A program made the translations under genes and the position numbers. DNA of 64,000 bases from Celeribacter baekdonensis. Lineage in GTDB: Bacteria > Pseudomonadota > Alphaproteobacteria > Rhodobacterales > Rhodobacteraceae. A model generated the notes under the pieces. The model did not search any database. It was given only the letters and a program-made list of their open reading frames with translations, and was not told the origin of the DNA. The DNA is taken from the NCBI RefSeq assembly GCF_900102315.1, contig NZ_FNBL01000001.1, forward strand, positions 757,841 through 821,840. Reading direction: 5' to 3'. Each line of letters begins with the position of its first letter. The first letter of the stretch is position 1. Of the stretch, positions 1 through 64,000 are shown one piece after another.

Positions 1-12
1 CGGGACGCGAGG

Positions 13-141
13 TCAGGTGGTCGTGTCTTCGTCGGCCTCACGGATCAGACGCGCATCTTCGCGCATCTCAAGCCACATCGCGTTGAGCACAGCGAAAAGG
101 GCGGCGAGCGGGAGGCCTAAGAGCCAAGCGAAATACCACAT
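13..141 (-). CDS. cydX: Cytochrome bd oxidase small subunit CydX
   Basis: This 42-residue protein begins MWYFAWLLGLPLAALFAVLN, a single membrane helix with the W-Y-F-A-W-x-L-G start typical of CydX/CbdX, followed by a short acidic tail ending in three threonines. CydX is a structural subunit of the cytochrome bd quinol oxidase in the inner membrane and stabilises the haem groups. It lies 14 bases after the cydB stop on the same strand, in the standard cydABX order. The gene is small and easily missed. The start ATG is at 141, and an A/G-rich stretch just upstream can serve as the ribosome binding site. Confidence 0.93.
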   Translation of the reverse strand: MWYFAWLLGLPLAALFAVLNAMWLEMREDARLIREADEDTTT

Positions 142-155
142 AAGTCTTTCCTTTC

Positions 156-1319
156 TCAGTAGCTTTGCGTGTTTTGGGTGACGTCATCTTCGGTCACTTT
201 GCCCCAGAGGACTTTGTAAACCCAAGAGGTGTAGGCAAGGATGAGTGGCATAAAGATCACGGCACAGACCAGCATCACGAAAAGGGTGAGATGCGAGGAG
301 GAGCTGTCCCAGACGGTGAGCGAACTGGAGGGATCAACGGTGGAGGGCAGGATGAATGGAAACATCGTCAGCCCGACCGAAGAGATGATGCCAAAGATCG
401 CGAGCTTGGAGAACAAGAGCGTCGAAACCTCGCGGCCCGCACGCAGGCCCATCACGGCCAAAGCGATGCCGACAAAGCCCATGATCGGTGCCACGGCGAT
501 CCAGGGCCGGGTCGCATAGGCGTCCATCCAACTGCCGCCACGGATGACTTCGGAGAACAGCGGGTTGGATGGGCCGTCTTTGACCACCTCACCCACGATC
601 TGATAGCCCTCGATGCCGAAAGCCAACCAAAGCCCCGCAAGCGCATAGGACAGGGCGGCGACGATCCCGGCAATGGACCCGATGCGACGGGCCCGGTCGG
701 CAATCACGCCTTCGGTTTTAAGGCCAAGCCACGCAGAGCCATGCATCAACAACATGGACAGCGAAACGACACCGGCCAAGAGCGCATAGGGGTTCAAAAG
801 GCCCAAGAGCTTCATGATCGAATTGCCCTCATACATCGGCATCAACATGTCGGGGGTGAGGTAGAACGGCACACCTTGCAACACGTTGCCGACCGCCACA
901 CCAAAGATCAGCGCAGGCACGGCACCGCCGACAAACAACGCCCAATCCCATGTGGTCCGCCATGCGGCACCTTCACGTTTGGAGCGGTATTTAAAGCCAA
1001 CAGGACGCAGGATCAGCGCCGCCAGCACCAGGAACATCGCAAGATAAAAGCCCGAGAATGAGACCGCATAAAGCGTCGGCCATGCGGCAAAAATCGCCCC
1101 ACCGCCCAAGATGAACCACACTTGGTTGCCTTCCCAAATCGGGCCGATGGTGTTGATGATCACCCGGCGTTCGGTGTCGGATTTGCCAACGAAGGGCAGC
1201 AATGCGCCCACGCCCAAATCAAACCCATCGGTCAGGGCAAAGCCGATCAAAAGCACACCCAAAAGCGCCCACCAGATCACGCGGAGGATGTCGAAAGAGA
1301 TCAAGTCGTGAAGGATCAT
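156..1319 (-). CDS. cydB: Cytochrome bd ubiquinol oxidase subunit II (CydB)
   Basis: The 387-residue polytopic membrane protein has the CydB opening (W-W-x-L-x-G near residue 16, then G-F-x-L-T-D-G-F-D-L-G-V-G) and the G-P-I-W-E-G-N-Q-V-W-F motif near residues 59-69. With CydA it forms the bd-type terminal oxidase that oxidises quinol and reduces oxygen to water with high affinity. Length matches the family (about 380). It follows cydA by only five bases and precedes cydX, so the three are co-transcribed. Nothing is odd in the reading frame. Confidence 0.97.
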   Translation of the reverse strand: MILHDLISFDILRVIWWALLGVLLIGFALTDGFDLGVGALLPFVGKSDTERRVIINTIGPIWEGNQVWFILGGGAIFAAWPTLYAVSFSGFYLAMFLVLAALILRPVGFKYRSKREGAAWRTTWDWALFVGGAVPALIFGVAVGNVLQGVPFYLTPDMLMPMYEGNSIMKLLGLLNPYALLAGVVSLSMLLMHGSAWLGLKTEGVIADRARRIGSIAGIVAALSYALAGLWLAFGIEGYQIVGEVVKDGPSNPLFSEVIRGGSWMDAYATRPWIAVAPIMGFVGIALAVMGLRAGREVSTLLFSKLAIFGIISSVGLTMFPFILPSTVDPSSSLTVWDSSSSHLTLFVMLVCAVIFMPLILAYTSWVYKVLWGKVTEDDVTQNTQSY

Positions 1320-1324
1320 ATCAT

Positions 1325-2938
1325 TTACTCCGCAGGGGTTTCAGCAAAGGGGCCTTGGCCATCATGGGTGCGCAAACGGTGCGAATGGCGTTCCATCCAT
1401 TTGTCTGTTTCTTCAACATCCATGTAGGGGCCTTTTTTGATGTATTTGAGCATCAAACCCATTTCGACGATGAAGAGCGCCGTATAGAAGACCACAAAGC
1501 CCGTCAGCGTGATCAAAAGATCGGTGATCGACAGGTTCGAGGCCGACAACGCGGTGGGGAGGATGCCGTCCACTGTCCAGGGTTGGCGACCGAATTCGGC
1601 GACAAACCAACCAAGCTCGGCGGCAATCCACGGGGTCGGGATGATGATCACGCCCAAACGCAGCGCCCAGCGCGGGAATTGCATGCCTTTGAACGAAGCG
1701 CGGTAAAAGAAAAATGCCATGACCGCGATGAAGCTAAAGCCCAGCCCAACCATGATACGGAAGGCCCAGAAGATCGGCCAGACGCCCGGCACTGTGTCAT
1801 CAGCGGCCAGTTGGATTTGCGCCTCTGTGGCGTCGCGCGGATCATCGACATAGCGTTTGAGCAAAAGCGCATAGCCCAGATCCTCGGAATGCTCTTCGAA
1901 CGTGGCGCGCACCTCCGGTGGAGTCGCGTCGCGCTCAGACCGGATCGCCATCAGCGCATCATAGGCGATGATGCCAGAGCGCACTTTGTCTTTTGATTCA
2001 GCGACAAGCTGGTCGATGCCGGGGATTTCCTCGGTCAGAGACCGCGTACCGATGAGCCCCATCACATAGGGGATTTCAATGGCATAATGGGTTTCGCGCG
2101 CTTCCTTGTCGGGGAACCCGATCAGGGTGAAAGGCGCCGGAGCATCATGGGTTTCCCACATCGCCTCAATCGCTGCGAGTTTCATTTTTTGGGTGTGCGA
2201 GGCGGAGTAGCCAGACTCGTCGCCCAAAACCACCACAGACAAGGCGGCGGCCAAGCCAAAGGCCGATGCAATGGCAATCGAGCGGCGGGCCAATTCCGTA
2301 TGGCGGCCTTTCAGGAGATACCATGCCGAGACACCCAGCACGAACACAGAGGCTGTGACATAGCCTGCCGAGACGGTGTGAACGAATTTGGCCTGTGCCA
2401 CTTCGTTAAACATGACCTCAAAGAAATTGGTCATTTCCATGCGCATCGTGTCGGGGTTGAATTCGGCCCCCACCGGGTTTTGCATCCAACCATTGGCGAT
2501 CAAAATCCACAGCGCCGAGAAATTCGACCCGATGGCGACCAACCACGCGACCACAAGGTGTGCGGTGCGCGAGAGCTTGTCCCAGCCAAAGAAAAACAGC
2601 CCCACAAACGTGGCTTCAAGGAAGAAGGCCATCAGGCCCTCAATCGCCAGTGGCGCGCCGAAAATGTCACCGACATAATGGGAATAATAGGACCAGTTCA
2701 TCCCGAACTGAAATTCCATCGTGATACCGGTGGCGACGCCAAGGACAAAGTTGATCCCAAACAGCGTGCCCCAGAATTTCGTCATCTGCCGCCAAATCGG
2801 GCGGCCCGTCATCACATACACCGTCTCCATAATCGCGACGATGATCGACAGACCAAGTGTCAGCGGCACAAAGAGAAAGTGATACAGGGCTGTCATCGCG
2901 AATTGTAGACGCGACAGCTCGACCAATCCAAACTCCAT
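1325..2938 (-). CDS. cydA: Cytochrome bd ubiquinol oxidase subunit I (CydA)
   Basis: The 537-residue subunit carries the haem groups and the quinol site. An N-terminal histidine lies in A-L-Y-H-F-L-F-V-P at about residues 17-25, and the conserved G-R-Q-P-W-T motif follows the Q-loop. The Q-loop (roughly residues 250-380) is long, as in the E. coli-type L subfamily, and contains K-M-K-L-A-A-x-E-A. The GRQPW motif and long Q-loop favour a true bd-I oxidase rather than the short-loop cyanide-insensitive type. Its promoter region (2939-3191) contains an FNR-like box, which fits induction at low oxygen. cydB follows after five bases. Confidence 0.97.
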   Translation of the reverse strand: MEFGLVELSRLQFAMTALYHFLFVPLTLGLSIIVAIMETVYVMTGRPIWRQMTKFWGTLFGINFVLGVATGITMEFQFGMNWSYYSHYVGDIFGAPLAIEGLMAFFLEATFVGLFFFGWDKLSRTAHLVVAWLVAIGSNFSALWILIANGWMQNPVGAEFNPDTMRMEMTNFFEVMFNEVAQAKFVHTVSAGYVTASVFVLGVSAWYLLKGRHTELARRSIAIASAFGLAAALSVVVLGDESGYSASHTQKMKLAAIEAMWETHDAPAPFTLIGFPDKEARETHYAIEIPYVMGLIGTRSLTEEIPGIDQLVAESKDKVRSGIIAYDALMAIRSERDATPPEVRATFEEHSEDLGYALLLKRYVDDPRDATEAQIQLAADDTVPGVWPIFWAFRIMVGLGFSFIAVMAFFFYRASFKGMQFPRWALRLGVIIIPTPWIAAELGWFVAEFGRQPWTVDGILPTALSASNLSITDLLITLTGFVVFYTALFIVEMGLMLKYIKKGPYMDVEETDKWMERHSHRLRTHDGQGPFAETPAE

Positions 2939-3022
2939 TGTCTCATGCTCCTATTACGCGAGAAACGTATCTCGCAGATATGTATTTAGGTCATAGCATA
3001 AATCTCGGCGCGTATCGGCACT

Positions 3023-3036
3023 TTGACTCATGTCAA
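3023..3036. promoter_or_regulatory. FNR/FnrL-like box upstream of cydA
   Basis: TTGAC-TCAT-GTCAA is a perfect 5-4-5 dyad that closely resembles the FNR/FnrL consensus TTGAT-N4-ATCAA. It lies about 85 bases upstream of the cydA start, between cydC and cydA, where an oxygen-responsive activator would be expected. Assignment to FnrL is inference from the motif and the oxidase genes. Confidence 0.6.
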
Positions 3037-3124
3037 TAAATGCAATATTACAGATATATCTTTTTGTGACCGCGACATGGGCGCGCGCCCAGGCCGTTGA
3101 CACTCAATTCCATGTGACATCGGG

Positions 3125-3207
3125 ACCGCGATCAGCCCAAATTCAGGATCAGCCCAAATTTAGCCCAGTGTCAAATTAGCCCAGCCCCAAATTAGCCCAG
3201 TGTCAAA
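3125..3207 (-). repeat. Imperfect 16-17 bp tandem repeats derived from the cydC 3' end
   Basis: On the minus strand about five tandem units of 16-17 bases start with TTTG and mostly end in CTAA (3192-3207, 3176-3191, 3159-3175, 3142-3158 and a partial unit near 3125-3141). The unit nearest cydC encodes its last residues and stop codon, so the array looks like repeated duplication of the gene's tail into the cydC-cydA spacer. No function is evident; it does not form a clear terminator. Confidence 0.7.
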
Positions 3208-4823
3208 ATCCGGTCAGACGCGCCCTGCTCTTCCGCCCGATGCGCCGCCATCAAAACGCCGGTGTTCGGCAAAGCCGCCCGAATCCCGGCCAAAACCTTA
3301 AGGGAGGTGGCGTGATCCAGCCCTTCGGTCGGCTCATCCAAAAGCAAAACCAAAGGCTTGCGCAACACGGCCCGCGCCAGCACAAGCCGACGCGCTTCAC
3401 CACCGGACAGGCCCGCCCCGCGCGGCCCAAGCTGCATCGAAAGCCCGCCTTTGTCCCGCACCACATCGTCCAAAGCCACCACCGCAAGCGCCGCCCAAAG
3501 CGCGTCATCATCGGCCTCTGGCGCGACAATTCGCAAATTCTCCGCCACTGTGCCCCGCAAAAGCGACGCGCGTTGCCCGACCAAGGTGACAGAGCCCGGT
3601 GAACATTGCGTGACGGGCTGACCACAGAGACGCACCTGTCCCTCCAAGGGCGAAAGCGCGCCCGCGCCAAGCAAAAGCACCGTGGTTTTGCCCACGCCCG
3701 ACGGCCCTTTGAGCGCGACCCATTCGCCGGGGGCAACCGTCAGATCAAACCCGTCAATCACCCGGCGCGTGCCTGCATTGCGGGCAAAGCTGACGCCCGA
3801 AAAAACCAAATCCGCCGGGCCTTCCGGCACAGGCTGCGCAGCGGATGCGACCTCATGGCCAAGCTGCTCAGACACCCGCCGCGCCGCGCCAATCATCCGG
3901 CCGATCTCGGCCACGGCCCGACGCAAAGGCGCAAGCGTCTCCATCAAGGCCAGCGCCGCAAAAAATCCAATCGCGGCGCGGGCGGGGGAAATCTCGCCCA
4001 TTTCGGCCAAATGCCCGCCAATCCAAAGCGCAGCCCCCCCGGCCAGCGCACTGACCGCCATTAAGGCTGCTCCGATTTGACGCTCCAAATGGTCCGTGTC
4101 CGTGGCCGCCGATTGACGACGCAACTCTGCCGTGCGGGTGATCTCGGTCTGTGTGGTCAGTTGACCATAAACGGCCAAATCTTCACGCCCGGTGATCAGA
4201 TCAATCAGGCGTGAGCGAAACGCCTGCGCCGCCGCTTCCATGCGCCGCGATGGGGTTTGCGCCCGTCGAAGACCCCAAACCAACACGCCCGCGCCGCCAA
4301 TGGTGAACAGCCCGAAAATCGCCAATCCCACACGCGGATCAACCAGCCATGCGATCATCGCACAGGCCACGATTTGCGTCACGGCCCCGGCGATCAGCGG
4401 CAAAAACAACCGCAAAGGCACGCCATCAAGGGCATCGACATCGGCGACAATCCGGTTGAGCGCCTGTGCGCCGCGCAGACGGATCAGCCGATCATAAGAG
4501 CGCGCCGCAACCCGGCTCAAAAGCGCCACCCGCAACCGGGTCAGCGCCCGCAATGTGGCGTCATGGGTGAGAATGCGTTCGCCGTAGCGCGTGGCAGTAC
4601 GGCCAATCGCCAAAAACCGCACCATGGCGGAGGGGCGAAACACGTCAAACACTGCGCCCGCGCCGATCAATCCCGCCGCAGAGGCCGCCGTGATGAACCA
4701 ACCCGACAGGCCCAACAAGGCCGCGCCCATCATCAGCACGAGGGTGGACAGTAACAGGCCACGCAACAGCGATTTCGTCTCGCCTTTGACCATGAGGGTG
4801 AAGATGCGCCACAACGCGGTCAT
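3192..4823 (-). CDS. cydC: Thiol reductant ABC exporter subunit CydC
   Basis: The 543-residue half-transporter has six N-terminal membrane segments (about residues 1-300) and a C-terminal ATPase with Walker A GPSGVGKTT, signature LSGGEARRLVLARA and Walker B followed by DEPTEGLD. CydDC exports cysteine/glutathione to the periplasm and is needed to assemble cytochrome bd. It overlaps cydD by four bases, so the pair is translationally coupled, and lies directly upstream of cydAB. The stop codon sits in a tandem repeat (3125-3207). Confidence 0.95.
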   Translation of the reverse strand: MTALWRIFTLMVKGETKSLLRGLLLSTLVLMMGAALLGLSGWFITAASAAGLIGAGAVFDVFRPSAMVRFLAIGRTATRYGERILTHDATLRALTRLRVALLSRVAARSYDRLIRLRGAQALNRIVADVDALDGVPLRLFLPLIAGAVTQIVACAMIAWLVDPRVGLAIFGLFTIGGAGVLVWGLRRAQTPSRRMEAAAQAFRSRLIDLITGREDLAVYGQLTTQTEITRTAELRRQSAATDTDHLERQIGAALMAVSALAGGAALWIGGHLAEMGEISPARAAIGFFAALALMETLAPLRRAVAEIGRMIGAARRVSEQLGHEVASAAQPVPEGPADLVFSGVSFARNAGTRRVIDGFDLTVAPGEWVALKGPSGVGKTTVLLLGAGALSPLEGQVRLCGQPVTQCSPGSVTLVGQRASLLRGTVAENLRIVAPEADDDALWAALAVVALDDVVRDKGGLSMQLGPRGAGLSGGEARRLVLARAVLRKPLVLLLDEPTEGLDHATSLKVLAGIRAALPNTGVLMAAHRAEEQGASDRILTLG

Positions 4824-6523
4824 TGGGTGGCCTCCGCATCAAGGGGGCGATCTTCGGGCTGAATGTCAACGACCTGATCCATGCGCGCGATCAGCACCGG
4901 ATCATGGGTGGCGACAATCAACGTCGCGCCACGCGCGGCCAGCGCCATGAGGCCCTCGGTGATGCGATCCGCGGTGTCGCGGTCGAGATCGGCGGTGGGT
5001 TCATCGGCCAGCACCACATCTGGATGTGCCGCAAGCGCGCGGGCCAACATCACCCGCCGCGCCTCGCCGCCTGACAGCCCGCCGCCGGTTTCACCCAACA
5101 GAGTCAAGTCGCCCTTGGGCAGGGTTTCAAGCACGTCTTCCAGCGCCGCCGTGGCAATCACATCGGACGTCAAAGCCGCGCCGAACGTGATGTTGTGGCG
5201 CAGGGAGCGGCCCAGAAACATCGGCGCTTGCGGCATCCAGCCAAGGCGGGCGCGCCATGCGTCGGCACTCTCGGCGTTGAGCGGCTGTCCCGCCACGGTG
5301 ATCTTGCCCGATGCCGGGTGTTCCAGCCCCGCAATCAGGCGCAGGAGCGTGGTTTTGCCCGCCCCGGACGGGCCGGACAACGCGATGCGCGCGCCGGGGG
5401 CGATTGTGAGGTCTGGATAGGTGATCAGGCGCGGCCCCCGTTTGGCAGAAACGCCCGCGAGCGTGATCTGCACCGGCCCAGGCAAGGGCCCAGTGACGGC
5501 CCCTGTGCCCAAAAGCGGCGTCGAAGTGGCTCCTTGCCACGCCGACAGGTCTTTGGCCACGGCAAGCCCCGCCGCCTTGTCATGCCACGCCGCCGACAAA
5601 TCCCGCAAAGGTTGGAAATAATCCGGGGAAAGCAGCAATAGGAACATCCCGGCCCAAGGCGTCAGCCCCGCGCCGTAAGCGCCCCAAGACAATTCGCCCA
5701 AAAGCGAAAACCCGACCCAGACCGCCACCATCGCCACGCCCAAAGCGGCGAAAAGTTCGAGCACGGTCGAGGACAAAAATGCAACGCGCAACACGGCCAT
5801 GGTGCGGGCGCGCAGGTCATTGGCGGCGGTTTCAAATTGCGCGATCACACGCGGCGTTGCGCCCAAAAGACGCATATCCGCAAGGGCTGCCAAACGGTCC
5901 ACCAACAGATCGTTGAGCGTGCCAATCTCGGACATTTGCCGCTCGGAGGCCTCCTTGGCGGCATAGCCCACAAGCGCCATGAACACCGGAATGAGCGGCC
6001 CGGCGATCAAAAGCACCACGCCCACCGCCCACGAATGCCAAAACGCCAGCGCGAGGATCACCAAGGGCACGGTTTTGACCCGCGCCTGCGCCGGGGCGTA
6101 GCGGGTGATATAGGGCAAAAGCGCGTCAAGTTTTTCGCAGGCCAAAGCGGCCAGCGCGCCGGGACCGCCAAAGGCGGAGGGTCCGACGCTTTTGGCCTCA
6201 CGGTCCAAAATCTCTTGGCGGGTGTGGGTGACAATCGACTGGCCTGCGCGAAACAACAGACCCTCTGCGAGATATGAGAGCGCGAGGCGCAGCGCAGCAA
6301 GGGCCAGAAAGCCCAAACTACCAACGAGAACAGACACGCCGCCTGCCCCGGTCAAAAGACGAGAAAACACCGAGGCCACCAAAGCCGCTTGCGGCACCCA
6401 GAGGAGCGCAGACAGGGCCGTAAGCCTTGATGCGGTTCTGATCCCCTTGGCCTCGCGCGACAAAAGCGCTGCGAGCACCTGTCGCTCGGGCGCGACAGTT
6501 TTATCTTTTTTCGTTTTTGTCAT
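4820..6523 (-). CDS. cydD: Thiol reductant ABC exporter subunit CydD
   Basis: The 567-residue half-transporter pairs with CydC. Membrane helices fill about the first 330 residues; the ATPase has GPSGAGKTT, LSGGEARRVMLARA and DEPTADLD. The frame is open to 6637, but the ATG at 6523 (protein MTKTKKDKTV...) is preferred because homology to the family begins about 15 residues later. The ATG at 6574 is the alternative; neither has a strong ribosome site. The gene is the first of cydDCABX and diverges from the arsenic module. Confidence 0.93.
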   Translation of the reverse strand: MTKTKKDKTVAPERQVLAALLSREAKGIRTASRLTALSALLWVPQAALVASVFSRLLTGAGGVSVLVGSLGFLALAALRLALSYLAEGLLFRAGQSIVTHTRQEILDREAKSVGPSAFGGPGALAALACEKLDALLPYITRYAPAQARVKTVPLVILALAFWHSWAVGVVLLIAGPLIPVFMALVGYAAKEASERQMSEIGTLNDLLVDRLAALADMRLLGATPRVIAQFETAANDLRARTMAVLRVAFLSSTVLELFAALGVAMVAVWVGFSLLGELSWGAYGAGLTPWAGMFLLLLSPDYFQPLRDLSAAWHDKAAGLAVAKDLSAWQGATSTPLLGTGAVTGPLPGPVQITLAGVSAKRGPRLITYPDLTIAPGARIALSGPSGAGKTTLLRLIAGLEHPASGKITVAGQPLNAESADAWRARLGWMPQAPMFLGRSLRHNITFGAALTSDVIATAALEDVLETLPKGDLTLLGETGGGLSGGEARRVMLARALAAHPDVVLADEPTADLDRDTADRITEGLMALAARGATLIVATHDPVLIARMDQVVDIQPEDRPLDAEATQ

Positions 6524-6690
6524 GCGCGCGTGATCCGAGCGGTGTTTTTGATTGTTATCTGCCTTTGCTGACATGCTCAGACAGGCAGCGCAATCTTTGA
6601 TGCCGTATAGAGGCCAATCTGCGGCGGGGTGTCTCACCTTTGGGGCGAAACAGGCCGACTGTTACAAAATCTTCACTTGGTATTTGGATT

Positions 6691-6712
6691 TAATTCTACT
6701 ATTCGTGAATTA
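6691..6712. promoter_or_regulatory. Dyad at the start of the ArsR-ArsC gene (candidate ArsR operator)
   Basis: TAATTC-N10-GAATTA is a six-base inverted repeat in the AT-rich divergent region between cydD and the arsR-arsC fusion. ArsR-family repressors bind such dyads at their own promoters. The right arm touches the chosen start codon, so if it is an operator, transcription may begin very close to the gene or translation may start at the next ATG (6739). Confidence 0.35.
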
Positions 6713-7548
6713 TGGAAAAGATAGCATTCGACTCACCCATGGCTCAAACCGCCTTTGCCGCTCTCGGTCACGAAGGCCGGCTTGCGGTGTTTCGCCTGTT
6801 GATGCGCTTTGCGCCACATCCGGTGCGCCCGTCCGAAATGGTCACCGCACTGGACCTAAAAGCCAACACCCTGTCCGGCTACCTGTCTGATCTGACACAG
6901 GCCGGGCTGATCCACGCCAAACGCGATGGGCGCTCGCTGTATTATCAGGTCGATTTGGCCGCTTGCGAGGGCTTGGTCGGTTATTTGGTCAACGATTGTT
7001 GCCGCGGACGTCCCGAAATTTGCCCACAGGAGGCCAGCTTGTCCCACACATCCCCCTACCGCGTATTGTTCCTATGTTCAGGCAATTCCGCGCGTTCCAT
7101 CATGGCCGAAACGATCTTAAACACATTGGGCAAAGGCCGATTTGCGGCCTACTCGGCCGGGACACGCCCCAATGGTGCGGTCCACCCGATGACCATAGCG
7201 CTTTTGGAGCGCAATGGGCATGACACCACTGGTCTGACATCCAAAGACATTGCCACATTCCAAACGGCAGAAACCCCTGCGTTTGATTTCGTGTTTACCG
7301 TGTGCGACATGGCCGCAAGTGAAGAGTGCGCGCCGTGGATTGGCCAGCCATTGAGCGCCCATTGGGGATTGCCTGACCCGGTCAAAGTGACAGGCACCGA
7401 GGCCGAGAAAGCCTTGGCCTTTGCTCAGACCTACAGCCAGCTCTTTCACCGGATCAAAGCCTTTGTCGCGCTGGACGAAAACCGCCGGATTGATGGCCTG
7501 AGCCGGCTGTCGCTTCAGGCTCAGATCGACCAAATTTCAGAGTCTTAA
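6712..7548 (+). CDS. ArsR repressor - ArsC arsenate reductase fusion protein
   Basis: This 278-residue protein joins two domains. Residues about 9-100 form an ArsR-type winged helix ([14 protein letters not shown]...). After a short Cys-containing linker (D-C-C-R-G near 94), residues about 115-278 form a low-molecular-weight phosphatase fold with the arsenate-reductase loop [13 protein letters not shown] (C-x5-R). It should sense arsenite through the first half and reduce arsenate through the second. It is followed after 11 bases by Gap and then ArsJ. No good ribosome site precedes either ATG 6712 or ATG 6739, so the start is uncertain by nine residues. Confidence 0.88.
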
Positions 7549-7559
7549 AGGACCCTCTC

Positions 7560-8585
7560 ATGACCCAGACCTCAGCTCCAAAAATCGCGCTCAATGGCCT
7601 TGGCCGGATGGGAAAACTGGCCCTTCGCGACCTGTTTGACCGCGGGCTTGGCGAGAATATCGTGTTGATCAATGACCTCGCCGGGGATGCGGAGCAGCAC
7701 GCGCTTTTGTTGGAGTTCGACTCGGTACATGGTCGCTGGGGTGCACAGATTTCGCATGATGCGGACAGCCTGACGGTGAACGGCACCCAGATGAGGATGA
7801 CCCATCACGCCCAGATCGAAGACCTGCCTTTGGCCGCACTTGACGTCGATCTGGTGATCGACTGCACCGGGGTGTTCAAAACCGCTGACAAGATTGCGCC
7901 CTATTACGCGGCCGGGGTGAAAAAAGTGGTGGTCTCTGCCCCGGTCAAGGACGGCGGCGCGCTTAATCTGGTCTATGGTGTGAACCATCACCTCTATGAC
8001 AGCGACGCGCATGATCTGGTGACAGCGGCGTCCTGTACCACCAATTGTCTGGCCCCGGTGGTCAAGGTGATCCACGAAAATCTCGGCATCAAACACGGCT
8101 CCATCACCACGATCCATGACGTGACCAACACACAGACCATCGTTGATCGCCCGGCCAAAGACATGCGTCGGGCGCGCTCGGCCATGACCAACCTGATCCC
8201 GACCACCACCGGCTCGGCCACAGCGATCACGTTGATCTACCCCGAACTCAAAGGCCGCCTAAACGGTCATGCCGTGCGGGTGCCTTTGCTCAATGCCTCT
8301 TTGACCGACTGCGTCTTTGAGGTCGAACGCGAAACCACCGCCGAAGAGGTCAACGCCCTGTTCAAAGCCGCATCCGAAGGCGAACTTGCGGGCATTTTGG
8401 GGTATGAGACCCGCCCGCTCGTGTCTTGCGACTATATCAACGATCCGCGCTCAAGCATTATTGATGCGCAATCGACCATGGTGATCCATGGCACGCAGGT
8501 CAAAATCTATGCGTGGTATGACAATGAATGGGGCTATGCCTGCCGTCTGGCCGATGTGGCGCGACTGGTTGCGGGATCCATGTGA
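7560..8585 (+). CDS. ArsJ-associated glyceraldehyde-3-phosphate dehydrogenase
   Basis: The 341-residue enzyme has the NAD-binding start ([11 protein letters not shown]) and the active-site motif [11 protein letters not shown] (catalytic Cys near residue 158) of type I GAPDH. In ars operons this paralogue uses arsenate in place of phosphate to form 1-arseno-3-phosphoglycerate, which ArsJ exports. The start of the family (G-F/N-G-L-G-R) is slightly altered to N-G-L-G-R, as in ars-linked copies. Its stop codon shares one base with the arsJ start (TGATG), so the two are coupled. A housekeeping glycolytic role is less likely given the neighbours. Confidence 0.92.
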
Positions 8586-9838
8586 TGAGTTCGACCATGC
8601 CTGCGCAAAACCCCTTGCGCGCCTATATGGCGGTGACCGCCTCCTATTGGGCTTTCATGCTCTCTGACGGCGCGCTGCGCATGTTGGTTTTGTTGCATTT
8701 CAATGGGTTGGGTTTTTCACCGATCCAATTGGCATGGCTGTTTTTACTCTATGAAGTGGCGGGGGTTGTAACCAATCTGACTGCCGGGTGGCTGGCCGCG
8801 CGGTTTGGTTTGGCGGCCACCTTGTTTGCCGGGCTGACAATCCAGATCGCCGCGCTGATCGCGCTGGCGGGCCTCGATCCCGCGTGGTCTGTCTCCGCCT
8901 CTGTCGTCTATGTCATGGCCGTTCAGGGCGCGTCCGGCGTGGCGAAAGATTTGGCAAAAATGTCTTCGAAATCAGCGGTTAAGATGTTGGCCCCCTCACA
9001 TGATGGCGCGCTGTTTCACTGGGTTGCGGTGCTGACCGGATCGAAAAACGCGATCAAAGGCCTGGGTTTTTTCATCGGCGCGGCCTTGTTGGCTCTGGTC
9101 GGGTTCAAACCCGCCGTTTGGGGCATGGCCGCGATCTTGGCCGTGATCCTGATCGCTGTGGTTTTGTTCCTGCCCAAGGGGCTTCCCATTGGCAAAAAAG
9201 GCACCAAATTCTCTGCCGTTTTCTCCAAAGACAGGCGCATCAACCAACTGTCCTTGGCGCGGATGTTCCTGTTTGGCGCGCGTGATGTGTGGTTTGTCGT
9301 CGGCCTGCCGATCTATTTCCATGATGTTCTCTCCGATGGCACTCCCGAGGGCGGGCGAGAGGCGTTTTTCATCGTCGGCGGCTTTATGGCGCTGTGGATC
9401 ATCGCCTATGGCGCGGTGCAAGGCTTTGCTCCGAAACTGCTCAACGCCGCCGCTCATAGCGTCGCGCAGACCACGCGGTCCGCCATGCATTGGGCCGGAT
9501 TTTTGACGCCGATCCCCTTCGCCCTCGCGGCTTTGGCCCTGATCGCCGGGGCACCCACGCTCTGGCTCACGCTCTCTTTGGTCGCCGGGCTTTTGTTGTT
9601 TGGCTTTGTCTTCGCGATCAATTCCTCGGTCCATTCCTATCTCATCCTCGCCTTCTCCGGTGCCGAGCGCGTCACCATGGATGTCGGATTTTACTATATG
9701 GCCAATGCCGGGGGGCGGCTTTTGGGCACGCTTTTGTCAGGCCTCTCCTATCAGGCGGGGGGCTTGCCCCTTTGCCTGGCGACGGCGGGGATCATGGCCG
9801 GATTGAGCTTTCTCTCGGTCCGGCGTTTGACCCGCTGA
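8585..9838 (+). CDS. arsJ: Organoarsenical efflux MFS transporter ArsJ
   Basis: This 417-residue membrane protein of the major facilitator type has about 10-12 hydrophobic segments and the start M-A-V-T-A-S-Y-W-A-F-M-L-S-D-G-A-L-R-M typical of ArsJ, plus the conserved A-K-M-S-S-K-S segment near residue 125. It exports 1-arseno-3-phosphoglycerate made by the preceding dehydrogenase, giving arsenate resistance without reduction. The frame is open upstream, but the ATG at 8585 overlapping the gap stop is the logical start. Operon: arsR-arsC fusion, gap, arsJ. Confidence 0.92.
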   Translation: MSSTMPAQNPLRAYMAVTASYWAFMLSDGALRMLVLLHFNGLGFSPIQLAWLFLLYEVAGVVTNLTAGWLAARFGLAATLFAGLTIQIAALIALAGLDPAWSVSASVVYVMAVQGASGVAKDLAKMSSKSAVKMLAPSHDGALFHWVAVLTGSKNAIKGLGFFIGAALLALVGFKPAVWGMAAILAVILIAVVLFLPKGLPIGKKGTKFSAVFSKDRRINQLSLARMFLFGARDVWFVVGLPIYFHDVLSDGTPEGGREAFFIVGGFMALWIIAYGAVQGFAPKLLNAAAHSVAQTTRSAMHWAGFLTPIPFALAALALIAGAPTLWLTLSLVAGLLLFGFVFAINSSVHSYLILAFSGAERVTMDVGFYYMANAGGRLLGTLLSGLSYQAGGLPLCLATAGIMAGLSFLSVRRLTR

Positions 9839-10112
9839 TCCGGCCACACAGCCCCCTGCTTTGCAATCTCTGTGCAATCTGGACAGGTCCATCCGGGGTT
9901 TGAATACCCTTTTGCAAACCCGAACGGCTAAAGCGGTTTGGAGTAAAATCCCATAAAATAAGGCTTTACCGCGCCCGTCCCAGCCGGGTAACACTCGGGG
10001 CCAAGACCTTTGGCCCTCGAGACCTCCATTTCGTCTGCCAAGCAAAAACGACCCAAAACACGGTCAAAAACACGGCCAAGAACAAAACCGCACCAGACAG
10101 AGGACCCACCCC
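9839..10112. other. Intergenic region arsJ-bioY
   Basis: These 274 bases contain no convincing gene. A short dyad GGCCAA-N5-TTGGCC lies near 10000-10016. I looked for a BioR-type site (TTATCTATAA-like) and did not find one. An A-rich stretch with GAGGA precedes the bioY ATG. Confidence 0.5.
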
Positions 10113-10664
10113 ATGACCACACGCGACATCGTATTCATCGCCCTGTTCGCCGCTATCACCGCCGTGGCGGGGATCTTTCCGCCGATCACCTTGCCGCTCT
10201 TGTCTGTGCCGATCACCGCGCAATCACTGGGCGTGATGCTGGCTGGCGGTGTCCTGGGCGCGAAACGCGGCGCTTTGTCGATCATCCTGCTCTTGGTTCT
10301 GGTCGCGATTGGCCTGCCGCTTTTGTCGGGCGGGCGCGGCGGTTTGGCCGTCTTCTTTGGACCGTCTGCGGGCTTTCTGGCCGGTTGGGTCGTCGCCGCT
10401 TTTGTCATCGGCTGGCTCACCGAACGGTTTTGGGACGGCTTGTCCTTCATCCACGCCGCCCTCATTTGTGCCTTTGGCGGCATCGTTGTGATGTATCTGA
10501 TCGGCATTCCGTGGATCACCCTCTCCGCAGGCGTGCCCCTGTCCAAAGCCATCGCTGGCTCCATTGCCTTTGTTCCCGGCGATCTGGTCAAATGCGTGAT
10601 TGCGGCGGGTGTCATGATCACCGTCAAGCGCAGCTATCCGATCATCGGCGCGCGCGCCGCGTAA
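10113..10664 (+). CDS. bioY: Biotin ECF transporter substrate-binding component BioY
   Basis: The 183-residue membrane protein has six hydrophobic segments and the BioY start T-R-D-I-V-F-I-A-L-F-A-A-I-T-A-V, a long loop A-Q-S-L-G-V-M-L-A-G and a C-terminal P-G-D-L-V-K-C motif. It binds biotin in the membrane and works with the BioM ATPase and BioN transmembrane protein encoded immediately downstream. GAGGA about 10 bases before the ATG fits a ribosome site. The adjacent bioM and bioN make this a dedicated (group I) ECF transporter rather than a solitary BioY. Confidence 0.95.
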   Translation: MTTRDIVFIALFAAITAVAGIFPPITLPLLSVPITAQSLGVMLAGGVLGAKRGALSIILLLVLVAIGLPLLSGGRGGLAVFFGPSAGFLAGWVVAAFVIGWLTERFWDGLSFIHAALICAFGGIVVMYLIGIPWITLSAGVPLSKAIAGSIAFVPGDLVKCVIAAGVMITVKRSYPIIGARAA

Positions 10665-10682
10665 TCTGGATCAGACACTCAG

Positions 10683-11348
10683 ATGATACAGTTCGACAGG
10701 GTCACTGTTGCCAAAGAGGGTCGCACGATCCTGTCGGAGATCAGCCTTGATTTGTCCGAGCACCGTATTGGCGTGATCGGCAACAATGGCTCCGGCAAAA
10801 GCACATTTTTACGCCTATTCAACGGCTTGGAACGCCCAACCACGGGGCGCGTGTGCTACAAAGGAGAGGACAAAACCGACCTGCGTCAACATGTTGGCTT
10901 TGTCTTTCAAAACCCCGACAATCAAATCGTTTTCCCGATGGTGGACGAGGATCTCGCCTTTGGGCTGAAGGCGCGCAAACTGTCGAAACCCGAGATCAAA
11001 ACGCGGATCGACGCCGTGCTCACCGAACTGTCCCTGACCCATCTGCGCGAGCGGCTGACCCATCAATTGTCGGGCGGAGAAAAGCAGATGGTGGCACTGG
11101 CGGGTGTGCTGGTCACCCGTCCCGATCTTATCGTCTTTGACGAACCCACCACGCTGTTGGATCTGCGCAACAAGCTGCGCTTCATGTCCGTGCTCGATGC
11201 CCTGCCGCACCCTGCGGTGGTGGTGTCGCATGATCTCGATTTGCTCGCGGGCTTTGATCGCATCCTGCATATTGAGGACGGCCATATCATCGCTGACGGA
11301 GCGCCCGACGTGGTCATCCCGGCCTATATCGCGCGGTCAACATGCTGA
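10683..11348 (+). CDS. bioM: Biotin ECF transporter ATPase BioM
   Basis: The 221-residue ABC ATPase has Walker A GNNGSGKST near residues 34-42, Q-loop F-Q-N-P-D-N-Q, signature L-S-G-G-E-K-Q and Walker B ending D-E-P-T-T-L-L-D. The Q-N-P-D-N-Q version of the Q-loop is characteristic of ECF transporter ATPases. It energises biotin uptake through BioY. The stop overlaps the bioN start by seven bases, and bioY lies 18 bases upstream, so the three genes form an operon. Confidence 0.95.
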   Translation: MIQFDRVTVAKEGRTILSEISLDLSEHRIGVIGNNGSGKSTFLRLFNGLERPTTGRVCYKGEDKTDLRQHVGFVFQNPDNQIVFPMVDEDLAFGLKARKLSKPEIKTRIDAVLTELSLTHLRERLTHQLSGGEKQMVALAGVLVTRPDLIVFDEPTTLLDLRNKLRFMSVLDALPHPAVVVSHDLDLLAGFDRILHIEDGHIIADGAPDVVIPAYIARSTC

Positions 11349-11938
11349 CCGAACTCTACGTTGTAGGGCAAAGCCCGCTGCACCTCGCTCCTCCGGCGCT
11401 GAAACTGGGGCTGTTGTTCGTCTATTGCACCCTGTTGTTTGTGATCCCGCATCCAGGCGTGTTGGCGATAGGTGCCGCGGTGGTCACGTTTGGCTATGCC
11501 CTCGCCGGGTTGAAAGCCTCTCATGCAGTGATGGCCGTGCGCCCGGCATTTTACATCTTGGTGATCATTTTCGCGGTGCAGCTTTGGCTCGAAGGCCCCG
11601 GCATGGCCGCCTATATCGTTGCGCGATTTGCCTGCCTTTTAATGGCGGCAAGCCTTGTGACCTTTACCACCAAAGCCAGCGAATTCATCGACGGCATCTT
11701 GGCCGCGCTGACCTATGCGCCCGCTTGGGTGCCCAAGGCGAAAATCGCACTGGCGATGTCTTTGGTCTGGCGGTTTATCCCGATGGTGCGCGGGATTTTT
11801 GACGAGGTGCGCGAGGCGCAAAGCGCGCGCGGGCTGGGTCGTAATATGACCGCGTTGTTCGTGCCGATTATTGTGCGCACATTGAAATCCGCCGATGAAA
11901 TCTCTGAGGCGATCCACGCGCGGTCCTTGGAGGATTGA
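11342..11938 (+). CDS. bioN: Biotin ECF transporter transmembrane component BioN
   Basis: The 198-residue membrane protein has four to five hydrophobic segments and the EcfT coupling motifs with A-R-G near the C-terminal part (A-Q-S-A-R-G-L-G, then A-I-H-A-R-S-L-E-D at the end). These helices transmit ATPase motion to BioY. It overlaps bioM by seven bases. The gene ends three bases before a convergent gene, so transcription from both sides meets here. Confidence 0.93.
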   Translation: MLTELYVVGQSPLHLAPPALKLGLLFVYCTLLFVIPHPGVLAIGAAVVTFGYALAGLKASHAVMAVRPAFYILVIIFAVQLWLEGPGMAAYIVARFACLLMAASLVTFTTKASEFIDGILAALTYAPAWVPKAKIALAMSLVWRFIPMVRGIFDEVREAQSARGLGRNMTALFVPIIVRTLKSADEISEAIHARSLED

Positions 11939-11941
11939 CTC

Positions 11942-12670
11942 TCAAGCGCCTGTTATTTTCAAGAAAATACGACGTGGGATAAAATGTGACAGCGAAAACA
12001 GCCATGAAAAAGGCCGGGGGAAATTGGTTTCAAACCGCCCGCTGTCCATCGCGCGCATGACGTGAGCGGCGGCCTCTTTCGGCTCCATCAACATCGGCAT
12101 GTCAAAGTCATTTTTGTCGGTCAGCCGCGTGCGGATAAAGCCCGGATTGGCGCATTGCACCCGCACGCCGCTTTTGTGCAAATCGGCGTAAAGCGTTTGC
12201 GCCAAATGCATCAATCCCGCCTTGCTCGCACCATATCCGATTGCGCCCGGAAGGCCGCGATGGCCCGACAAGGACCCGATCAAAACGATGTGGCCAGCGT
12301 CGCGTTTGGTAAACTCCGGCACGATGTGATTGAGCACAAAAACCGCCCCCATCAGATTGACCGCGAACATGGTGGCGACCGATTTGGCCTGCCACTGTTG
12401 TGCCGTCATCGGCTCGTAAGTGCCCGCAACATAGATCATGCCATCGACCGCGCCCGCCGCCGTGTAAGCCTGCGCCACGGAGGCCCCATCGGTCACATCC
12501 ATCACCACGGCGCGGGCGTTTTTTAACGTGGCTGCGACCTCCTTCAACCGATCTTCGGAGCGCGCCGACAGGATCAGCCGCGCGCCTTTCGCGTCCAGTG
12601 CCTCGGCCAACGCCCGGCCCAATCCTTCGCTGCCACCGATGATCCAATAGGTCTTGCCCTGATAGGTCAT
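11942..12670 (-). CDS. Short-chain dehydrogenase of the RpoE-linked operon
   Basis: The 242-residue SDR has a nucleotide-binding start I-G-G-S-E-G-L-G near residues 11-18, catalytic Ser-Tyr-Lys with Y-G-A-S-K-A near residue 155, and an SDR length. The substrate is unknown. It is the last of four genes that overlap by four bases each (FAD oxidoreductase, DUF1365, DUF3833, SDR) and diverge from an ECF sigma gene. The same set is a known RpoE/ChrR target in Rhodobacter sphaeroides, where it belongs to the singlet-oxygen response; a role in membrane-lipid change is likely but unproven here. Confidence 0.85.
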   Translation of the reverse strand: MTYQGKTYWIIGGSEGLGRALAEALDAKGARLILSARSEDRLKEVAATLKNARAVVMDVTDGASVAQAYTAAGAVDGMIYVAGTYEPMTAQQWQAKSVATMFAVNLMGAVFVLNHIVPEFTKRDAGHIVLIGSLSGHRGLPGAIGYGASKAGLMHLAQTLYADLHKSGVRVQCANPGFIRTRLTDKNDFDMPMLMEPKEAAAHVMRAMDSGRFETNFPRPFSWLFSLSHFIPRRIFLKITGA

Positions 12671-13230
12671 TTCGCCGCCTCAGCGGGCCGCATCGTGGCC
12701 ACCAGTTCGGCCACTTTGATGCCGAATTTACGCATCTCAGAGCGGTTCACGATCACGCCATTTGGCGCCAGATAGAGCCAATCGGTGACATCCAACACAT
12801 GCCCACCCGCGTCGTCTTCGAGTTTGATTTTGTAACGCATCGAAAGCGTCGCCCCGGACAATTGGCCGGTGGCGGTGCCAATGATGTCGGGCGCTGTGGC
12901 GGTCAGTGCGCCCGTGTCATCAAAGGACAGCGTCCATTCGCGCACCTGCTGACCGCCGCGGGCATAGGTGAATTCCTCGCGCAACGTGCCGTTCAGCCCA
13001 TCCCATGTCCCGCTCATGCGGGCCACGAACCGCGACACGACCCGGCCATCAAGGCCATAGATCACGCCCTCGGACTCAATCGGTCCGTTGAGGTGAACCT
13101 GCGGGTCGAACACCGGCAATGTGTCGGCATAATCCTCCGGTTTTTGCGCGCGAAAATTATTTCCGGGTCGCCAGAGAACCACCACGGCGAGCAACAGGAT
13201 GACGACGAGCACGATGAGGATGAGTTTCAT
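12667..13230 (-). CDS. DUF3833 family membrane-anchored protein
   Basis: The 187-residue protein has one N-terminal hydrophobic segment (residues 2-21), then a soluble beta-rich region with W-x-L-x-F-D and repeated D/G turns matching the DUF3833 family. No catalytic residues are known. It overlaps both the upstream DUF1365 gene and the downstream SDR gene by four bases, so it is made together with them. The N-terminal segment lacks a lipobox cysteine and probably acts as an anchor, with the rest in the periplasm. Its role in the stress operon is unknown. Confidence 0.8.
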   Translation of the reverse strand: MKLILIVLVVILLLAVVVLWRPGNNFRAQKPEDYADTLPVFDPQVHLNGPIESEGVIYGLDGRVVSRFVARMSGTWDGLNGTLREEFTYARGGQQVREWTLSFDDTGALTATAPDIIGTATGQLSGATLSMRYKIKLEDDAGGHVLDVTDWLYLAPNGVIVNRSEMRKFGIKVAELVATMRPAEAAK

Positions 13231-14018
13231 GATTGAACCTCTTTGGTCGAGGGGGTGAGGGGCATTTTGGGCGGGCTCAAACTGTCTTTTGGCGGCGCAG
13301 GACGCGGGCGATAAGCCGCGCCCTTGAGCTTGAGGCGCAATGCCTGGGTGTAGATCAAAATCAACGTGCGCAACGCTCCCAAAGGACGGCGCAACGTGGC
13401 GCGCAGGATCGAGCCATTGGTGAGTGGCTGCCGCGCGCCGGTGAGTGTGGCAATCAGGCCCTCTTGGCCATTGTCATGCAGGATGCGGATGGCGATGCGA
13501 TCCCTGTGAATGGCGAAACTAAAGCTGTATCCGCCTTTGATCTCTTGGAACGGCGAGACGTGAAACACTTTGCGCGCGGTGATCACATCATCGGGTGAAA
13601 TCGGTGCGAAATCTGGCAGGTGACAGAGGTAATTGTGCCGATCGCCAAAGGTGTTGTTGACCTCGGCAATCACCGCGACAAGCGCATCTTCGCGACAGGC
13701 CAACCAAAAGCTGACCGGGTTGAATGAGAACCCGACGAAAGAGGGTTGCGTCAACAGCCGTAGACTGTAGCCCTCTGACAAACCAGCGTTTTCCAACGTC
13801 TCCCGCGCCCAAACCGCGCCCTGCCCCGCGTCGCGAATGCCACCATGATCGCGGTCATGCACCGCAAACAGGTTAAAGCGATTGCGCGAAAACAAGCGTG
13901 GGTGGCGCGGGCTTTCGGGGTCGATCAAGACATAGTCAACGCCATAGCGAAACGCATGTTTAATCGCCCCGCGCCGGGCGTGAACCGTGTGGCCCGCGAT
14001 ATGTTCGGGGGCGATCAT
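13227..14018 (-). CDS. DUF1365 domain protein
   Basis: The 263-residue protein begins with H-x-R-x-x-P-x-x-H-A-F-R-Y-like residues (H-A-R-R-G-A-I-K-H-A-F-R-Y-G-V) and contains F-V-G-F-S-F-N-P-V-S-F-W and H-V-S-P-F-x-x-I-K-G, the conserved signatures of DUF1365. In many bacteria this family sits between an FAD amine-oxidase-like gene and a cyclopropane synthase-like gene and is linked to modified fatty acids. Here it overlaps the FAD gene upstream and the DUF3833 gene downstream by four bases. No cyclopropane/furan fatty-acid methylase is present in the operon. Confidence 0.88.
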   Translation of the reverse strand: MIAPEHIAGHTVHARRGAIKHAFRYGVDYVLIDPESPRHPRLFSRNRFNLFAVHDRDHGGIRDAGQGAVWARETLENAGLSEGYSLRLLTQPSFVGFSFNPVSFWLACREDALVAVIAEVNNTFGDRHNYLCHLPDFAPISPDDVITARKVFHVSPFQEIKGGYSFSFAIHRDRIAIRILHDNGQEGLIATLTGARQPLTNGSILRATLRRPLGALRTLILIYTQALRLKLKGAAYRPRPAPPKDSLSPPKMPLTPSTKEVQS

Positions 14019-15328
14019 TGCGCGGCAATCGTGGCGGCGCGCGCGGCCACGGACGCCTGCGCACTCAGCGCATCGGTGACGCGCACGGCGCTTGCAAACC
14101 CGTCCTCATGGAACCCATTGCCAAGGTAAGCCCCCGCGAACCATGTGCGGTTTTGGCCCTGAAGCGCTGCGATCTCGCCTTGGGCGCGCAGGGCCGCATG
14201 ATCGAACACCGGATGGCGGAAAATGATCTCGTCATAGACCATCATTGGATCGGGCCTGTGGGCCGGATTGAGCGTGACGAAAAGCGGGTCGTGCTCGGGG
14301 ATGTTTTGCAGCCGGTTCATCCAGTAGGTGACGCCGATTTGGGTGCGGCTCTCGTCGGATTTGGCCTGATAGACCCAAGAGGACCAACACGTTTTGCGCT
14401 TTGGCATAAAGGAGGCGTCGCGGTGCAACACGACGCGGTTGTCTTGGTAACGCAGATCGGAGAGCGCATGGGTCTCAGCCGCAGTGGGCGCGGCAAGCAG
14501 TTTGAGCGCCGTGTCGGAATGGCAGGCAAAAATCACCTGATCAAACCGCTCCGGCGCGCCACCGACGGGCGTGATCTCAACGCCGATCGCATCGCGCCGT
14601 ACCTTGGCAATTGGTGTGCCTGTGCGCAAATCGGCACCACGTCCCATAAGATGTGTCTCAAGGCGGCGGACATATTCGACCGATCCGCCCGAAACCGTCC
14701 ACCATTGGTGTTGGCCCGTGGCGCTGAGCAGCGCGTGATTGCGAAAAAATTGCACCAAGGCACGGGCCGGAAAGGCACGGATGTCCTCGGGCGAGGTCGA
14801 CCAGATCGCACCACAGATCGGCATCAGGTAATAGCGCTGAAACCACTCCCCGAGCTTCATCTCCTCAACCATCTCGCCAATGGTCATGTTCTCATCTTTG
14901 GCGGCGGCTTCGGCGCCGGCGTTAAAGCGGAAAATGTCGCGAACCATGCGGATGAAACCGGGGCGCAGCAGGTTGCGTTTTTGCCCCACCAAGGCCGCCA
15001 AGGATTTCAACCCATATTCCACCCGCCCGCCATCAATCGTTGCACCAAAGCTCATGTCGCTTGGCTCAACCGGCACATTGAGGGCGGCAAACATCTCGGT
15101 GAGATGCGGGTAATTGGCGTAGTTGAACACGATAAACCCGGTGTCCACCGGCCTGTCGCCCTTGACCCCGGCCATCACTGTGCGCGCATGACCGCCCAGT
15201 CGCGGCTCGGCCTCAAACAGGGTCACAGCATGCGTTCCGGCCAGACGGTAAGCGGCAGCAAGGCCTGAAATGCCACCGCCGATGATGGCAATCCGTTGAA
15301 CGGGGGCGGGGGATGCGTCAAATGACAT
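14015..15328 (-). CDS. FAD-dependent amine oxidase-like flavoprotein
   Basis: The 437-residue protein starts with a Rossmann FAD site I-A-I-I-G-G-G-I-S-G-L-A-A-A-Y-R-L and ends with W-F-A-G-A-Y-L-G-N-G-F-H-E-D-G, the C-terminal FAD motif of the NAD(P)-binding amine-oxidase family. The frame is open to 15814, but the ATG at 15328 is preceded by AAGGAG at a proper distance and the upstream part is not protein-like. Partners in the operon suggest oxidation of membrane fatty acids; in Rhodobacter sphaeroides related RpoE targets act in furan fatty acid synthesis. A TGATCC-N18-TAGTGC promoter lies just upstream. Confidence 0.9.
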   Translation of the reverse strand: MSFDASPAPVQRIAIIGGGISGLAAAYRLAGTHAVTLFEAEPRLGGHARTVMAGVKGDRPVDTGFIVFNYANYPHLTEMFAALNVPVEPSDMSFGATIDGGRVEYGLKSLAALVGQKRNLLRPGFIRMVRDIFRFNAGAEAAAKDENMTIGEMVEEMKLGEWFQRYYLMPICGAIWSTSPEDIRAFPARALVQFFRNHALLSATGQHQWWTVSGGSVEYVRRLETHLMGRGADLRTGTPIAKVRRDAIGVEITPVGGAPERFDQVIFACHSDTALKLLAAPTAAETHALSDLRYQDNRVVLHRDASFMPKRKTCWSSWVYQAKSDESRTQIGVTYWMNRLQNIPEHDPLFVTLNPAHRPDPMMVYDEIIFRHPVFDHAALRAQGEIAALQGQNRTWFAGAYLGNGFHEDGFASAVRVTDALSAQASVAARAATIAAQ

Positions 15329-15351
15329 ATAGATATCTCCTTGGTTACAAA

Positions 15352-15381
15352 GCACTACGCGGCGAACGTGCGTTTGGATCA
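15352..15381 (-). promoter_or_regulatory. ECF sigma (RpoE-type) promoter for the flavoprotein operon
   Basis: On the minus strand TGATCC is followed after exactly 18 bases by TAGTGC. The -35 TGATCC is the element known for Rhodobacter RpoE promoters. It lies about 25 bases upstream of the ATG at 15328, leaving room for a short leader with AAGGAG. Confidence 0.65.
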
Positions 15382-15450
15382 AAACGATGATCACAGGCCG
15401 AACCAAACGGAGAAGCGGTGCGACAAATCGCAAAAAAGGGAGAGCAAAAG

Positions 15451-15480
15451 TGATCCACCCCTCGACGGGCCGCGTAAACC
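15451..15480 (+). promoter_or_regulatory. ECF sigma (RpoE-type) autoregulatory promoter
   Basis: TGATCC is followed after 18 bases by TAAACC, the same spacing as the divergent promoter. It points toward the sigma gene and supports autoregulation. A transcript starting near 15487 could not use the upstream ATGs at 15341 or 15485, which favours a later start for the sigma gene. Confidence 0.7.
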
Positions 15481-15640
15481 AGATATGTTGACCCAAGACC
15501 ATCATATGTTTGCATCCGCGCTGGGGCCCGCGGCCTCTTTTGAGGCTGGGGCGTTTGTGTTGCCGATTGAAAAGGCGGGCCCGGCCCGCACTCAACGGCG
15601 CGCGACCAGCCCCCGGAGCGTCGCGAAAGGGCCGACACAC

Positions 15641-16204
15641 GTGACATCCCCCTCGACGGACACCCCATCGGATCAGACCCAATGGATGCTCAAGGTGCGC
15701 GATCAGCGTGACAAGGCGGCGTTTTCCGCGCTGTTTGACCATTTCGCCCCGCGCCTGAAAGGCATGGTGATGCGCTCTGGTGCGTCCTCGGCGCAGGCCG
15801 AAGATGTGGTGCAAGACGTGATGTTAAAGGTCTGGCGCAAGGCGCATTTGTTTGATCCTGAACGGGCGCAGGTCTCGGCGTGGATTTATCAAATTGCGCG
15901 CAATCAACAGACCGATCATTTCCGCAAAAATGCGCGGCCTGTGCCAGAGGCGTTGAAAACCCCGGAGCCGCCGGAACCAGACGTCAGCCACGTCATTGCG
16001 CTCGAACAAGAGGTTCAGCACCTCAAACGCGCGATGGCGGCACTCAGCCCGGATCAAAGGCAGATGGTGGAACAGGCCTACATGGGCGAACTCAGTCACA
16101 GTGAAATCAGCGAAGCAACCGGATTGCCGCTTGGAACCATCAAATCCCGCATCCGCCTCGCCTTGGAAAAACTCAGACACGAAATGAAAGGAGCACGGTC
16201 ATGA
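15641..16204 (+). CDS. rpoE: ECF sigma factor, RpoE/ECF11 type (photooxidative stress)
   Basis: From GTG 15641 the protein has 187 residues. Region 2 contains A-F-S-A-L-F-D-H-F-A-P-R-L-K, A-E-D-V-V-Q-D-V-M-L-K-V-W and S-A-W-I-Y-Q-I-A-R-N; region 4 ends with S-H-S-E-I-S-E-A-T-G-L-P-L-G-T-I-K-S-R-I-R-L-A. This matches the RpoE sigma factor that answers singlet oxygen in Rhodobacter. The frame is open from 15341, but the promoter at 15451-15480 and the non-sigma character of the upstream residues favour the GTG, which has GAAAGGG before it. The chrR anti-sigma gene overlaps its 3' end by four bases. Confidence 0.85.
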   Translation: MTSPSTDTPSDQTQWMLKVRDQRDKAAFSALFDHFAPRLKGMVMRSGASSAQAEDVVQDVMLKVWRKAHLFDPERAQVSAWIYQIARNQQTDHFRKNARPVPEALKTPEPPEPDVSHVIALEQEVQHLKRAMAALSPDQRQMVEQAYMGELSHSEISEATGLPLGTIKSRIRLALEKLRHEMKGARS

Positions 16205-16836
16205 GCCATATCACCCATCACGTCTCTGACGATGTTCTTTTGGCCTATGTGTCGGGTCACCTGCCACAGCCCTATGCGGTGGTGGTCGCCAGCCATCTGT
16301 CGCTCTGCGACGAGTGTCGCGCACGGTCCGAAGCCCATGCCCATGCCGGTGGCGTGGTGATGGAGGCCGGTGCGACGTCCGATGTCTCGGAGGCGCTGAA
16401 ATCGCGGCTGTTTGACGCACTCGACGCCCCCGTGGTGGATGAACCGGAATTTGAGGCCAAAGGCCCCTACCCGGCCCCGGTCATGGCGGCGCTTGGCGGC
16501 ACCGAACCCCGGTGGAAACATATGGGCCTTGGCACGAAACAGGCGATTTTGCAGCATGACAAGGCCGGAAGCGTGCGGCTTTTGTATATCCCCGGCGGCA
16601 TGGCCGTGCCCGATCATGGCCACAACGGGTTGGAGTTGACCTTGGTGTTGCAAGGCGCGTTTCGCGATGAGACCGGGCGCTATGGCGTGGGCGATCTGGA
16701 GACCGCCGATGGCAGTTTGGAACACACGCCGATCGCCGAGCCGGGAGAGGCCTGTATTTGTCTGGCTGCGACCGACGCGCAATTGCGGTTCTTGTCGCTT
16801 GTGCCGCGCCTGTTGCAACCAATCTTTCGGATTTGA
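16201..16836 (+). CDS. chrR: Zinc-binding anti-sigma factor ChrR
   Basis: The 211-residue protein has an N-terminal anti-sigma domain with zinc ligands H6 or H7, H32, C36 and C39 (H-L-S-L-C-D-E-C) and a C-terminal cupin domain starting near residue 110 with H-G-H-N-G-L-E-L-T-L-V-L-Q-G. This is the ChrR architecture: the first domain holds RpoE, the cupin is needed to release it when singlet oxygen appears. It overlaps the sigma gene by four bases and converges with pcaR seven bases further on. All zinc ligands of the first domain are present, so it should be functional. Confidence 0.93.
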   Translation: MSHITHHVSDDVLLAYVSGHLPQPYAVVVASHLSLCDECRARSEAHAHAGGVVMEAGATSDVSEALKSRLFDALDAPVVDEPEFEAKGPYPAPVMAALGGTEPRWKHMGLGTKQAILQHDKAGSVRLLYIPGGMAVPDHGHNGLELTLVLQGAFRDETGRYGVGDLETADGSLEHTPIAEPGEACICLAATDAQLRFLSLVPRLLQPIFRI

Positions 16837-16842
16837 GGCGGG

Positions 16843-17601
16843 TTACAACACCCGCTTCAACCCTGACTGTACCTTCAACAATTTCGGCAAATAAACCGGG
16901 ATCAAGGCCTCCACACGCGCCTGTGTGGCGGCCATTCCGGTGTTGAGTGCCGCCACGACTGCGCCATGGCTGTTCACCAAAGGTACGGCAATGGAGCGCA
17001 GCCCGATCTCCACCTCTTGATCAATCAACGCATAGCCTTGGTTGCGCACCAAATCGACCCGCGCCATGACCTCTTCGGGGTCCGTGACACTGAATTTCGT
17101 GCGTGGCGAGAGGTCAGAGGCCTCGACCACCGCCCTCGCTTCCTCGCGCGGCAAAGCGGCCAAAAGCACCCGCCCCATCGAGGTACAATGCGCCGGAAGG
17201 CGCGAGCCGGGCATCAACCCGATGGACATCACCCGTTTTTGCGCCGCACGGGCAAGATAGACGATTTCGGTGCGATCCAAAATCGACACCGAACAGCTTT
17301 CGCCAATATTTTCCGTCAGTTGATCCAGCCAAGGCTGCACGATTTGCGGCAGCGGCAAGGCCGAAATCGCGCCCATCCCAAGCCGCAAAGCGCGATGGGT
17401 CAGCGTAAAAAATTTACCGTCATACTCGGCATAGCCCTCCGCATGCAGCGTCAAAAGACAGCGCCGCGCAGTGGCCCGATCCAGCCCGGTTTGTTTCGAC
17501 ACATCGGTGATCGACAGTTTCGGCGTCTCAGCCCCGAAACATTCAAGAACATGCAGGCCCTTGGCCAGAGAGGAGATGGTGTCTGATGATTTGTTCGCCA
17601 T
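16843..17601 (-). CDS. pcaR: IclR-family regulator of the beta-ketoadipate pathway (PcaR type)
   Basis: The 252-residue protein (MANKSSDTISSLAKGLHVLE...) has an N-terminal winged helix with S-I-T-D-V-S-K-Q-T-G-L-D-R-A-T-A-R-R-C-L and a C-terminal effector domain ending near L-P-K-L-L-K. Such PcaR/PcaU/PobR-type regulators respond to beta-ketoadipate or protocatechuate. It diverges from pcaIJF, which it most likely controls. An upstream in-frame ATG at 17646 exists, but 17601 begins right before the conserved domain and the extra residues are hydrophobic and unconserved. Confidence 0.9.
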   Translation of the reverse strand: MANKSSDTISSLAKGLHVLECFGAETPKLSITDVSKQTGLDRATARRCLLTLHAEGYAEYDGKFFTLTHRALRLGMGAISALPLPQIVQPWLDQLTENIGESCSVSILDRTEIVYLARAAQKRVMSIGLMPGSRLPAHCTSMGRVLLAALPREEARAVVEASDLSPRTKFSVTDPEEVMARVDLVRNQGYALIDQEVEIGLRSIAVPLVNSHGAVVAALNTGMAATQARVEALIPVYLPKLLKVQSGLKRVL

Positions 17602-17646
17602 GCGCACGAGAATTATCAACAGCCGAACAAATGTCAAGATGCGCAC
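17592..17646. promoter_or_regulatory. Candidate PcaR operator region
   Basis: TGCGCAC occurs twice (17601-17607 and 17640-17646), and TTGTTCG (17592-17598) and CGAACAA (17624-17630) form an inverted pair between and beside them. GTTCG/CGCAC halves are the building blocks of known PcaR/PobR operators. The arrangement between the divergent pcaR and pcaI starts supports this, but the exact site is not defined. Confidence 0.4.
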
Positions 17647-17707
17647 AAAATGACTCGGCCTTTTGCGCCTGCAAAGCTAGATCAACGTTAAGAATAAGGA
17701 GAGTCTC

Positions 17708-18427
17708 ATGGACAAAACCATCTCTACAGTGGCCGAGGCCATCGCCGAGATCCCCGACGGTGCACAGGTCATGATCGGCGGTTTCGGTGGTTCCGGCGCA
17801 CCGATCGAATTGATCCACGCGCTGATCGACCGCTTTCGCGAAACCGGCAGCCCGAAAAACCTGACCGTGATCAACAACAACGCGGGCAATGGCGGCATCG
17901 GCATTGCCGCGATGATCAAAGCGGGCATGGTCGCTAAAATGATCTGTTCCTTCCCGCGCAGTTCCAACGCCGAAGCCTTTAACGAGAAATATCTCGCGGG
18001 CGAGATCGAATTGGAACTGGTGCCGCAGGGCACATTGGCTGAACGCATCCGCGCGGCTGGTGCGGGCATCCCGGCGTTTTACACGCCCTCCTCTTTTGGC
18101 ACCGAACTTGCAATCGGCAAACCGACCGAAGAGTTCGACGGCAAAATGTATGTTCGTGAGCGTTGTCTAAAGGCCGATTTTGCCCTGATCAAAGGTCAAA
18201 TGGGCGACACGGTCGGCAACCTGACCTACCGCCTTGCGGGCCGCAATTTCAATCCGCTGATGGCCATGGCCGCGACGAAAACCATCGCACAAGTGTCCGA
18301 ACTCGTCGCCCCCGGCGGCATAAACCCGGAACAGGTTATCACCCCCGGCCTCTTTGTCGACGTGGTGGTCGAAGTTGCACATCCCCAACAAGAAGAAGTG
18401 CTCGTGCGCACGGGAGTGGTTCATTAA
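17708..18427 (+). CDS. pcaI: 3-oxoadipate CoA-transferase subunit A
   Basis: The 239-residue subunit has the CoA-transferase start D-G-A-Q-V-M-I-G-G-F-G-G-S-G-A-P near residues 17-32 (the oxyanion/glycine-rich motif of the alpha subunit). With PcaJ it moves CoA from succinyl-CoA to beta-ketoadipate. AAGGAG precedes the ATG by six bases. It is the first gene of pcaIJF; pcaJ starts on the next base after its stop. A scoAB-like acetoacetate role is the alternative, but pcaF downstream settles the pathway. Confidence 0.93.
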   Translation: MDKTISTVAEAIAEIPDGAQVMIGGFGGSGAPIELIHALIDRFRETGSPKNLTVINNNAGNGGIGIAAMIKAGMVAKMICSFPRSSNAEAFNEKYLAGEIELELVPQGTLAERIRAAGAGIPAFYTPSSFGTELAIGKPTEEFDGKMYVRERCLKADFALIKGQMGDTVGNLTYRLAGRNFNPLMAMAATKTIAQVSELVAPGGINPEQVITPGLFVDVVVEVAHPQQEEVLVRTGVVH

Positions 18428-19120
18428 ATGTCCGATTTCAACATTTCCGACGTGGCGCTCTCGAACGCCCAAATCGCCTGGCGCGCCGCGCAAGACATCG
18501 AAGACGGCTCCTATGTGAACCTCGGGATCGGCTTTCCCGAGATGATCGCCAAATTCCAACCCGAGGGCCGCGACGTCACCTATCACACCGAAAATGGCGT
18601 TTTGGGGTTCGGCAAAGCGCCGCTTGAGGGTGAGGAAGATTGGGACCTGATCAATGCGGGCAAAAAGGCGATCACGCTCAATCCGGGCGCGTCGTTTTTC
18701 CACCATGCCGACAGTTTCGCCATGGTTCGCGGCGGTCACCTCGACCTTGCCGTCTTGGGGGCCTATCAGATTGCCCAAAACGGCGATTTGGCGAACTGGC
18801 GCGTCGGCTCCAAAGGGGTGCCTGCGGTGGGCGGGGCGATGGATTTGGTCCATGGTGCCAAACGCGTCGCTGTGGTCACCGATCACGTCACCAAAGATGG
18901 CAAGCCGAAATTGGTTGAGGCCTGCACCTTTCCCCTGACCGGCGTCGCCTGCGTGACCCGCGTCTACACCTCTTTGGCGGTCGTCGACATTGAGGATGGA
19001 AAATTCATCCTGCGCGAAAAAGTGCCCGGGATGACCTTGGCGCAATTGCAGGCCGTCACGGGCGCAACGCTTCATGTTGACGGCGATGTGGCCGACCTGA
19101 ATGTACCGGAGGATTTGTAA
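18428..19120 (+). CDS. pcaJ: 3-oxoadipate CoA-transferase subunit B
   Basis: The 230-residue beta subunit has the catalytic glutamate in Y-H-T-E-N-G-V-L-G-F-G (about residue 58) and N-L-G-I-G-F-P-E-M-I, as in family I CoA transferases. It forms the active heteromer with PcaI. It begins directly after the pcaI stop and its own stop overlaps the pcaF start by one base (TAATG), so the three genes are tightly coupled. Confidence 0.95.
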   Translation: MSDFNISDVALSNAQIAWRAAQDIEDGSYVNLGIGFPEMIAKFQPEGRDVTYHTENGVLGFGKAPLEGEEDWDLINAGKKAITLNPGASFFHHADSFAMVRGGHLDLAVLGAYQIAQNGDLANWRVGSKGVPAVGGAMDLVHGAKRVAVVTDHVTKDGKPKLVEACTFPLTGVACVTRVYTSLAVVDIEDGKFILREKVPGMTLAQLQAVTGATLHVDGDVADLNVPEDL

Positions 19121-20319
19121 TGCAAGACGTCTATATCTGCGACTATATCCGCACGCCTGTGGGCCGTTATGGCGGGGCTTTGGCCTCGGTGCGCGCCGAT
19201 GATTTGGGCGCGATCCCTTTGAAAGAATTGGCAAAACGCAACCCCGGCATGGACCTCTCAGAGATTGACGAGGTGATCTTTGGCTGTGCCAACCAAGCGG
19301 GCGAAGACAACCGCAACGTGGCGCGGATGTCGCTTTTGCTGGCGGGTTTCCCGGACTCTGTGCCGGGCACGACGATGAACCGTTTGTGCGGCTCCGGCAT
19401 GGACGCGATCATCACCGCCGCGCGCGCGATCAAGGCGGGCGAGGCCGAATTGATCATCGCGGGTGGGGTCGAATCCATGTCCCGCGCGCCCTTCGTGATG
19501 CCCAAGGCCGAGACGGCGTTTTCGCGCGCCAATGCGGTCTATGACACCACCATCGGCTGGCGATTTGTGAACCCGCTGATGAAAAAGATATACGGCGTCG
19601 ACTCGATGCCCGAGACGGCCGAAAACGTCGCCGAAGATTTCAATATCGCGCGCGAGGATCAGGATCTTTTCGCCCTGCGCTCGCAACAAAAAGCGGGTGC
19701 TGCGATGGCAAACGGGCGGCTCGCGCGCGAGATCGTCGCGGTGGCAATCCCGCAGCGCAAAGGCGATCCGATCATCATCGACACCGACGAACACCCGCGC
19801 CCTTCGACCACATTGGCGGATTTGCAAAAGCTCAAAACCTTTGTCAAAGCCGACGGCACGGTGACGGCGGGCAATGCCTCCGGCGTCAATGACGGGGCGG
19901 CGGCTTTGATTTTGGCGACGAAAGAAGCCGCGCAAAAACATGGGCTTACGCCGATTGCCAAAGTGTTGGGCGGGGCCACGGCGGGGGTTGCGCCGCGCAT
20001 CATGGGCTTTGGCCCGGCACCGGCGTCGAAAAAACTGATGACGCGGCTGGGCCTCACGCAAGAGGACTTCGCGGTGATCGAATTGAACGAGGCCTTCGCC
20101 AGCCAAGGCCTCGCCACGCTGCGCGATTTGGGTATTGCCGACGACGATCCACGCGTCAATCCGAACGGCGGCGCGATTGCGCTTGGCCATCCGCTTGGCA
20201 TGTCAGGAGCACGGATCACCGGCACCGCGATGTTGGAACTCAAACCGGGTGAAAAATCGCTCTCGACCATGTGCATTGGCGTCGGCCAAGGCATCGCGAT
20301 TGTGCTTGAGGCGGTGTAA
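19120..20319 (+). CDS. pcaF: 3-oxoadipyl-CoA thiolase
   Basis: The 399-residue thiolase has the acyl-binding Cys near residue 90 in N-R-L-C-G-S-G-M-D-A, the active-site His in G-G-A-I-A-L-G-H-P-L-G-M-S-G, and the second Cys in S-T-M-C-I-G-V-G-Q-G. It cleaves beta-ketoadipyl-CoA into succinyl-CoA and acetyl-CoA, the last step of the pathway. Context with pcaIJ and pcaDCHGB makes PcaF more likely than a general acetyl-CoA acetyltransferase. A convergent LysR gene starts 10 bases after its stop. Confidence 0.95.
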   Translation: MQDVYICDYIRTPVGRYGGALASVRADDLGAIPLKELAKRNPGMDLSEIDEVIFGCANQAGEDNRNVARMSLLLAGFPDSVPGTTMNRLCGSGMDAIITAARAIKAGEAELIIAGGVESMSRAPFVMPKAETAFSRANAVYDTTIGWRFVNPLMKKIYGVDSMPETAENVAEDFNIAREDQDLFALRSQQKAGAAMANGRLAREIVAVAIPQRKGDPIIIDTDEHPRPSTTLADLQKLKTFVKADGTVTAGNASGVNDGAAALILATKEAAQKHGLTPIAKVLGGATAGVAPRIMGFGPAPASKKLMTRLGLTQEDFAVIELNEAFASQGLATLRDLGIADDDPRVNPNGGAIALGHPLGMSGARITGTAMLELKPGEKSLSTMCIGVGQGIAIVLEAV

Positions 20320-20328
20320 GATCAAAGA

Positions 20329-20359
20329 TCAGCGGGCGGCCATCTGTTCCGCCCGCTGA
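20329..20359. terminator. Hairpin at the pcaF/pcaQ convergence
   Basis: TCAGCGGGCGG and CCGCCCGCTGA are perfect 11-base arms around a nine-base loop. The hairpin contains the pcaQ stop codon and lies 10 bases after pcaF. There is no T-run on either strand, so it may slow or protect transcripts rather than terminate intrinsically. Confidence 0.4.
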
Positions 20360-21243
20360 TGAAGCAAACTCGCCAAAAGATCGGCAGGCGTGTTTTGACC
20401 AAAGGCGAATTTGCGCGTCAAACCGACCGCGCCGGACATGTAATCGGCCTTCATATCAAGCGTCCCCAATGTGCCCGCCGCCAATTCCCGTGCCACCACG
20501 CCGCGCGAGATAAACCACAGCATATCCGATTGCTCCAACAGCGTCAGCGCCACTGGCAAAGCCACGGTTTCAAACACCGGACGCAGCGCCGACAGGCCCA
20601 TCGCGGAGAGGTATTGATCGACCGTGGCCCGGATGATCGCACCGGGGTTGGGCAGGATCAGCGGATAGGTCGAAAGCGCCTGAACCGGGTCGCGACCCAA
20701 GGCCGGATGACCGGCGCGCGCGACCAGTTCAATCGGCTCATCATAGAGATACTCAAAGGACAGGCCGGGCATGTCCTTTGACCCCGGCATCCGCCCGATC
20801 ATCAGATCAATTTTGCCCGACCGCAGCATGTCGATCAGGTAGCGATTGGGCCCGGTCATCACGCCGATGCGCGCCTCTGGCCGCAGCTCGTGAAACTCCA
20901 AAGCGACCGAGGGAAAGAACCCGCCCGCCACGGTGGGCAGGACGCCAACTTTGACCAGATCACGATGCGACGGGCCGCTGAGGACGCGACACCCGGCCTC
21001 AAGGCTTTGCAAGGCAGCAATAGCATGACGGCGAAAGGCCTCGCCACCGGGGGTCAGGATCGCGCGCCGCCCTGTGCGTTCAAACAATTCCGTGCCAAGC
21101 TGGGCCTCAAGTTCCGACACGGTTTTCGAGAGCGCCGGTTGCGACACATTGCGCACCCGTGCCGCAGCAGAGATGGTGCCCGCCTCAGCAACAGAGAGGA
21201 AGGCTTCGAGGTGGCGGAGTTTGAGACCGTTAGGTATATTCAT
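20329..21243 (-). CDS. pcaQ: LysR-family activator of pcaDCHGB (PcaQ)
   Basis: The 304-residue regulator starts L-K-L-R-H-L-E-A-F-L-S-V-A-E-A-G with a LysR helix-turn-helix (residues 10-65: S-A-A-A-R-V-R-N-V-S-Q-P-A-L-S-K-T-V-S-E-L-E) and an effector domain from about 95. PcaQ activates the pcaD operon with beta-carboxymuconate or gamma-carboxymuconolactone as inducer. It diverges from pcaD with a 75-base spacer that has a GGTTAT hexamer (21246-21251) resembling half of the known ATAACC-N4-GGTTAA site. The frame is open further upstream across pcaD, but ATG 21243 begins just before the conserved domain. Confidence 0.92.
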   Translation of the reverse strand: MNIPNGLKLRHLEAFLSVAEAGTISAAARVRNVSQPALSKTVSELEAQLGTELFERTGRRAILTPGGEAFRRHAIAALQSLEAGCRVLSGPSHRDLVKVGVLPTVAGGFFPSVALEFHELRPEARIGVMTGPNRYLIDMLRSGKIDLMIGRMPGSKDMPGLSFEYLYDEPIELVARAGHPALGRDPVQALSTYPLILPNPGAIIRATVDQYLSAMGLSALRPVFETVALPVALTLLEQSDMLWFISRGVVARELAAGTLGTLDMKADYMSGAVGLTRKFAFGQNTPADLLASLLHQRAEQMAAR

Positions 21244-21318
21244 TTGGTTATGGTTTTGGCATGATATTGTATTTTTTCCAATGAAAATATTATGGCAATC
21301 TAAAGCAAGGAGGATCAC

Positions 21319-22101
21319 ATGCACGCATTCACCCGCCCTTGGGGCACACAGCATTTGAGCCAGACACAGGGCGAGGGAACCGCTTTGGTGTTCCTGAACT
21401 CTTTGGGCACCGACCTGCGGATGTGGGACGCGGTTTGCACGCGCCTGCCAAAGGAGTGGGCCACGCTACGGATGGACAAACGCGGGCATGGCCTGTCCGA
21501 GACTGCGCCCGAGGGCTATGGCATCCTCGATTTGGCCAAAGACGTTTTGGCCGCGATGGACCACGCCGGGATTGAGCGCGCTGTGATCGTCGGCTGTTCC
21601 ATCGGCGGGTTGATTGCGCAACATATCGCGCTGATGGCACCCGAACGGGTGATCGGTCTGGTTCTGTCCAACACCGCGCCGCAACTGGGCCTGGCTGAGG
21701 GTTGGTTGTCGCGCATCGAGGCCATTCGCAGCAAGGGCATGGCAGCGATGGCCGAGGGGGTTTTGCCACGTTGGTTTGGGCCGGATTTTCTGACCCATCC
21801 CGATGCAGCACTTTGGCGCACGATGTTGGCGCGCACCGATCAGGATGGCTATATCGCCACCTGCGCCGCGATTGCGGGCACCGACATCACCGCGCGCCTA
21901 AGCGAAATCACCCAACCCGCGCTGGTCATCGCCGGCAAGCATGATCTGGCCACGCCGCCGACCGTGGTCGAGGCCCTCGCGCGTGCTCTGCCCCGCGCCG
22001 ATTTCATGATGTTCGAAACCACAGGCCACCTGCCCGCGATTGAAACACCCGACGCCTTTACCCAGGCGCTTGTCCGATTTGTCGAAAGGATCACCGCATG
22101 A
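21319..22101 (+). CDS. pcaD: 3-oxoadipate enol-lactonase
   Basis: The 260-residue alpha/beta hydrolase has the nucleophile elbow G-C-S-I-G-G near residues 93-98, an Asp in G-K-H-D-L-A-T-P-P and a His in E-T-T-G-H-L-P-A. It hydrolyses beta-ketoadipate enol-lactone to beta-ketoadipate. AAGGAGG lies 7 bases upstream of the ATG. pcaC overlaps its end by four bases. It is the first gene of pcaDCHGB, controlled from the pcaQ-pcaD spacer. Confidence 0.94.
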   Translation: MHAFTRPWGTQHLSQTQGEGTALVFLNSLGTDLRMWDAVCTRLPKEWATLRMDKRGHGLSETAPEGYGILDLAKDVLAAMDHAGIERAVIVGCSIGGLIAQHIALMAPERVIGLVLSNTAPQLGLAEGWLSRIEAIRSKGMAAMAEGVLPRWFGPDFLTHPDAALWRTMLARTDQDGYIATCAAIAGTDITARLSEITQPALVIAGKHDLATPPTVVEALARALPRADFMMFETTGHLPAIETPDAFTQALVRFVERITA

Positions 22102-22484
22102 GCACAGCATTCGACCAAGGGATGAAAACCCGCCGCGAGGTCTTGGGCGATGCCCATGTCGACCGCGCCGAGGCCGCCAAAACCGACTTTGATCTGCCGT
22201 TTCAAACGCTGATCACCGAGGGGGCTTGGGGGACGGTATGGTCGTCGGACAAAATCTCGCGTCGAGAGCGGTCGATGTTGACCATCGCGCTATTGGCCGC
22301 GACTGGAAATTTTGAGGAAATTCCGATGCATATCCGCGCCACCGCGCGCACGGGCGCATCGAAAGAGGATGTGGCGGAGGCTCTGCAACATGTGGCGATT
22401 TACGCGGGTGTGCCAAAGGCAAATCACGCCCTGAAATTGGCCAAACAGACCTTTGCCGAAATGGAGGAGAGTGAAAATGACTGA
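22098..22484 (+). CDS. pcaC: 4-carboxymuconolactone decarboxylase
   Basis: The 128-residue protein is a single CMD/AhpD-like domain with R-R-E-R-S-M-L-T-I-A-L-L-A-A and H-I-R-A-T-A-R-T-G-A-S-K-E-D-V, the conserved surroundings of the active site. It decarboxylates gamma-carboxymuconolactone to the enol-lactone used by PcaD. Starts four bases inside pcaD and overlaps pcaH by eight bases. Length matches stand-alone PcaC (about 130). Confidence 0.95.
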   Translation: MSTAFDQGMKTRREVLGDAHVDRAEAAKTDFDLPFQTLITEGAWGTVWSSDKISRRERSMLTIALLAATGNFEEIPMHIRATARTGASKEDVAEALQHVAIYAGVPKANHALKLAKQTFAEMEESEND

Positions 22485-23205
22485 TATGGGTCCCTTGATC
22501 CCGCGCAATCGCGCGATCCATCCGGTGCCTTACGACCCGGATTATAAGACGAGCGTATCGCGCTCGCCCAACCTGCCGCTTTTGTCGATGGAAAGCAGCC
22601 CGTCCGAGGAAACTGGCCCGACGTTTGGCCATAACAAACTCGGCGCTTTGGACAACAACCTGATCCTGAACTGGACCAAGGGCGCAGCCCCCGCTGTGGG
22701 CGAACGCATCCTGATGCATGGTCGGGTTTTGGACGAAATGGGCCGCCCAGTGCCGAACACATTGATCGAGATTTGGCAAGCCAACGCAGGCGGACGCTAT
22801 CGCCACAAGAAGGACAGCTATTTCGCCCCGCTCGACCCGAATTTTGGCGGCTGTGGCCGGACCATTACGGATGAAAACGGATATTATGAGTTTCTGACCG
22901 TGCGCCCCGGCGCCTACCCTTGGCCGAACCGCGCCAATGATTGGCGGCCGATGCACATCCATATTTCGGTCTATGGTCACAGCTTTGGCCAGCGCCTGAT
23001 CACCCAGATGTATTTCGAGGGCGATCCTTTGATCAATCACTGCCCGATTGCGGCGACGATCAAAGACCGCAGCTCGCTGGATCGTCTGGTCGCGCCGCTG
23101 GATTTCTCGAAATCGCGTCCACTCGATTTCCTCGCCTATAAATTTGACATCGTGCTGCGCGGTCGCCGCCAGACCATGTTCGAAAACAAGCTGGAGGGCA
23201 TGTAA
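22477..23205 (+). CDS. pcaH: Protocatechuate 3,4-dioxygenase beta subunit
   Basis: The 242-residue subunit carries the non-haem ferric site: a Tyr in A-G-G-R-Y-R-H-K, another in G-A-Y-P-W, and the two His in W-R-P-M-H-I-H-I-S-V-Y-G. It opens the ring of protocatechuate between the hydroxyls. The ATG at 22477 is preceded by GGAGGAG and lies inside the pcaC tail (eight-base overlap). An earlier in-frame ATG at 22453 is less likely. pcaG follows immediately. Confidence 0.95.
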   Translation: MTDMGPLIPRNRAIHPVPYDPDYKTSVSRSPNLPLLSMESSPSEETGPTFGHNKLGALDNNLILNWTKGAAPAVGERILMHGRVLDEMGRPVPNTLIEIWQANAGGRYRHKKDSYFAPLDPNFGGCGRTITDENGYYEFLTVRPGAYPWPNRANDWRPMHIHISVYGHSFGQRLITQMYFEGDPLINHCPIAATIKDRSSLDRLVAPLDFSKSRPLDFLAYKFDIVLRGRRQTMFENKLEGM

Positions 23206-23206
23206 G

Positions 23207-23812
23207 ATGGTCCAGAAACTTGACACATTGATTGAAACCGCGTCTCAAACAGCGGGCCCCTATGTCCATATCGGGTTGATGCCGACCTACGCGGGCAATG
23301 GCGGCTATTACGACGAAGAGATCGCAACGACGCCTTTTGTGGACGAGAGCAAAGCCAAAGGTGACGTAATTGAAATCGTCGGATCGGTGTTTGATGGCAC
23401 CGGCTGGGCAATGCGCGACGCTCTCATTGAGTCCTGGCAATGCGATGCCGCTGGCGTGTTTCCTGGCGCTGAGGGTGCAGACCCGGCTTTCACTGGCCAT
23501 TGCCGTTTTGCCGCCGATGCAGACACTGGCGAATTTACGCTGCGCACCGTGAAACCCGGGTCTTACATGGGCCGAGGTGGCGTCATAAGCGCGCCGCATA
23601 TCTCCCTTTGGGTGGTGGCGCGTGGGATCAACATTGGCCTCAACACCCGAATTTATTTCGAGGATGAGGACAATGCCAATGACCCGCTTTTGAACCGGAT
23701 CGAACAGCGCCCGCGCGTTGAAACTTTGATCGCAAAAAAGACCGCCGACGGCATCTATCGCTTTGACATCCGCCTTCAGGGCGCAGGTGAGACGGTGTTT
23801 CTCGACCTGTAA
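23207..23812 (+). CDS. pcaG: Protocatechuate 3,4-dioxygenase alpha subunit
   Basis: The 201-residue subunit starts with T-A-S-Q-T-A-G-P-Y-V-H-I-G and contains G-R-G-G-V-I-S-A-P-H-I-S-L-W, as in PcaG. It lacks the full iron ligand set because it supports the active site made by PcaH. The ATG at 23207 lies one base after the pcaH stop; the reading frame is open further upstream but overlaps pcaH. A hairpin follows the stop. Confidence 0.95.
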   Translation: MVQKLDTLIETASQTAGPYVHIGLMPTYAGNGGYYDEEIATTPFVDESKAKGDVIEIVGSVFDGTGWAMRDALIESWQCDAAGVFPGAEGADPAFTGHCRFAADADTGEFTLRTVKPGSYMGRGGVISAPHISLWVVARGINIGLNTRIYFEDEDNANDPLLNRIEQRPRVETLIAKKTADGIYRFDIRLQGAGETVFLDL

Positions 23813-23833
23813 CTTTTGTACAAATCAAACTAT

Positions 23834-23858
23834 AAGGGGCGGCAACCACCGCCCCTTT
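23834..23858 (+). terminator. Stem-loop between pcaG and pcaB
   Basis: AAGGGGCGG and CCGCCCCTT form perfect nine-base arms with a six-base loop, followed by a short T-run. It lies 21 bases after pcaG and 22 before pcaB, so it probably acts as a partial terminator or a transcript stabiliser inside the operon. Confidence 0.55.
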
Positions 23859-23880
23859 CGCCATAAACAAGGACAATTCG

Positions 23881-24933
23881 ATGAGCAGCTCTGTTTTTGA
23901 TCACCCGTGGCTGTCCGGCCTTTTTGGCGATCCTGAGATGGCCGCGATCCTGTCGCCTGAGCGGCAGATGGCGCATATGTTGACATTCGAAGCCGCATGG
24001 TCGCGCGCCTGTGGCGCAGCGGGCATATTTGATCCGACGCTGGCGGAAGAGGCCGCGCGCGCGATTGAACGCGCCACAATCGACTTTGCCGATATTGCCA
24101 AAGGCATGGCGCAAGACGGCGTGCCCATTCCGCGCTTGATTGCTCAGCTCAAAGCCACAGCCCCTGCCGCCGCGTTACACAAAGGCGCGACCTCACAGGA
24201 TGTGGTCGACACCGCATTGGTGCTCACCCTGCGCGAAGCGTCATTTTTGATTGCGGGGCGTTTGATGGCGTTGGAAACCTATTTGAAAGCGTTGGAAGAC
24301 CGGTTTGGCGATGCGCCGTTGATGGGTCGCACCCGGATGCAAGCGGCCACGGAGATCAGCGTTCGGGATCGGGTTTTGACCTGGCGATTGCCGCTTGCGG
24401 ATCACCTCAAAACGCTCGATCAAAGCCGTGAAAATGTTGAAAAAGTGCAAATCGGCGGCGCCTCAGGCGACCGTAAAGCACTTGGGGATCAGGCCGATCT
24501 GGTCGTCTCTGAGGTCGCGAAAATCCTTGGCCTCGCGCCCACAGACAAGGCATGGCACAGCATGCGGCATGGCCTCGCAGGCTATGCCTCTTTCCTTTCT
24601 CTCATCACCGGAAGCCTTGGTAAAATCGGCCAAGACATCGCCCTTATGTCGCAACAAGGTATTGAAGAGATTTCCCTTTCCGGCAGCGGTGGTTCGTCGG
24701 CCATGCCACATAAACAAAACCCGGTCGCGGCAGAACTCCTCGTCACCCTTGCACGGTTCAACGCCACGCAGGTCTCAGCCATGCATCACGCCATGATCCA
24801 TGAACAAGACCGCTCGGGCGCGGCGTGGTCGCTTGAATGGATGGTCCTGCCACAAATGATGATGGCCACGGGGCGGGCGCTCGCCATGGCCATCACATTG
24901 ATCAAAAATATTGAGCGGATCGGAACGCCTTAA
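23881..24933 (+). CDS. pcaB: 3-carboxy-cis,cis-muconate cycloisomerase
   Basis: The 350-residue enzyme belongs to the fumarase/aspartase superfamily, with the signature G-S-S-A-M-P-H-K-Q-N-P-V near residues 278-289 and T-S-Q-D-V-V-D near residue 104. It lactonises beta-carboxymuconate, the PcaHG product. It is about 100 residues shorter than the Pseudomonas enzyme, lacking the C-terminal region, as is common in this lineage. Last gene of pcaDCHGB; converges with pobA with a four-base overlap. Confidence 0.93.
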   Translation: MSSSVFDHPWLSGLFGDPEMAAILSPERQMAHMLTFEAAWSRACGAAGIFDPTLAEEAARAIERATIDFADIAKGMAQDGVPIPRLIAQLKATAPAAALHKGATSQDVVDTALVLTLREASFLIAGRLMALETYLKALEDRFGDAPLMGRTRMQAATEISVRDRVLTWRLPLADHLKTLDQSRENVEKVQIGGASGDRKALGDQADLVVSEVAKILGLAPTDKAWHSMRHGLAGYASFLSLITGSLGKIGQDIALMSQQGIEEISLSGSGGSSAMPHKQNPVAAELLVTLARFNATQVSAMHHAMIHEQDRSGAAWSLEWMVLPQMMMATGRALAMAITLIKNIERIGTP

Positions 24934-26099
24934 AACGGCAAGCCGATGTAGTTTTCCGCCAAATCACGCCGCGCGGTTTCCGAGGTTGCAAGATGCGTCA
25001 ACGTCGCTTTGCGCATTTGTTCGGCAAAGGCATCTTCACCGTCAAACCGATGCAACATCGTGGTCATTTGCCAGCTAAAGCGCATGGCTTTCCAAATCCG
25101 CTCCAAGGCGCGGGCAGAGTATTCGTCGATGCCAGTCTTTGAACCGCCCTTCACCGCGTCAATGAGGGCTTTGTACAAGTAATAGACATCCGAAGCCGCA
25201 AGATTAAGCCCTTTCGCCCCGGTCGGTGGCACGATATGTGCAGCATCCCCAACAAGGAACATATTGCCCCAACGCAAAGGTTCGGCCACGAAACTGCGCA
25301 GCGGCGCAATGGATTTTTCAATCGACGGGCCGGTGATCAGACGTGCGGCGGCGTCAGAGGGAATACGGCGGGAAAACGCGTCCCAAAACCGCTGATCCGA
25401 CCAATCTTCGACCTTATCCGACAGCGGCACCTGCACATAATAGCGCACCAGATTTTCGTTGCGCATCGAGGCGAGCGCAAAGCCGTGGCGCGAATTGGAA
25501 TAAATCAACTCGTCATGGACCGGCGGGGTTTCGGACAAAATCCCAAGCCACCCAAAGGGATAGACGCGTTCAAACTCGCGGCGTTTTTCCTCGGGGATGG
25601 TTTTGCGCGACACCCCGTGAAAGCCATCGCAGCCCGCCACATAGAGGCACTCAAGCCGCTTGCGCGCGCCGTCATGGGTGAATTCGACATAGGATGTGGC
25701 TTGGTCAAGATCGTGAATCGACACATCTTCGACGCCGTGGATCACGGTGGTGCCGATGGCGTCTTGGGCATTGTAAAGGTCGGTGGTGACCTCGGTCTGA
25801 CCATAGACCATGACCTGTTTTCCGGTCAGTTCCTTAAAGTCGATATGGACCATCAACTCGTCGTCAGTGAGGTAACAGCCATCATGCGGAATGCCCTCTT
25901 TCTCCATGCGCGCGCCGACGCCCGCCTCGTTCAAAAGCTCGACCGTGCCCCATTCCAAAATGCCCGCACGGATGCGCGAGAGCACATGCGCGCGGCTGGA
26001 GCGTTCGAGCACCACGGTCTCGACGCCCGCTTTGTTCAACAGGTGTGACAGTAAAAGGCCAGACGGGCCTCCGCCGATAATGGCGACTTGGGTTTTCAT
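24930..26099 (-). CDS. pobA: 4-hydroxybenzoate 3-monooxygenase
   Basis: The 389-residue flavoprotein has G-G-G-P-S-G-L-L-L-S near residues 9-18, the D-G motif A-G-C-D-G-F-H-G-V-S-R, and G-D-A-A-H-I-V-P-P-T-G-A-K-G-L-N-L-A, all typical of p-hydroxybenzoate hydroxylase. It makes protocatechuate for the adjacent pca genes using NADPH and oxygen. It diverges from an AraC-type regulator (pobR) across a 91-base spacer with a 12-base palindrome. Confidence 0.96.
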   Translation of the reverse strand: MKTQVAIIGGGPSGLLLSHLLNKAGVETVVLERSSRAHVLSRIRAGILEWGTVELLNEAGVGARMEKEGIPHDGCYLTDDELMVHIDFKELTGKQVMVYGQTEVTTDLYNAQDAIGTTVIHGVEDVSIHDLDQATSYVEFTHDGARKRLECLYVAGCDGFHGVSRKTIPEEKRREFERVYPFGWLGILSETPPVHDELIYSNSRHGFALASMRNENLVRYYVQVPLSDKVEDWSDQRFWDAFSRRIPSDAAARLITGPSIEKSIAPLRSFVAEPLRWGNMFLVGDAAHIVPPTGAKGLNLAASDVYYLYKALIDAVKGGSKTGIDEYSARALERIWKAMRFSWQMTTMLHRFDGEDAFAEQMRKATLTHLATSETARRDLAENYIGLPF

Positions 26100-26116
26100 A
26101 TGCGTTTCTCCCTTTT

Positions 26117-26128
26117 CTTATCGATAAG
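26117..26128. promoter_or_regulatory. Perfect palindrome in the pobA-pobR spacer
   Basis: CTTATCGATAAG is a perfect 12-base palindrome 18 bases upstream of pobA and 63 bases upstream of the pobR ATG. It is a candidate regulator site controlling pobA; AraC proteins more often bind direct repeats, so the binder is not certain. Confidence 0.4.
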
Positions 26129-26190
26129 TTTAGAGAGAACCACACGTCATCAGAATGGACGGGGTCGGCAATGAATGGTATTATTCAGGC

Positions 26191-27048
26191 ATGAGTGACA
26201 CAAACATCATCCCGGCCTTCAACCTGTTTGGCGAAACCAGCGCCTTTCCCGATGTGGTGCATTGCGAGCGGGTGTTTGACCGGGCGGGATTGCATGATTG
26301 GGTGATCTCGCCGCACCGCCACCATCAAATGACCCAGATTTTCCATATCGAACAGGGTCACGCCCGCGCGACCTTGGATGGCGAAGAGAAAACCCTTAAA
26401 AACGGCGAATTCCTATATGTTCCGACAAAAATCGTGCATGGGTTTGCCTTTCAGAAAGGCACCGAAGGTTTGGTCCTGTCCCTCCCCTCGCCTGTGGTGC
26501 AACGCGTGGGGCCGCGCACTCCGGCCCTTACCGCGTGGCTGAACACGTCCCATCACGGCCCATTGGGCACGGCGGCCACGCAATTGCTCAATGCGATTGC
26601 ACATTCCTATGCGGTTTCTGGTACATTTCGTACACAGCGCTTGATTGCCCTCTCAAACGCCCTCCTTGTGACACTGGCCGAGGAAAGTGATGACGGCGCG
26701 CCGCCAAATCACGCTCCGACCCAGCAAATGCAACGGCTTGAGGCGCTGATTTCCGATCACTTGACTGAGGGTTGGGGGCCGAGCGAATTTGCAACCGCGC
26801 TGCATATGACCACGGGGCATTTGAACCGGATCGTCAAACATCAGACCGGAGCGAGCCTGTCGCAATTTTTGGAAACAACCGTGATGACCGAGGCCTGCCG
26901 CCTCTTGGCCTTCACGCGGCTGTCCGTGGCCGAAGTTGGCTACCGTTTGGGCTATTCTGACCCGCCGTATTTCTCCCGCCGCTTCCGGGCGCGCATGGGG
27001 GAAACCCCCACCACATATCGCACCCGGGTCGCGGGAGAAGCCGGTTAA
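26191..27048 (+). CDS. pobR: AraC-family activator of pobA (PobR type)
   Basis: The 285-residue protein has an N-terminal cupin-like sensor (H-R-H-H-Q-M-T-Q-I-F-H-I-E-Q-G-H near residues 42-57) and a C-terminal AraC DNA-binding pair (M-T-T-G-H-L-N-R-I-V-K-H-Q-T-G... and V-A-E-V-G-Y-R-L-G-Y-S-D-P-P-Y-F-S-R-R-F). AraC-type PobR proteins activate pobA with 4-hydroxybenzoate. It is divergent from pobA, supporting this. An ATG at 26155 is in frame; the ATG at 26191 starts nearer the conserved domain. It ends four bases inside the convergent acyl-CoA dehydrogenase gene. Confidence 0.88.
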   Translation: MSDTNIIPAFNLFGETSAFPDVVHCERVFDRAGLHDWVISPHRHHQMTQIFHIEQGHARATLDGEEKTLKNGEFLYVPTKIVHGFAFQKGTEGLVLSLPSPVVQRVGPRTPALTAWLNTSHHGPLGTAATQLLNAIAHSYAVSGTFRTQRLIALSNALLVTLAEESDDGAPPNHAPTQQMQRLEALISDHLTEGWGPSEFATALHMTTGHLNRIVKHQTGASLSQFLETTVMTEACRLLAFTRLSVAEVGYRLGYSDPPYFSRRFRARMGETPTTYRTRVAGEAG

Positions 27049-28601
27049 GCGGCCAAAGGCAGCCGCACGGGCAAAGGACGGCGCGCCACGCGTTTGGACA
27101 GGCGGATCAACTCCGCATCCCCCGTGGCCGCAAGTTTGCACCAGACCGCCTGAAACAAAAGTTCAGAGGTCAAGAGCATGAAATCATGGGATTTTTCGAG
27201 GGTCTCATGGGGTATCGTCTCTCGCGCCTCTTGCCAATCGGACAAGAGCGCCAAACACGCCGCATCCCCGCCCGCAAGGGTTTCGACCAAGGCGGCAAAA
27301 GCGTTCGGCCCCTCAGGCGCACGCAGCCCCCGCGTGGCAGTAGAGATGGCATGAATGCCATTCGCGCCCTCATAGATCGAAGTGATGCGGACATCGCGCC
27401 AAGTCTGAGACACGCGATATTCCGTCAGGTAGCCATAGCCGCCCAGCACTTGCATGCCCAAATCCGCCGACATAATCCCGGCCTCGGTACAGAACACTTT
27501 GCAGATCGGCGTGAGGAAATCGACCAACGCGCGATTTTCGCCCAAGGCCAATTCCACCATGGTCAGATAGGCCATGGCGCGCGCACCAAGTGCCAGTGAT
27601 CTCTGGGTGTCGAGCATCCGGCGCACGTCCGGGTGATCGGTCAAAACCGCTTCTGTGCCGTCCGGCTTGCGGCCCTGTTTGCGCTCACCGGCGTAGGTTG
27701 CCGCGATCTGATGGGCACGGCTGGCGTGGGCGACGCCTTGCAGCGCCACATCCAGACGGGCGTGGTTCATCATGGTAAACATCGCCATCAACCCGCCGCC
27801 CTCTGGGCCGATCAATTCGGCACGCGCGCCATCAAAGGCCAGTTGGCAGGTAGGCGAGGCATGAAGGCCGAGTTTTTCCTCGATCCGGGTGACGGTGACC
27901 GCATTGCGCGCGCCGTCGATGTCAGAGCCACAGAGGAACAGCGACAGGCCTTTGATCCCCTCGTCCGGCGCGCCGGTGCGAGCCAAAACGAGGTGCAAAA
28001 TCCCCTCCGACATGTCCTGGTCGCCACCGGAGATAAAAATTTTCTCCCCCTCGATCCGCCAAAAATCGCCCTCACGGGTGGCTTTGGTGCGGATACGAGA
28101 GAGATCGGAGCCCGCCCCCGGTTCGGTCAGGCACATGGTGGAGAGCACTTCACCTGACACCAGACGCGGAATCCAATTTTGTTGCTGCGCCTCTGAGCCG
28201 AATTTCATCAGCGTCGAAATGGCACCGGGCACGAGGTTGCAGACCATTTGCAGCGCGTGGTTTGCGCCCGAAAACATCTCGGATACGCCCGCCGCGATCA
28301 CCGCGTTTTGCGCCATACCGCCGAACGCTTCGGGGGCTGTGAGACCTTGCCAGCCGCCGTCAGCGAGTTGAGCAAAGGCGCCTTTGAACCCGTCCGGCAG
28401 GGTGACGCGACCCTCCACCAAGGCACAGCCCTGCGCGTCGCCCGGCTCATCCAATGGCGCGATCACGCCCTCGGCGAAACTGGCGAAATGTGACAGGATG
28501 CCCTCGGCCAACTCATGATCCCAATCGGGCAAACGATCTGCGCCTGCAACCTCTTTCAAACAAAAGAGAATATCCTCCAATGGAGCCTGAAACGGGGTCA
28601 T
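27045..28601 (-). CDS. Acyl-CoA dehydrogenase of the hydroxycinnamate cluster
   Basis: The 518-residue flavoprotein has the ACAD motif C-L-T-E-P-G-A-G-S-D-L-S (near residue 160) and the second signature in G-G-Y-G-Y-L-T-E-Y. A C-terminal extension makes it longer than usual (about 380), as in DmdC/FadE-like members. Its position at the end of the feruloyl-CoA synthetase operon suggests a phenylpropanoyl-CoA substrate, for example oxidation of dihydro-hydroxycinnamoyl-CoA to the unsaturated thioester. Substrate is inferred from context only. Overlaps the amidohydrolase gene by four bases. Confidence 0.85.
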   Translation of the reverse strand: MTPFQAPLEDILFCLKEVAGADRLPDWDHELAEGILSHFASFAEGVIAPLDEPGDAQGCALVEGRVTLPDGFKGAFAQLADGGWQGLTAPEAFGGMAQNAVIAAGVSEMFSGANHALQMVCNLVPGAISTLMKFGSEAQQQNWIPRLVSGEVLSTMCLTEPGAGSDLSRIRTKATREGDFWRIEGEKIFISGGDQDMSEGILHLVLARTGAPDEGIKGLSLFLCGSDIDGARNAVTVTRIEEKLGLHASPTCQLAFDGARAELIGPEGGGLMAMFTMMNHARLDVALQGVAHASRAHQIAATYAGERKQGRKPDGTEAVLTDHPDVRRMLDTQRSLALGARAMAYLTMVELALGENRALVDFLTPICKVFCTEAGIMSADLGMQVLGGYGYLTEYRVSQTWRDVRITSIYEGANGIHAISTATRGLRAPEGPNAFAALVETLAGGDAACLALLSDWQEARETIPHETLEKSHDFMLLTSELLFQAVWCKLAATGDAELIRLSKRVARRPLPVRLPLAA

Positions 28602-29473
28602 GCAGTCACCCCCAAAAGCCGCATCGCATTCTCTTTCAAAATCAGTGGGCGGACCTCGTCGCGGAACTCGGCCTTCTCAAACGCCGCCAACCATTTTTCC
28701 GGCGCAATCATCGGCCAGTCCGAGCCAAAGAGCATCTTTTCCTTCAGCATCGTGTTGGCGTAACGCACAAGGATCGGCGGGAAATATTTCGGCGACCAGC
28801 CGGACAAATCAATGTAGACATTGGGCTTGTGGGTTGCCACCGACAACGCCTCTTCTTGCCACGGAAAAGACGGGTGGGCGAGGATGATTGGCATGTCGGG
28901 GAAATCCACCGCCACATCGTCAATATACATGGGATTTGAATACTTTAGCCGCATCCCATTGCCGCCCGGCATCCCCGAGCCCACGCCCGTCTGACCCGTG
29001 TGAAACAGCGCCGGTTTGCCGCTTTCAGCGATGGCTTCATAAAGCGTGTAGGCGTTGCGATCATTGGGGTAAAACCCCTGCATTGTCGGGTGGAATTTAA
29101 AGCCCTGAATGCCGTGATTTTCGACCAAATCCCGCGCCTCACGCGCGCCCAATTTGCCCTTGGCCGGATCAATCGAGGCGAAGGGGATAAGGATGTCGGA
29201 ATGTTTGGCGGCGGCGTCGGCCACTTCGTAATTGTTGTAACGGCGGTAGCCGGTTTCGCGCTCGGCATCGACCGGAAAAATCACCGCCGCGATGTTCATG
29301 TCGCGGTAATGCGCGGCGGTTTGATCAATGGTCGGCGGATGCGACCAAGGCGCGCCAAAATAGGACGCCATGGAGGCCTGAAGATCATCATAGCCATCGT
29401 CATCATGACAGCCACAGGCCTCTTCGGCATGGGTGTGAAAATCAATCGCGCGGACAGAGGTAAAATCGACCAT
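28598..29473 (-). CDS. Amidohydrolase-superfamily enzyme (probable beta-keto-CoA side-chain hydrolase)
   Basis: The 291-residue protein has the metal motif I-D-F-H-T-H-A near residues 11-17, K-F-H-P near the middle and a late F-G-S-D-W-P (Asp), as in amidohydrolase-2 enzymes related to decarboxylases. In Agrobacterium fabrum a protein of this family takes part in CoA-dependent beta-oxidative shortening of ferulate and p-coumarate. Here it sits between feruloyl-CoA synthetase and the acyl-CoA dehydrogenase, so cleavage of the aryl-beta-ketopropionyl-CoA is plausible. A ring decarboxylase is the alternative. Confidence 0.75.
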   Translation of the reverse strand: MVDFTSVRAIDFHTHAEEACGCHDDDGYDDLQASMASYFGAPWSHPPTIDQTAAHYRDMNIAAVIFPVDAERETGYRRYNNYEVADAAAKHSDILIPFASIDPAKGKLGAREARDLVENHGIQGFKFHPTMQGFYPNDRNAYTLYEAIAESGKPALFHTGQTGVGSGMPGGNGMRLKYSNPMYIDDVAVDFPDMPIILAHPSFPWQEEALSVATHKPNVYIDLSGWSPKYFPPILVRYANTMLKEKMLFGSDWPMIAPEKWLAAFEKAEFRDEVRPLILKENAMRLLGVTA

Positions 29474-29483
29474 GTTCAGTTCC

Positions 29484-31301
29484 TTACACCCGGATCAATG
29501 CGGGGTCTTCATTGTCGTACATCCGCTCCAAAAGCGCGGCACGACGGGTGATGATTTTGCGGGTGTTGAGCGACCCTTTGTCGGTGATTTCGCCGTCTTT
29601 GACCGAGGGCGGTTCGGCCACAATGATAGCTCGCGCAATGCGTTTGGCGGAGCCGGAGGCGGCGCGAGCCATTTTGCGCAACACATGGTGAATCTCGGCC
29701 TGAAGATGCTCATCAATGACGGCCCCTTCAGAGGTGTTTTCGCCATGAACGTGATCCGGGCGCGGGAAGATCATCAGACCGATTTCGCCGCGATCATGAC
29801 CGCAGACGACCACATCCATCACCAACCCGCGCAGTGCCTCCAACGCATCAAGCCGCAGCTTGCCCGCCTGCACCCATGTGCCGGTCAAAAGTTTGAAATC
29901 TTCGGACACACGGCCATCAAACACCAGCCCCCGGTTCATATCCTCAGGGTCGAGAAATTTGACCGCATCGCCGGTGATGAAAAAGCCCTCGTCATCAAAG
30001 GCTTCGGCGGTTTTGTCGGGATCGTTGAGATAGCCGGGCATGACATTCGGGCCTTTGACCCGGATTTCACAGCGCATGTCGGCGTCCGGGATGAGTTTGA
30101 CCTCAACCCCCGGCAAAGCCACGCCAATGACGCCCGAACGACCGATGGGTTCGTGGACCATGACGTTGGCGGGCGCGGTCTCGGTCAGGCCCCAGCTTGA
30201 GATCATCAACGGCAGCTTGCCGCGCACTTCGATGGCCATCTCTTCGAGACGGCTCCAGACATCTTGCGGCAGGGAGGCCCCGGCGTAAAACAGCATGTCG
30301 AGGTCTTTGAAATAGGCTTCTTTGAGGGCTTGGTTGTGCTCCATTTCATGCACCAGCATGGCAAAGCCAACGGGCACGTTGAACGCGGCGGTGCAGGATT
30401 TTTCCGTCACGTTATCAATGGTATGTTGGAACAATGCCTTGGTGGGCTTGCCATTGTCGATATAGAAAGACCCGCCATGCATCAGCATCATATTGACGTT
30501 ATGCGAGCCGCCAAAAACATGGTTCCACGGCAGCCAATCAACGATGTGCTGCGGGCGCTCTTTCATGAACGGCAGGACCGAGGCCATTTGGGCCTGATTG
30601 GCGCACATCATCCGCTGAGTGGTCATCACGCCTTTGGGGTCAGAGCTTGAACCCGAAGTGAACAGGATTTTGGCCAGCGTCTCTGGGCCGACCTTGGCGT
30701 GAACCGCATCGAGATCGACAGAAGCCTCGCCTTTGAGCAGATCGGCAAAGGCCGTGACCGGACGCGGCGCGCCTTCGGTGTTGGAGGCGACAATTTCGAT
30801 CCCGTCGAGATCCGCAAGGGCGAGGGCTTTGCCGTAACGGGCGGCGTCATCGACAAAGGCCATTTTGGGGCTGGTCTTTTTGATCGCGTATTGCAGCCGG
30901 AAATGAGCCTCTTCGATGAGCGAATATTGTTCGGCCAAAGGCACGGTCGGCACCCCGGCCCATTGCGCGCCAAAGGAGAGCAAAGCGTGATCGACCGAGT
31001 TGCCGGACATGATCAGGATCGGCGTGTCTTGTCCCAACCCGCGGGCGGCCAGCGAGGCGGCGATGGCTTTGACGCGCGCAAACACCTCGCCATAGCCCAA
31101 CTCGCGCCACCCTGCCCCGTCACGTTCGGCCAAAAACACCGTGTCGGGTGTCTCGGCGGCCCATTTTTCCAACCACACGCCGGTGTGCGCCACGACCGGG
31201 TCGAGCGGCACGTCAGAGGTCAAAATCAGGGCTGCATCATCCCGTTTTTCCAGCCGAACAGAATGCTCAACCAGCGTGAGCCCCGTGATTTGGTCTTTCA
31301 T
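29484..31301 (-). CDS. fcs: Feruloyl/p-coumaroyl-CoA synthetase
   Basis: The 605-residue adenylate-forming enzyme has the AMP-binding loop L-F-T-S-G-S-S-S-D-P-K-G near residue 205 and the F-x-x-G-D motif (F-F-I-T-G-D-A). Length and N-terminal region match feruloyl-CoA synthases. It activates hydroxycinnamates in the cytoplasm with ATP and CoA. Start: two adjacent ATGs (31304, 31301) follow GGGAGGAA; the second has better spacing. The frame also stays open further upstream. MarR and TRAP genes precede it in the same operon. Confidence 0.88.
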   Translation of the reverse strand: MKDQITGLTLVEHSVRLEKRDDAALILTSDVPLDPVVAHTGVWLEKWAAETPDTVFLAERDGAGWRELGYGEVFARVKAIAASLAARGLGQDTPILIMSGNSVDHALLSFGAQWAGVPTVPLAEQYSLIEEAHFRLQYAIKKTSPKMAFVDDAARYGKALALADLDGIEIVASNTEGAPRPVTAFADLLKGEASVDLDAVHAKVGPETLAKILFTSGSSSDPKGVMTTQRMMCANQAQMASVLPFMKERPQHIVDWLPWNHVFGGSHNVNMMLMHGGSFYIDNGKPTKALFQHTIDNVTEKSCTAAFNVPVGFAMLVHEMEHNQALKEAYFKDLDMLFYAGASLPQDVWSRLEEMAIEVRGKLPLMISSWGLTETAPANVMVHEPIGRSGVIGVALPGVEVKLIPDADMRCEIRVKGPNVMPGYLNDPDKTAEAFDDEGFFITGDAVKFLDPEDMNRGLVFDGRVSEDFKLLTGTWVQAGKLRLDALEALRGLVMDVVVCGHDRGEIGLMIFPRPDHVHGENTSEGAVIDEHLQAEIHHVLRKMARAASGSAKRIARAIIVAEPPSVKDGEITDKGSLNTRKIITRRAALLERMYDNEDPALIRV

Positions 31302-31339
31302 CATTTCCTCCCTTGGCCCTTTTAAGAGCCGGTATCCGA

Positions 31340-31795
31340 TCATGCCTCCGGGCGTCTGACCCGGCGCAACAGCTCTTTGAGAACAGACACTTCTGCCTCT
31401 GTGAGCTTTGAAAACATCGTCGCCTCATGGGCATTGACAGCGGTCTCTGCCTCTTGCCACTTCGCGGCCCCCTCCGGGGTGACGCGCAGGGCATGTTGGC
31501 GTCGGTCCCCCGCAACTCGTCCGCGCGAAATCAAATCGGCGCTTTCCAATTCATCGACCAAAACCACCACACCGGAACGTTCGATATGAAGCGCCTCGGC
31601 AAGGCGGCTTTGGGAGATGTCGGGGTTCTCAATGATCACCGCCAAAGCCGAAAACGAGGTCATGCGCAGCCCGAGCGGCTCCAACGTGTCGGCCAAATCC
31701 GCGCGCACGTTGAGAAAGGCGCGTTTCATATTATAGCCCACGAACTGACGCAGATTTTCGTCGGTGATCTCTTTGGCGGTGCTCTCTTTTTTCAC
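31340..31795 (-). CDS. MarR-family regulator of the hydroxycinnamate operon
   Basis: The 151-residue protein is a single MarR domain with I-S-Q-S-R-L-A-E-A-L-H-I-E-R-S-G-V-V (recognition helix region, about residues 62-80) and the wing G-D-R-R-Q-H-A-L-R-V-T. MarR proteins next to hydroxycinnamoyl-CoA synthetase genes (CouR, HcaR, FerR) are repressors released by the CoA thioester. It lies within the operon between the TRAP genes and fcs, so it is probably autoregulated with it. A second MarR gene at 36581 controls the neighbouring operon. Confidence 0.85.
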   Translation of the reverse strand: MKKESTAKEITDENLRQFVGYNMKRAFLNVRADLADTLEPLGLRMTSFSALAVIIENPDISQSRLAEALHIERSGVVVLVDELESADLISRGRVAGDRRQHALRVTPEGAAKWQEAETAVNAHEATMFSKLTEAEVSVLKELLRRVRRPEA

Positions 31796-31808
31796 GTCTC
31801 TCTCCCGA

Positions 31809-33131
31809 TCAATTGGCCACGATATCGACCAGCCAATAACTCAGAACCGGGAAGCTCACCAGAATGGCGATCCGGAAGAACTCGGCGATGATAAAGGGCG
31901 TGGTGCCCCGGAAAATCTGGCTGGTCGGGATGTCTTTGGCCATCGACGAGATGACGAACAGGTTCATCCCCACCGGAGGCGTGATCAGCCCCATTTCGAC
32001 CACCACCAAGGAGATGATGCCAAACCACATCGCTTGTTGTTCCGGCATGAGGCCGAAATCCAGCGCCATGATTGTTGGGAAAAACACCGGCACGGTCAAA
32101 AGGATCATCGACAGGCTGTCCATCAAACAGCCCATGACCAGATAAAAGGCGATGATGCCCAAAAGCACCACGATGGGCGCCACATCTGCGGCGGAGAAGA
32201 ATGCAGCCACATCAGACGGCATCCTTGAGAGCGCCAAAGCAACGTTAAAGATGTCCGCGCCGTAAACGATGGCAAAGATCATTGCGGTCGATCCGGCGGT
32301 GTCGATCAGGCAATCGAGGATCGTTTTTGACGTCAGCCCGCCGGTGAACAGACCCGCGATCAGCATCAGGACGACGCCGACGGACGCGCCTTCGGCCGGG
32401 GTAAAGAAGCCGCCATAAATGCCGCCCAAAACCACCACAAAAATCGCCACCACATGCCAAATGTCGCGCAGTGCCTTGAACCGGGTTTTCATATCGGCGG
32501 GCGCATGGGTCGGCCCTTCGTTCGGGAACAGACGGACGTAGATCGCAATGGCGATAAAGAACCCGATGACCGCCAAAATGCCCGGAATGGTCGCCGCCAA
32601 GAACAGTTTGACGATGTTTTGCTCGGTCAGAAGCGCATAGATGATCAGCACCACGGAGGGCGGGATCAGGATGCCCAACGTGCCCCCCGCCGCCAAGGAC
32701 CCAGAGGCCAAAGCACCGGAATAGCCATTTTTGCGCATCTCCGGCAACGCCACCCGCGCCATGGTCGAAGCCGTGGCCAAGGACGAGCCAGAGATTGACC
32801 CAAACATCGCACAGCCCGCCACAGAAGCCATGGCCAAACCGCCGCGCAAATGCCCGATCCAGGCATTGGAGGCGGCAAAGATCGAGGCGGAAATGCCAGA
32901 ACGGGTCGCAAGGTGGCCCATGAGGATAAAGAGCGGCACGATGGCCAACTCATAGGACATGAATTTGTCGACCCAGGCGGTGTTGAAATAGGCCATGAGC
33001 GCATAGGGCGAGGCAAGCACCATATAGCCCACGGCCCCCACCATCCCCATCGCCAAGGCGATCGGCATGCGAGCAAAGATCAGGATCAACAGCACAATGA
33101 CCATAATGATCGCGATTGTCAGCGGGTCCAT
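31809..33131 (-). CDS. TRAP transporter large permease (DctM type)
   Basis: The 440-residue membrane protein has about 12 hydrophobic segments and DctM signatures such as G-S-I-S-G-S-S-L-A-T-A-S-T-M and G-L-I-T-P-P-V-G-M-N-L-F. It is the ion-driven permease of a TRAP system. The start ATG (33131) shares a base with the dctQ stop; the open frame extends further upstream inside dctQ, which is not the real start. The gene partners suggest uptake of hydroxycinnamates. Confidence 0.92.
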   Translation of the reverse strand: MDPLTIAIIMVIVLLILIFARMPIALAMGMVGAVGYMVLASPYALMAYFNTAWVDKFMSYELAIVPLFILMGHLATRSGISASIFAASNAWIGHLRGGLAMASVAGCAMFGSISGSSLATASTMARVALPEMRKNGYSGALASGSLAAGGTLGILIPPSVVLIIYALLTEQNIVKLFLAATIPGILAVIGFFIAIAIYVRLFPNEGPTHAPADMKTRFKALRDIWHVVAIFVVVLGGIYGGFFTPAEGASVGVVLMLIAGLFTGGLTSKTILDCLIDTAGSTAMIFAIVYGADIFNVALALSRMPSDVAAFFSAADVAPIVVLLGIIAFYLVMGCLMDSLSMILLTVPVFFPTIMALDFGLMPEQQAMWFGIISLVVVEMGLITPPVGMNLFVISSMAKDIPTSQIFRGTTPFIIAEFFRIAILVSFPVLSYWLVDIVAN

Positions 33132-33670
33132 CAGCGTACCTCCATGGCACGAAAGGCGTGGCTCAACATCGGCAGGCTTTGCAAAAACGCGACGACGGCC
33201 GACAGCGCGGTGCCGAACAGGGCGGGCAGATAGACCCACCAAACAGGCGCGCGCAACAACATGGTGCGGTCGCCATACTCGTGCATTTCAGCAAGCCCCA
33301 CCGACAGACGCCACGCCAAAAAGGCCCAGCCGAACGCGAAGAGCAACGTCCAAACCCCGTCCATGCGGCGTTGGGTTTTGGGTGCGAGCCAAAGAGTGAA
33401 AAGATCGACCATGACATGGCCTTTGTTGAATTGGCACAGGGGCAAAAACAGCGAGGCACAGGCGGCACAGGCCAATTCGACCAGTTCGAAATCGCCACGA
33501 ATGCCGCCAAGGCCCAGATTGCGCATGATCACCGAGGCCGCGACCGTGATCGAGGCGGCAAAAATCACCGCCCCGCCCACGCCCGCAGACCCAAAGCAGA
33601 TCCGTTGCAGGATCAGGAACACTGGGCCTTGGGGCACCTGTTCCGTCTCGGTTGGGAGCCGCTCGGCCAT
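33131..33670 (-). CDS. TRAP transporter small permease (DctQ type)
   Basis: The 179-residue protein has four membrane segments and the D-L-F motif (G-H-V-M-V-D-L-F-T) near the middle, typical of the DctQ subunit that links the binding protein to the large permease. It lies three bases after dctP and overlaps dctM by one base. Substrate specificity resides mostly in DctP. Confidence 0.9.
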   Translation of the reverse strand: MAERLPTETEQVPQGPVFLILQRICFGSAGVGGAVIFAASITVAASVIMRNLGLGGIRGDFELVELACAACASLFLPLCQFNKGHVMVDLFTLWLAPKTQRRMDGVWTLLFAFGWAFLAWRLSVGLAEMHEYGDRTMLLRAPVWWVYLPALFGTALSAVVAFLQSLPMLSHAFRAMEVR

Positions 33671-33673
33671 GGC

Positions 33674-34714
33674 TCAACCCGCGTCCAACAGGGCGTTGGC
33701 CCGCGCCACAATCGCCGCACCATCATGGCCTGCGTCATTGAGCTTGCCGATCCATTTGTCATAAATCGGGGTCGCCATCTCGCGCCATGTGTCGATTTCA
33801 GAAGCCGCAATGGTGTGAATCTCATTGCCCTGTTTTTCCACCACGGATTTGCCAAAGGCCTCGAATTCATCGAATTGCGCGCCCAGACGACGGGACAGAT
33901 CGGCACCGGAATGGGCGTCGATCACCGCGCGCAGATCATCGGAGAGGCCCTCATATTTGCGCTCGTTCATCACGAGGGCAAAGGTGTTGGCATAGATGCC
34001 GCGCCCGCCCGCTTCGGGTTCATTGGTCACTTTGGTCAGTTCTTGCAATTTGAACGCCGGCACCACCTCATAGGGCAGGCAACAGCCATCAATCACGCCG
34101 TTTGACAGCCCGACAACCATTTCGGTCACCGGGAAAAACACCGTTTCCGCCCCCATCAAGGCCAGCATTTCGCCGGTCGCCTGGTTCGGCGCGCGCAGTT
34201 TCAGCCCCTTGATGTCTTCGGCGGTGGACACGATCTGACCACGGGTGTGAATTTTGCCACCATCATGGGTGTGGAACGCCAAAGGTTTCATGCCTTTGTA
34301 CTCGTTTTGACCGAATTCTTCCATCAACGTGTGCATCGCCACCGATGTCTTTTCGGCATTGGTCACCATAAAGGGCATCGCCATGGTTTCGGCCACCGGG
34401 AAACGGTCCGGCGTATAGACCGGCAGCGTCCATGCGATGTCACAGATGCCCTGACGCGCCTGATCGGCGAGCTGCGGCGGCTTGCCACCAAGCTGCATCG
34501 ACGGGAACATTTGCATCTCGATCGCGCCACCCGAGGCTTCAGAGATTTCCTTGGCCCAGACGTCGAAAAACCGCGTCTGCATCGGGGCCACGCCCGGCAG
34601 GAAATGGTGCACGCGCAGGGTTACCTCTGCGGCATGGGCCTTTTTCAGGAATGCGGGTGTGGCCAAAGCCGCCCCCAGTGTCGTCATCGCCATCCGGCGT
34701 GTCATAGTCGTCAT
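33674..34714 (-). CDS. TRAP transporter solute-binding protein (DctP type), aromatic acid
   Basis: The 346-residue periplasmic protein has a secretion signal with a twin-arginine (M-T-T-M-T-R-R-M-A-M...) and an A-H-A cleavage site near residue 28. The mature part begins V-T-L-R-V-H-H-F-L-P-G and contains Q-L-G-G-K-P-P-Q-L and D-I-A-W-T-L-P-V-Y-T-P. The ATG at 34714 follows GGGAGGA by seven bases; an in-frame ATG at 34738 is less well placed. It resembles the second DctP in this window (37217), with the same H-H-F-L-P start. Context implies hydroxycinnamate binding. Confidence 0.9.
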   Translation of the reverse strand: MTTMTRRMAMTTLGAALATPAFLKKAHAAEVTLRVHHFLPGVAPMQTRFFDVWAKEISEASGGAIEMQMFPSMQLGGKPPQLADQARQGICDIAWTLPVYTPDRFPVAETMAMPFMVTNAEKTSVAMHTLMEEFGQNEYKGMKPLAFHTHDGGKIHTRGQIVSTAEDIKGLKLRAPNQATGEMLALMGAETVFFPVTEMVVGLSNGVIDGCCLPYEVVPAFKLQELTKVTNEPEAGGRGIYANTFALVMNERKYEGLSDDLRAVIDAHSGADLSRRLGAQFDEFEAFGKSVVEKQGNEIHTIAASEIDTWREMATPIYDKWIGKLNDAGHDGAAIVARANALLDAG

Positions 34715-34811
34715 ATTGGTTCCTCCCATTGATGACATCTGGCCCCTTGCCCGAGCCCTGATCCTTTTGCAGCGGCCCCGCGTTCCTCCGCGCGAGGCCC
34801 CTCACCGCGCG

Positions 34812-35585
34812 TTACCGAAAGACCGGCGCGCGTTTTTCGAGAAAGGCTTTCAGGCCCTCCCCGGCATCTTCACTGGTCTGCGACACCGCCGCGCACATGC
34901 TTTCCATGAACAGACCATCGGATTTGGACATGTCGGAAATCCGGCTGATCGCCTGAATCATCATGTAATTCGATAGGGTGGCGTTTTTGGCAATTTTGGC
35001 CGCCAGTTTGCGGGCCAAATCCATCGCCTCGCCCTCATTCACCGCATAATGCGCCAGCCCAAGGTCAAGCCCCTCAGCCGCATTGTATTTGCGGCCCGTC
35101 AGCATCATCTCACACATCCGGTCGGCACCCAGAATGCGCCCGATCCGAACGCTCGCGCCACCGCCCACAAAGATGCCGCGCATCCCTTCGGGCAGTTGAA
35201 ACATTGTCGAAGGTTCAGCAATGCGCACATGGGTCGCGGCCGCCAGTTCCAACCCACCCCCGATCACCGCACCAAACATGGCGGAGATCACCGGCAGGCC
35301 GGAGAATTGAATTTTGTCCATGACGCCGTGCCAATTGCGCGAATGGCGCATCGTGCCTTCGGCATCGCGCGCGACATGTTCGGAGAGATCAAGGCCAGAA
35401 CAATAATGCCCCGCCGTCCCGGTCAGGATCACCACGCGCACACCTTTGGGCGGGTGAGAGAAGAACGCGTCGATCGCGTCCAAAAGCGCGTCGCACATGG
35501 CATTGCGTTTGGCCGGGCGGTTCATCGTCAGCGTGGCGATGGTGCCCTCAATCTCGACCTTCAGGATCTCTGTATCAGCTGTCAT
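34812..35585 (-). CDS. Enoyl-CoA hydratase/isomerase family protein (hydroxycinnamoyl-CoA hydratase candidate)
   Basis: The 257-residue crotonase has oxyanion-hole segments H-Y-C-S-G-L-D-L-S near residue 62 and V-I-G-G-G-L-E-L near residue 109, and an active-site Glu candidate in L-P-E-G-M-R-G. It would hydrate feruloyl- or coumaroyl-CoA to the beta-hydroxy thioester. The neighbouring SDR and amidohydrolase point to a hydratase in a beta-oxidation route rather than the hydratase-lyase that releases an aldehyde, because no aldehyde dehydrogenase gene is present. It follows the SDR gene by 23 bases. Confidence 0.82.
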   Translation of the reverse strand: MTADTEILKVEIEGTIATLTMNRPAKRNAMCDALLDAIDAFFSHPPKGVRVVILTGTAGHYCSGLDLSEHVARDAEGTMRHSRNWHGVMDKIQFSGLPVISAMFGAVIGGGLELAAATHVRIAEPSTMFQLPEGMRGIFVGGGASVRIGRILGADRMCEMMLTGRKYNAAEGLDLGLAHYAVNEGEAMDLARKLAAKIAKNATLSNYMMIQAISRISDMSKSDGLFMESMCAAVSQTSEDAGEGLKAFLEKRAPVFR

Positions 35586-35608
35586 TTTATTTTCTTCTTT
35601 TTATTCGG

Positions 35609-36373
35609 TTATTTGATCGGCATTCGCGCGGCGGCATCCAGTCGGATCACTGTGCCATTGAGCATCGGGTTCTCCACAATCGACTGCACAAGCTGCGCAT
35701 ACTCATCCGCATGGCCCATGCGCGACGGGAACGGCACGGATTTGAGAATGTCGGCTTTGATCTCTTCGGGCAGACCCGCGCTCATTGCGGTTTCAAACAG
35801 CCCCGGCGCAATCGCCATGACCCGGATGCCAAAACGCGCGAGTTCACGCGCGGCGGGCAAGGTCATCGAGGCCACCCCACCTTTGGAGGCAGAATAGGCC
35901 GCTTGGCCGATTTGACCGTCCTCAAAGGCGACAGAAGAGGTGTTGATGATCACGCCGCGGGTGCCGTCGTCGTCCAGCGCGTCGGCTTTGGCCATGGCCC
36001 GCGCAGCAATGTTCATCACCGCGTAAGTGCCCAAAAGATTGACGTTCAGCGCCTTGGCAAAGGCATCAATCGTCAGGCTGCCATCACGCGGCAGGATGCG
36101 CGCGGCGGTGCCGATCCCGGCGCAGGACACGGTGACGCGCGGGGTGCCAAGGGTGTCTTCAATCTCGGCAAACGCGGCCTCAACAGCGGCAGCATCACTG
36201 ACATCAACGCCAAATCCCACACCACCGATCTTGGTGGCGGCACGTTCGGCGGCCTCTTGTGACAGGTCCAACACCGCCACTTTCGCACCCAGCGCGGCAA
36301 GCCGTTTGGCGGTGGCAAAGCCAAGCCCGCTGGCAGCTCCCGTCACAACGGCGACATGCCCTTCGATCTTCAT
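35609..36373 (-). CDS. SDR 3-hydroxyacyl-CoA dehydrogenase
   Basis: The 254-residue short-chain dehydrogenase has V-T-G-A-A-S-G-L-G near residues 11-19, N-T-S-S-V near 147 and Y-S-A-S-K near 161. It resembles type II 3-hydroxyacyl-CoA dehydrogenases. In the cluster it should oxidise the hydrated hydroxycinnamoyl-CoA to the beta-keto thioester. GGGAGGAG precedes the ATG at 36373. It is the first gene of the nine-gene minus-strand operon; a terminator (36502-36537) isolates it from the upstream MarR gene. Confidence 0.88.
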   Translation of the reverse strand: MKIEGHVAVVTGAASGLGFATAKRLAALGAKVAVLDLSQEAAERAATKIGGVGFGVDVSDAAAVEAAFAEIEDTLGTPRVTVSCAGIGTAARILPRDGSLTIDAFAKALNVNLLGTYAVMNIAARAMAKADALDDDGTRGVIINTSSVAFEDGQIGQAAYSASKGGVASMTLPAARELARFGIRVMAIAPGLFETAMSAGLPEEIKADILKSVPFPSRMGHADEYAQLVQSIVENPMLNGTVIRLDAAARMPIK

Positions 36374-36501
36374 GTGATCTCCTCCCATTTGAGCAAACCA
36401 TGCGAAGATTTAATTGTTATGTCAATGAACAATTAATGGAATGATCTATCTCGCAGATGCAGCATGAGTAAGATCGCAGGCCGCGATTTGAAAAGGCAAA
36501 T

Positions 36502-36537
36502 AAAAAACCACACGGCGCGCAGGCTGTGTGGTTTTTT
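36502..36537 (-). terminator. Strong intrinsic terminator after the MarR gene
   Basis: AAAAAACCACAC and GTGTGGTTTTTT are perfect 12-base arms around a 12-base loop, giving T-runs on both strands. It sits 44 bases after the stop of the minus-strand MarR gene (36581) and would also stop read-through in the other direction. Confidence 0.9.
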
Positions 36538-36580
36538 CGGCCTTAAAACAGACGAGACGCGGCAGCGCAGAAAAATCAGA

Positions 36581-37081
36581 TCAGGGCTTTCGATCAAGAA
36601 TCAGCGGCGCGCGGCTGAGGTGATTGCCGGCATCCGCAACCTTGGCCGCAAGCCGCAAAAACTCCGCCCGCTCCGCCTCGTTCAGCCCCAAAAGGATCTC
36701 ATCCTGAAACCGTTTCACCACCGGGATCAACTCGTGCAAAATCTGCTCCCCCTCTGGCGTCAGTGTGATCGTGCGGGCGCGGCGGTCGCGCTCATTCACG
36801 ATCCGCTTGACCAACCCCTTGCCCTCCAGCCGGTCCACCACGCCGCCGATGGTCGCCCGGTCATAAGCGATCACCCCGGCAAGGCTGGCCTGATCCAGAC
36901 CGGGTTTGGCGTGCAGCGCATTCATCGCGGCGAATTGCACCGAGGTCAGCGCATGGCCCGTGGCCCGCATCCGCTCATTAAAGACCGACATCGAGATCTG
37001 ATTCAGCCGGCGAATCAAATGTCCTGCCATGTTGTGGATCTCAAGTTTCATCGGCCCTCTTATCATTATTTTTGCCACCAT
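36581..37081 (-). CDS. MarR-family regulator of the 3-hydroxybenzoate/gentisate operon
   Basis: The 166-residue protein has a MarR winged helix with Q-A-S-L-A-G-V-I-A-Y-D-R-A-T-I-G-G-V-V (about residues 74-92) and wing N-E-R-D-R-R-A-R-T-I-T-L-T. ATG 37081 is preceded by GGAGGAGG; ATG 37051 (MKLEIHN...) is a possible shorter start. It diverges from the TRAP and gentisate genes, and two 20-base direct repeats lie in between. MarR repressors such as MobR control 3-hydroxybenzoate hydroxylase genes elsewhere, which supports the role. Confidence 0.87.
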   Translation of the reverse strand: MVAKIMIRGPMKLEIHNMAGHLIRRLNQISMSVFNERMRATGHALTSVQFAAMNALHAKPGLDQASLAGVIAYDRATIGGVVDRLEGKGLVKRIVNERDRRARTITLTPEGEQILHELIPVVKRFQDEILLGLNEAERAEFLRLAAKVADAGNHLSRAPLILDRKP

Positions 37082-37112
37082 ATGCCTCCTCCATAGCCCA
37101 CGGGACTTGAGG

Positions 37113-37166
37113 CAGGTCAATAATAAGTATGCTTACAGACTTGACCCAGATCAATAGTAAGTATAC
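37113..37166. promoter_or_regulatory. Two direct repeats, candidate MarR operators
   Basis: Two 20-base units (37113-37132 and 37147-37166) agree at 17 of 20 positions; the core is TCAATARTAAGTATRC. Their starts are 34 bases apart, about three helical turns. The first unit runs into a TAAG-TATG-CTTA dyad (37124-37135). They lie between the divergent MarR gene and the TRAP/gentisate operon and are the best operator candidates. TTGACCCAGATCAA (37141-37154), an FNR/CRP-like sequence, overlaps the second unit. Confidence 0.6.
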
Positions 37167-37216
37167 CCACTATCTGCGCAACGGGAGTGCGCCAGATAAA
37201 ATTCGGAGGAGCTCAT

Positions 37217-38251
37217 ATGTTTTCTAAAGCCAAAATTCTCGGCACACTCACGGCCGCCGCGATCCTGTCGGCCACCACCGCCATGGCGCAGGACGTCACG
37301 CTGATCATGCACCATTTCCTGCCGCCGGTGGCCAATGCCCATAAGGTGATGTTGGAACCTTGGGCCCAGACCATCGAAGCCGAAAGCGACGGTCGCATCG
37401 ACATTGAAATCTATCCGGCCATGTCCATGGGTGGCAAACCCAGCGAGTTGTACGGTCAGGTCCGCGACGGCACCGCCGACATCGTTTGGACCCTGTTGGG
37501 CTACACGCCGGGGGTGTTCCCGCGCACCGAAGTGTTTGAATTGCCCCGCGTTCACAAAGGCTCTGCCCGTGACACCACCATCGCCCTCAATGCCTCGCTT
37601 GATCTGTTGGCCGAGGATTTCAAGGACATCCATGTGCTGTTTTTGCACGCCAATGACGGCAATCTGATCCACTCCGCCAGCAAACCGATCACCACATTCG
37701 AAGACGTCGCGGGTATGAAACTGCGCACGCCGGGTCGTTCTGGCGCATGGACGATTGAGGCCATGGGCGCAGAACCCGTCAGCCTGCCCGTCCCTGCCGT
37801 GCCGGAAGCCATGGCCAAAGGTGTGATCGACGGTGCCTTGACCACCTATGAAATCGTACCGGCGCTGAAATTGCAGGAACTTGAAAAATACACTGCCGAA
37901 TTGCCGAATGGCGACCGCTTTGGCACCGCCGTTTTCATGGTGGCGATGAACCAGGACGCCTATGACGCGCTGCCGGATGATCTCAAGGCAGTGATCGACG
38001 CGAACTCCACCGTCAATGTCGCCGCAGAAATCGGCCAGATGTGGGAGGATTTCGAAGTCGAGGGCATTGCCGCCTTGGACGCGGCGGGCGTGACCCGCAC
38101 CGTGTTCTCCGCCGAAGAGGGCGCGAAATTTGACGCCGCCAATGACACCGTCGTGACCCGCTGGATCGACGAAGTCTCCAGCAAAGGCATTGATGGCGCA
38201 GCGCTTGTCGACGCGGCCCGTGCCGCTGTGGCCAAAGCCGAAGCCCAATAA
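37217..38251 (+). CDS. TRAP transporter solute-binding protein (DctP type), probable 3-hydroxybenzoate
   Basis: The 344-residue protein has a Sec signal (M-F-S-K-A-K-I-L-G-T-L-T-A-A-A-I-L) cleaved after A-M-A near residue 25. The mature part begins Q-D-V-T-L-I-M-H-H-F-L-P and has M-G-G-K-P-S-E-L and D-I-V-W-T-L-L-G-Y-T-P. It is clearly related to the DctP at 33674. GGAGGAG precedes the ATG at 37217; the ATG at 37187 is in frame but overlaps the control region. It opens the MarR-controlled operon. Confidence 0.9.
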   Translation: MFSKAKILGTLTAAAILSATTAMAQDVTLIMHHFLPPVANAHKVMLEPWAQTIEAESDGRIDIEIYPAMSMGGKPSELYGQVRDGTADIVWTLLGYTPGVFPRTEVFELPRVHKGSARDTTIALNASLDLLAEDFKDIHVLFLHANDGNLIHSASKPITTFEDVAGMKLRTPGRSGAWTIEAMGAEPVSLPVPAVPEAMAKGVIDGALTTYEIVPALKLQELEKYTAELPNGDRFGTAVFMVAMNQDAYDALPDDLKAVIDANSTVNVAAEIGQMWEDFEVEGIAALDAAGVTRTVFSAEEGAKFDAANDTVVTRWIDEVSSKGIDGAALVDAARAAVAKAEAQ

Positions 38252-38261
38252 ACCAAACCTA

Positions 38262-38294
38262 AGCGGGGGCGCTGGTTCGCCCAATACCCCCGCT
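38262..38294 (+). other. Stem-loop after the dctP-like gene
   Basis: AGCGGGGG and CCCCCGCT are perfect eight-base arms 10 bases after the dctP stop. There is no T-run. Such hairpins after binding-protein genes typically protect the upstream mRNA so that more binding protein than permease is made. Confidence 0.5.
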
Positions 38295-38334
38295 GAACCG
38301 ACCCCCAAACCACCACCCAACCGGGAGGCCTGCT

Positions 38335-38832
38335 ATGCACGCCCATGTGACGCGTCTGGCTGACATCTTTGCGATGCTTGGAGGCGTGATCCTCTTTGTC
38401 ATCGTCATGGTCACCACCACCAACACCGGCGCATTCATCCTCGACCGCATCCTTGCGCCCGCTGGCGTCAATGTCTCTGGCCTGCCCGGTTATGAAGACT
38501 TTGTTCAACTCGCCATTTCCGGCGCGGCCTTGATGTTTTTCCCTTACACGCAGGCCTCGCGCGGCCATGTCGCAGTCGATCTTTTCGTGTCCAATGCGCC
38601 GATGGCGGTCAAGCGTCTGCTCGATCACATGTGGCTGACCCTCACCGCCGGTGTGGCGCTGTTTTTGGCCTATTGGATGATTAACGGCCTGTTGGAATCG
38701 CGCTCGGATGCGGTGGTGGCCGGGGTGCTCGGCTGGCCGATCTGGCCATTCTATATCCCCGGCATCGCCTCGATGATCCTTTGGGCCATCGTCTCTGTGA
38801 GCCAAATTTTCGGAGATGCCCGCTATGCTTGA
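38335..38832 (+). CDS. TRAP transporter small permease (DctQ type)
   Basis: The 165-residue protein has four membrane segments and G-H-V-A-V-D-L-F-V, the DctQ motif. It follows the binding-protein gene by 83 bases with a stem-loop between, and GGGAGG lies 10 bases before the ATG. It overlaps the large permease gene by eight bases. Part of a TRAP system that should serve 3-hydroxybenzoate. Confidence 0.9.
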   Translation: MHAHVTRLADIFAMLGGVILFVIVMVTTTNTGAFILDRILAPAGVNVSGLPGYEDFVQLAISGAALMFFPYTQASRGHVAVDLFVSNAPMAVKRLLDHMWLTLTAGVALFLAYWMINGLLESRSDAVVAGVLGWPIWPFYIPGIASMILWAIVSVSQIFGDARYA

Positions 38833-40216
38833 TCCCATCACCATCGGCGTGGTCGGCCTTGTTGTCCTGTTCGCCCTTTTGATGCTGAGAATGCCTGTGG
38901 GCATCGCGATGATCCTGGTTGGTGTCGGCGGCACCTATGCGCTGTCTCTGTCTGTGCCTTATGTGCGGTTTGTGCCCTATATTCGCCAATTCAAGTCTTT
39001 GCTTTGGGAAAACGTGGCCAATTATGACCTCTCGGTCGTCCCGCTTTTCGTGCTCATGGGCTATATCGCCGCCGAAGCGCGGCTGTCCTCTGACCTGTTC
39101 AAAGGCTTGGAGGCGCTGCTGTCGCGTCTGCGCGGCGGCGTGGCCATGGCGGCGATTGCGGCCTGTGGTGGCTTTGGCGCGGTCTGCGGATCGTCCTTGG
39201 CGACGGCGGCGACCATGGGCAAAGTCGCCCTGCCGGAGTTGAAAAAACTCGGCTATGCCGACCGTTTGTCGGCGGGCGCTTTGGCGGCCGGCGGCACATT
39301 GGGCATTTTGATCCCGCCCTCTGTGGCGCTGGTGATCTATGCGATCATCGTTGAGGGGTCGATCCTCAAAATGTTCCAAGCCGCTGTCCTCCCCGGCCTT
39401 TTGGCGGTGCTGTCCTTTATCCTCGTGGTTGCCATTCAGGTGCGGATCAACCCGTCTCTGGCCCCCGAGCCGCGCCCGATGCCGCGCGCAGAACGCAACA
39501 TCGCACTCAAACGCCTGTTCCCGGTCATCGCCATTTTCGGCGCGATCATTTTGGGGCTGGGGTTTGGCCTCTTCACCCCCACACCCGCCGCCTCCATCGG
39601 CGTGTTCATGATTGCCGCCTATGGCTTTGTCCTACGAGCGCTGACCGGTGAGGGGCTGAACCTCAAAGGCCTCAGACGCGCGGTTCAGGCCACGGCCATC
39701 ACCTCCGGCATGATCTATCTGATCCTGTTTGGCGCTGAAGTGCTCAAGGGCTTTTTCACCCGCTCCGGCCTGCCGCAGGCGCTGTCTGACTGGGCCGCCA
39801 CATCTGGCTTGGACCCGATGTTGGTGCTGGTCATCATGTTGATCGCCTTCGTGATCCTTGGTTGTTTCATGGAAAGTCTGGCGATGATCCTTGTCGTCGT
39901 GCCGTTCTTTTGGCCGACGCTGATTGCGCTCAATGGCGGCGAATATATCAGTGCCGCCGATGCCGCCTTTGGCATGGACATCGAGGATTTGAAAATCTGG
40001 TTCGGCATTCTGGCGCTGATCGTCGTCGAACTTGGCCTGATCACGCCGCCTGTCGGCCTCAACGTGTTCATCATCTCCTCTCTCGCCAAGGACACGCCGA
40101 TGTCGACCGTGTTTCGCGGCGTCATGCCCTTTCTTGGCTCTGAAGTCATCCGTGTGGCGCTGATCATCCTGATCCCCGCCCTCACCCTCACCATTCCGCG
40201 CCTGATCGGCGGCTAA
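38825..40216 (+). CDS. TRAP transporter large permease (DctM type)
   Basis: The 463-residue permease has about 12 hydrophobic segments with C-G-S-S-L-A-T-A-A-T-M and G-L-I-T-P-P-V-G-L-N-V-F, the DctM signatures. The ATG at 38825 (MLDPITIG) resembles other DctM starts; ATG 38816 is in frame and nine bases earlier. It completes the second TRAP system of the window. Two REP-like hairpins follow the stop within a few bases. Confidence 0.91.
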   Translation: MLDPITIGVVGLVVLFALLMLRMPVGIAMILVGVGGTYALSLSVPYVRFVPYIRQFKSLLWENVANYDLSVVPLFVLMGYIAAEARLSSDLFKGLEALLSRLRGGVAMAAIAACGGFGAVCGSSLATAATMGKVALPELKKLGYADRLSAGALAAGGTLGILIPPSVALVIYAIIVEGSILKMFQAAVLPGLLAVLSFILVVAIQVRINPSLAPEPRPMPRAERNIALKRLFPVIAIFGAIILGLGFGLFTPTPAASIGVFMIAAYGFVLRALTGEGLNLKGLRRAVQATAITSGMIYLILFGAEVLKGFFTRSGLPQALSDWAATSGLDPMLVLVIMLIAFVILGCFMESLAMILVVVPFFWPTLIALNGGEYISAADAAFGMDIEDLKIWFGILALIVVELGLITPPVGLNVFIISSLAKDTPMSTVFRGVMPFLGSEVIRVALIILIPALTLTIPRLIGG

Positions 40217-40217
40217 A

Positions 40218-40325
40218 GCGTTTCGCGTTAAACTTGAGACACAAGTTTGATGCGAAACGCACACAACATCTAAATCTTGCACGGCGTTTCGCGAAAATCT
40301 GTGATCCAGGCTTTTCACGAAACGC
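40218..40325. repeat. Twin REP-like hairpins containing GCGTTTCG
   Basis: Hairpin one pairs 40218-40236 with 40242-40260 (outer nine-base arms GCGTTTCGC/GCGAAACGC and inner AAACTTG/CAAGTTT). Hairpin two pairs 40284-40297 with 40312-40325 (GCGTTTCGCGAAAA against TTTTCACGAAACGC, one mismatch). Both share the GCGTTTCG unit, so they look like a dispersed palindromic repeat inserted between the TRAP genes and the hydroxylase gene. They may also influence the mRNA. Confidence 0.65.
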
Positions 40326-40352
40326 TTTCAGTTCCGAAAAAGGAGACGCCTC

Positions 40353-41555
40353 ATGTCTGATCTTCCTATCCTCATCGCTGGTGGGGGCATCGGGGGGCTT
40401 GCCGCCGCCTGTGGCCTCGCCCGCAAAGGTCACCGCTCCATCGTTGTCGAACAAGCGCCCGCGCTTGGCGAAATTGGCGCGGGCATCCAAATCGGCCCGA
40501 ACGCCTTTCATTGCTTTGACTATCTCGGCATTGGCGACGAGGCCCGTGACAAGGCGGTTTATATCGACGCCCTGCGCCTGATGGATGCGCAAACCGCCGA
40601 GGACATCACCTCGATCCCGCTCGACGCGCCGTTTCGCGAACGCTTTGGCAACCCCTACGCCGTGGTGCACCGCGCCGATTTGCATGGGGTGTTGTTGAAA
40701 TATTGCGAAGACAGCCCGCTGATCGACATCCGCACCAACCATGTTGTCGAAGGCTACGACCAAGACGGCACCTCGGTGACGCTCAAACTCAAAGACCACG
40801 ATGCGATCAAAGGCTCGTTTTTGATCGGGGCTGAGGGACTGCGCTCTTCGGTGCGCGCGCAGATGATCGGTGATGGCGAGCCGCGGATTTCCGGCCACAC
40901 CACCTATCGCTCGGTGATCCCCACTGAGCAAATGCCCGAAGATCTGCGTTGGAACGCCGCCACATTGTGGGCTGGTCCGAAATGTCACATCGTCCATTAC
41001 CCACTCAAGGGCTGGAAGATGTTCAACCTTGTGGTGACCTATCACCGCGACGTCAAAGAGGCCATCGCGGGTCGCCCCGTGTCGAAAGAAGAGGTCGCGC
41101 AAGGGTTTGAACACATCCACCCGAAAGCGCGTCAGATCATCGAACATGGCAACGATTGGAAACTTTGGGTGCTGTGCGACCGCGAGCCGATTTCCAACTG
41201 GGTTGAGAACCGTGTGGCTCTTCTGGGTGATGCCGCGCATCCGATGCTGCAATATTTTGCCCAAGGTGCCTGCATGGCGATGGAAGACGCGGTGGCCCTG
41301 TCCCATTGCATTGAAAACTATGGCGACCATGTTGAAAACGCTCTTCAGCGCTACCAAGACATGCGCCGTGTGCGCACCGCGCGGGTTCAGATGAATTCCC
41401 GCCTGATCGGTGAATATATCTACCACCCGGATGACGCCAAGGCGGCCGTGCGCAACCATGTGATGAAGGGCATGTCTCCGGCACAATGGTACGACCAACT
41501 CTCATGGATTTATGGCTCCACCGGCCTCGATGAAACCGCGCTGGCCGCCGAATAA
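40353..41555 (+). CDS. 3-hydroxybenzoate 6-monooxygenase
   Basis: The 400-residue flavoprotein has G-G-G-I-G-G-L-A-A-A near residues 10-19, A-G-I-Q-I-G-P-N-A near 44, a D-G-like G-A-E-G-L-R-S-S motif and L-L-G-D-A-A-H-P-M-L-Q-Y-F-A-Q-G-A-C-M-A-M-E-D. This matches 3-hydroxybenzoate 6-hydroxylases, which use NADH and oxygen to make gentisate. The next genes encode gentisate dioxygenase and the later enzymes, which supports this over salicylate hydroxylase (catechol-forming). AAAGGAG precedes the ATG. Confidence 0.9.
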   Translation: MSDLPILIAGGGIGGLAAACGLARKGHRSIVVEQAPALGEIGAGIQIGPNAFHCFDYLGIGDEARDKAVYIDALRLMDAQTAEDITSIPLDAPFRERFGNPYAVVHRADLHGVLLKYCEDSPLIDIRTNHVVEGYDQDGTSVTLKLKDHDAIKGSFLIGAEGLRSSVRAQMIGDGEPRISGHTTYRSVIPTEQMPEDLRWNAATLWAGPKCHIVHYPLKGWKMFNLVVTYHRDVKEAIAGRPVSKEEVAQGFEHIHPKARQIIEHGNDWKLWVLCDREPISNWVENRVALLGDAAHPMLQYFAQGACMAMEDAVALSHCIENYGDHVENALQRYQDMRRVRTARVQMNSRLIGEYIYHPDDAKAAVRNHVMKGMSPAQWYDQLSWIYGSTGLDETALAAE

Positions 41556-41587
41556 CCTCCCCTGAAAAGACACAAAGGACAGATCAG

Positions 41588-42286
41588 ATGACTTATGTCT
41601 TCCCCCCGGCCCCGCAGGCCACGATTGCAGTTGATGGCACCGACGACCGTCTTCCCGTGCGCCGCATTTTCTGCGTCGGTCGCAACTACGCTGCCCATGC
41701 CCGCGAGATGGGCAAAGACCCGGATCGCGATCCGCCGTTTTTCTTTACCAAACCGGCAGATGCGGTTGTGGACAGCGGCGAGACCGTGGCCTATCCGCCC
41801 GAAACCGAGAACTTTCACTATGAGGCCGAATTGGTCGTGGTGATTGGCAGCGGCGGCAAAAACATTACCGAGGCGGACAGCCTATCCCATGTCTGGGGCT
41901 ATGCGGTGGGCAACGATTTGACCCGGCGCGATCTGCAACTTGTGGCCCGCGAACAGGGCCGTCCGTGGGATTGGGGCAAGGCCTTTGACCGCTCTGCCGT
42001 GATCGGCCCGGTGTTCCCGGTTGCCAAAGTCGGCCACCCGTCCAGCGGTTCGATCAAGCTCACCGTCAATGGCGAGACCAAACAAGACGCCGATCTCAAT
42101 GAGCTGATTTGGTCGGTGCCGGAGATCATTTCGATCCTGTCCCATTCCATCGCGCTGGCCCCCGGCGATTTGATCATGACCGGCACGCCTGCGGGCGTCG
42201 GCCCGCTTGTCGAAGGGGATGTCTGTGTGGTGTCGATCGAGGGCCTTGGGTCGATCGAAACCCCCATCGGCCCCAAAGATTCTTGA
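41588..42286 (+). CDS. Fumarylpyruvate hydrolase (FAH family)
   Basis: The 232-residue protein has F-C-V-G-R-N-Y-A-A-H-A-R-E-M-G, the metal ligands in Y-E-A-E-L-V-V-V-I-G and D-L-T-R-R-D, and M-T-G-T-P-A-G-V-G near the end, as in fumarylacetoacetate hydrolase-fold enzymes of gentisate pathways (NagK type). It splits fumarylpyruvate into fumarate and pyruvate. It lies 32 bases after the hydroxylase gene and 15 before the isomerase gene. Confidence 0.92.
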   Translation: MTYVFPPAPQATIAVDGTDDRLPVRRIFCVGRNYAAHAREMGKDPDRDPPFFFTKPADAVVDSGETVAYPPETENFHYEAELVVVIGSGGKNITEADSLSHVWGYAVGNDLTRRDLQLVAREQGRPWDWGKAFDRSAVIGPVFPVAKVGHPSSGSIKLTVNGETKQDADLNELIWSVPEIISILSHSIALAPGDLIMTGTPAGVGPLVEGDVCVVSIEGLGSIETPIGPKDS

Positions 42287-42301
42287 GCGGGGCCGAATGC
42301 C

Positions 42302-42949
42302 ATGACCTTGAAGTTACACAACTTCTTTCGCTCCTCCACCTCAACGCGGCTGCGTGCCGCGTTGAACCTCAAGGGGGTGGATTTTGACTATATCCCCTAT
42401 GTGCTCCGCGACGGGGAAACCCGCACGCCGGAGTATTTGGCGAAAAACCCGCAAGGGCTGGTGCCAACCTTGGAGCGCGAGGACGGCACGTTTATGACCC
42501 AATCTCTGGCCATCATCGAATGGCTGGAGGAGACCCATCCCGAACCCGCACTTTTGCCGAAAGATGCGGATGGGCGGGCGCGGGTGCGGGCGCTGTCATA
42601 CATGATCGCCTGCGAAATCCACCCGCTCAACAACCTGCGGGTGTTGTTCCGCTTGCGCGACCAATTCGGTGCCGATGAAGAGGCACAAAAAGACTGGTTC
42701 ACCCATTGGGTCACCACCACCTTTGATGCGTTTGAAACGGCGCTGACGAATAGCGCAGACACCGGCACCTATTGCCACGGCGACACGCCCACTTTGGCAG
42801 ACGTGTGCCTGTACGCGCAGGTTTGGAACAACACACGCTTCGGCATCCCGCTTGATCCCTGGCCAACGATTGCGCGCATTTATGCCGCCCTCGACCAACT
42901 CCCCGCCTTTGCCAAGGCGGCCCCGCCCCAACAGCCGGACGCGGCCTGA
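42302..42949 (+). CDS. Glutathione-dependent maleylpyruvate isomerase (GST zeta type)
   Basis: The 215-residue protein has a thioredoxin-like N-terminal domain with F-F-R-S-S-T-S-T-R-L-R (the S-S-x-S-x-R-x-R glutathione motif of zeta-class GST), N-P-Q-G-L-V-P-T-L and a helical C-terminal domain. It converts maleylpyruvate to fumarylpyruvate, or maleylacetoacetate in tyrosine breakdown; the neighbours favour maleylpyruvate. A second, unrelated isomerase candidate lies at 44081. Confidence 0.9.
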   Translation: MTLKLHNFFRSSTSTRLRAALNLKGVDFDYIPYVLRDGETRTPEYLAKNPQGLVPTLEREDGTFMTQSLAIIEWLEETHPEPALLPKDADGRARVRALSYMIACEIHPLNNLRVLFRLRDQFGADEEAQKDWFTHWVTTTFDAFETALTNSADTGTYCHGDTPTLADVCLYAQVWNNTRFGIPLDPWPTIARIYAALDQLPAFAKAAPPQQPDAA

Positions 42950-42977
42950 CGCGTTCCCATCCCGCAAGGAGGTTCCC

Positions 42978-44081
42978 ATGAATGAACAGCTTGATCACGA
43001 CAGTGTAAACCATGCGATGCAGCCCGACGACACGCCGGAATTGCGCGCGCTTTACAAAGGGTTCGAGGCCGAAAGCCTGATCCCGCTTTGGACCCAGCTT
43101 GGCGATCTGATGCCGATCCATCCGAAATCCAAGGCTGTGCCGCATGTTTGGAAATGGTCGGCCCTGCTGCCCCTGGCAGAGAAATCCGGCGAACTGGTGC
43201 CGGTGGGTCGCGGTGGCGAGCGCCGCGCCCTTGGGCTGGCCAATCCGGGCCTTGCGCCCAACGCCTATGTCACACCGACCATGTGGGCCGCGATCCAATA
43301 TCTCGGCCCGAAAGAGACCGCACCTGAACACCGCCATTCTCAGAACGCGTTCCGCTTTGTCGTCGAGGGCGAAGGTGTTTGGACCGTGGTCAACGGCGAT
43401 CCGGTGCGGATGTCGCGCGGCGATTTGTTGCTGACACCCGGCTGGAATTTCCACGGTCACCACAATGACACGGACAAACCGATGGCGTGGATTGACGGGC
43501 TTGATATTCCGTTCAGCCAGCAAATGGATGTCGGCTTTTTTGAATTTGGATCAGACCGGGTGACCGATTACGCCACGCCGAATTTTTCGCGTGGCGAGCG
43601 GCTTTGGTGTCATCCGGGCCTGCGGCCATTGTCGCAGTTGCAAAACACCGTCTCCTCGCCGATCGGGGCCTATCGGTGGGAGTTCACCGACCGGGCGTTG
43701 ACCGAGCAGCTTTTGTTGGAGGACGAAGGCCAACCCGCCACCGTCGCCCAAGGCCATGCCGCGATCCGTTACGTCAATCCAACCACTGGCAATGATGTGA
43801 TGCCAACGATCCGCTGCGAATTCCACCGTCTGCGCGCGGGCGTTGAAACCGCGCCACGCCAAGAGGTCGGATCGAGCGTGTTCCAAGTGTTCGAGGGCAC
43901 GGGTTCGGTGGTGCTCAACGGCGAGACCACCCCGCTTGAAACCGGCGATATGTTCGTCGTGCCAAGCTGGGTCAAATGGTCGTTGCAGGCAGAGAGCCAA
44001 TTCGATCTGTTCCGTTTCTCGGACGCGCCGATCATGGAAGCGCTCTCATTCATGCGCACGAAAGTCGAGGGGCAAAGCTGA
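42978..44081 (+). CDS. Gentisate 1,2-dioxygenase
   Basis: The 367-residue bicupin enzyme has iron ligands in E-H-R-H-S-Q-N-A-F-R-F (near residue 118) and H in W-N-F-H-G-H-H-N-D, and a second cupin half near 270-350. It opens the gentisate ring to maleylpyruvate. ATG 42978 is preceded by AAGGAGG. The frame is open upstream into the previous gene, but that part is not conserved. Its stop overlaps the next gene by one base. Confidence 0.95.
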   Translation: MNEQLDHDSVNHAMQPDDTPELRALYKGFEAESLIPLWTQLGDLMPIHPKSKAVPHVWKWSALLPLAEKSGELVPVGRGGERRALGLANPGLAPNAYVTPTMWAAIQYLGPKETAPEHRHSQNAFRFVVEGEGVWTVVNGDPVRMSRGDLLLTPGWNFHGHHNDTDKPMAWIDGLDIPFSQQMDVGFFEFGSDRVTDYATPNFSRGERLWCHPGLRPLSQLQNTVSSPIGAYRWEFTDRALTEQLLLEDEGQPATVAQGHAAIRYVNPTTGNDVMPTIRCEFHRLRAGVETAPRQEVGSSVFQVFEGTGSVVLNGETTPLETGDMFVVPSWVKWSLQAESQFDLFRFSDAPIMEALSFMRTKVEGQS

Positions 44082-44650
44082 TGGCGCTTGGCGAGACCGA
44101 TCAGGCCGCCCGCGCGGCGCTCAAGGCCCGCCAAGGCAAGGGCGCGCGCTATGACGCCGCCCTTGCGCCCGCCGAAGACCTGTTGATGGCGCGCCGTGGC
44201 ACCGCCTATTTTGCGCGCAAACTCAATGAGTTGTCTGACACGGATCTGGACGGGGCGGCATTGCGCCCCGGCTGGACCCGGCGGCATGTGATCGCCCATG
44301 TCAGCTATCACGCCCGTCATCAGGCCCTGCGGCTTGAGGCATTGGTCAAGGGTGTGGCCTACACCCCGCCCAATGACGAAAAGCACCAGATGCCCGCTTT
44401 GGATCTGGCCGCGACCCTGCCGGCGCGGGCCTTGCGGCATCTGTTTCATCACTCTGAGGTGCATTTGAACGTCTGTTGGCGTGACCTCACGGATGCGCAT
44501 TGGGACATGCCGCTGACCCTGCCCGATAGGGCGGCGACCACCGTGCGCGCCCTGCCGATGATACGGGCGCGGGAGGTGTGGTTTGGCGCGTTGGATTTGG
44601 ACAATGGTGGGCGGAGGTCGGACCTGCCGCAGGCGGTGCGTGGACTTTAA
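44081..44650 (+). CDS. DinB/MDMPI-fold maleylpyruvate isomerase-like protein
   Basis: The 189-residue protein has the N-terminal fold of mycothiol-dependent maleylpyruvate isomerase, with metal-binding histidines in W-T-R-R-H-V-I-A-H-V-S-Y-H-A-R-H (near residues 65-80) and a later L-F-H-H-S-E-V-H. It is coupled to the gentisate dioxygenase gene by a one-base overlap, so the pathway role is likely. Alphaproteobacteria do not make mycothiol, and a glutathione-dependent isomerase is already encoded two genes upstream, so the cofactor and true reaction are open. Its end overlaps the convergent frcK by four bases. Confidence 0.82.
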   Translation: MALGETDQAARAALKARQGKGARYDAALAPAEDLLMARRGTAYFARKLNELSDTDLDGAALRPGWTRRHVIAHVSYHARHQALRLEALVKGVAYTPPNDEKHQMPALDLAATLPARALRHLFHHSEVHLNVCWRDLTDAHWDMPLTLPDRAATTVRALPMIRAREVWFGALDLDNGGRRSDLPQAVRGL

Positions 44651-45261
44651 CCGTTTGATATCGTCCAATCAGCCGGAGCGCTTTGCGCGATCACCGTGTC
44701 GGCGTTGATCAAATCATTGCTCTGCGCCCGCGCCCGCGCCGCATCCGGGTCCAACCCGTGATCAATCCAGCGCGCAATCAGGCGGCGTTCAAGTTCCGCC
44801 TTTGGCACGTCGATAAAGACGGTCATATCCCAAAACGCCGCGAGATCGCGCCAAATGGGGCGGTCGAGCAAGAGGTAATTGCCCTCGATCAACAGGATAC
44901 GCGTGGCCTCAGACAGTGCGCCCGCCTCGGGCACGGTGCAATCCCCGGCGCGGTCAAACAGCGGAAAGCGCGGGCTTTCGCCCTTGGCGAACTGTTTGAT
45001 CAGGCTCAAAAAAGCCGCCGCATCAAAGGTGTCTGGCGCACCTTTGCGCGCCAGAAGATCGTGTTGGATCAGCCACTCATTGTCGCGATGAAACCCGTCC
45101 ATCGGAATGACCTGCGCCTCTGGTCCGATCTTGTCGGCCAGCGCCTCGGCCAGCGTCGATTTGCCCGCGCCGGGCGGTCCGGCCACGGCGACCAAAAGCC
45201 GCGTTCGCCCCTCTGCGGCAGCGCGAATTTTAGCGCCCAAAGCGTTCAGGCGGCTTTCCAT
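44647..45261 (-). CDS. frcK: Sugar/nucleoside kinase-like P-loop protein of the frc operon
   Basis: The 204-residue P-loop protein has V-A-G-P-P-G-A-G-K-S-T near residues 26-36, D-G-F-H-R-D near 54, and L-I-E-G-N-Y-L-L-L, the pattern of the uridine kinase/phosphoribulokinase family. FrcK proteins are encoded with the fructose/ribose/mannose ABC transporter in rhizobia and probably phosphorylate the imported sugar or a derivative. It follows frcA with a one-base overlap. The exact substrate is unknown. Confidence 0.82.
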   Translation of the reverse strand: MESRLNALGAKIRAAAEGRTRLLVAVAGPPGAGKSTLAEALADKIGPEAQVIPMDGFHRDNEWLIQHDLLARKGAPDTFDAAAFLSLIKQFAKGESPRFPLFDRAGDCTVPEAGALSEATRILLIEGNYLLLDRPIWRDLAAFWDMTVFIDVPKAELERRLIARWIDHGLDPDAARARAQSNDLINADTVIAQSAPADWTISNG

Positions 45262-46052
45262 CAGGCGGCTGCGGCCTCTGCCGGTGGCTCTTTTGCCCCG
45301 GTCATAAAGGCCACGGCATCGGACATGGTGTATTGCTTCGGATCAATCACACAGAGCCTGCGACCAAGGCGGTGGATGTGAATCCGGTCCGCCACTTCGA
45401 ACACATGCGGCATGTTGTGCGAGATCAAAATGATCGGAATGCCACGCGAGCGCACATCCTGAATGAGTTCCAACACCCGGCGGCTTTCTTTGACACCAAG
45501 GGCGGCTGTCGGTTCGTCCAAAATGATCACCTTTGAGCCAAAGGCCGCGGCGCGGGCCACGGCGACGCCCTGACGTTGACCACCCGACAGGGTTTCGACC
45601 TGTTGGTCGATGTTTTGGATCGTCATCAGACCCAGCTCGGACAGTTTTTCACGGGCGAAATCACGCATCGCGCCATGATCCAGTGCCCGTAGAAACTTGC
45701 CCGCAAATCCGGGTTTGCGAATCTCGCGCCCCAGGAACATATTGTCGACGATGGACAGTGCGGGCGAGAGCGCGAGGGTTTGGTAAACGGTGGCGATGCC
45801 TGCGTCCTGGGCCTCAAGCGGCGAACGGAAATGGATCTCCTGGCCATCCAGCTTGATCGTGCCCGCATCGGGTTTGACCGCGCCGGAGAGCGCTTTGATC
45901 AAGGAGGATTTGCCGGCACCGTTGTCACCGATCACGGCCAGAATCTCGCCCGGATAGAGTTCGAAATCACAGGTGTCGAGGGCAGTGACGCGGCCATAGC
46001 GTTTGGTCAGGCCATGGGCCGAAAGAATGGGCGTTGTGTTGGACTGTGTCAT
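45261..46052 (-). CDS. frcA: Sugar ABC transporter ATP-binding protein (FrcA)
   Basis: The 263-residue single-domain ATPase has Walker A I-G-D-N-G-A-G-K-S-S near residues 39-48, signature T-L-S-G-G-Q-R-Q-G-V-A-V-A-R-A and D-E-P-T-A-A-L-G. Having one ATPase domain rather than the fused two of RbsA is typical of FrcA. Start ATG 46052 overlaps frcC by four bases; the frame is open upstream but inside frcC. It energises uptake of fructose-like sugars. Confidence 0.92.
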   Translation of the reverse strand: MTQSNTTPILSAHGLTKRYGRVTALDTCDFELYPGEILAVIGDNGAGKSSLIKALSGAVKPDAGTIKLDGQEIHFRSPLEAQDAGIATVYQTLALSPALSIVDNMFLGREIRKPGFAGKFLRALDHGAMRDFAREKLSELGLMTIQNIDQQVETLSGGQRQGVAVARAAAFGSKVIILDEPTAALGVKESRRVLELIQDVRSRGIPIILISHNMPHVFEVADRIHIHRLGRRLCVIDPKQYTMSDAVAFMTGAKEPPAEAAAA

Positions 46053-47128
46053 GCCGAAGCCTTTCTGATCCATTGGTCGATGGCGACCGCGATGATGATG
46101 AGCCAACCGATGGCAAAGACCTGCCAGAGCACATCCACCCCGGCCAGACGCAGCCCGGATTGGAACACGCCGACGATGAGCGCACCAAACAGAGCGCCAA
46201 GGATCGAGCCGCGCCCGCCAAAGAGCGAGATGCCCCCGATCACCACAGCGGTGATGGATTGCAGGTTGCCCTCGTAAAAGGCCTGCGGCGAGATCGAGCC
46301 AACGCGACCGATCGAGGCCCAAGCGGCGATGGCGCAGACGAAACCGGAAAGCGCATAGACCGACAGAAGCGTGCGATCAGTGCGAATGCCCGCCAGTTCC
46401 GCCGCCTCTTTGTCATCGCCCACGGCGTAAACATGACGCCCCCAAGCGGTTTTGTTGAGCATGTACCACAGCACGGCAAAGACCAGCACCATCAGGATCG
46501 AGCCATAGGTGATGCGCGCGCCGCCCATCTCGATGGTCTGGCCAAAGAATTTCAGCAAGGGCGCATTGGCGTCGATGTCTTGCGAGCGGATGGATTGCGC
46601 GCCCGAAAGCCAAAGGTTGAGCGCGAAAAAGATCGACCATGTGCCCAGCGTCGAGATGAAAGGCGGCAGTTTGACCTTGGTGACCAAGAAGCCGTTGATC
46701 AGCCCCGCCACGGTCCCGCCGACGAAAGCAACGATGAGCGCGATGGGCGCAGGTACGCCGTTATACACCGCCAAATTGCCCGCAATCACCGCCATCAAAA
46801 CCATGATTGCCGCAACCGACAGGTCAATACCTGCGGTGAGGATGATCAGGGATTGCGCGGCCGCGAGAATGCCGATGATCGACACCTGCTGCATGATCAA
46901 TGTCAGATTGAAGGCGGAGAAAAATTTACCGCCTGCGACCAGACCGAACACAGCAACGGCGGCGGCCAAAACGATCACTGGGACCAGCGTCGGATTGCCA
47001 TGCAAAGCCGACTGAAGCCGTTCGATGATATTTCTCTGGGACGTCTCAAACGAGGCGACGGAGCGGTCGCTCTTGTCGAGAACATGTTCAAAGTCTTGGC
47101 CTTTTTTGGCCGGGGTGGTGTCACTCAT
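46049..47128 (-). CDS. frcC: Sugar ABC transporter permease (FrcC)
   Basis: The 359-residue membrane protein has 8-10 hydrophobic segments and belongs to the ribose/xylose permease family, with T-A-G-I-D-L-S-V and G-A-L-F-G-A-L-I-V-G near the end. An N-terminal soluble stretch of about 50 residues is typical of FrcC. It follows frcB by 83 bases that contain a strong stem-loop, and overlaps frcA by four bases. Confidence 0.93.
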   Translation of the reverse strand: MSDTTPAKKGQDFEHVLDKSDRSVASFETSQRNIIERLQSALHGNPTLVPVIVLAAAVAVFGLVAGGKFFSAFNLTLIMQQVSIIGILAAAQSLIILTAGIDLSVAAIMVLMAVIAGNLAVYNGVPAPIALIVAFVGGTVAGLINGFLVTKVKLPPFISTLGTWSIFFALNLWLSGAQSIRSQDIDANAPLLKFFGQTIEMGGARITYGSILMVLVFAVLWYMLNKTAWGRHVYAVGDDKEAAELAGIRTDRTLLSVYALSGFVCAIAAWASIGRVGSISPQAFYEGNLQSITAVVIGGISLFGGRGSILGALFGALIVGVFQSGLRLAGVDVLWQVFAIGWLIIIAVAIDQWIRKASA

Positions 47129-47165
47129 TTCCCTGTCCTTCGAGGTCGGAGGGCGAAAAGAGGGA

Positions 47166-47189
47166 GGAGAGGCGGCGTGCCGCCTCTCC
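47166..47189 (-). other. Stem-loop between frcB and frcC
   Basis: GGAGAGGCGGC and GCCGCCTCTCC are perfect 11-base arms with a two-base loop, 23 bases after the frcB stop. There is no T-run. It probably limits read-through or stabilises frcB mRNA so that binding protein exceeds permease. Confidence 0.65.
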
Positions 47190-47211
47190 CGGTGAAACTG
47201 CGCGGATCAGG

Positions 47212-48222
47212 TCAGCCCCAGCACTTGCCGAGCGCTTCCTCGGAGGTGATCGACGGGATCCCTTCGACCGGTTGATCGGTGACAAGCTCAACACCTGTGT
47301 TGAAGAAATCGAGCCCTTCGGAGTTCATCGGCTTTTCGCCGGTGTCCGCATAGGCTTTGATCGCTTCGATGCCTTTGGAGGCCATCAACAGCGGGAACTG
47401 CATGGAGGTCGCGCCGATCACGCCGTCTTTGACGTTTTGCACGCCGGGGCAACCGCCGTCGACCGACACGATCAAGGCCTGAGACTCAAGACCCATGGAT
47501 TTGAGCGCCTCATAGGCCCCAGCCGCGGCCGGTTCGTTGATGGTGTAAACCACGTTCACGCCGCTGTCTTTTTGCAGCAGGTTCTCCATCGCGGTGCGAC
47601 CGCCCTCTTCGTTGCCGTTGGTCACGTCATTGCCAACGATGCGCGCATCGTCTTCGTCACCGATGTCTTTCGGATCTTTGATGTCGACGCCAAAGCCCTG
47701 CAAAAACCCGTTGTTGCGCAGGTAATCGACGGAGACTTCAGAGGGGTTGAGATCCAACAACGCGATTTTCGCCTGAGACGTATCGCCCATTTTCGCCGCC
47801 GCCCATTGGCCAATCAATTCGCCAGCCAGAAAGTTGTCGGTGGCAAAGGTCGCATCTGCGGTGTCGGTCGGCTCAAACGGCGTGTCGAGCGCAATCACCA
47901 GTACGCCTGCTTCACGGGCCTGGGTCACGACAGGTGCCAAGGCGCGGCTGTCAGACGGGGTGATCAGGATGCCTTTGGCGCCCCCTGCGATGCAAGATTC
48001 AACGGCTGCGATTTGTGTTTCCACATCGCCGTCAAGTTTACCCGCATAGGTGTTGAGTTTGATGCCCAAAGCCTCGGCTTGTGCGCTTGCACCCTCTTTC
48101 ATTTTCACAAAGAAAGGGTTGGTGTCCGTCTTGGTCACAAGGCACGCACTGATGTCCTCAGCAAAGGCCCCGGATGCCGTCAAAGCCAGCGCAATTGCGC
48201 TTCCAGTCAGAAGTTGTTTCAT
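47212..48222 (-). CDS. frcB: Sugar ABC transporter substrate-binding protein (FrcB)
   Basis: The 336-residue protein has a Sec signal ([21 protein letters not shown]) cleaved after A-F-A, then a periplasmic-binding fold with [11 protein letters not shown] and [11 protein letters not shown]. It resembles the fructose/ribose/mannose-binding FrcB of rhizobia. GGGAGGA lies before the ATG at 48222; in-frame ATGs further upstream are in the operator region. It opens frcBCAK and diverges from a ROK regulator. Confidence 0.9.
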
Positions 48223-48335
48223 GGTCGTCCTCCCAAAATATCGTCGCGCTGCCTTTACAGGGCCACGCATCACTCTCACCACTTCCTCCGAGCGGCTCAC
48301 GGTGAAAAGACATGATTCCTAACGCCCCGTCAATA

Positions 48336-48356
48336 AATAAATCCATTTGATTTATT
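48336..48356. promoter_or_regulatory. Inverted repeat in the frcB-frcR spacer (candidate FrcR operator)
   Basis: AATAAATC-CATTT-GATTTATT has perfect eight-base arms with a five-base spacer. It lies 114 bases upstream of frcB and 40 upstream of the ROK regulator start. ROK repressors bind such AT-rich dyads near sugar genes, so this is a good operator candidate. Confidence 0.65.
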
Positions 48357-48395
48357 AATGCGAGTTCGACAATATGACCCACGGGAGGACGACAG

Positions 48396-49568
48396 ATGAA
48401 TGATATTGAGGTGCGCCAGCTTCGATCCGGCGTCAATCAGATTGGCGTGCGTGAGATCAACGAAAGATTGATCCTCTCGCTCATTCAACGTCATGGAGGC
48501 ATGCCCGGAAGCGAGCTTGCCAAACGCACCGACCTCTCCGCTCAAACTGTTTCTAACATATTGAGAAAACTTGAAAATGAGGGATTTCTCAAACGCGGTG
48601 CCCCCAAACGTGGCAAGGTAGGAAAGCCCTCGATTCCGATGGAAATCGACTCTGACGGGGCGCTGTCCTTTGGCCTTAAAATCGGGCGGCGCTCGTCAGA
48701 TTTGGCGGTGATGGACCTGTCTGGCCGGGTGTTGGAACAGCGCTTGATCACCTATCGTTATCCAATGCCCGACCAAATCTTTACCTTTTTGCGCGAGGGC
48801 ATGGAGGCGCTCGCAGGGCGGCTCACCCCCTATCAACGCAAGCGCCTGTGTGGCATTGGTGTCGCCGCGCCTTCGGAAATCTGGCGCTGGAGCGATGCTT
48901 TGGGCGCGCCTGAGGATTTCAACATTTGGCGCGAAATCGACTTTGCGACAGAGATCGCGAATTTTTCCGACCTGCCGCAATACACTGACAATGACGCCAC
49001 TGCCGCCTGTCGCGCCGAACATTTCTTTGGTCGAGGACGGGCCTTTTCTGACTATGCCTATTTCTTCATTGGCTCTTTCATCGGCGGCGGCATTGTCATG
49101 GCCTCCTCAGTCGTCGAAGGTCGGCAACACAATGCCGGGGCCTTTGGCTCCCTGCCCCATATCACCGCCGAGGGCAAAGAGGTGCAATTGATCGACGCCG
49201 CCTCGCTCTATCTGTTGGAGGCCGCGGTGCTTAAGGCCGGGGGCGACACCGCCGCAATGTGGCGCATGCCGCAAGATTGGGCCGGCTTTGGCGCGCATTT
49301 GGATGACTGGATCACCCAGTCCGCCAAGGCCCTTGCCTCCGCCAGCCGCACGGTCTGTAGCGTGATTGATTTCGAAGCGGTGCTGATCGACGGGGCCTTT
49401 CCCGCCGATGTGCGCGAGCGGCTTGTGGCCGAAACCCGCGCGGAACTTCAGGCGCTCGATCTGCGCGGCCTGATCACCCCCCGGATCGAGCCCGCCCAGA
49501 TCGGCGGCAATGCCCGCGTGATCGGCGCCGCCGCCGAACCAATGTTCTCGCAGTTTTTCCTGACCTGA
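48396..49568 (+). CDS. ROK-family sugar-responsive regulator
   Basis: The 390-residue protein has an N-terminal winged helix (S-E-L-A-K-R-T-D-L-S-A-Q-T-V-S-N-I-L-R-K-L-E near residues 37-60) and a C-terminal ROK/ASKHA sugar-binding domain with I-G-S-F-I-G-G-G-I and N-D-A-T-A-A-C. The zinc motif C-x-C-G-x-x-G-C of classic ROK repressors is not seen. It is divergent from frcBCAK and likely represses it until the sugar or its phosphate is present. GGGAGGA precedes the ATG. It is the last backbone gene before the mobile region. Confidence 0.88.
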   Translation: MNDIEVRQLRSGVNQIGVREINERLILSLIQRHGGMPGSELAKRTDLSAQTVSNILRKLENEGFLKRGAPKRGKVGKPSIPMEIDSDGALSFGLKIGRRSSDLAVMDLSGRVLEQRLITYRYPMPDQIFTFLREGMEALAGRLTPYQRKRLCGIGVAAPSEIWRWSDALGAPEDFNIWREIDFATEIANFSDLPQYTDNDATAACRAEHFFGRGRAFSDYAYFFIGSFIGGGIVMASSVVEGRQHNAGAFGSLPHITAEGKEVQLIDAASLYLLEAAVLKAGGDTAAMWRMPQDWAGFGAHLDDWITQSAKALASASRTVCSVIDFEAVLIDGAFPADVRERLVAETRAELQALDLRGLITPRIEPAQIGGNARVIGAAAEPMFSQFFLT

Positions 49569-49731
49569 ACCGGATCGACACAGAGCCTGCGCTCAGCGCC
49601 TTGATGGCTTGGCAGTGCGGACTGGAAAAGACTGGAGAACTCTCCTTAAAACCCAATACGTTGCCATGAGTAATGACGGAGATGACGTCTTACCCAAAAA
49701 TCCAACAACAATATGAGGATTGAGCATATGA

Positions 49732-49865
49732 ATGCACGCTGGGATGATTCGGCGTGCGGCCTCTTCGGGTTAAGTGTCTGAATAATATAGACTTATCGAT
49801 GCTCTTTCGGCAAGGCATGGCAATTGCATGCACGCTCGGACCATAACCATGCACACTTCGAGGAC
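49732..49865 (+). repeat. Three ATGCAC-type 17-base repeats, candidate transposase sites at the left end
   Basis: ATGCACGCTGGGATGAT (49732-49748), ATGCACGCTCGGACCAT (49828-49844) and ATGCACACTTCGAGGAC (49849-49865) are direct repeats pointing into the tns module. The third copy shares TGC-N6-CGAGGAC with the terminal motif of the candidate right end at 54671-54687 read inward. Repeated sites at the ends are expected for TnsB-type transposases. The match is partial. Confidence 0.35.
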
Positions 49866-49875
49866 ACCAGAACAC

Positions 49876-49902
49876 AAAAAAGGCCCGCAATATGCGGACC
49901 TT
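49876..49902 (-). terminator. Intrinsic terminator after tnsC
   Basis: On the minus strand AAGGTCCGC and GCGGGCCTT pair (one G-T pair) around a five-base loop and run into a T-tract. It lies 33 bases after the tnsC stop and would end the tnsABC transcript. Confidence 0.85.
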
Positions 49903-49934
49903 AGCTCTTCCCTGATGGTGCTCAGTCAGTTTGG

Positions 49935-50927
49935 CTATGGTGACTTGGCTCTGGATTTTTTCTTTGATCGTGTCTTCTCATAGGCTTCCATCAACTTCGA
50001 CTGATCGAAGTGCCTTTGGTAGTCTGGCATCGTGAAGGGCGAGTACCCAAGGGGCAGTCCGGAAATTTTCGAGAACGCAGCAGAGAAGTGGTCGATCCTG
50101 CAAACTTTGTCAGGTTCATGTGCAACATGACCGAAGGCCTCGATCAGTAGTTCGATCACCAGCCCCCAACGCTGGCATGCTGCAAAAGCGAGGCGATGAG
50201 GGAACTCATCGGTCGCGAAGCTATCAACGTCGAGACCGGCCTTGTCTGCGTAGCTAAAGATGACTTGCAGCAACTCCTCCATGTCTGCCTCTCGGGTCAG
50301 GTCGATCCCTTCGAACGACACGGTCCGAAGCAACCTGTCGAGCTGCTCCTCCTTCTTGATGTGAATGGAAAGGCTGGGGATGCCGGAGAAGATCAACATC
50401 AACGGCCAATGCTGATCCTTGAGGAGTGACTTGAAGCTGTCGAGCATCTTTTGATTGGTGACGGAATCGTCCTCGGTGAAAACGTGCTGACATTCGTCGA
50501 AGTGAATACCAACAACACCTTGGAGCTCCGCACACTTGCGGACCTTTGACCAAATCTCGGCTTGCGAATGTCGGCCCCTGAGAGGGTACCCCAGCTCCTC
50601 AAGAATTACGATCCCGAGATCCTTCCAGGTGACCTTCCCGGATAGCAGACACGAAACGATGACTGCTGGACGCCCATCCGGCATGATCGTCGTGCCATCG
50701 TTGAACGCCTTAAGCATCGTTTGAATTTCGGTGGATTTGCCTTGGCGCGACTCCCCGATGACAACGAGGCCCCGCGCTTCGAAGCGCTCTCCGATGGATG
50801 CCTTGATGAAGTAGTCGCTTGCACACCACTTCATCACGTCTCTCAGTTGGTCTGCCCGACCGAACGGGAACCGAGCTGCCAGCAGTGGTGTCAGCATCTT
50901 CACAGCGCATCCATCGATGAAACTCAT
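49935..50927 (-). CDS. tnsC: TnsC/TniB-type AAA+ transposition regulator
   Basis: The 330-residue ATPase has Walker A G-E-S-R-Q-G-K-S at residues 58-65, Walker B G-I-H-F-D-E-C at about 140-146 and the basic C-terminal tail R-S-K-K-K-S-R-A. TniB/TnsC proteins select the target and activate the transposase. Start ATG 50927 shares one base with the tnsB stop; a GTG lies one codon earlier. It is the last of tnsA-tnsB-tnsC. TnsC normally works with a TniQ/TnsD target protein, which is absent from the window. Confidence 0.9.
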   Translation of the reverse strand: MSFIDGCAVKMLTPLLAARFPFGRADQLRDVMKWCASDYFIKASIGERFEARGLVVIGESRQGKSTEIQTMLKAFNDGTTIMPDGRPAVIVSCLLSGKVTWKDLGIVILEELGYPLRGRHSQAEIWSKVRKCAELQGVVGIHFDECQHVFTEDDSVTNQKMLDSFKSLLKDQHWPLMLIFSGIPSLSIHIKKEEQLDRLLRTVSFEGIDLTREADMEELLQVIFSYADKAGLDVDSFATDEFPHRLAFAACQRWGLVIELLIEAFGHVAHEPDKVCRIDHFSAAFSKISGLPLGYSPFTMPDYQRHFDQSKLMEAYEKTRSKKKSRAKSP

Positions 50928-53293
50928 CACTTCAACTCCTTGATATTGGTGGGCCGTGCGAGCTTGGCGGGTTTCTGGACGGCTGGCGCCTTACCAGCAG
51001 GCGCGGCCACGTGATCGGTATCTACCGGCGAGGCGAGGCGTTCGTCGGAACCTGTGTCAGAACTGTGACTGCCGGGGTCGTCAAATGGTGCAGCCGGTTC
51101 CGCATTCGCGACGCCATCGATAACGGACGCGCCTGCACCGATCTTGAACGCCGTCGCATCTTTTCCGAGGCTGGTGATTGCATCCGGAGCGGTTGTCCCA
51201 GCCAACGTTTCCGACCGGGCCATCCGAGCACCGGCGAATACGACTTTTGCCATCGCCTTGCACTCTTCGACGGTAGTGTAGCTGCGCGGCAGTTCGTGTT
51301 CGACGCCGATCGACGAGATGTCCTCGAAGCGACGCATTTTAACGGCCATCAGGCGGTCGTGGTAGATTTCGGTAACCTCAGGCTCCTCGCGTCGGTACTC
51401 CGCCATGAGCTGCAACACTTCGCCGAGGGTCATATCGGCGAAAACTGTCATCTGCAGGTGGACTTCGATGGGATCAGGTTCTCCGGGCATCAGCACCGTG
51501 GCAAACTTCAGGTCATCCGGATCCACGAAAACTTTTACCTTTCCCTTGAAGCGATTATTTTCCCGAGCGTGTTGGAGCTGGTCGGAATTGAACCAGATTC
51601 CCTCAAACACCCGGACGCCGTCATCAGTGGGAGTGGTGCTGGCCTCCCACCCAAGGTGAATTCGCCGGGTGTTCGGATCCGGCATCCTCACCTGCCTCCG
51701 AGCCACATTGATCGCGTCGTACACATCGCGAGGACGGCGACCACCCATGCCGACGCCATAGTTACGCTCGAAAGGATATTCGTCGACCAGATACCTAGTA
51801 AGCATTCCATAGAGCAGCTCTACGTCGACCACCCCATTCTTGATGGCGTCATAGCCCGGAATGTCCCCAGGGCGTCGTCCGGTGTAGCCAGGCATTACCT
51901 TGAAGAACCGTGACTCGAGCGTCCCAAAGAGACGTTCATCATGCGCCCGGTCTTTCGGAGAGTAAGTTCGCGTGATGCCATTAATGGTGCCCATCCCCAT
52001 CAGAGCTTTGATGACCGGTACATTGCGAAGTCCGGTTCCGTTGTCGTTGCGCAAAAAGTGAATGCCACAACCCCGTGCCGCTTTATTCATGCAGCCGTAG
52101 CGGCGCTCCTCGCGGGTCTTGTCGCGTGTTGCCATGCGCAGGAGTGCGAGGGTCGCCTCCGCGTTCGGGTTCTCCGCAATAATCCAGGCGAGTGGCATGC
52201 TACTCGCAACATCGAAGAGGATCAGAATGTGCAGCCGTTTGCGGATATACTTATCTGCAGCCTCGTAGGCGTCCTTCTCATCTTGTGAAAGGGTATGCCA
52301 AAAGCCTTTGAGTTTCGCCGCGGCTACCATGGAGAATTTCTGCTCATCCATGCCGCAGAGCTCGCCGATCATCAGGGCGCGAACATCTGTGCTCCCTCTT
52401 CCTCTTTTCCGTTTGGTCTCCCGCATGCCTTCGGTTGCAATCATGTATTCTGTAGGCGTGAGGAGCATATCGCGGTGCCGCGCCAGCGACTTTGCCGCGG
52501 GCACGATCAACTCGGGCAAGTCGTTGATAGTTCGGACTTCGTTCTCCTGGTGGATCAGTGTTTGCAACAGGTCCAGGACGTTTGAAACGCCGGTTTTTTT
52601 CGCATCCAGGCCAATACGTTCCCAGGCCTCAGTCATCAGCTCTCGAAGCCGTGGGCACAGCCGCGGCTTTCGGTTTCCACGGTCATGCCAGAGAGGCACC
52701 AATGCTTCTCTGACCCCACCACCCTCCGAGCCTCCCCCGGAAATCTCCTCCTCTTCTTGTAAGGCCTTAAATCTATTGTAGTAATCCATGATTGTTCGGC
52801 CTTTGTAGAGGATCCAGCCGGTGGTCTTTCCGCCCCCGCGCAGTGGGTTGGTCCGGACTGACTCACCCAAAAGCAGCGTCATTTGCTGCGCGATGAACGC
52901 GCGGGCGTGGTCCTTGTTCAAAGCGCGGCCGGAGGGCTTATACGCAGCGTCCTTCTCTTGCTGCAGAGCAACATAGATATCCGCAGCTTCGCACATGGCT
53001 GCGTGGAAGCGCGCCTGAGCTCTCTGTTGCGAATTGGGCAAAGCTTCGACAGAGGTATATCCGCCAAGACGCAAATTGGGACGATCGCTCGTTGCGGTCG
53101 GGGCGGCATTGATCCTTGCGCCAGGGAGTTTGAGATACTCAACCAGGCGCGCAAATGTAACGACAGTTTCTACACCGTCCTCGAGGCGAACCATAGAATA
53201 TCCGACGTCCGTGGTGCCCGTGACCACCATAGGACGATGCAACAGAGAAACTTCGGAACCGGGCGGGAAATTGTAGCGTGGGGCCGTGGTCAT
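50927..53293 (-). CDS. tnsB: TnsB/TniA-type DDE transposase
   Basis: The 788-residue transposase has a Mu-type integrase core. Catalytic acidic residues are probably D316 (C-G-M-D-E-Q-K-F), D417 (L-R-N-D-N-G-T-G) and E453 (H-D-E-R-L-F-G-T-L), with 35 residues between the last two as in D35E enzymes. A beta-barrel follows (about 540-620), then a low-complexity tail with A-P-A-G-K-A-P that would contact TnsC. ATG 53293 overlaps the tnsA stop by four bases. The core looks intact, so the element may be active. Confidence 0.92.
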   Translation of the reverse strand: MTTAPRYNFPPGSEVSLLHRPMVVTGTTDVGYSMVRLEDGVETVVTFARLVEYLKLPGARINAAPTATSDRPNLRLGGYTSVEALPNSQQRAQARFHAAMCEAADIYVALQQEKDAAYKPSGRALNKDHARAFIAQQMTLLLGESVRTNPLRGGGKTTGWILYKGRTIMDYYNRFKALQEEEEISGGGSEGGGVREALVPLWHDRGNRKPRLCPRLRELMTEAWERIGLDAKKTGVSNVLDLLQTLIHQENEVRTINDLPELIVPAAKSLARHRDMLLTPTEYMIATEGMRETKRKRGRGSTDVRALMIGELCGMDEQKFSMVAAAKLKGFWHTLSQDEKDAYEAADKYIRKRLHILILFDVASSMPLAWIIAENPNAEATLALLRMATRDKTREERRYGCMNKAARGCGIHFLRNDNGTGLRNVPVIKALMGMGTINGITRTYSPKDRAHDERLFGTLESRFFKVMPGYTGRRPGDIPGYDAIKNGVVDVELLYGMLTRYLVDEYPFERNYGVGMGGRRPRDVYDAINVARRQVRMPDPNTRRIHLGWEASTTPTDDGVRVFEGIWFNSDQLQHARENNRFKGKVKVFVDPDDLKFATVLMPGEPDPIEVHLQMTVFADMTLGEVLQLMAEYRREEPEVTEIYHDRLMAVKMRRFEDISSIGVEHELPRSYTTVEECKAMAKVVFAGARMARSETLAGTTAPDAITSLGKDATAFKIGAGASVIDGVANAEPAAPFDDPGSHSSDTGSDERLASPVDTDHVAAPAGKAPAVQKPAKLARPTNIKELK

Positions 53294-54069
53294 GCCGCGA
53301 CCCCAATCTGCGAATACTCCCAGAGAACATGGTCCAGGTTCGCGTGGAGCAGGCCACGTGCAACCAGTCGGTAGCAAGCTTGAAACGCGCGATCTTGCGA
53401 AATCGGCACGTGCGGAAAAAGATCCTGCATATAGTAGAGAGTCCGCAGCCGACGGGCGGTTTCCAGAACGAGGGTGTCTGCCTCTTCATCCTCATCAAAG
53501 AACAAAAGGTACATGCGGGACAGGTTCTCACGACGCTGTCGCGTGTAATCGTTAGCATTCACGACAATCAGATCATCAGCTGCATCCTCCGGGGTTGCAG
53601 CGATCACTTCCTGAATGTCCCGCGTGGTATGTGGCTTCTGAAGGCTGCCCTCATGGCGAACAAACACGAGGCGCCGATGCCCGGACCGGAATGTCACAAG
53701 CAAATCATGGGTGTAGTCCCGGGGTTTGCCTTCCGAGTCGGTGTAGGTGACCTCGACAGGCTGGAAATGCAAATCATAGACATCTTGGGACATAAGGTAC
53801 TGCATAGAAACCACCGCTTCTGCGGCACTTTCTGCAATCCCCACCTTGGGCATGTTGTTGTTCGCCTCCGTGCGATAGGGGATGAACACCTTGTGGCTGC
53901 TGTTGCTTCGGGAGCTCGGATTGCGCACCCCATCAAACGGCAGGACATCATGGATTTCCCCCAATTCGATCTCATCCATTTTGGGGAGCGTCTTGGGGGC
54001 GTAGAGCCACGTGTCGTTGTCTTTGACCATTTCGATATGGTCGGAATAGTTTCGCTTCTTGCGGGTCAT
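53290..54069 (-). CDS. tnsA: TnsA-like transposon endonuclease
   Basis: The 259-residue protein (ATG 54069, preceded by GAGAGGCG) has the TnsA nuclease pattern: E80 and E84 in A-E-S-A-A-E-A-V, Q-P at about 103-104, D122 in Y-T-H-D-L-L-V, then L-V-F-V-R-H-E. The position of the usual catalytic lysine (E-V-K) holds R138, so cleavage activity is uncertain. TnsA cuts the 5' ends so the element moves by cut-and-paste. It overlaps tnsB by four bases. A cluster of GCGAAA repeats lies upstream (54595-54687). Confidence 0.87.
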   Translation of the reverse strand: MTRKKRNYSDHIEMVKDNDTWLYAPKTLPKMDEIELGEIHDVLPFDGVRNPSSRSNSSHKVFIPYRTEANNNMPKVGIAESAAEAVVSMQYLMSQDVYDLHFQPVEVTYTDSEGKPRDYTHDLLVTFRSGHRRLVFVRHEGSLQKPHTTRDIQEVIAATPEDAADDLIVVNANDYTRQRRENLSRMYLLFFDEDEEADTLVLETARRLRTLYYMQDLFPHVPISQDRAFQACYRLVARGLLHANLDHVLWEYSQIGVAA

Positions 54070-54805
54070 TTTATCGCCTCTCAGCTGCCAGCAGCTTCCC
54101 AAGTGGGGCGTTGCCGGATTCTTTGTTCGTATCCCGAGCGTTGGACGGTCTGTCCGTGGCTCGCTGTTGTCCGGAACCCGTGGCGGTAGAAAATCAGGCA
54201 GCTAGAATGCTGCGGACAGATGTCTCCGGCTACGCCCTGACGGAGCGCATTGGATGTTCCAGGAATGTTGATGTCGGTCTTGTCTGCTGACCAAGCTCAT
54301 GAATGCTGTGTGTATGAGCGATCCCCAGCAGAAGTGCCGGGCTTCAGAGAGGATCGGCGACAGACCATTCATCCGTTGAAATCACGGACATCCGAGGCTA
54401 TCTTACCCGTATGTACTGACCGGGCTTTGATCCTGTCTCTGGAGGCCACCGTCTTGCGAGGGCGGGGGCCTCCTACATCTCGCTGTATTGATCTCCTTTC
54501 GACCTTTCGTGCGACGCCGCAGGCCATAGAGCTGGCTGCCGCCTGTTTGATAAGCATGCCCGAAGGGAGCCTTCAAGGCATTGATTTAAATGGTAAAAGC
54601 GAAAAACTCTGCAAGTTCGTTTTTCGCAATCTTTTTTAGGGCTCCGTTCCTTCGTTTCGCATGTGACGTCCTCGGTTTTCGCAAACAACCTCCTTCTGGA
54701 AATCAAGTAGGGGCTGGCCTGCAGCTTTCACAGGGCCGTAAGCGCTTCAGGATGTCGGAATTTATACACTTCGCTCAGGTTGGACTGTTTCCGGATCGAC
54801 CAAAT
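54070..54805. other. Spacer upstream of tnsA with no confident gene
   Basis: These 736 bases hold the candidate transposon end (54595-54687) and otherwise nothing I recognise. A plus-strand frame of 129 codons (54250-54639) is open but has no motif, no ribosome site and runs into the repeat cluster; I do not call it a gene. The tnsA promoter should lie here. Confidence 0.55.
54595..54687 (-). repeat. Candidate Tn7-like right end: four GCGAAA-type repeats
   Basis: Reading inward on the minus strand the end would start TGTTTGCGAAAACCGAG (54687-54671), followed by ATGCGAAACGAAGG (54662-54649) and ATTGCGAAAAACGAACTTGC (54630-54611), then an inverted copy AAAAGCGAAAAACTC (54595-54609). A terminal TGT, repeated transposase sites within about 90 bases, and position upstream of tnsA match the right-end layout of Tn7-like elements. 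The partner end was not found with certainty. Confidence 0.6.
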
Positions 54806-55347
54806 CTAGTCTTCGTCAAAACCGTAGTGTGCTCTGAGATCGTCCAGCCGATCCTCCAGATAGTGTGTAATGTCCATTTCGTTCACACAAACCATGCCCC
54901 CCCAAAAGCCACCATACAGCTTTGAGAGCTCCCTAAGCATTGAGGACCGTGGTTGCGTGCGGGACCGTAGGAGAGCTTCGTTACCTTTCCGAACCTCTGT
55001 ACCGTTTGGATTTCCGTGCGCCCTGCAGCCATGGTCACGATGAGGAACTCCGCCCCCAGCATACATGATTTCAGACCCACTTTTCGCCTCGCCATAGGCG
55101 TTGATGACCATTGCGAAAATTGATGGCTGCAATGGGCGCATTCATACAAATTACGCTCTTTGATCAGCCAAAATTTTTTACTCCGACACCTCGGGCAGTC
55201 CCGTCCTTCGGGCCACAGGAGGGCCTCCATGCGCTCAACACACTCGATTTCCGTGACGAATAACGAATCGATTCCCCCCTCCGGGAGGCCCGTGCTGAGC
55301 AGTTTCCAATGCTCACGAGTGGCCTGTGGGGAAACGCTCTTCAACAT
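54806..55347 (-). pseudogene. Remnant of an IS1595-type transposase (N-terminal zinc ribbon)
   Basis: The frame 55347-54883 starts with an IS1595-like region: E-C-V-E-R-M-E-A-L-L-W-P-E-G-R-D-C-P-R-C then Y-E-C-A-H-C-S-H-Q-F-S, a C-x2-C...C-x2-C zinc ribbon. Homology-like text then moves between frames (a second frame 55141-54806 ends in L-R-A-H-Y-G-F-D-E-D), and the catalytic DDE part is missing. It looks like a decayed, truncated IS. A short zinc-ribbon protein made from the first frame cannot be excluded. Confidence 0.65.
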
Positions 55348-55432
55348 GCAGTGCCTACTATGCTGACATACTGCTGTTGAGACTTGACCAGGTCCACTAT
55401 GCGGGCGCGTGGCGCCGACGACCGAACACAGA

Positions 55433-55470
55433 GGCGCACAGCCTTATCGCATGGCATATGGCTGTGCGCC
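55433..55470. repeat. Inverted repeat, 11-base arms
   Basis: GGCGCACAGCC and GGCTGTGCGCC are perfect arms around a 16-base loop, in the 286-base spacer between the IS remnant and the protease gene. No T-run follows on either strand. Purpose unknown. Confidence 0.5.
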
Positions 55471-55564
55471 TTCTCCAACTTCGGCGCGCGATGTGCGTCC
55501 ATGCGATGGCGCTGATGATCTGGCCATGTTGTTCTCATGGGGCGAGGGTAAGATTGATCGAGTT

Positions 55565-55611
55565 GGATGTCATCAGGGATCGATGGCCTGCTCGCAGCCC
55601 TGATGACATCC
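55565..55611 (-). terminator. Perfect 14-base hairpin after the FtsH-like gene
   Basis: GGATGTCATCAGGG and CCCTGATGACATCC pair perfectly around a 19-base loop, 23 bases after the protease stop on the minus strand. A T-run is missing, so it may be a weak terminator or mRNA-end stabiliser. Confidence 0.45.
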
Positions 55612-55633
55612 TGTGTTTAACATGGCCAGCTCA

Positions 55634-57742
55634 TTACCGCATGGCTGACGTACCCCTTTCCTGAACGGGAACTCTCGCCAGGTACCGATCAAGGTCATCC
55701 CCATAGAGTACCTTTGTCTGGGCGAGGTAGCTGGCCATCTCGACCAATACATCCCGGTGTTCAACGAGGAGGTTTCTGGCCGTGGTCTCTGCGCTCTGGA
55801 GGAGTTCTGCGACCTCTGGCAAGTGGCCGGAAACAGCTTCGCGCACCGATGATGGAGAGCCTGCTGGTGCCAGCCAGATCGGTCCGAGACTACCCATTCC
55901 AAATGAGCAAATCTGATTAGACGCCGAACGAGTTGCCTTCGCAATATCGCTATCGACCACCCCTCCCGACCCAACTACAATGGACCCATAGAGCAGACGC
56001 TCGGCTTCCCGCCCCGCCAGCGCGACGCACCGAGAGAGGTGAAGGTCGTTCTCTGTCTGCAGGACTCTCGTGACGGCAACCTTACACTCGCCACCCGAAC
56101 TGCCAATGCGGGCATACTCTATCGACCCGGCAGTCAGCGCAGTCGCGACGATCGCGTGCCCGCATTCATGGACTGCGAGCCGAAGCCATTCTTCATCCGA
56201 CATCTTAGGCGCATCACCTTCAAGTGCCGCGAGGACATCATCAGTTGTCATCGCACGGTTACCCCGCCGCGCAGTTGCGCCAGCCAGGCGAACTGCGGCG
56301 GCACAATCTGCCCCTGTTCGCCCAAGTGCCGCCGCGGCGCATGCAGTCAGATCAATCCCCGATGCAATGCCTCCAAGGTGTTGTCCAAGGATGACCTCAA
56401 GATCCTCGAAGGTGGGAAGGCCGATCTCGACCACCACATCAAACCGCCCAGCGCGACGGATCGCTGGGTCGACGAATTTCAAATGATTGCAAGCTCCAAC
56501 GACGATCACCCCTTCACGGTCGGAGATCCCGTCAAGCTTCTCTAGCAATGCTGCGATGGCTTTGACGTCATAAGAGTCATTGCGCCCGTCCCCACTAAGA
56601 TCCGTTCGCGTATAGAAGGAATCGACTTCATCGATGAAGAGAATGGACGGTGCCTCGCGCTTGGCTTCGTCGAAACTCTTCTCCATCGCGGTCAGAAAGT
56701 GACTTAAAGACCCGGCTTTTTGCCACTGATTGTAGCTGGCGACCACCAAGTGAACGCCAGCTTCGCCGGCGAGAGACCGCGCCAGCTCTGTTTTGCCTGT
56801 CCCTGCGGGCCCGGCAATGAGTAGGCCACGTGGTACGGCGTTCCACGAAAGCAGTCCCGCCTGCCAATCGCGAAGTGCTCCCAGCGCGTCTTGCGCTGCG
56901 ACCTTAGCGGCGCCGAGACCAACCAGGTCATTCAGCGGCACGACAGAACTGGGGCGCCAAAGTTTTGGTTCGGTCGAAGCCTCTTCATCCAAGCTCTGCT
57001 CCACGTATCGAGCGATCATCATCGGTACGACGTTGGGATCGCTCTGGCGAAAAGCGAGGACCACGCAGTCTATGTCACCCGGGGGCACAGCGCTCAGGTC
57101 TGGTACTCGAGATGCCAATTCTTCGATCTGCCCATCGGTCAACTCTGGGTACCTAATCGCAAATAGAACGGGCAGAACCTCGCGTTCAATACCCCCGATA
57201 GACACAACATTGGCGTCAAACATTGCGACTGCGGGATGCAGATCGTCGAGCGACGATGTCAGAAAGACGATGGGGTCGTCATTGCGTGTCATCGCGTCTA
57301 CGAGGCCATGCTCGAACGACGCGCGGCGCGGGTCCAGATTTGAGGCTCGTATCATTCGGAGTACATGGTGCGGTTCGCTCCTGGTGTCCCAGCTGAACTC
57401 AAAGTGATCTGGTAGGAGGCGTTTCCACGACCACGAGACGCGATGGGCGTCCAACGATGTATGCACGATCGTCGTGGCGCCTCGCTGCCAGATGTCGGCG
57501 ATATCCCCGGACTGAACACAGGCTTTTGCAACGAGGCAAAGTGCGGCAACCTGGGTTAAAGGCAGATCCTCTCCCGCAAGGTTACGGAAATCCAGTGCGC
57601 CCGACGCGGACGGAGCCGAGACGCCAGCCACACCGCCCTCGCTGCCGTTTTCCTCTTCAGGCGTATGTGCGGCCGCACAGAATCGAACTAGAGCGTCAAA
57701 CACGACGGGGCGCCAATCAGTTTCGGGGTGCTGGGTCTGCAT
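55634..57742 (-). CDS. Soluble FtsH-like AAA+ / M41 zinc metalloprotease
   Basis: The 702-residue protein has an unassigned N-terminal region (1-265, no membrane segment), an AAA+ module with Walker A G-P-A-G-T-G-K-T (311-318), Walker B I-L-F-I-D-E-V-D (367-374), sensor G-A-C-N-H and arginine finger R-R-A-G-R-F-D (429-435), and an M41 peptidase domain with H-E-C-G-H at 525-529 and a third ligand candidate D599. FtsH is normally membrane-anchored by two helices; they are absent here. ATG 57742 has AGGAG six bases upstream; the frame is open to 58072 but the extra part is not conserved-looking. It diverges from hsdM. Target unknown. Confidence 0.85.
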   Translation of the reverse strand: MQTQHPETDWRPVVFDALVRFCAAAHTPEEENGSEGGVAGVSAPSASGALDFRNLAGEDLPLTQVAALCLVAKACVQSGDIADIWQRGATTIVHTSLDAHRVSWSWKRLLPDHFEFSWDTRSEPHHVLRMIRASNLDPRRASFEHGLVDAMTRNDDPIVFLTSSLDDLHPAVAMFDANVVSIGGIEREVLPVLFAIRYPELTDGQIEELASRVPDLSAVPPGDIDCVVLAFRQSDPNVVPMMIARYVEQSLDEEASTEPKLWRPSSVVPLNDLVGLGAAKVAAQDALGALRDWQAGLLSWNAVPRGLLIAGPAGTGKTELARSLAGEAGVHLVVASYNQWQKAGSLSHFLTAMEKSFDEAKREAPSILFIDEVDSFYTRTDLSGDGRNDSYDVKAIAALLEKLDGISDREGVIVVGACNHLKFVDPAIRRAGRFDVVVEIGLPTFEDLEVILGQHLGGIASGIDLTACAAAALGRTGADCAAAVRLAGATARRGNRAMTTDDVLAALEGDAPKMSDEEWLRLAVHECGHAIVATALTAGSIEYARIGSSGGECKVAVTRVLQTENDLHLSRCVALAGREAERLLYGSIVVGSGGVVDSDIAKATRSASNQICSFGMGSLGPIWLAPAGSPSSVREAVSGHLPEVAELLQSAETTARNLLVEHRDVLVEMASYLAQTKVLYGDDLDRYLARVPVQERGTSAMR

Positions 57743-58271
57743 ATCAATCTCCTGGGCGAGCGGTATCGTTCGCGTAAGCCGCGTGCATTTCGGTTTCTGG
57801 TATTGGATGGCCACCAACTGGTGGAACATATGAAGAACATACCGCAGTGGCGAGGTCTTAAAAAGCCCCATTTGGAAGCTAACATATTGCGAAAAAAGAA
57901 GGTTTTTTGATTTTCGCGAGCAAGTGCGCCCCTCGTAAAGCGCTGACTCCAAGCCGGATTCTGCGACCTGAAGGGGATTAACGCCTACATTCGTAGAAAC
58001 CTGACGCGAAAAATGGCGTCGTGCGTGTGTGCGAAGGCAGAACGATGGCTGCTTTTCGCACGGGTGATTCACTGGGGGCTCGTCAAAGACATGTTCTCAA
58101 GGGGGGCGCAGCCACGCTCATGGCATGATCGCGACCGTTCCCAAGACGCACGCCAGCGCGGTACGAGGTCTCCGACGGAAGTGGCGGTCAGGCCAGCCGC
58201 TCCGCTGGTTGTTCGTTGCTCTCCGTGCCGAAATACCTCAAGTTGCGAGCAAATCAGACGAGAAGATTCCC
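57743..58271. other. Divergent spacer between the protease and hsdM with GCGAAA motifs
   Basis: These 529 bases have no convincing gene; short open frames lack ribosome sites. Five GCGAA(A)-type motifs occur: ATTGCGAAAAAAGAA (57886-57900), ATTTTCGCGAG (57910-57920), GACGCGAAAAATGG (58003-58016), TGTGCGAAGGCAG (58028-58040) and GCTTTTCGCACG (58051-58062). The first matches a repeat of the transposon end (54616-54630, inverse strand) at 14 of 15 bases. Promoters for both genes should lie here. Confidence 0.6.
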
Positions 58272-60746
58272 ATGCCTTTGACACTTGCGCAACTTGAGCG
58301 CCATCTATTCAGCGCCGCCGACATTCTTCGTGGAAAGATGGATGCGTCGGAATTCAAGGAATTCATCTTTGGGATGCTGTTTCTGAAAAGATGTTCCGAC
58401 GTTTTTGAAAAGCGGCGTGAGGAAGTGATCGGAAAATACGTCGCAAAGGGCGCTGATCGTGAGCAAGCAGCTAAAGATGCCGAAAACAAGGCGTGGTATG
58501 GCAAGACCGGAGAATTCTGGGTTCCGCCCCATTCGAGATTTGACTACCTTGTGGACAACGCCCACTTAAATGTAGGCGATTTTTTGAACAAGGCGCTCGG
58601 CGGACTCGAAGCTGAAAACACTGCGCTTGATGGCGTTATCAATCATATCAGTTTCACCAGAACTATCGGTCAGAGCAAGATCAGCGATACCAAGCTGCGG
58701 CAGTTGATACTGCACTTCCAAAAATACCGGCTTCGTAATGAGGACTTTGAGTTCCCCGATCTTCTTGGCGCTGCATATGAATATCTGATCGGGGAGTTCG
58801 CAGATTCTGCCGGCAAGAAGGGTGGCGAGTTTTATACGCCCCGATCTGTCGTTCGGATGATGGTGCGGCTATTGAAGCCATCCCTGAAGCATCGCATTTA
58901 CGATCCTTGTTGTGGCTCTGGCGGTATGCTGATTGCCGCGAAAGAGTACATTGACGAGAACGGGGAAGACGGCCGCAAGGCCGAGTTCTTCGGCCAGGAG
59001 TATGCTGGAACAGTTTGGTCAATCGCCAAGATGAACATGCTTCTCCATGGCATGGAAAGCCCGAACCTTCAAAACGAAGACACTCTCGGGGATCCAAAGC
59101 ATTTTGATGAAGAGAATACCGGCGAACTACTGCGCTTTGACCGAATCCTGACCAATCCTCCATTCTCAATCAACTGGGGATCGAAGGACAAGGACAAGTC
59201 AGGCAACTACCTCTGGGAACCCAAGTTCCCCGAACGATTTTTCCACGAGGTCCCGCGCGGCTCGAAGAAGGCCGACCTCATGTTCCTCCAGCACATGCTG
59301 CACGTCACCCGTGACGGCGGCATGATCGCGACCGTCATGCCCCATGGTGTCCTCTTCCGGGGCGGTGACGAAGCCAAGATCCGCCAGAAGATTATCGAAC
59401 GCGACCAGATCGAAGCCGTCATCGGCCTCGGCCCGCAGCTCTTCTACGGCACCGGCATCCCCGCCTGCGTCATCATCCTGCGCCAGCAAAAACATGACGG
59501 TGCGAAGCTCATCTCCGGCAAACCCGCCGACCGTCAGGGCAAGGTGCTCTTCATCAACGCCGACCGCGAGTATTTCGAGGGCCGCGCGCAGAACCACCTG
59601 ATGCCCGAGCATATTGAGAAGATCGTCACCACCTTCGAGGAATACCGCGAGATCCCCGGCTTCTCGACCATCGTCGACATCGACAGGCTGAAAGAGAACG
59701 ACTGGAACCTCAACATCCGCCGCTACGCCGACAACGCGCCGCCGCCAGAACCGCATGACGTGCGCGCCCACCTTGTCGGCGGCATCCCGAAGCCGGAGGT
59801 CGAGGCGAAGGCCGAGCTGTTCAAGTCCCACGGCCTGAACCCGATGGACCTGCTGACCCCGCGCGATGAACGTTACCTCGAATTCGCGCCACAGATCACC
59901 ACCAAGGCCGACATCAAACCGGCCATCGAGACCAATGCGGGCCTCATGGCGCGCGAGGCCGAGATTTGGGACAAGTTCAACGGCTGGTGGGCTGCCCACA
60001 CCGACGCCATCACCGCGCTGGCGGGGGATGACAACGCGACCGCGCTGATCGCCCTACGCGACGAGCTTCTGTCCAGCTTCTCGACCACACTCGAAAGCCT
60101 TGCCATGCTGGACCCGTTCACCGTGCGCGGGATCATCGCGCAGTTCTGGATGCAGTCGCGGTTTGACTTCCTGACCCTCATGGCGCGCGACACAAAGGGC
60201 GTTGTCGATGCCTGGCGCACCTCTATCGTCACGGCGCTGGAGGATAAGGGGAACAAGGAGAACCCGCTGGATCACAAGCTGGTCACTTTCCTGATGGGCG
60301 ACTTCGTGCGTGAGATTTCAGAGCTTGAGGCGCGCAAGGCGGAACTGGATGCGCAGATCAAGGCAGCGACGGCCAAGCCCGAGGAGGACGAGGAAGAAGA
60401 AGAAGACGCCGAACCGGTGGACGAGGCGCAGATCAAGCGCTGGAAGAAGGAACTGAGCGAGGTCAAGAAAACCCTGAAAGCCAAACAGGCGCAGTTCACG
60501 GATGAGATCAACGCAGGCGTTGACGGGCTGTCACCCGAGGAGGCGGCGGAACTGCTACTGAAGATCTTGCATGATGATATGCAGAAAATCCTGACCCGCT
60601 ACATCGCCGCGCAGCGCGGGCAGATCGTGGCGGCCTTTGAAATCTGGTGGGACAAGTATCGCGTTACCCTGACCGAGATCGAAGGCGCACGGGCGCAGGC
60701 GACCGATAAGCTGGCTGGCTTCCTGAAGGGGCTGGGGTATGTCTGA
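58272..60746 (+). CDS. hsdM: Type I restriction-modification methyltransferase subunit HsdM
   Basis: The 824-residue protein starts [13 protein letters not shown] and has the SAM motif D-P-C-C-G-S-G-G at about 211-218 and the catalytic N-P-P-F at 295-298 of N6-adenine methylases. A long C-terminal region includes an acidic run and coiled-coil-like segments (about 690-800), making it longer than classic HsdM (about 520). It methylates the recognition site chosen by HsdS. Composition changes near 59,200: the first third is AT-richer, the rest GC-rich. Overlaps hsdS by eight bases. Confidence 0.94.
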
Positions 60747-62004
60747 GACGAATTTCCCTGAAGGACCTATTGGCACATTTGTGGCCGCCCAAGTGGGCGG
60801 CGGCACGCCTTCGCGTCAGAATCCCGGCTTCTGGAACGGTCCCATCCCTTGGGCTTCGGTCAAGGATTTCGACGAAGGCCAGATCGAACTCAACGAGACG
60901 GACGAGTACATCACTCAAAAAGGCCTGACAGCCAGCGCAACGAACCTCATTCCTGCGAACACTCCAATCGTCTGCACCAGGATGGCGGTCGGAAGAGTGG
61001 CGCTTGCACCGATGGATGTTGCCATTAACCAGGACCTGAAAGCGCTCTTTCCGACGTCCTCTACGGACACACGGTACCTGCTGCGGTTGGCCGATTACGC
61101 AAAGCCGCGAGCTGAAGCCGTTTCCGTGGGATCGACCGTGAAGGGCATCAAGGTTGCGGACTATCTGAACATTCAAGTTCCGCTGGCGCCGCCCCCACAC
61201 CAATCCAAGATCGCCGAAATCCTTGATACGTTGGACGCGGCGATACGGGGGACCGAGGCGGTGGTGGCCAAGTTGAAGGCGATGAAGCAGGGGCTGCTGC
61301 ATGACCTACTGACCCGCGGCATCGACGCAAACGGCGACCTCCGCCCCCCACACCCCGAGGCCCCCCACCTCTACAAACAAACCCCGCTCGGCTGGCTGCC
61401 GAAGGGGTGGGATTGGGGCAGGTTGGCAGACTATTGTTCGCGCATTTGCGTCGGGATCGTAATTAGGCCTGCCGATCATTATGTTGACGAAGGTGTTCCA
61501 ACCTTCAGGTCCGCCAACGTCCGCGAGGGATACATATCGGAGAGCGATTTCGTCTATATCTCGGCGGCGTCAAACGCCTTGCTCCATAAGAGTCAGATCC
61601 GGAAAGGAGATATACTTACAGTTCGGACGGGCTACCCCGGAACAAGTGCGGTCGTGCCGGAAAAATACAATGGCTGTAACTGCGTAGATATTTTGATCAG
61701 CACACCACTCAACTCAGTTTCTTCAGAGTTCCTGTGTAGCTGGATCAACTCGCCTTTCGGAAAAGGTCAGGTCCTGAGTGGTCAAGGTGGACTGGCTCAA
61801 CAGCATTTCAACGTTGGTGAGATGCGGGAGTTGATCGTCGTAAAGCCGCTTAAAGCAGAGCAAGAAGAGATCACCTCAAAAATTGATGCGGCCGAAGTGA
61901 GAATTCAGACGGAGCAGAATTTACTCGCCAAACTCCGCCTCCAGAAATCCGGCCTGATGGATGACCTGCTCACCGGCAGGACGCTCGTCACCGCGCTGTT
62001 GTAA
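60739..62004 (+). CDS. hsdS: Type I restriction-modification specificity subunit HsdS
   Basis: The 421-residue protein shows two target-recognition domains (about 1-150 and 225-370), each followed by a conserved helical segment: [16 protein letters not shown] near 155-170 with [12 protein letters not shown], and K-I-D-A-A-E near 380 with [12 protein letters not shown]. It sets the bipartite DNA sequence. The recognition domains are less GC-rich than the conserved segments, as expected if they have been exchanged. Both domains are complete. Confidence 0.93.
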
Positions 62005-62019
62005 CCGAAGGGTCTGCCC

Positions 62020-64000
62020 ATGGGACATGAATACGATGACGTCGAAAAGCCCTTCATCGACCAATGCGTCGCCATGGGCTGGACCGCGCAGACCGGCAGC
62101 AAGGATGAGCCCGCCCTGACGGGCCGCACCAGCTTCAAGGAGGTCATCGCTGAGGCCACGCTGCGCGAGCGCCTGCGCGCCATCAACCCGGGCCCGGACG
62201 GCCAGCCCTGGCTCGACGACGCCCGCCTGTCCGAGGCTGTCAGCGCGCTCACCCGCCACGGCCATCGCGGGCTGAAGGAGGCCAATCAGGCGGTCACCGA
62301 ACTGCTGCTCAAGGGCCTGACGGTCGAGGGCCTGCCGGGCTGGGACGGCGGGCGCGGCCAGACTATCCGCTACATCGCCTGGGACGATGTGGGCGCCAAC
62401 AGCTTTACTGTCGCGAACCAGTTCCGCGTCGACTGCCCGCCCGGCCATGACGTGGGCAAGGGCTTTATCATCCCTGATGTGGTGATGCTGGTGAACGGCA
62501 TCCCCGTGGTGGTGGTCGAGGCGAAGAGCCCCGCCATTCCCGAACCGCTGGCCGAGGCGGTCAAACAGCTGCGCCGCTATCACAACGCCCGCAAGGCCGC
62601 GCTGGAGGTCGAGGAGAACGAGGGCACACCTGCGCTGTTCGCCAGCGTCCAGCTGCTAATCGCCACAAGTTTCGATCAGGCCCGTGTGGGTTGCATCGGC
62701 GCGGGGCTGGAGCATTACGGTCAGTGGAAGACGGTCGTGGGGCCGGATGGCACGGGGTCGGAAGATGACGTGATCAAAGCCTTGGGCAAAAAGGGCCTGT
62801 CGGAACAGGAACGCCTTATCGCGGGGATGCTGCGCCCTGCGCATATGCTGGATATCCTGCGACATTACCTGTTGTTCATGAACGTGGGCGGTCAGACCAT
62901 CAAGACCGTCTGCCGATACCAGCAATACCGCGCCGTTAACCGCGCGCTGGAACGGCTGCGCAGCGGCAAGACGCGGCTACAGGATGGCGAGTATGACCGC
63001 CGTGGCGGTATCGTCTGGCACACGCAAGGCTCTGGCAAGAGCCTGACCATGGTGTTCATGATCCGCAAGATGCGGACGGATCTGGCCCTACGTAAGTTCA
63101 AGGTGATCATGGTCACCGACCGGAAGGACCTGCAGCGGCAGCTGTCGGAGACGGCAACCCTGTCCGGTGATGTGGTCGAGATGGCGACGAGCAACGGATC
63201 GTTGAAGAAGCTGGCGAAGCGCAAGGGGCCAGGCCTCGTCTTCGCCACCATCCAGAAATACCGGACCGATGAAGACGTGGCGGGGGTTACAAAGGGACCG
63301 GCCTTCGAGGTGCTAAACGAGGATGACACGATCGTCGTCGTGGTGGACGAGGCGCACCGGACCCAGGCGGGGGATCTGCACGCAAACCTGATGGCCGCAC
63401 TACCAAACAGTGCTCGTATCGGATTCACCGGCACGCCTATCATCATGGGAGAGAAGAAGCGCACCACTCAGATCTTCGGTGACTTCATCGATAAATACAC
63501 GATCAAGGAAGCCGAGGCCGATGGCGCAACGGTGCCGGTCCTCTACGAGGGCCGGACGGCCGAGGGTGCGGTGAAGGACGGCGCCACGCTGGACGGTCTG
63601 TTCGAGGACATGTTCCGTGGCCGCACGGATGAAGAGCTGGAAGCGATCCGCAAGAAATACGCCACCAAGGGCAACATCCTCGAAGCCAAAGAGCTCATCG
63701 AAGAGAAGGCACGTGACATGCTGCGGCATTACGTGACCAATCTATTGCCGAACGGATACAAGGCACAGGTGGTCGCCTACAGCCGGACGGCAGTGGTCCG
63801 ATATCAGGCCGCTTTTCTGGCAGCCCGTGACGAGTTGCTGGCAGAGGCAGCAGCGCTCTCTGACCCGGACAAGGCAATGGATGACGAGGTGCTCTGCACC
63901 AAGCCTGCCGCGCTTCAGGCGGTGGTACAGGCTTGGCGCTATCGGGACACTTTGGAAAAGATCGAGTTCGCGGCGGTCATGTCGGGGGGCAACAACGACG
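62020..64000 (+). CDS. hsdR: Type I restriction-modification endonuclease subunit HsdR (partial)
   Basis: The frame runs from ATG 62020 past the window end (660 codons seen; the full protein is usually about 1,000). The nuclease domain has P-D-V-V-M-L-V-N and V-E-A-K near residues 166-169. The motor has Walker A T-Q-G-S-G-K-S around 335-341, D-E-A-H near 443-446 and G-F-T-G-T-P. HsdR translocates and cuts unmethylated DNA together with HsdM and HsdS. It follows hsdS by 15 bases. No frameshift was seen. Confidence 0.93.
   Translation, partial: MGHEYDDVEKPFIDQCVAMGWTAQTGSKDEPALTGRTSFKEVIAEATLRERLRAINPGPDGQPWLDDARLSEAVSALTRHGHRGLKEANQAVTELLLKGLTVEGLPGWDGGRGQTIRYIAWDDVGANSFTVANQFRVDCPPGHDVGKGFIIPDVVMLVNGIPVVVVEAKSPAIPEPLAEAVKQLRRYHNARKAALEVEENEGTPALFASVQLLIATSFDQARVGCIGAGLEHYGQWKTVVGPDGTGSEDDVIKALGKKGLSEQERLIAGMLRPAHMLDILRHYLLFMNVGGQTIKTVCRYQQYRAVNRALERLRSGKTRLQDGEYDRRGGIVWHTQGSGKSLTMVFMIRKMRTDLALRKFKVIMVTDRKDLQRQLSETATLSGDVVEMATSNGSLKKLAKRKGPGLVFATIQKYRTDEDVAGVTKGPAFEVLNEDDTIVVVVDEAHRTQAGDLHANLMAALPNSARIGFTGTPIIMGEKKRTTQIFGDFIDKYTIKEAEADGATVPVLYEGRTAEGAVKDGATLDGLFEDMFRGRTDEELEAIRKKYATKGNILEAKELIEEKARDMLRHYVTNLLPNGYKAQVVAYSRTAVVRYQAAFLAARDELLAEAAALSDPDKAMDDEVLCTKPAALQAVVQAWRYRDTLEKIEFAAVMSGGNND

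Follow-up and report, generated by a model that had tools for sequence, protein, structure and literature searches.

A soluble AAA+/M41 protease, apparent cargo of Tn7-like elements, is probably repressed by LexA

Introduction

The well-known AAA+ proteases are housekeeping enzymes. The window analysed here, a contiguous stretch of 64,000 nucleotides, raises the question of what such an enzyme might do in a quite different setting: its reverse strand encodes a soluble AAA+/M41 protease of 702 residues (P0001; 55634..57742, ATG at 57742), with tns genes on one side and a divergently transcribed type I restriction-modification (R-M) operon on the other. The original prediction, made from this DNA alone, described the protein as FtsH-like with the membrane anchor missing, and proposed that it could be either a protease dedicated to controlling the R-M system or a stand-alone defence effector. 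Here we examine the domain architecture of this protein, its orthologues, its genomic associations and its upstream DNA, and weigh the functions that might be assigned to it.

Results

Domain architecture and distinction from FtsH

Both catalytic domains of P0001 are recovered by Pfam (AAA, 7e-27; Peptidase_M41, 9.1e-15). The AAA+ ATPase domain (residues 267-512; 56207..56944, reverse strand) displays the Walker A motif at 311-318, the Walker B residues D371 and E372, and Arg430/433, and is followed by the M41 protease domain (residues 513-687; 55682..56206, reverse strand) with H525, E526, H529 and D599, its zinc site being made up of HECGH and Asp599. The Walker A and B motifs, both arginines and the four M41 residues (H525, E526, H529 and D599) do not vary in an alignment (A1) that sets P0001 against 21 relatives, 22 rows in total, and omits five of the loci L027-L043 (L033, L034, L036, L041 and L043). 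Given these invariant residues, P0001 should be an active ATP-dependent metalloprotease, and the complete AAA+ module and zinc site read by the original prediction are borne out by both Pfam and the alignment. Outside A1, one relative (L041, 7752-9893) is without HExGH and is possibly an inactive protease, while another (L043) may possess a membrane helix.

A scan with a 19-residue Kyte-Doolittle mean finds no membrane-type hydrophobic segment in P0001, the maximum being 1.43 as against 2.74 in the ordinary FtsH that the same genome encodes separately (L002); the N-terminal membrane helices are hence missing, as had been claimed. Against the NCBIfam model for FtsH (TIGR01241) P0001 scores 174.6 bits and does not reach the cut-off of 600. 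In a tree of 51 AAA+M41 regions the FtsH rows (15/15) form one group with support of 100/100, and P0001 forms a group of its own with its three orthologues (100/100) on the side opposite FtsH, where 31 of the other 32 non-FtsH rows also fall, the exception being L042, which lies beside FtsH. The model score, the tree and the lack of a membrane helix together lead us to classify P0001 as distinct from FtsH proper, which agrees with the earlier view. An AlphaFold2 model built from 39 rows is confident over most of residues 266-696, and FtsH-type structures match it at Z 24.5-30 between residues 256 and 696, in a fold search that barely probed residues 1-262; a model built from two rows was discarded as unusable (mean pLDDT 38).

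The open frame extends upstream of the ATG to a GTG at 58072, which would yield 812 residues, and tblastn alignments in relatives enter this extension. This longer start was rejected, since the upstream DNA of the loci aligns with gaps of 10 and 1 bases, because of which the stretch between the ATG and 58072 is read as conserved control DNA and not as coding.

Soluble AAA+/M41 relatives often carry no label beyond 'AAA family ATPase', and the wider group has been little noticed because many of its plasmid members are labelled in just this way. Relatives without a clear membrane helix are also seen on viral contigs (L079-L084, L102, L110, L121, L132, L135 and L143), and in the plasmid matches H23, H29, H40 and H42 they are apparently split into an ATPase gene and a protease (or hypothetical) gene. 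GIY-YIG or metallophosphoesterase genes and DUF6634 recur near distant relatives (L065, L066, L070, L071, L074, L075 and L178).

A probable degenerate AAA+ half at the N-terminus

Residues 1-265 had been set down as unassignable, with structure prediction and a profile search suggested as the means to address them. Ten N-terminal regions returned no meaningful match to a known Pfam domain, and a PDB profile search with the N-terminal alignment gave as its best match an AAA ATPase at E 0.37, level with an unrelated chain; to this extent the earlier description stands. However, when the N-terminal regions of 38 proteins were turned into a profile and set against one built from the AAA domains of the same proteins, the two matched with a score of 29.4 (E 0.0011 for one comparison) over 43 columns, which cover the sensor-1 strand, the arginine-finger region and the beginning of the lid. 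As controls for this score, 100 column shuffles reached at most 17.2, the reversed profile 17.8 and the M41 domain 12.1; an earlier version built on the 22 rows of A1 gave a less significant match (E 0.012, 87 columns). At 129-255 the AlphaFold2 model has, with middling confidence, a stretch in which strands alternate with helices, followed by four helices; it does not resolve residues 1-128. Thus, the N-terminus probably contains a decayed AAA+ half at residues 128-255 (56978..57361, reverse strand), with the sensor-1 strand, the arginine-finger region and the lid helices in place and with no P-loop, the profile match being suggestive of this and not proof.

Orthologues and their Tn7-like setting

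Four orthologues, all of which are assigned to Roseovarius, were considered: that in the window and those in G005 (91% protein identity), R. mucosus (84%; added by a scan of genome contigs) and G011 (70%). Searches with the N-terminal region detected it in three of 20 genomes of the genus, its own included, gave only weak partial matches in two others among 394 genomes of the family, and found nothing beyond its own genome among 385 genomes of the class. No plasmid record exceeds 60% identity to P0001.

The location next to a tns module proved correct (tnsC, tnsB and tnsA at 49935-54102). These reverse-strand genes encode a TnsC/TniB-like ATPase (49935..50930; Pfam TniB), a TnsB-like transposase (50927..53377), which has no Pfam match but displays D389 (or D344), D445 and E481, conserved in four TnsB proteins, and a TnsA-like endonuclease (53290..54102), whose match lies below the Pfam cut-off. 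Between tnsA and the protease lies the gene for an IS1595-type zinc-ribbon protein of 154 residues (54883..55347, reverse strand; IS1595 match 4.9e-13), which is 79% identical in G005 and is probably a transposase remnant; a role for it as a Lar-like restriction-alleviation factor was set aside, the PHROG match (E 7.8e-4) being to a generic zinc ribbon and IS1595 fitting better. The approximate left end of the element is placed at 49717..49934 (no strand assigned), homology with G012 ending at 49717; the 8 kb read in G012 show no DNA match to the tns genes. TniQ is encoded past the window edge on the same contig, just after hsdR and a YgjP-like gene. It occupies two overlapping ORFs (L024 14866-16763), perhaps through a frameshift, the second having no Pfam match of its own. 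No right transposon end was seen before the contig ends, and an inverted-repeat search for the transposon ends yielded no convincing pair.

Tn7-like genes adjoin all four orthologues, in the form of tnsABC and TniQ for the window and G005, tnsABC for R. mucosus and TniQ alone for G011, where tnsABC was not found near the protease. Distances to TniQ, measured across 14 genomes, are 1.2-10.5 kb for three orthologues. Of 17 other genes taken as non-FtsH, a degenerate TniQ lies 5 kb from one and a TniQ 25 kb from another; of 14 FtsH genes, 11 share their contig with no TniQ and the rest are at least 240 kb from one. Several of these assemblies are in pieces, and where the partner falls on a different contig the pair is scored as unlinked. 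The repeated linkage to tns genes for which a survey had been proposed is thus seen throughout the orthologues but in few distant relatives.

Where the Tns proteins of these elements can be aligned, their identity is just ~22-35%, and the G005 TnsA shows no alignment to the rest, in contrast to the proteases of G005 and R. mucosus, which are 91% and 84% identical to that of the window. Furthermore, an element related to that of the window, at 65-71% DNA identity, is found in G010, where other genes, and not the protease, lie between tnsA and TniQ. That similar proteases accompany such divergent Tns proteins, and that the G010 element does without the protease, identifies the latter, as judged by genomic context, as cargo of Tn7-like elements.

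A conserved SOS box in the control region

A LexA/SOS box, GTTCTTCATATGTTC, is present at 57824..57838 on the reverse strand, -82 to -96 from the protease ATG; this is a new observation that was absent from the original prediction. Its pattern, GTTC-N7-GTTC, is that of the SOS box of C. crescentus (PMC9578287). The pattern is found upstream of the protease in 4/4 orthologues with its 5' end at -96/-97 from the ATG, and the half-site blocks TATGTTC are identical in all of them, with the spacer differing at two of seven positions. Over the ~300 bases upstream of the protease, 152 of 314 alignment columns are identical across the four orthologues, and both TATGTTC blocks are among only six identical runs of at least six in this alignment, which is effectively a three-way comparison as window and G005 hardly differ upstream of the gene. 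Further blocks identical in all four orthologues are TTCGCACA at -293, CTTTTTTCGCAA at -156, GCACGCGG at -44 and TTACGCGAACGAT at -35 (window 57743-58035).

The control region accompanying the protease gene (57743..58035, reverse strand) is conserved with R. mucosus: the interval from 55732 to 58035, gene included, shows 84.6% DNA identity, with the blastn match ending at 58035 for R. mucosus and at 57845 for G011, and covering only the protease gene and its upstream DNA. The divergent control region that the original prediction took to be common with hsdMSR is divergent as stated, but it stays with the protease where hsdM is absent, and on the strength of this conservation we assign it to the protease. 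A simple scan of the control region found no sigma-70-like promoter, and an Rfam search of it gave no match.

Boxes of the form GTTC-N7-GTTC also occur in the same genome upstream of recA, lexA, uvrA, uvrD/pcrA and three Y-family polymerase genes. The 15 regions fetched around such sites were chosen by likeness or by the presence of recA, and so not blind; seven lie upstream of confirmed SOS genes and the other eight yielded no gene confirmed as SOS. A matrix derived from the seven SOS-gene boxes, with the protease box excluded, ranks the latter 6th of the 100 listed sites (118 in all) and third among those that did not go into the matrix, of which one is identical in sequence to a site that did. 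The protease box scores 7.0 in the window, 4.2 in G011 and 2.6 in R. mucosus. The bare pattern shows no enrichment across the genome (118 sites vs 154 for the reversed control), and because it is so common the argument for SOS control rests on offset and conservation. Only L035 and L073, of 39 other relatives, possess a box with a score over -3 in the 250 bases nearest the start, which indicates that SOS control is not a trait of the wider family. Thus, a LexA box is conserved in the promoter region of the orthologues; LexA is predicted to bind it and to confer inducibility, and the protease is probably made upon DNA damage.

Association with type I restriction-modification

The genes divergent from the protease are identified by Pfam, on the forward strand, as encoding HsdM (58125..60746; the HsdM_N match starts only at residue 57, so the true start may be near 58272), HsdS (60739..62004) and HsdR (62020..64000, continuing to about 65286 outside the window). 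They belong to an 11.8-kb cassette (54245 to 66031) that is common to this genome (G000) and G005, is 89-94% identical where aligned, and comprises the zinc ribbon, the protease, hsdMSR and a YgjP-like metallopeptidase; in both genomes the adjoining HsdR is the only HSDR_N. Within the cassette most of hsdS has diverged (42% at the amino acid level; window 60739-62004 vs L025 3356-4687) where the DNA is otherwise 89-92% identical, as if specificity had been exchanged.

Type I linkage thus obtains in two of the four orthologues. The DNA read around the orthologues of G011 (19 kb) and R. mucosus (16 kb) contains no hsdM; the G011 genome (95% complete) contains no HSDR_N match, and that of R. mucosus contains one, which is distant and on another contig. 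HSDR_N is near none of 17 distant relatives (taken as non-FtsH), none being nearer than 700 kb on the contig. Of the plasmid neighbourhoods of distant relatives, 20 were opened, hand-picked from 60 of 977 records, and 19 are annotated; these include one with tns genes (H8) and three with a DNA methyltransferase or type II R-M, and none bears a type I R-M label. Because two of four versions occur without a neighbouring restriction enzyme, the protease is probably not a dedicated controller of that enzyme. The adjacency to hsdMSR that prompted the idea is real in two genomes, but the idea itself is weakened by G011, R. mucosus and the distant relatives, and may still hold for the hsd-linked pair.

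Discussion

A proposal for P0001 function

With its catalytic residues intact, no membrane helix, an SOS box, a Tn7-like setting and an occurrence both with and without R-M genes, P0001 is in our assessment likely to be a LexA-repressed soluble AAA+/M41 protease that is Tn7-like cargo and is made on DNA damage. Carried in this manner, it would be kept silent by LexA until damage triggers RecA-stimulated self-cleavage of the repressor, which would free the promoter and allow the protease to be made. The protein would then assemble as a cytosolic hexamer, in which the single active AAA+ ring would unfold substrates and the M41 ring below would cut them, with the decayed N-terminal AAA+ half potentially lying above them as a layer that does not hydrolyse ATP and chooses what is degraded. 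Its targets would most likely be no more than a few cytosolic proteins. The likeliest substrate is a native protein that acts on damaged or invading DNA, which would make the protease a damage-tolerance or defence cargo rather than a part of the transposition machinery.

ClpX plays a comparable role for Mu to that which a protease of the transposition apparatus would have here: made in the SOS response, it might degrade or remodel a Tns/TniQ protein or a repressor and so mobilise the element on damage. Tn7-like genes beside all four orthologues would suit such a regulator, but it is made less likely by how much its would-be Tns partners differ from one element to another, and further by the presence of TniQ alone near the G011 protease and by the related G010 element, which has tnsCBA and TniQ with other genes in the protease's place. 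We accordingly regard it as quite unlikely. It is more improbable still that the protease is an ordinary mobile-element passenger whose box is a chance match. Over 64 kb, both strands counted, ~2.25 occurrences of the exact pattern are to be expected and three lie in the window, but chance would hardly place it at the same offset with identical half-sites in every orthologue, nor give it so high a rank in the matrix search. A further point against the regulator comes from PMC12452197, which reports that a CAST is not under SOS regulation and cites the same for Tn7.

A role as an anti-phage or abortive effector, induced through the SOS response by the DNA damage that phages cause, merits more credence, though we would still bet against it. 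Tn7-like elements carry many defence genes (PMC8649781), and seven of the 19 annotated plasmid neighbourhoods (hand-picked, as noted, from 60 of 977 records) have defence-like labels, judged by their names; this sample, however, is biased to accessory DNA, and the PADLOC matches of P0001 are weak and confined to residues 299-487 in the AAA domain. Dedicated restriction alleviation, wherein the protease would on damage degrade the HsdR of its type I neighbour (or HsdM/HsdS complexes of that system) in a LexA-gated version of what ClpXP does for EcoKI, is an unlikely alternative: ClpXP degrades HsdR after damage (PMC12707154), and the divergent arrangement within a conserved cassette whose HsdR is the sole HSDR_N of either genome would accord with it. 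Against this, protease and box alike are retained in G011, a genome that gives no HSDR_N match, the R. mucosus match lies far off on a separate contig, the distant relatives show no such neighbour, and plasmid-induced alleviation of EcoKI in E. coli is independent of SOS (PMC11109961). For the hsd-linked version one might, doubtfully, go further and picture the cytosolic protease, gated by LexA and built as an active AAA+/M41 machine topped by an inactive AAA+ layer, as a dedicated restriction-alleviation enzyme under transcriptional SOS control, the same module having moved among unrelated Tn7-like elements as a general cargo for damage-triggered proteolysis. If that were true, damage that threatens self-restriction would at once switch on an HsdR degrader.

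Returning to the reading we favour, a LexA-repressed protease carried as cargo, a mobile protease under the host's SOS repressor would amount to damage-triggered proteolysis spread by transposons, and would join DNA damage, transposon cargo and, in some strains, restriction at one testable promoter. Among the literature matches listed, which comprised titles and the starts of abstracts and mostly excluded subscription papers, none joins a soluble M41 protease with R-M, Tn7-like elements or SOS.

Comparison with known systems

P0001 resembles FtsH, the membrane-bound AAA+/M41 protease defined by TIGR01241, in the order of its AAA+ and M41 domains, the HExGH motif, an Asp as the third ligand and the match in fold, but differs from it in having no membrane segment, an unlike N-terminal region, a score far short of the model's cut-off and a place on another branch of the tree. 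With the soluble AAA+/M41 proteins of alphaproteobacteria, plasmids and viral contigs it shares its architecture, a similar length, the lack of a clear membrane helix and one broad group in the tree; these are nevertheless just 24-34% identical to it over the alignment and mostly have neither a LexA box nor Tn7-like neighbours. The similarity to the IetAS defence system, which pairs the ATPase IetA with the subtilisin-like IetS, is limited to the AAA domain (63.5 bits), and no S8 peptidase, the family of the IetS partner, was found among eight window proteins scanned, so that P0001 is not counted as a member of IetAS. In lying beside tnsABC/TniQ together with R-M cargo, the protease fits the pattern of Tn7-like transposon cargo, although the main text of the survey of such cargo in PMC8649781 is without the words M41, FtsH, peptidase, protease and SOS. 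A precedent is presented by restriction alleviation through ClpXP, which likewise brings together an ATP-dependent protease, a type I R-M system and a link to DNA damage, with the difference that ClpXP acts on the R-M system and P0001 adjoins it, and that ClpXP is a housekeeping enzyme, whereas P0001 has predicted control by LexA and a putative targeting of HsdR.
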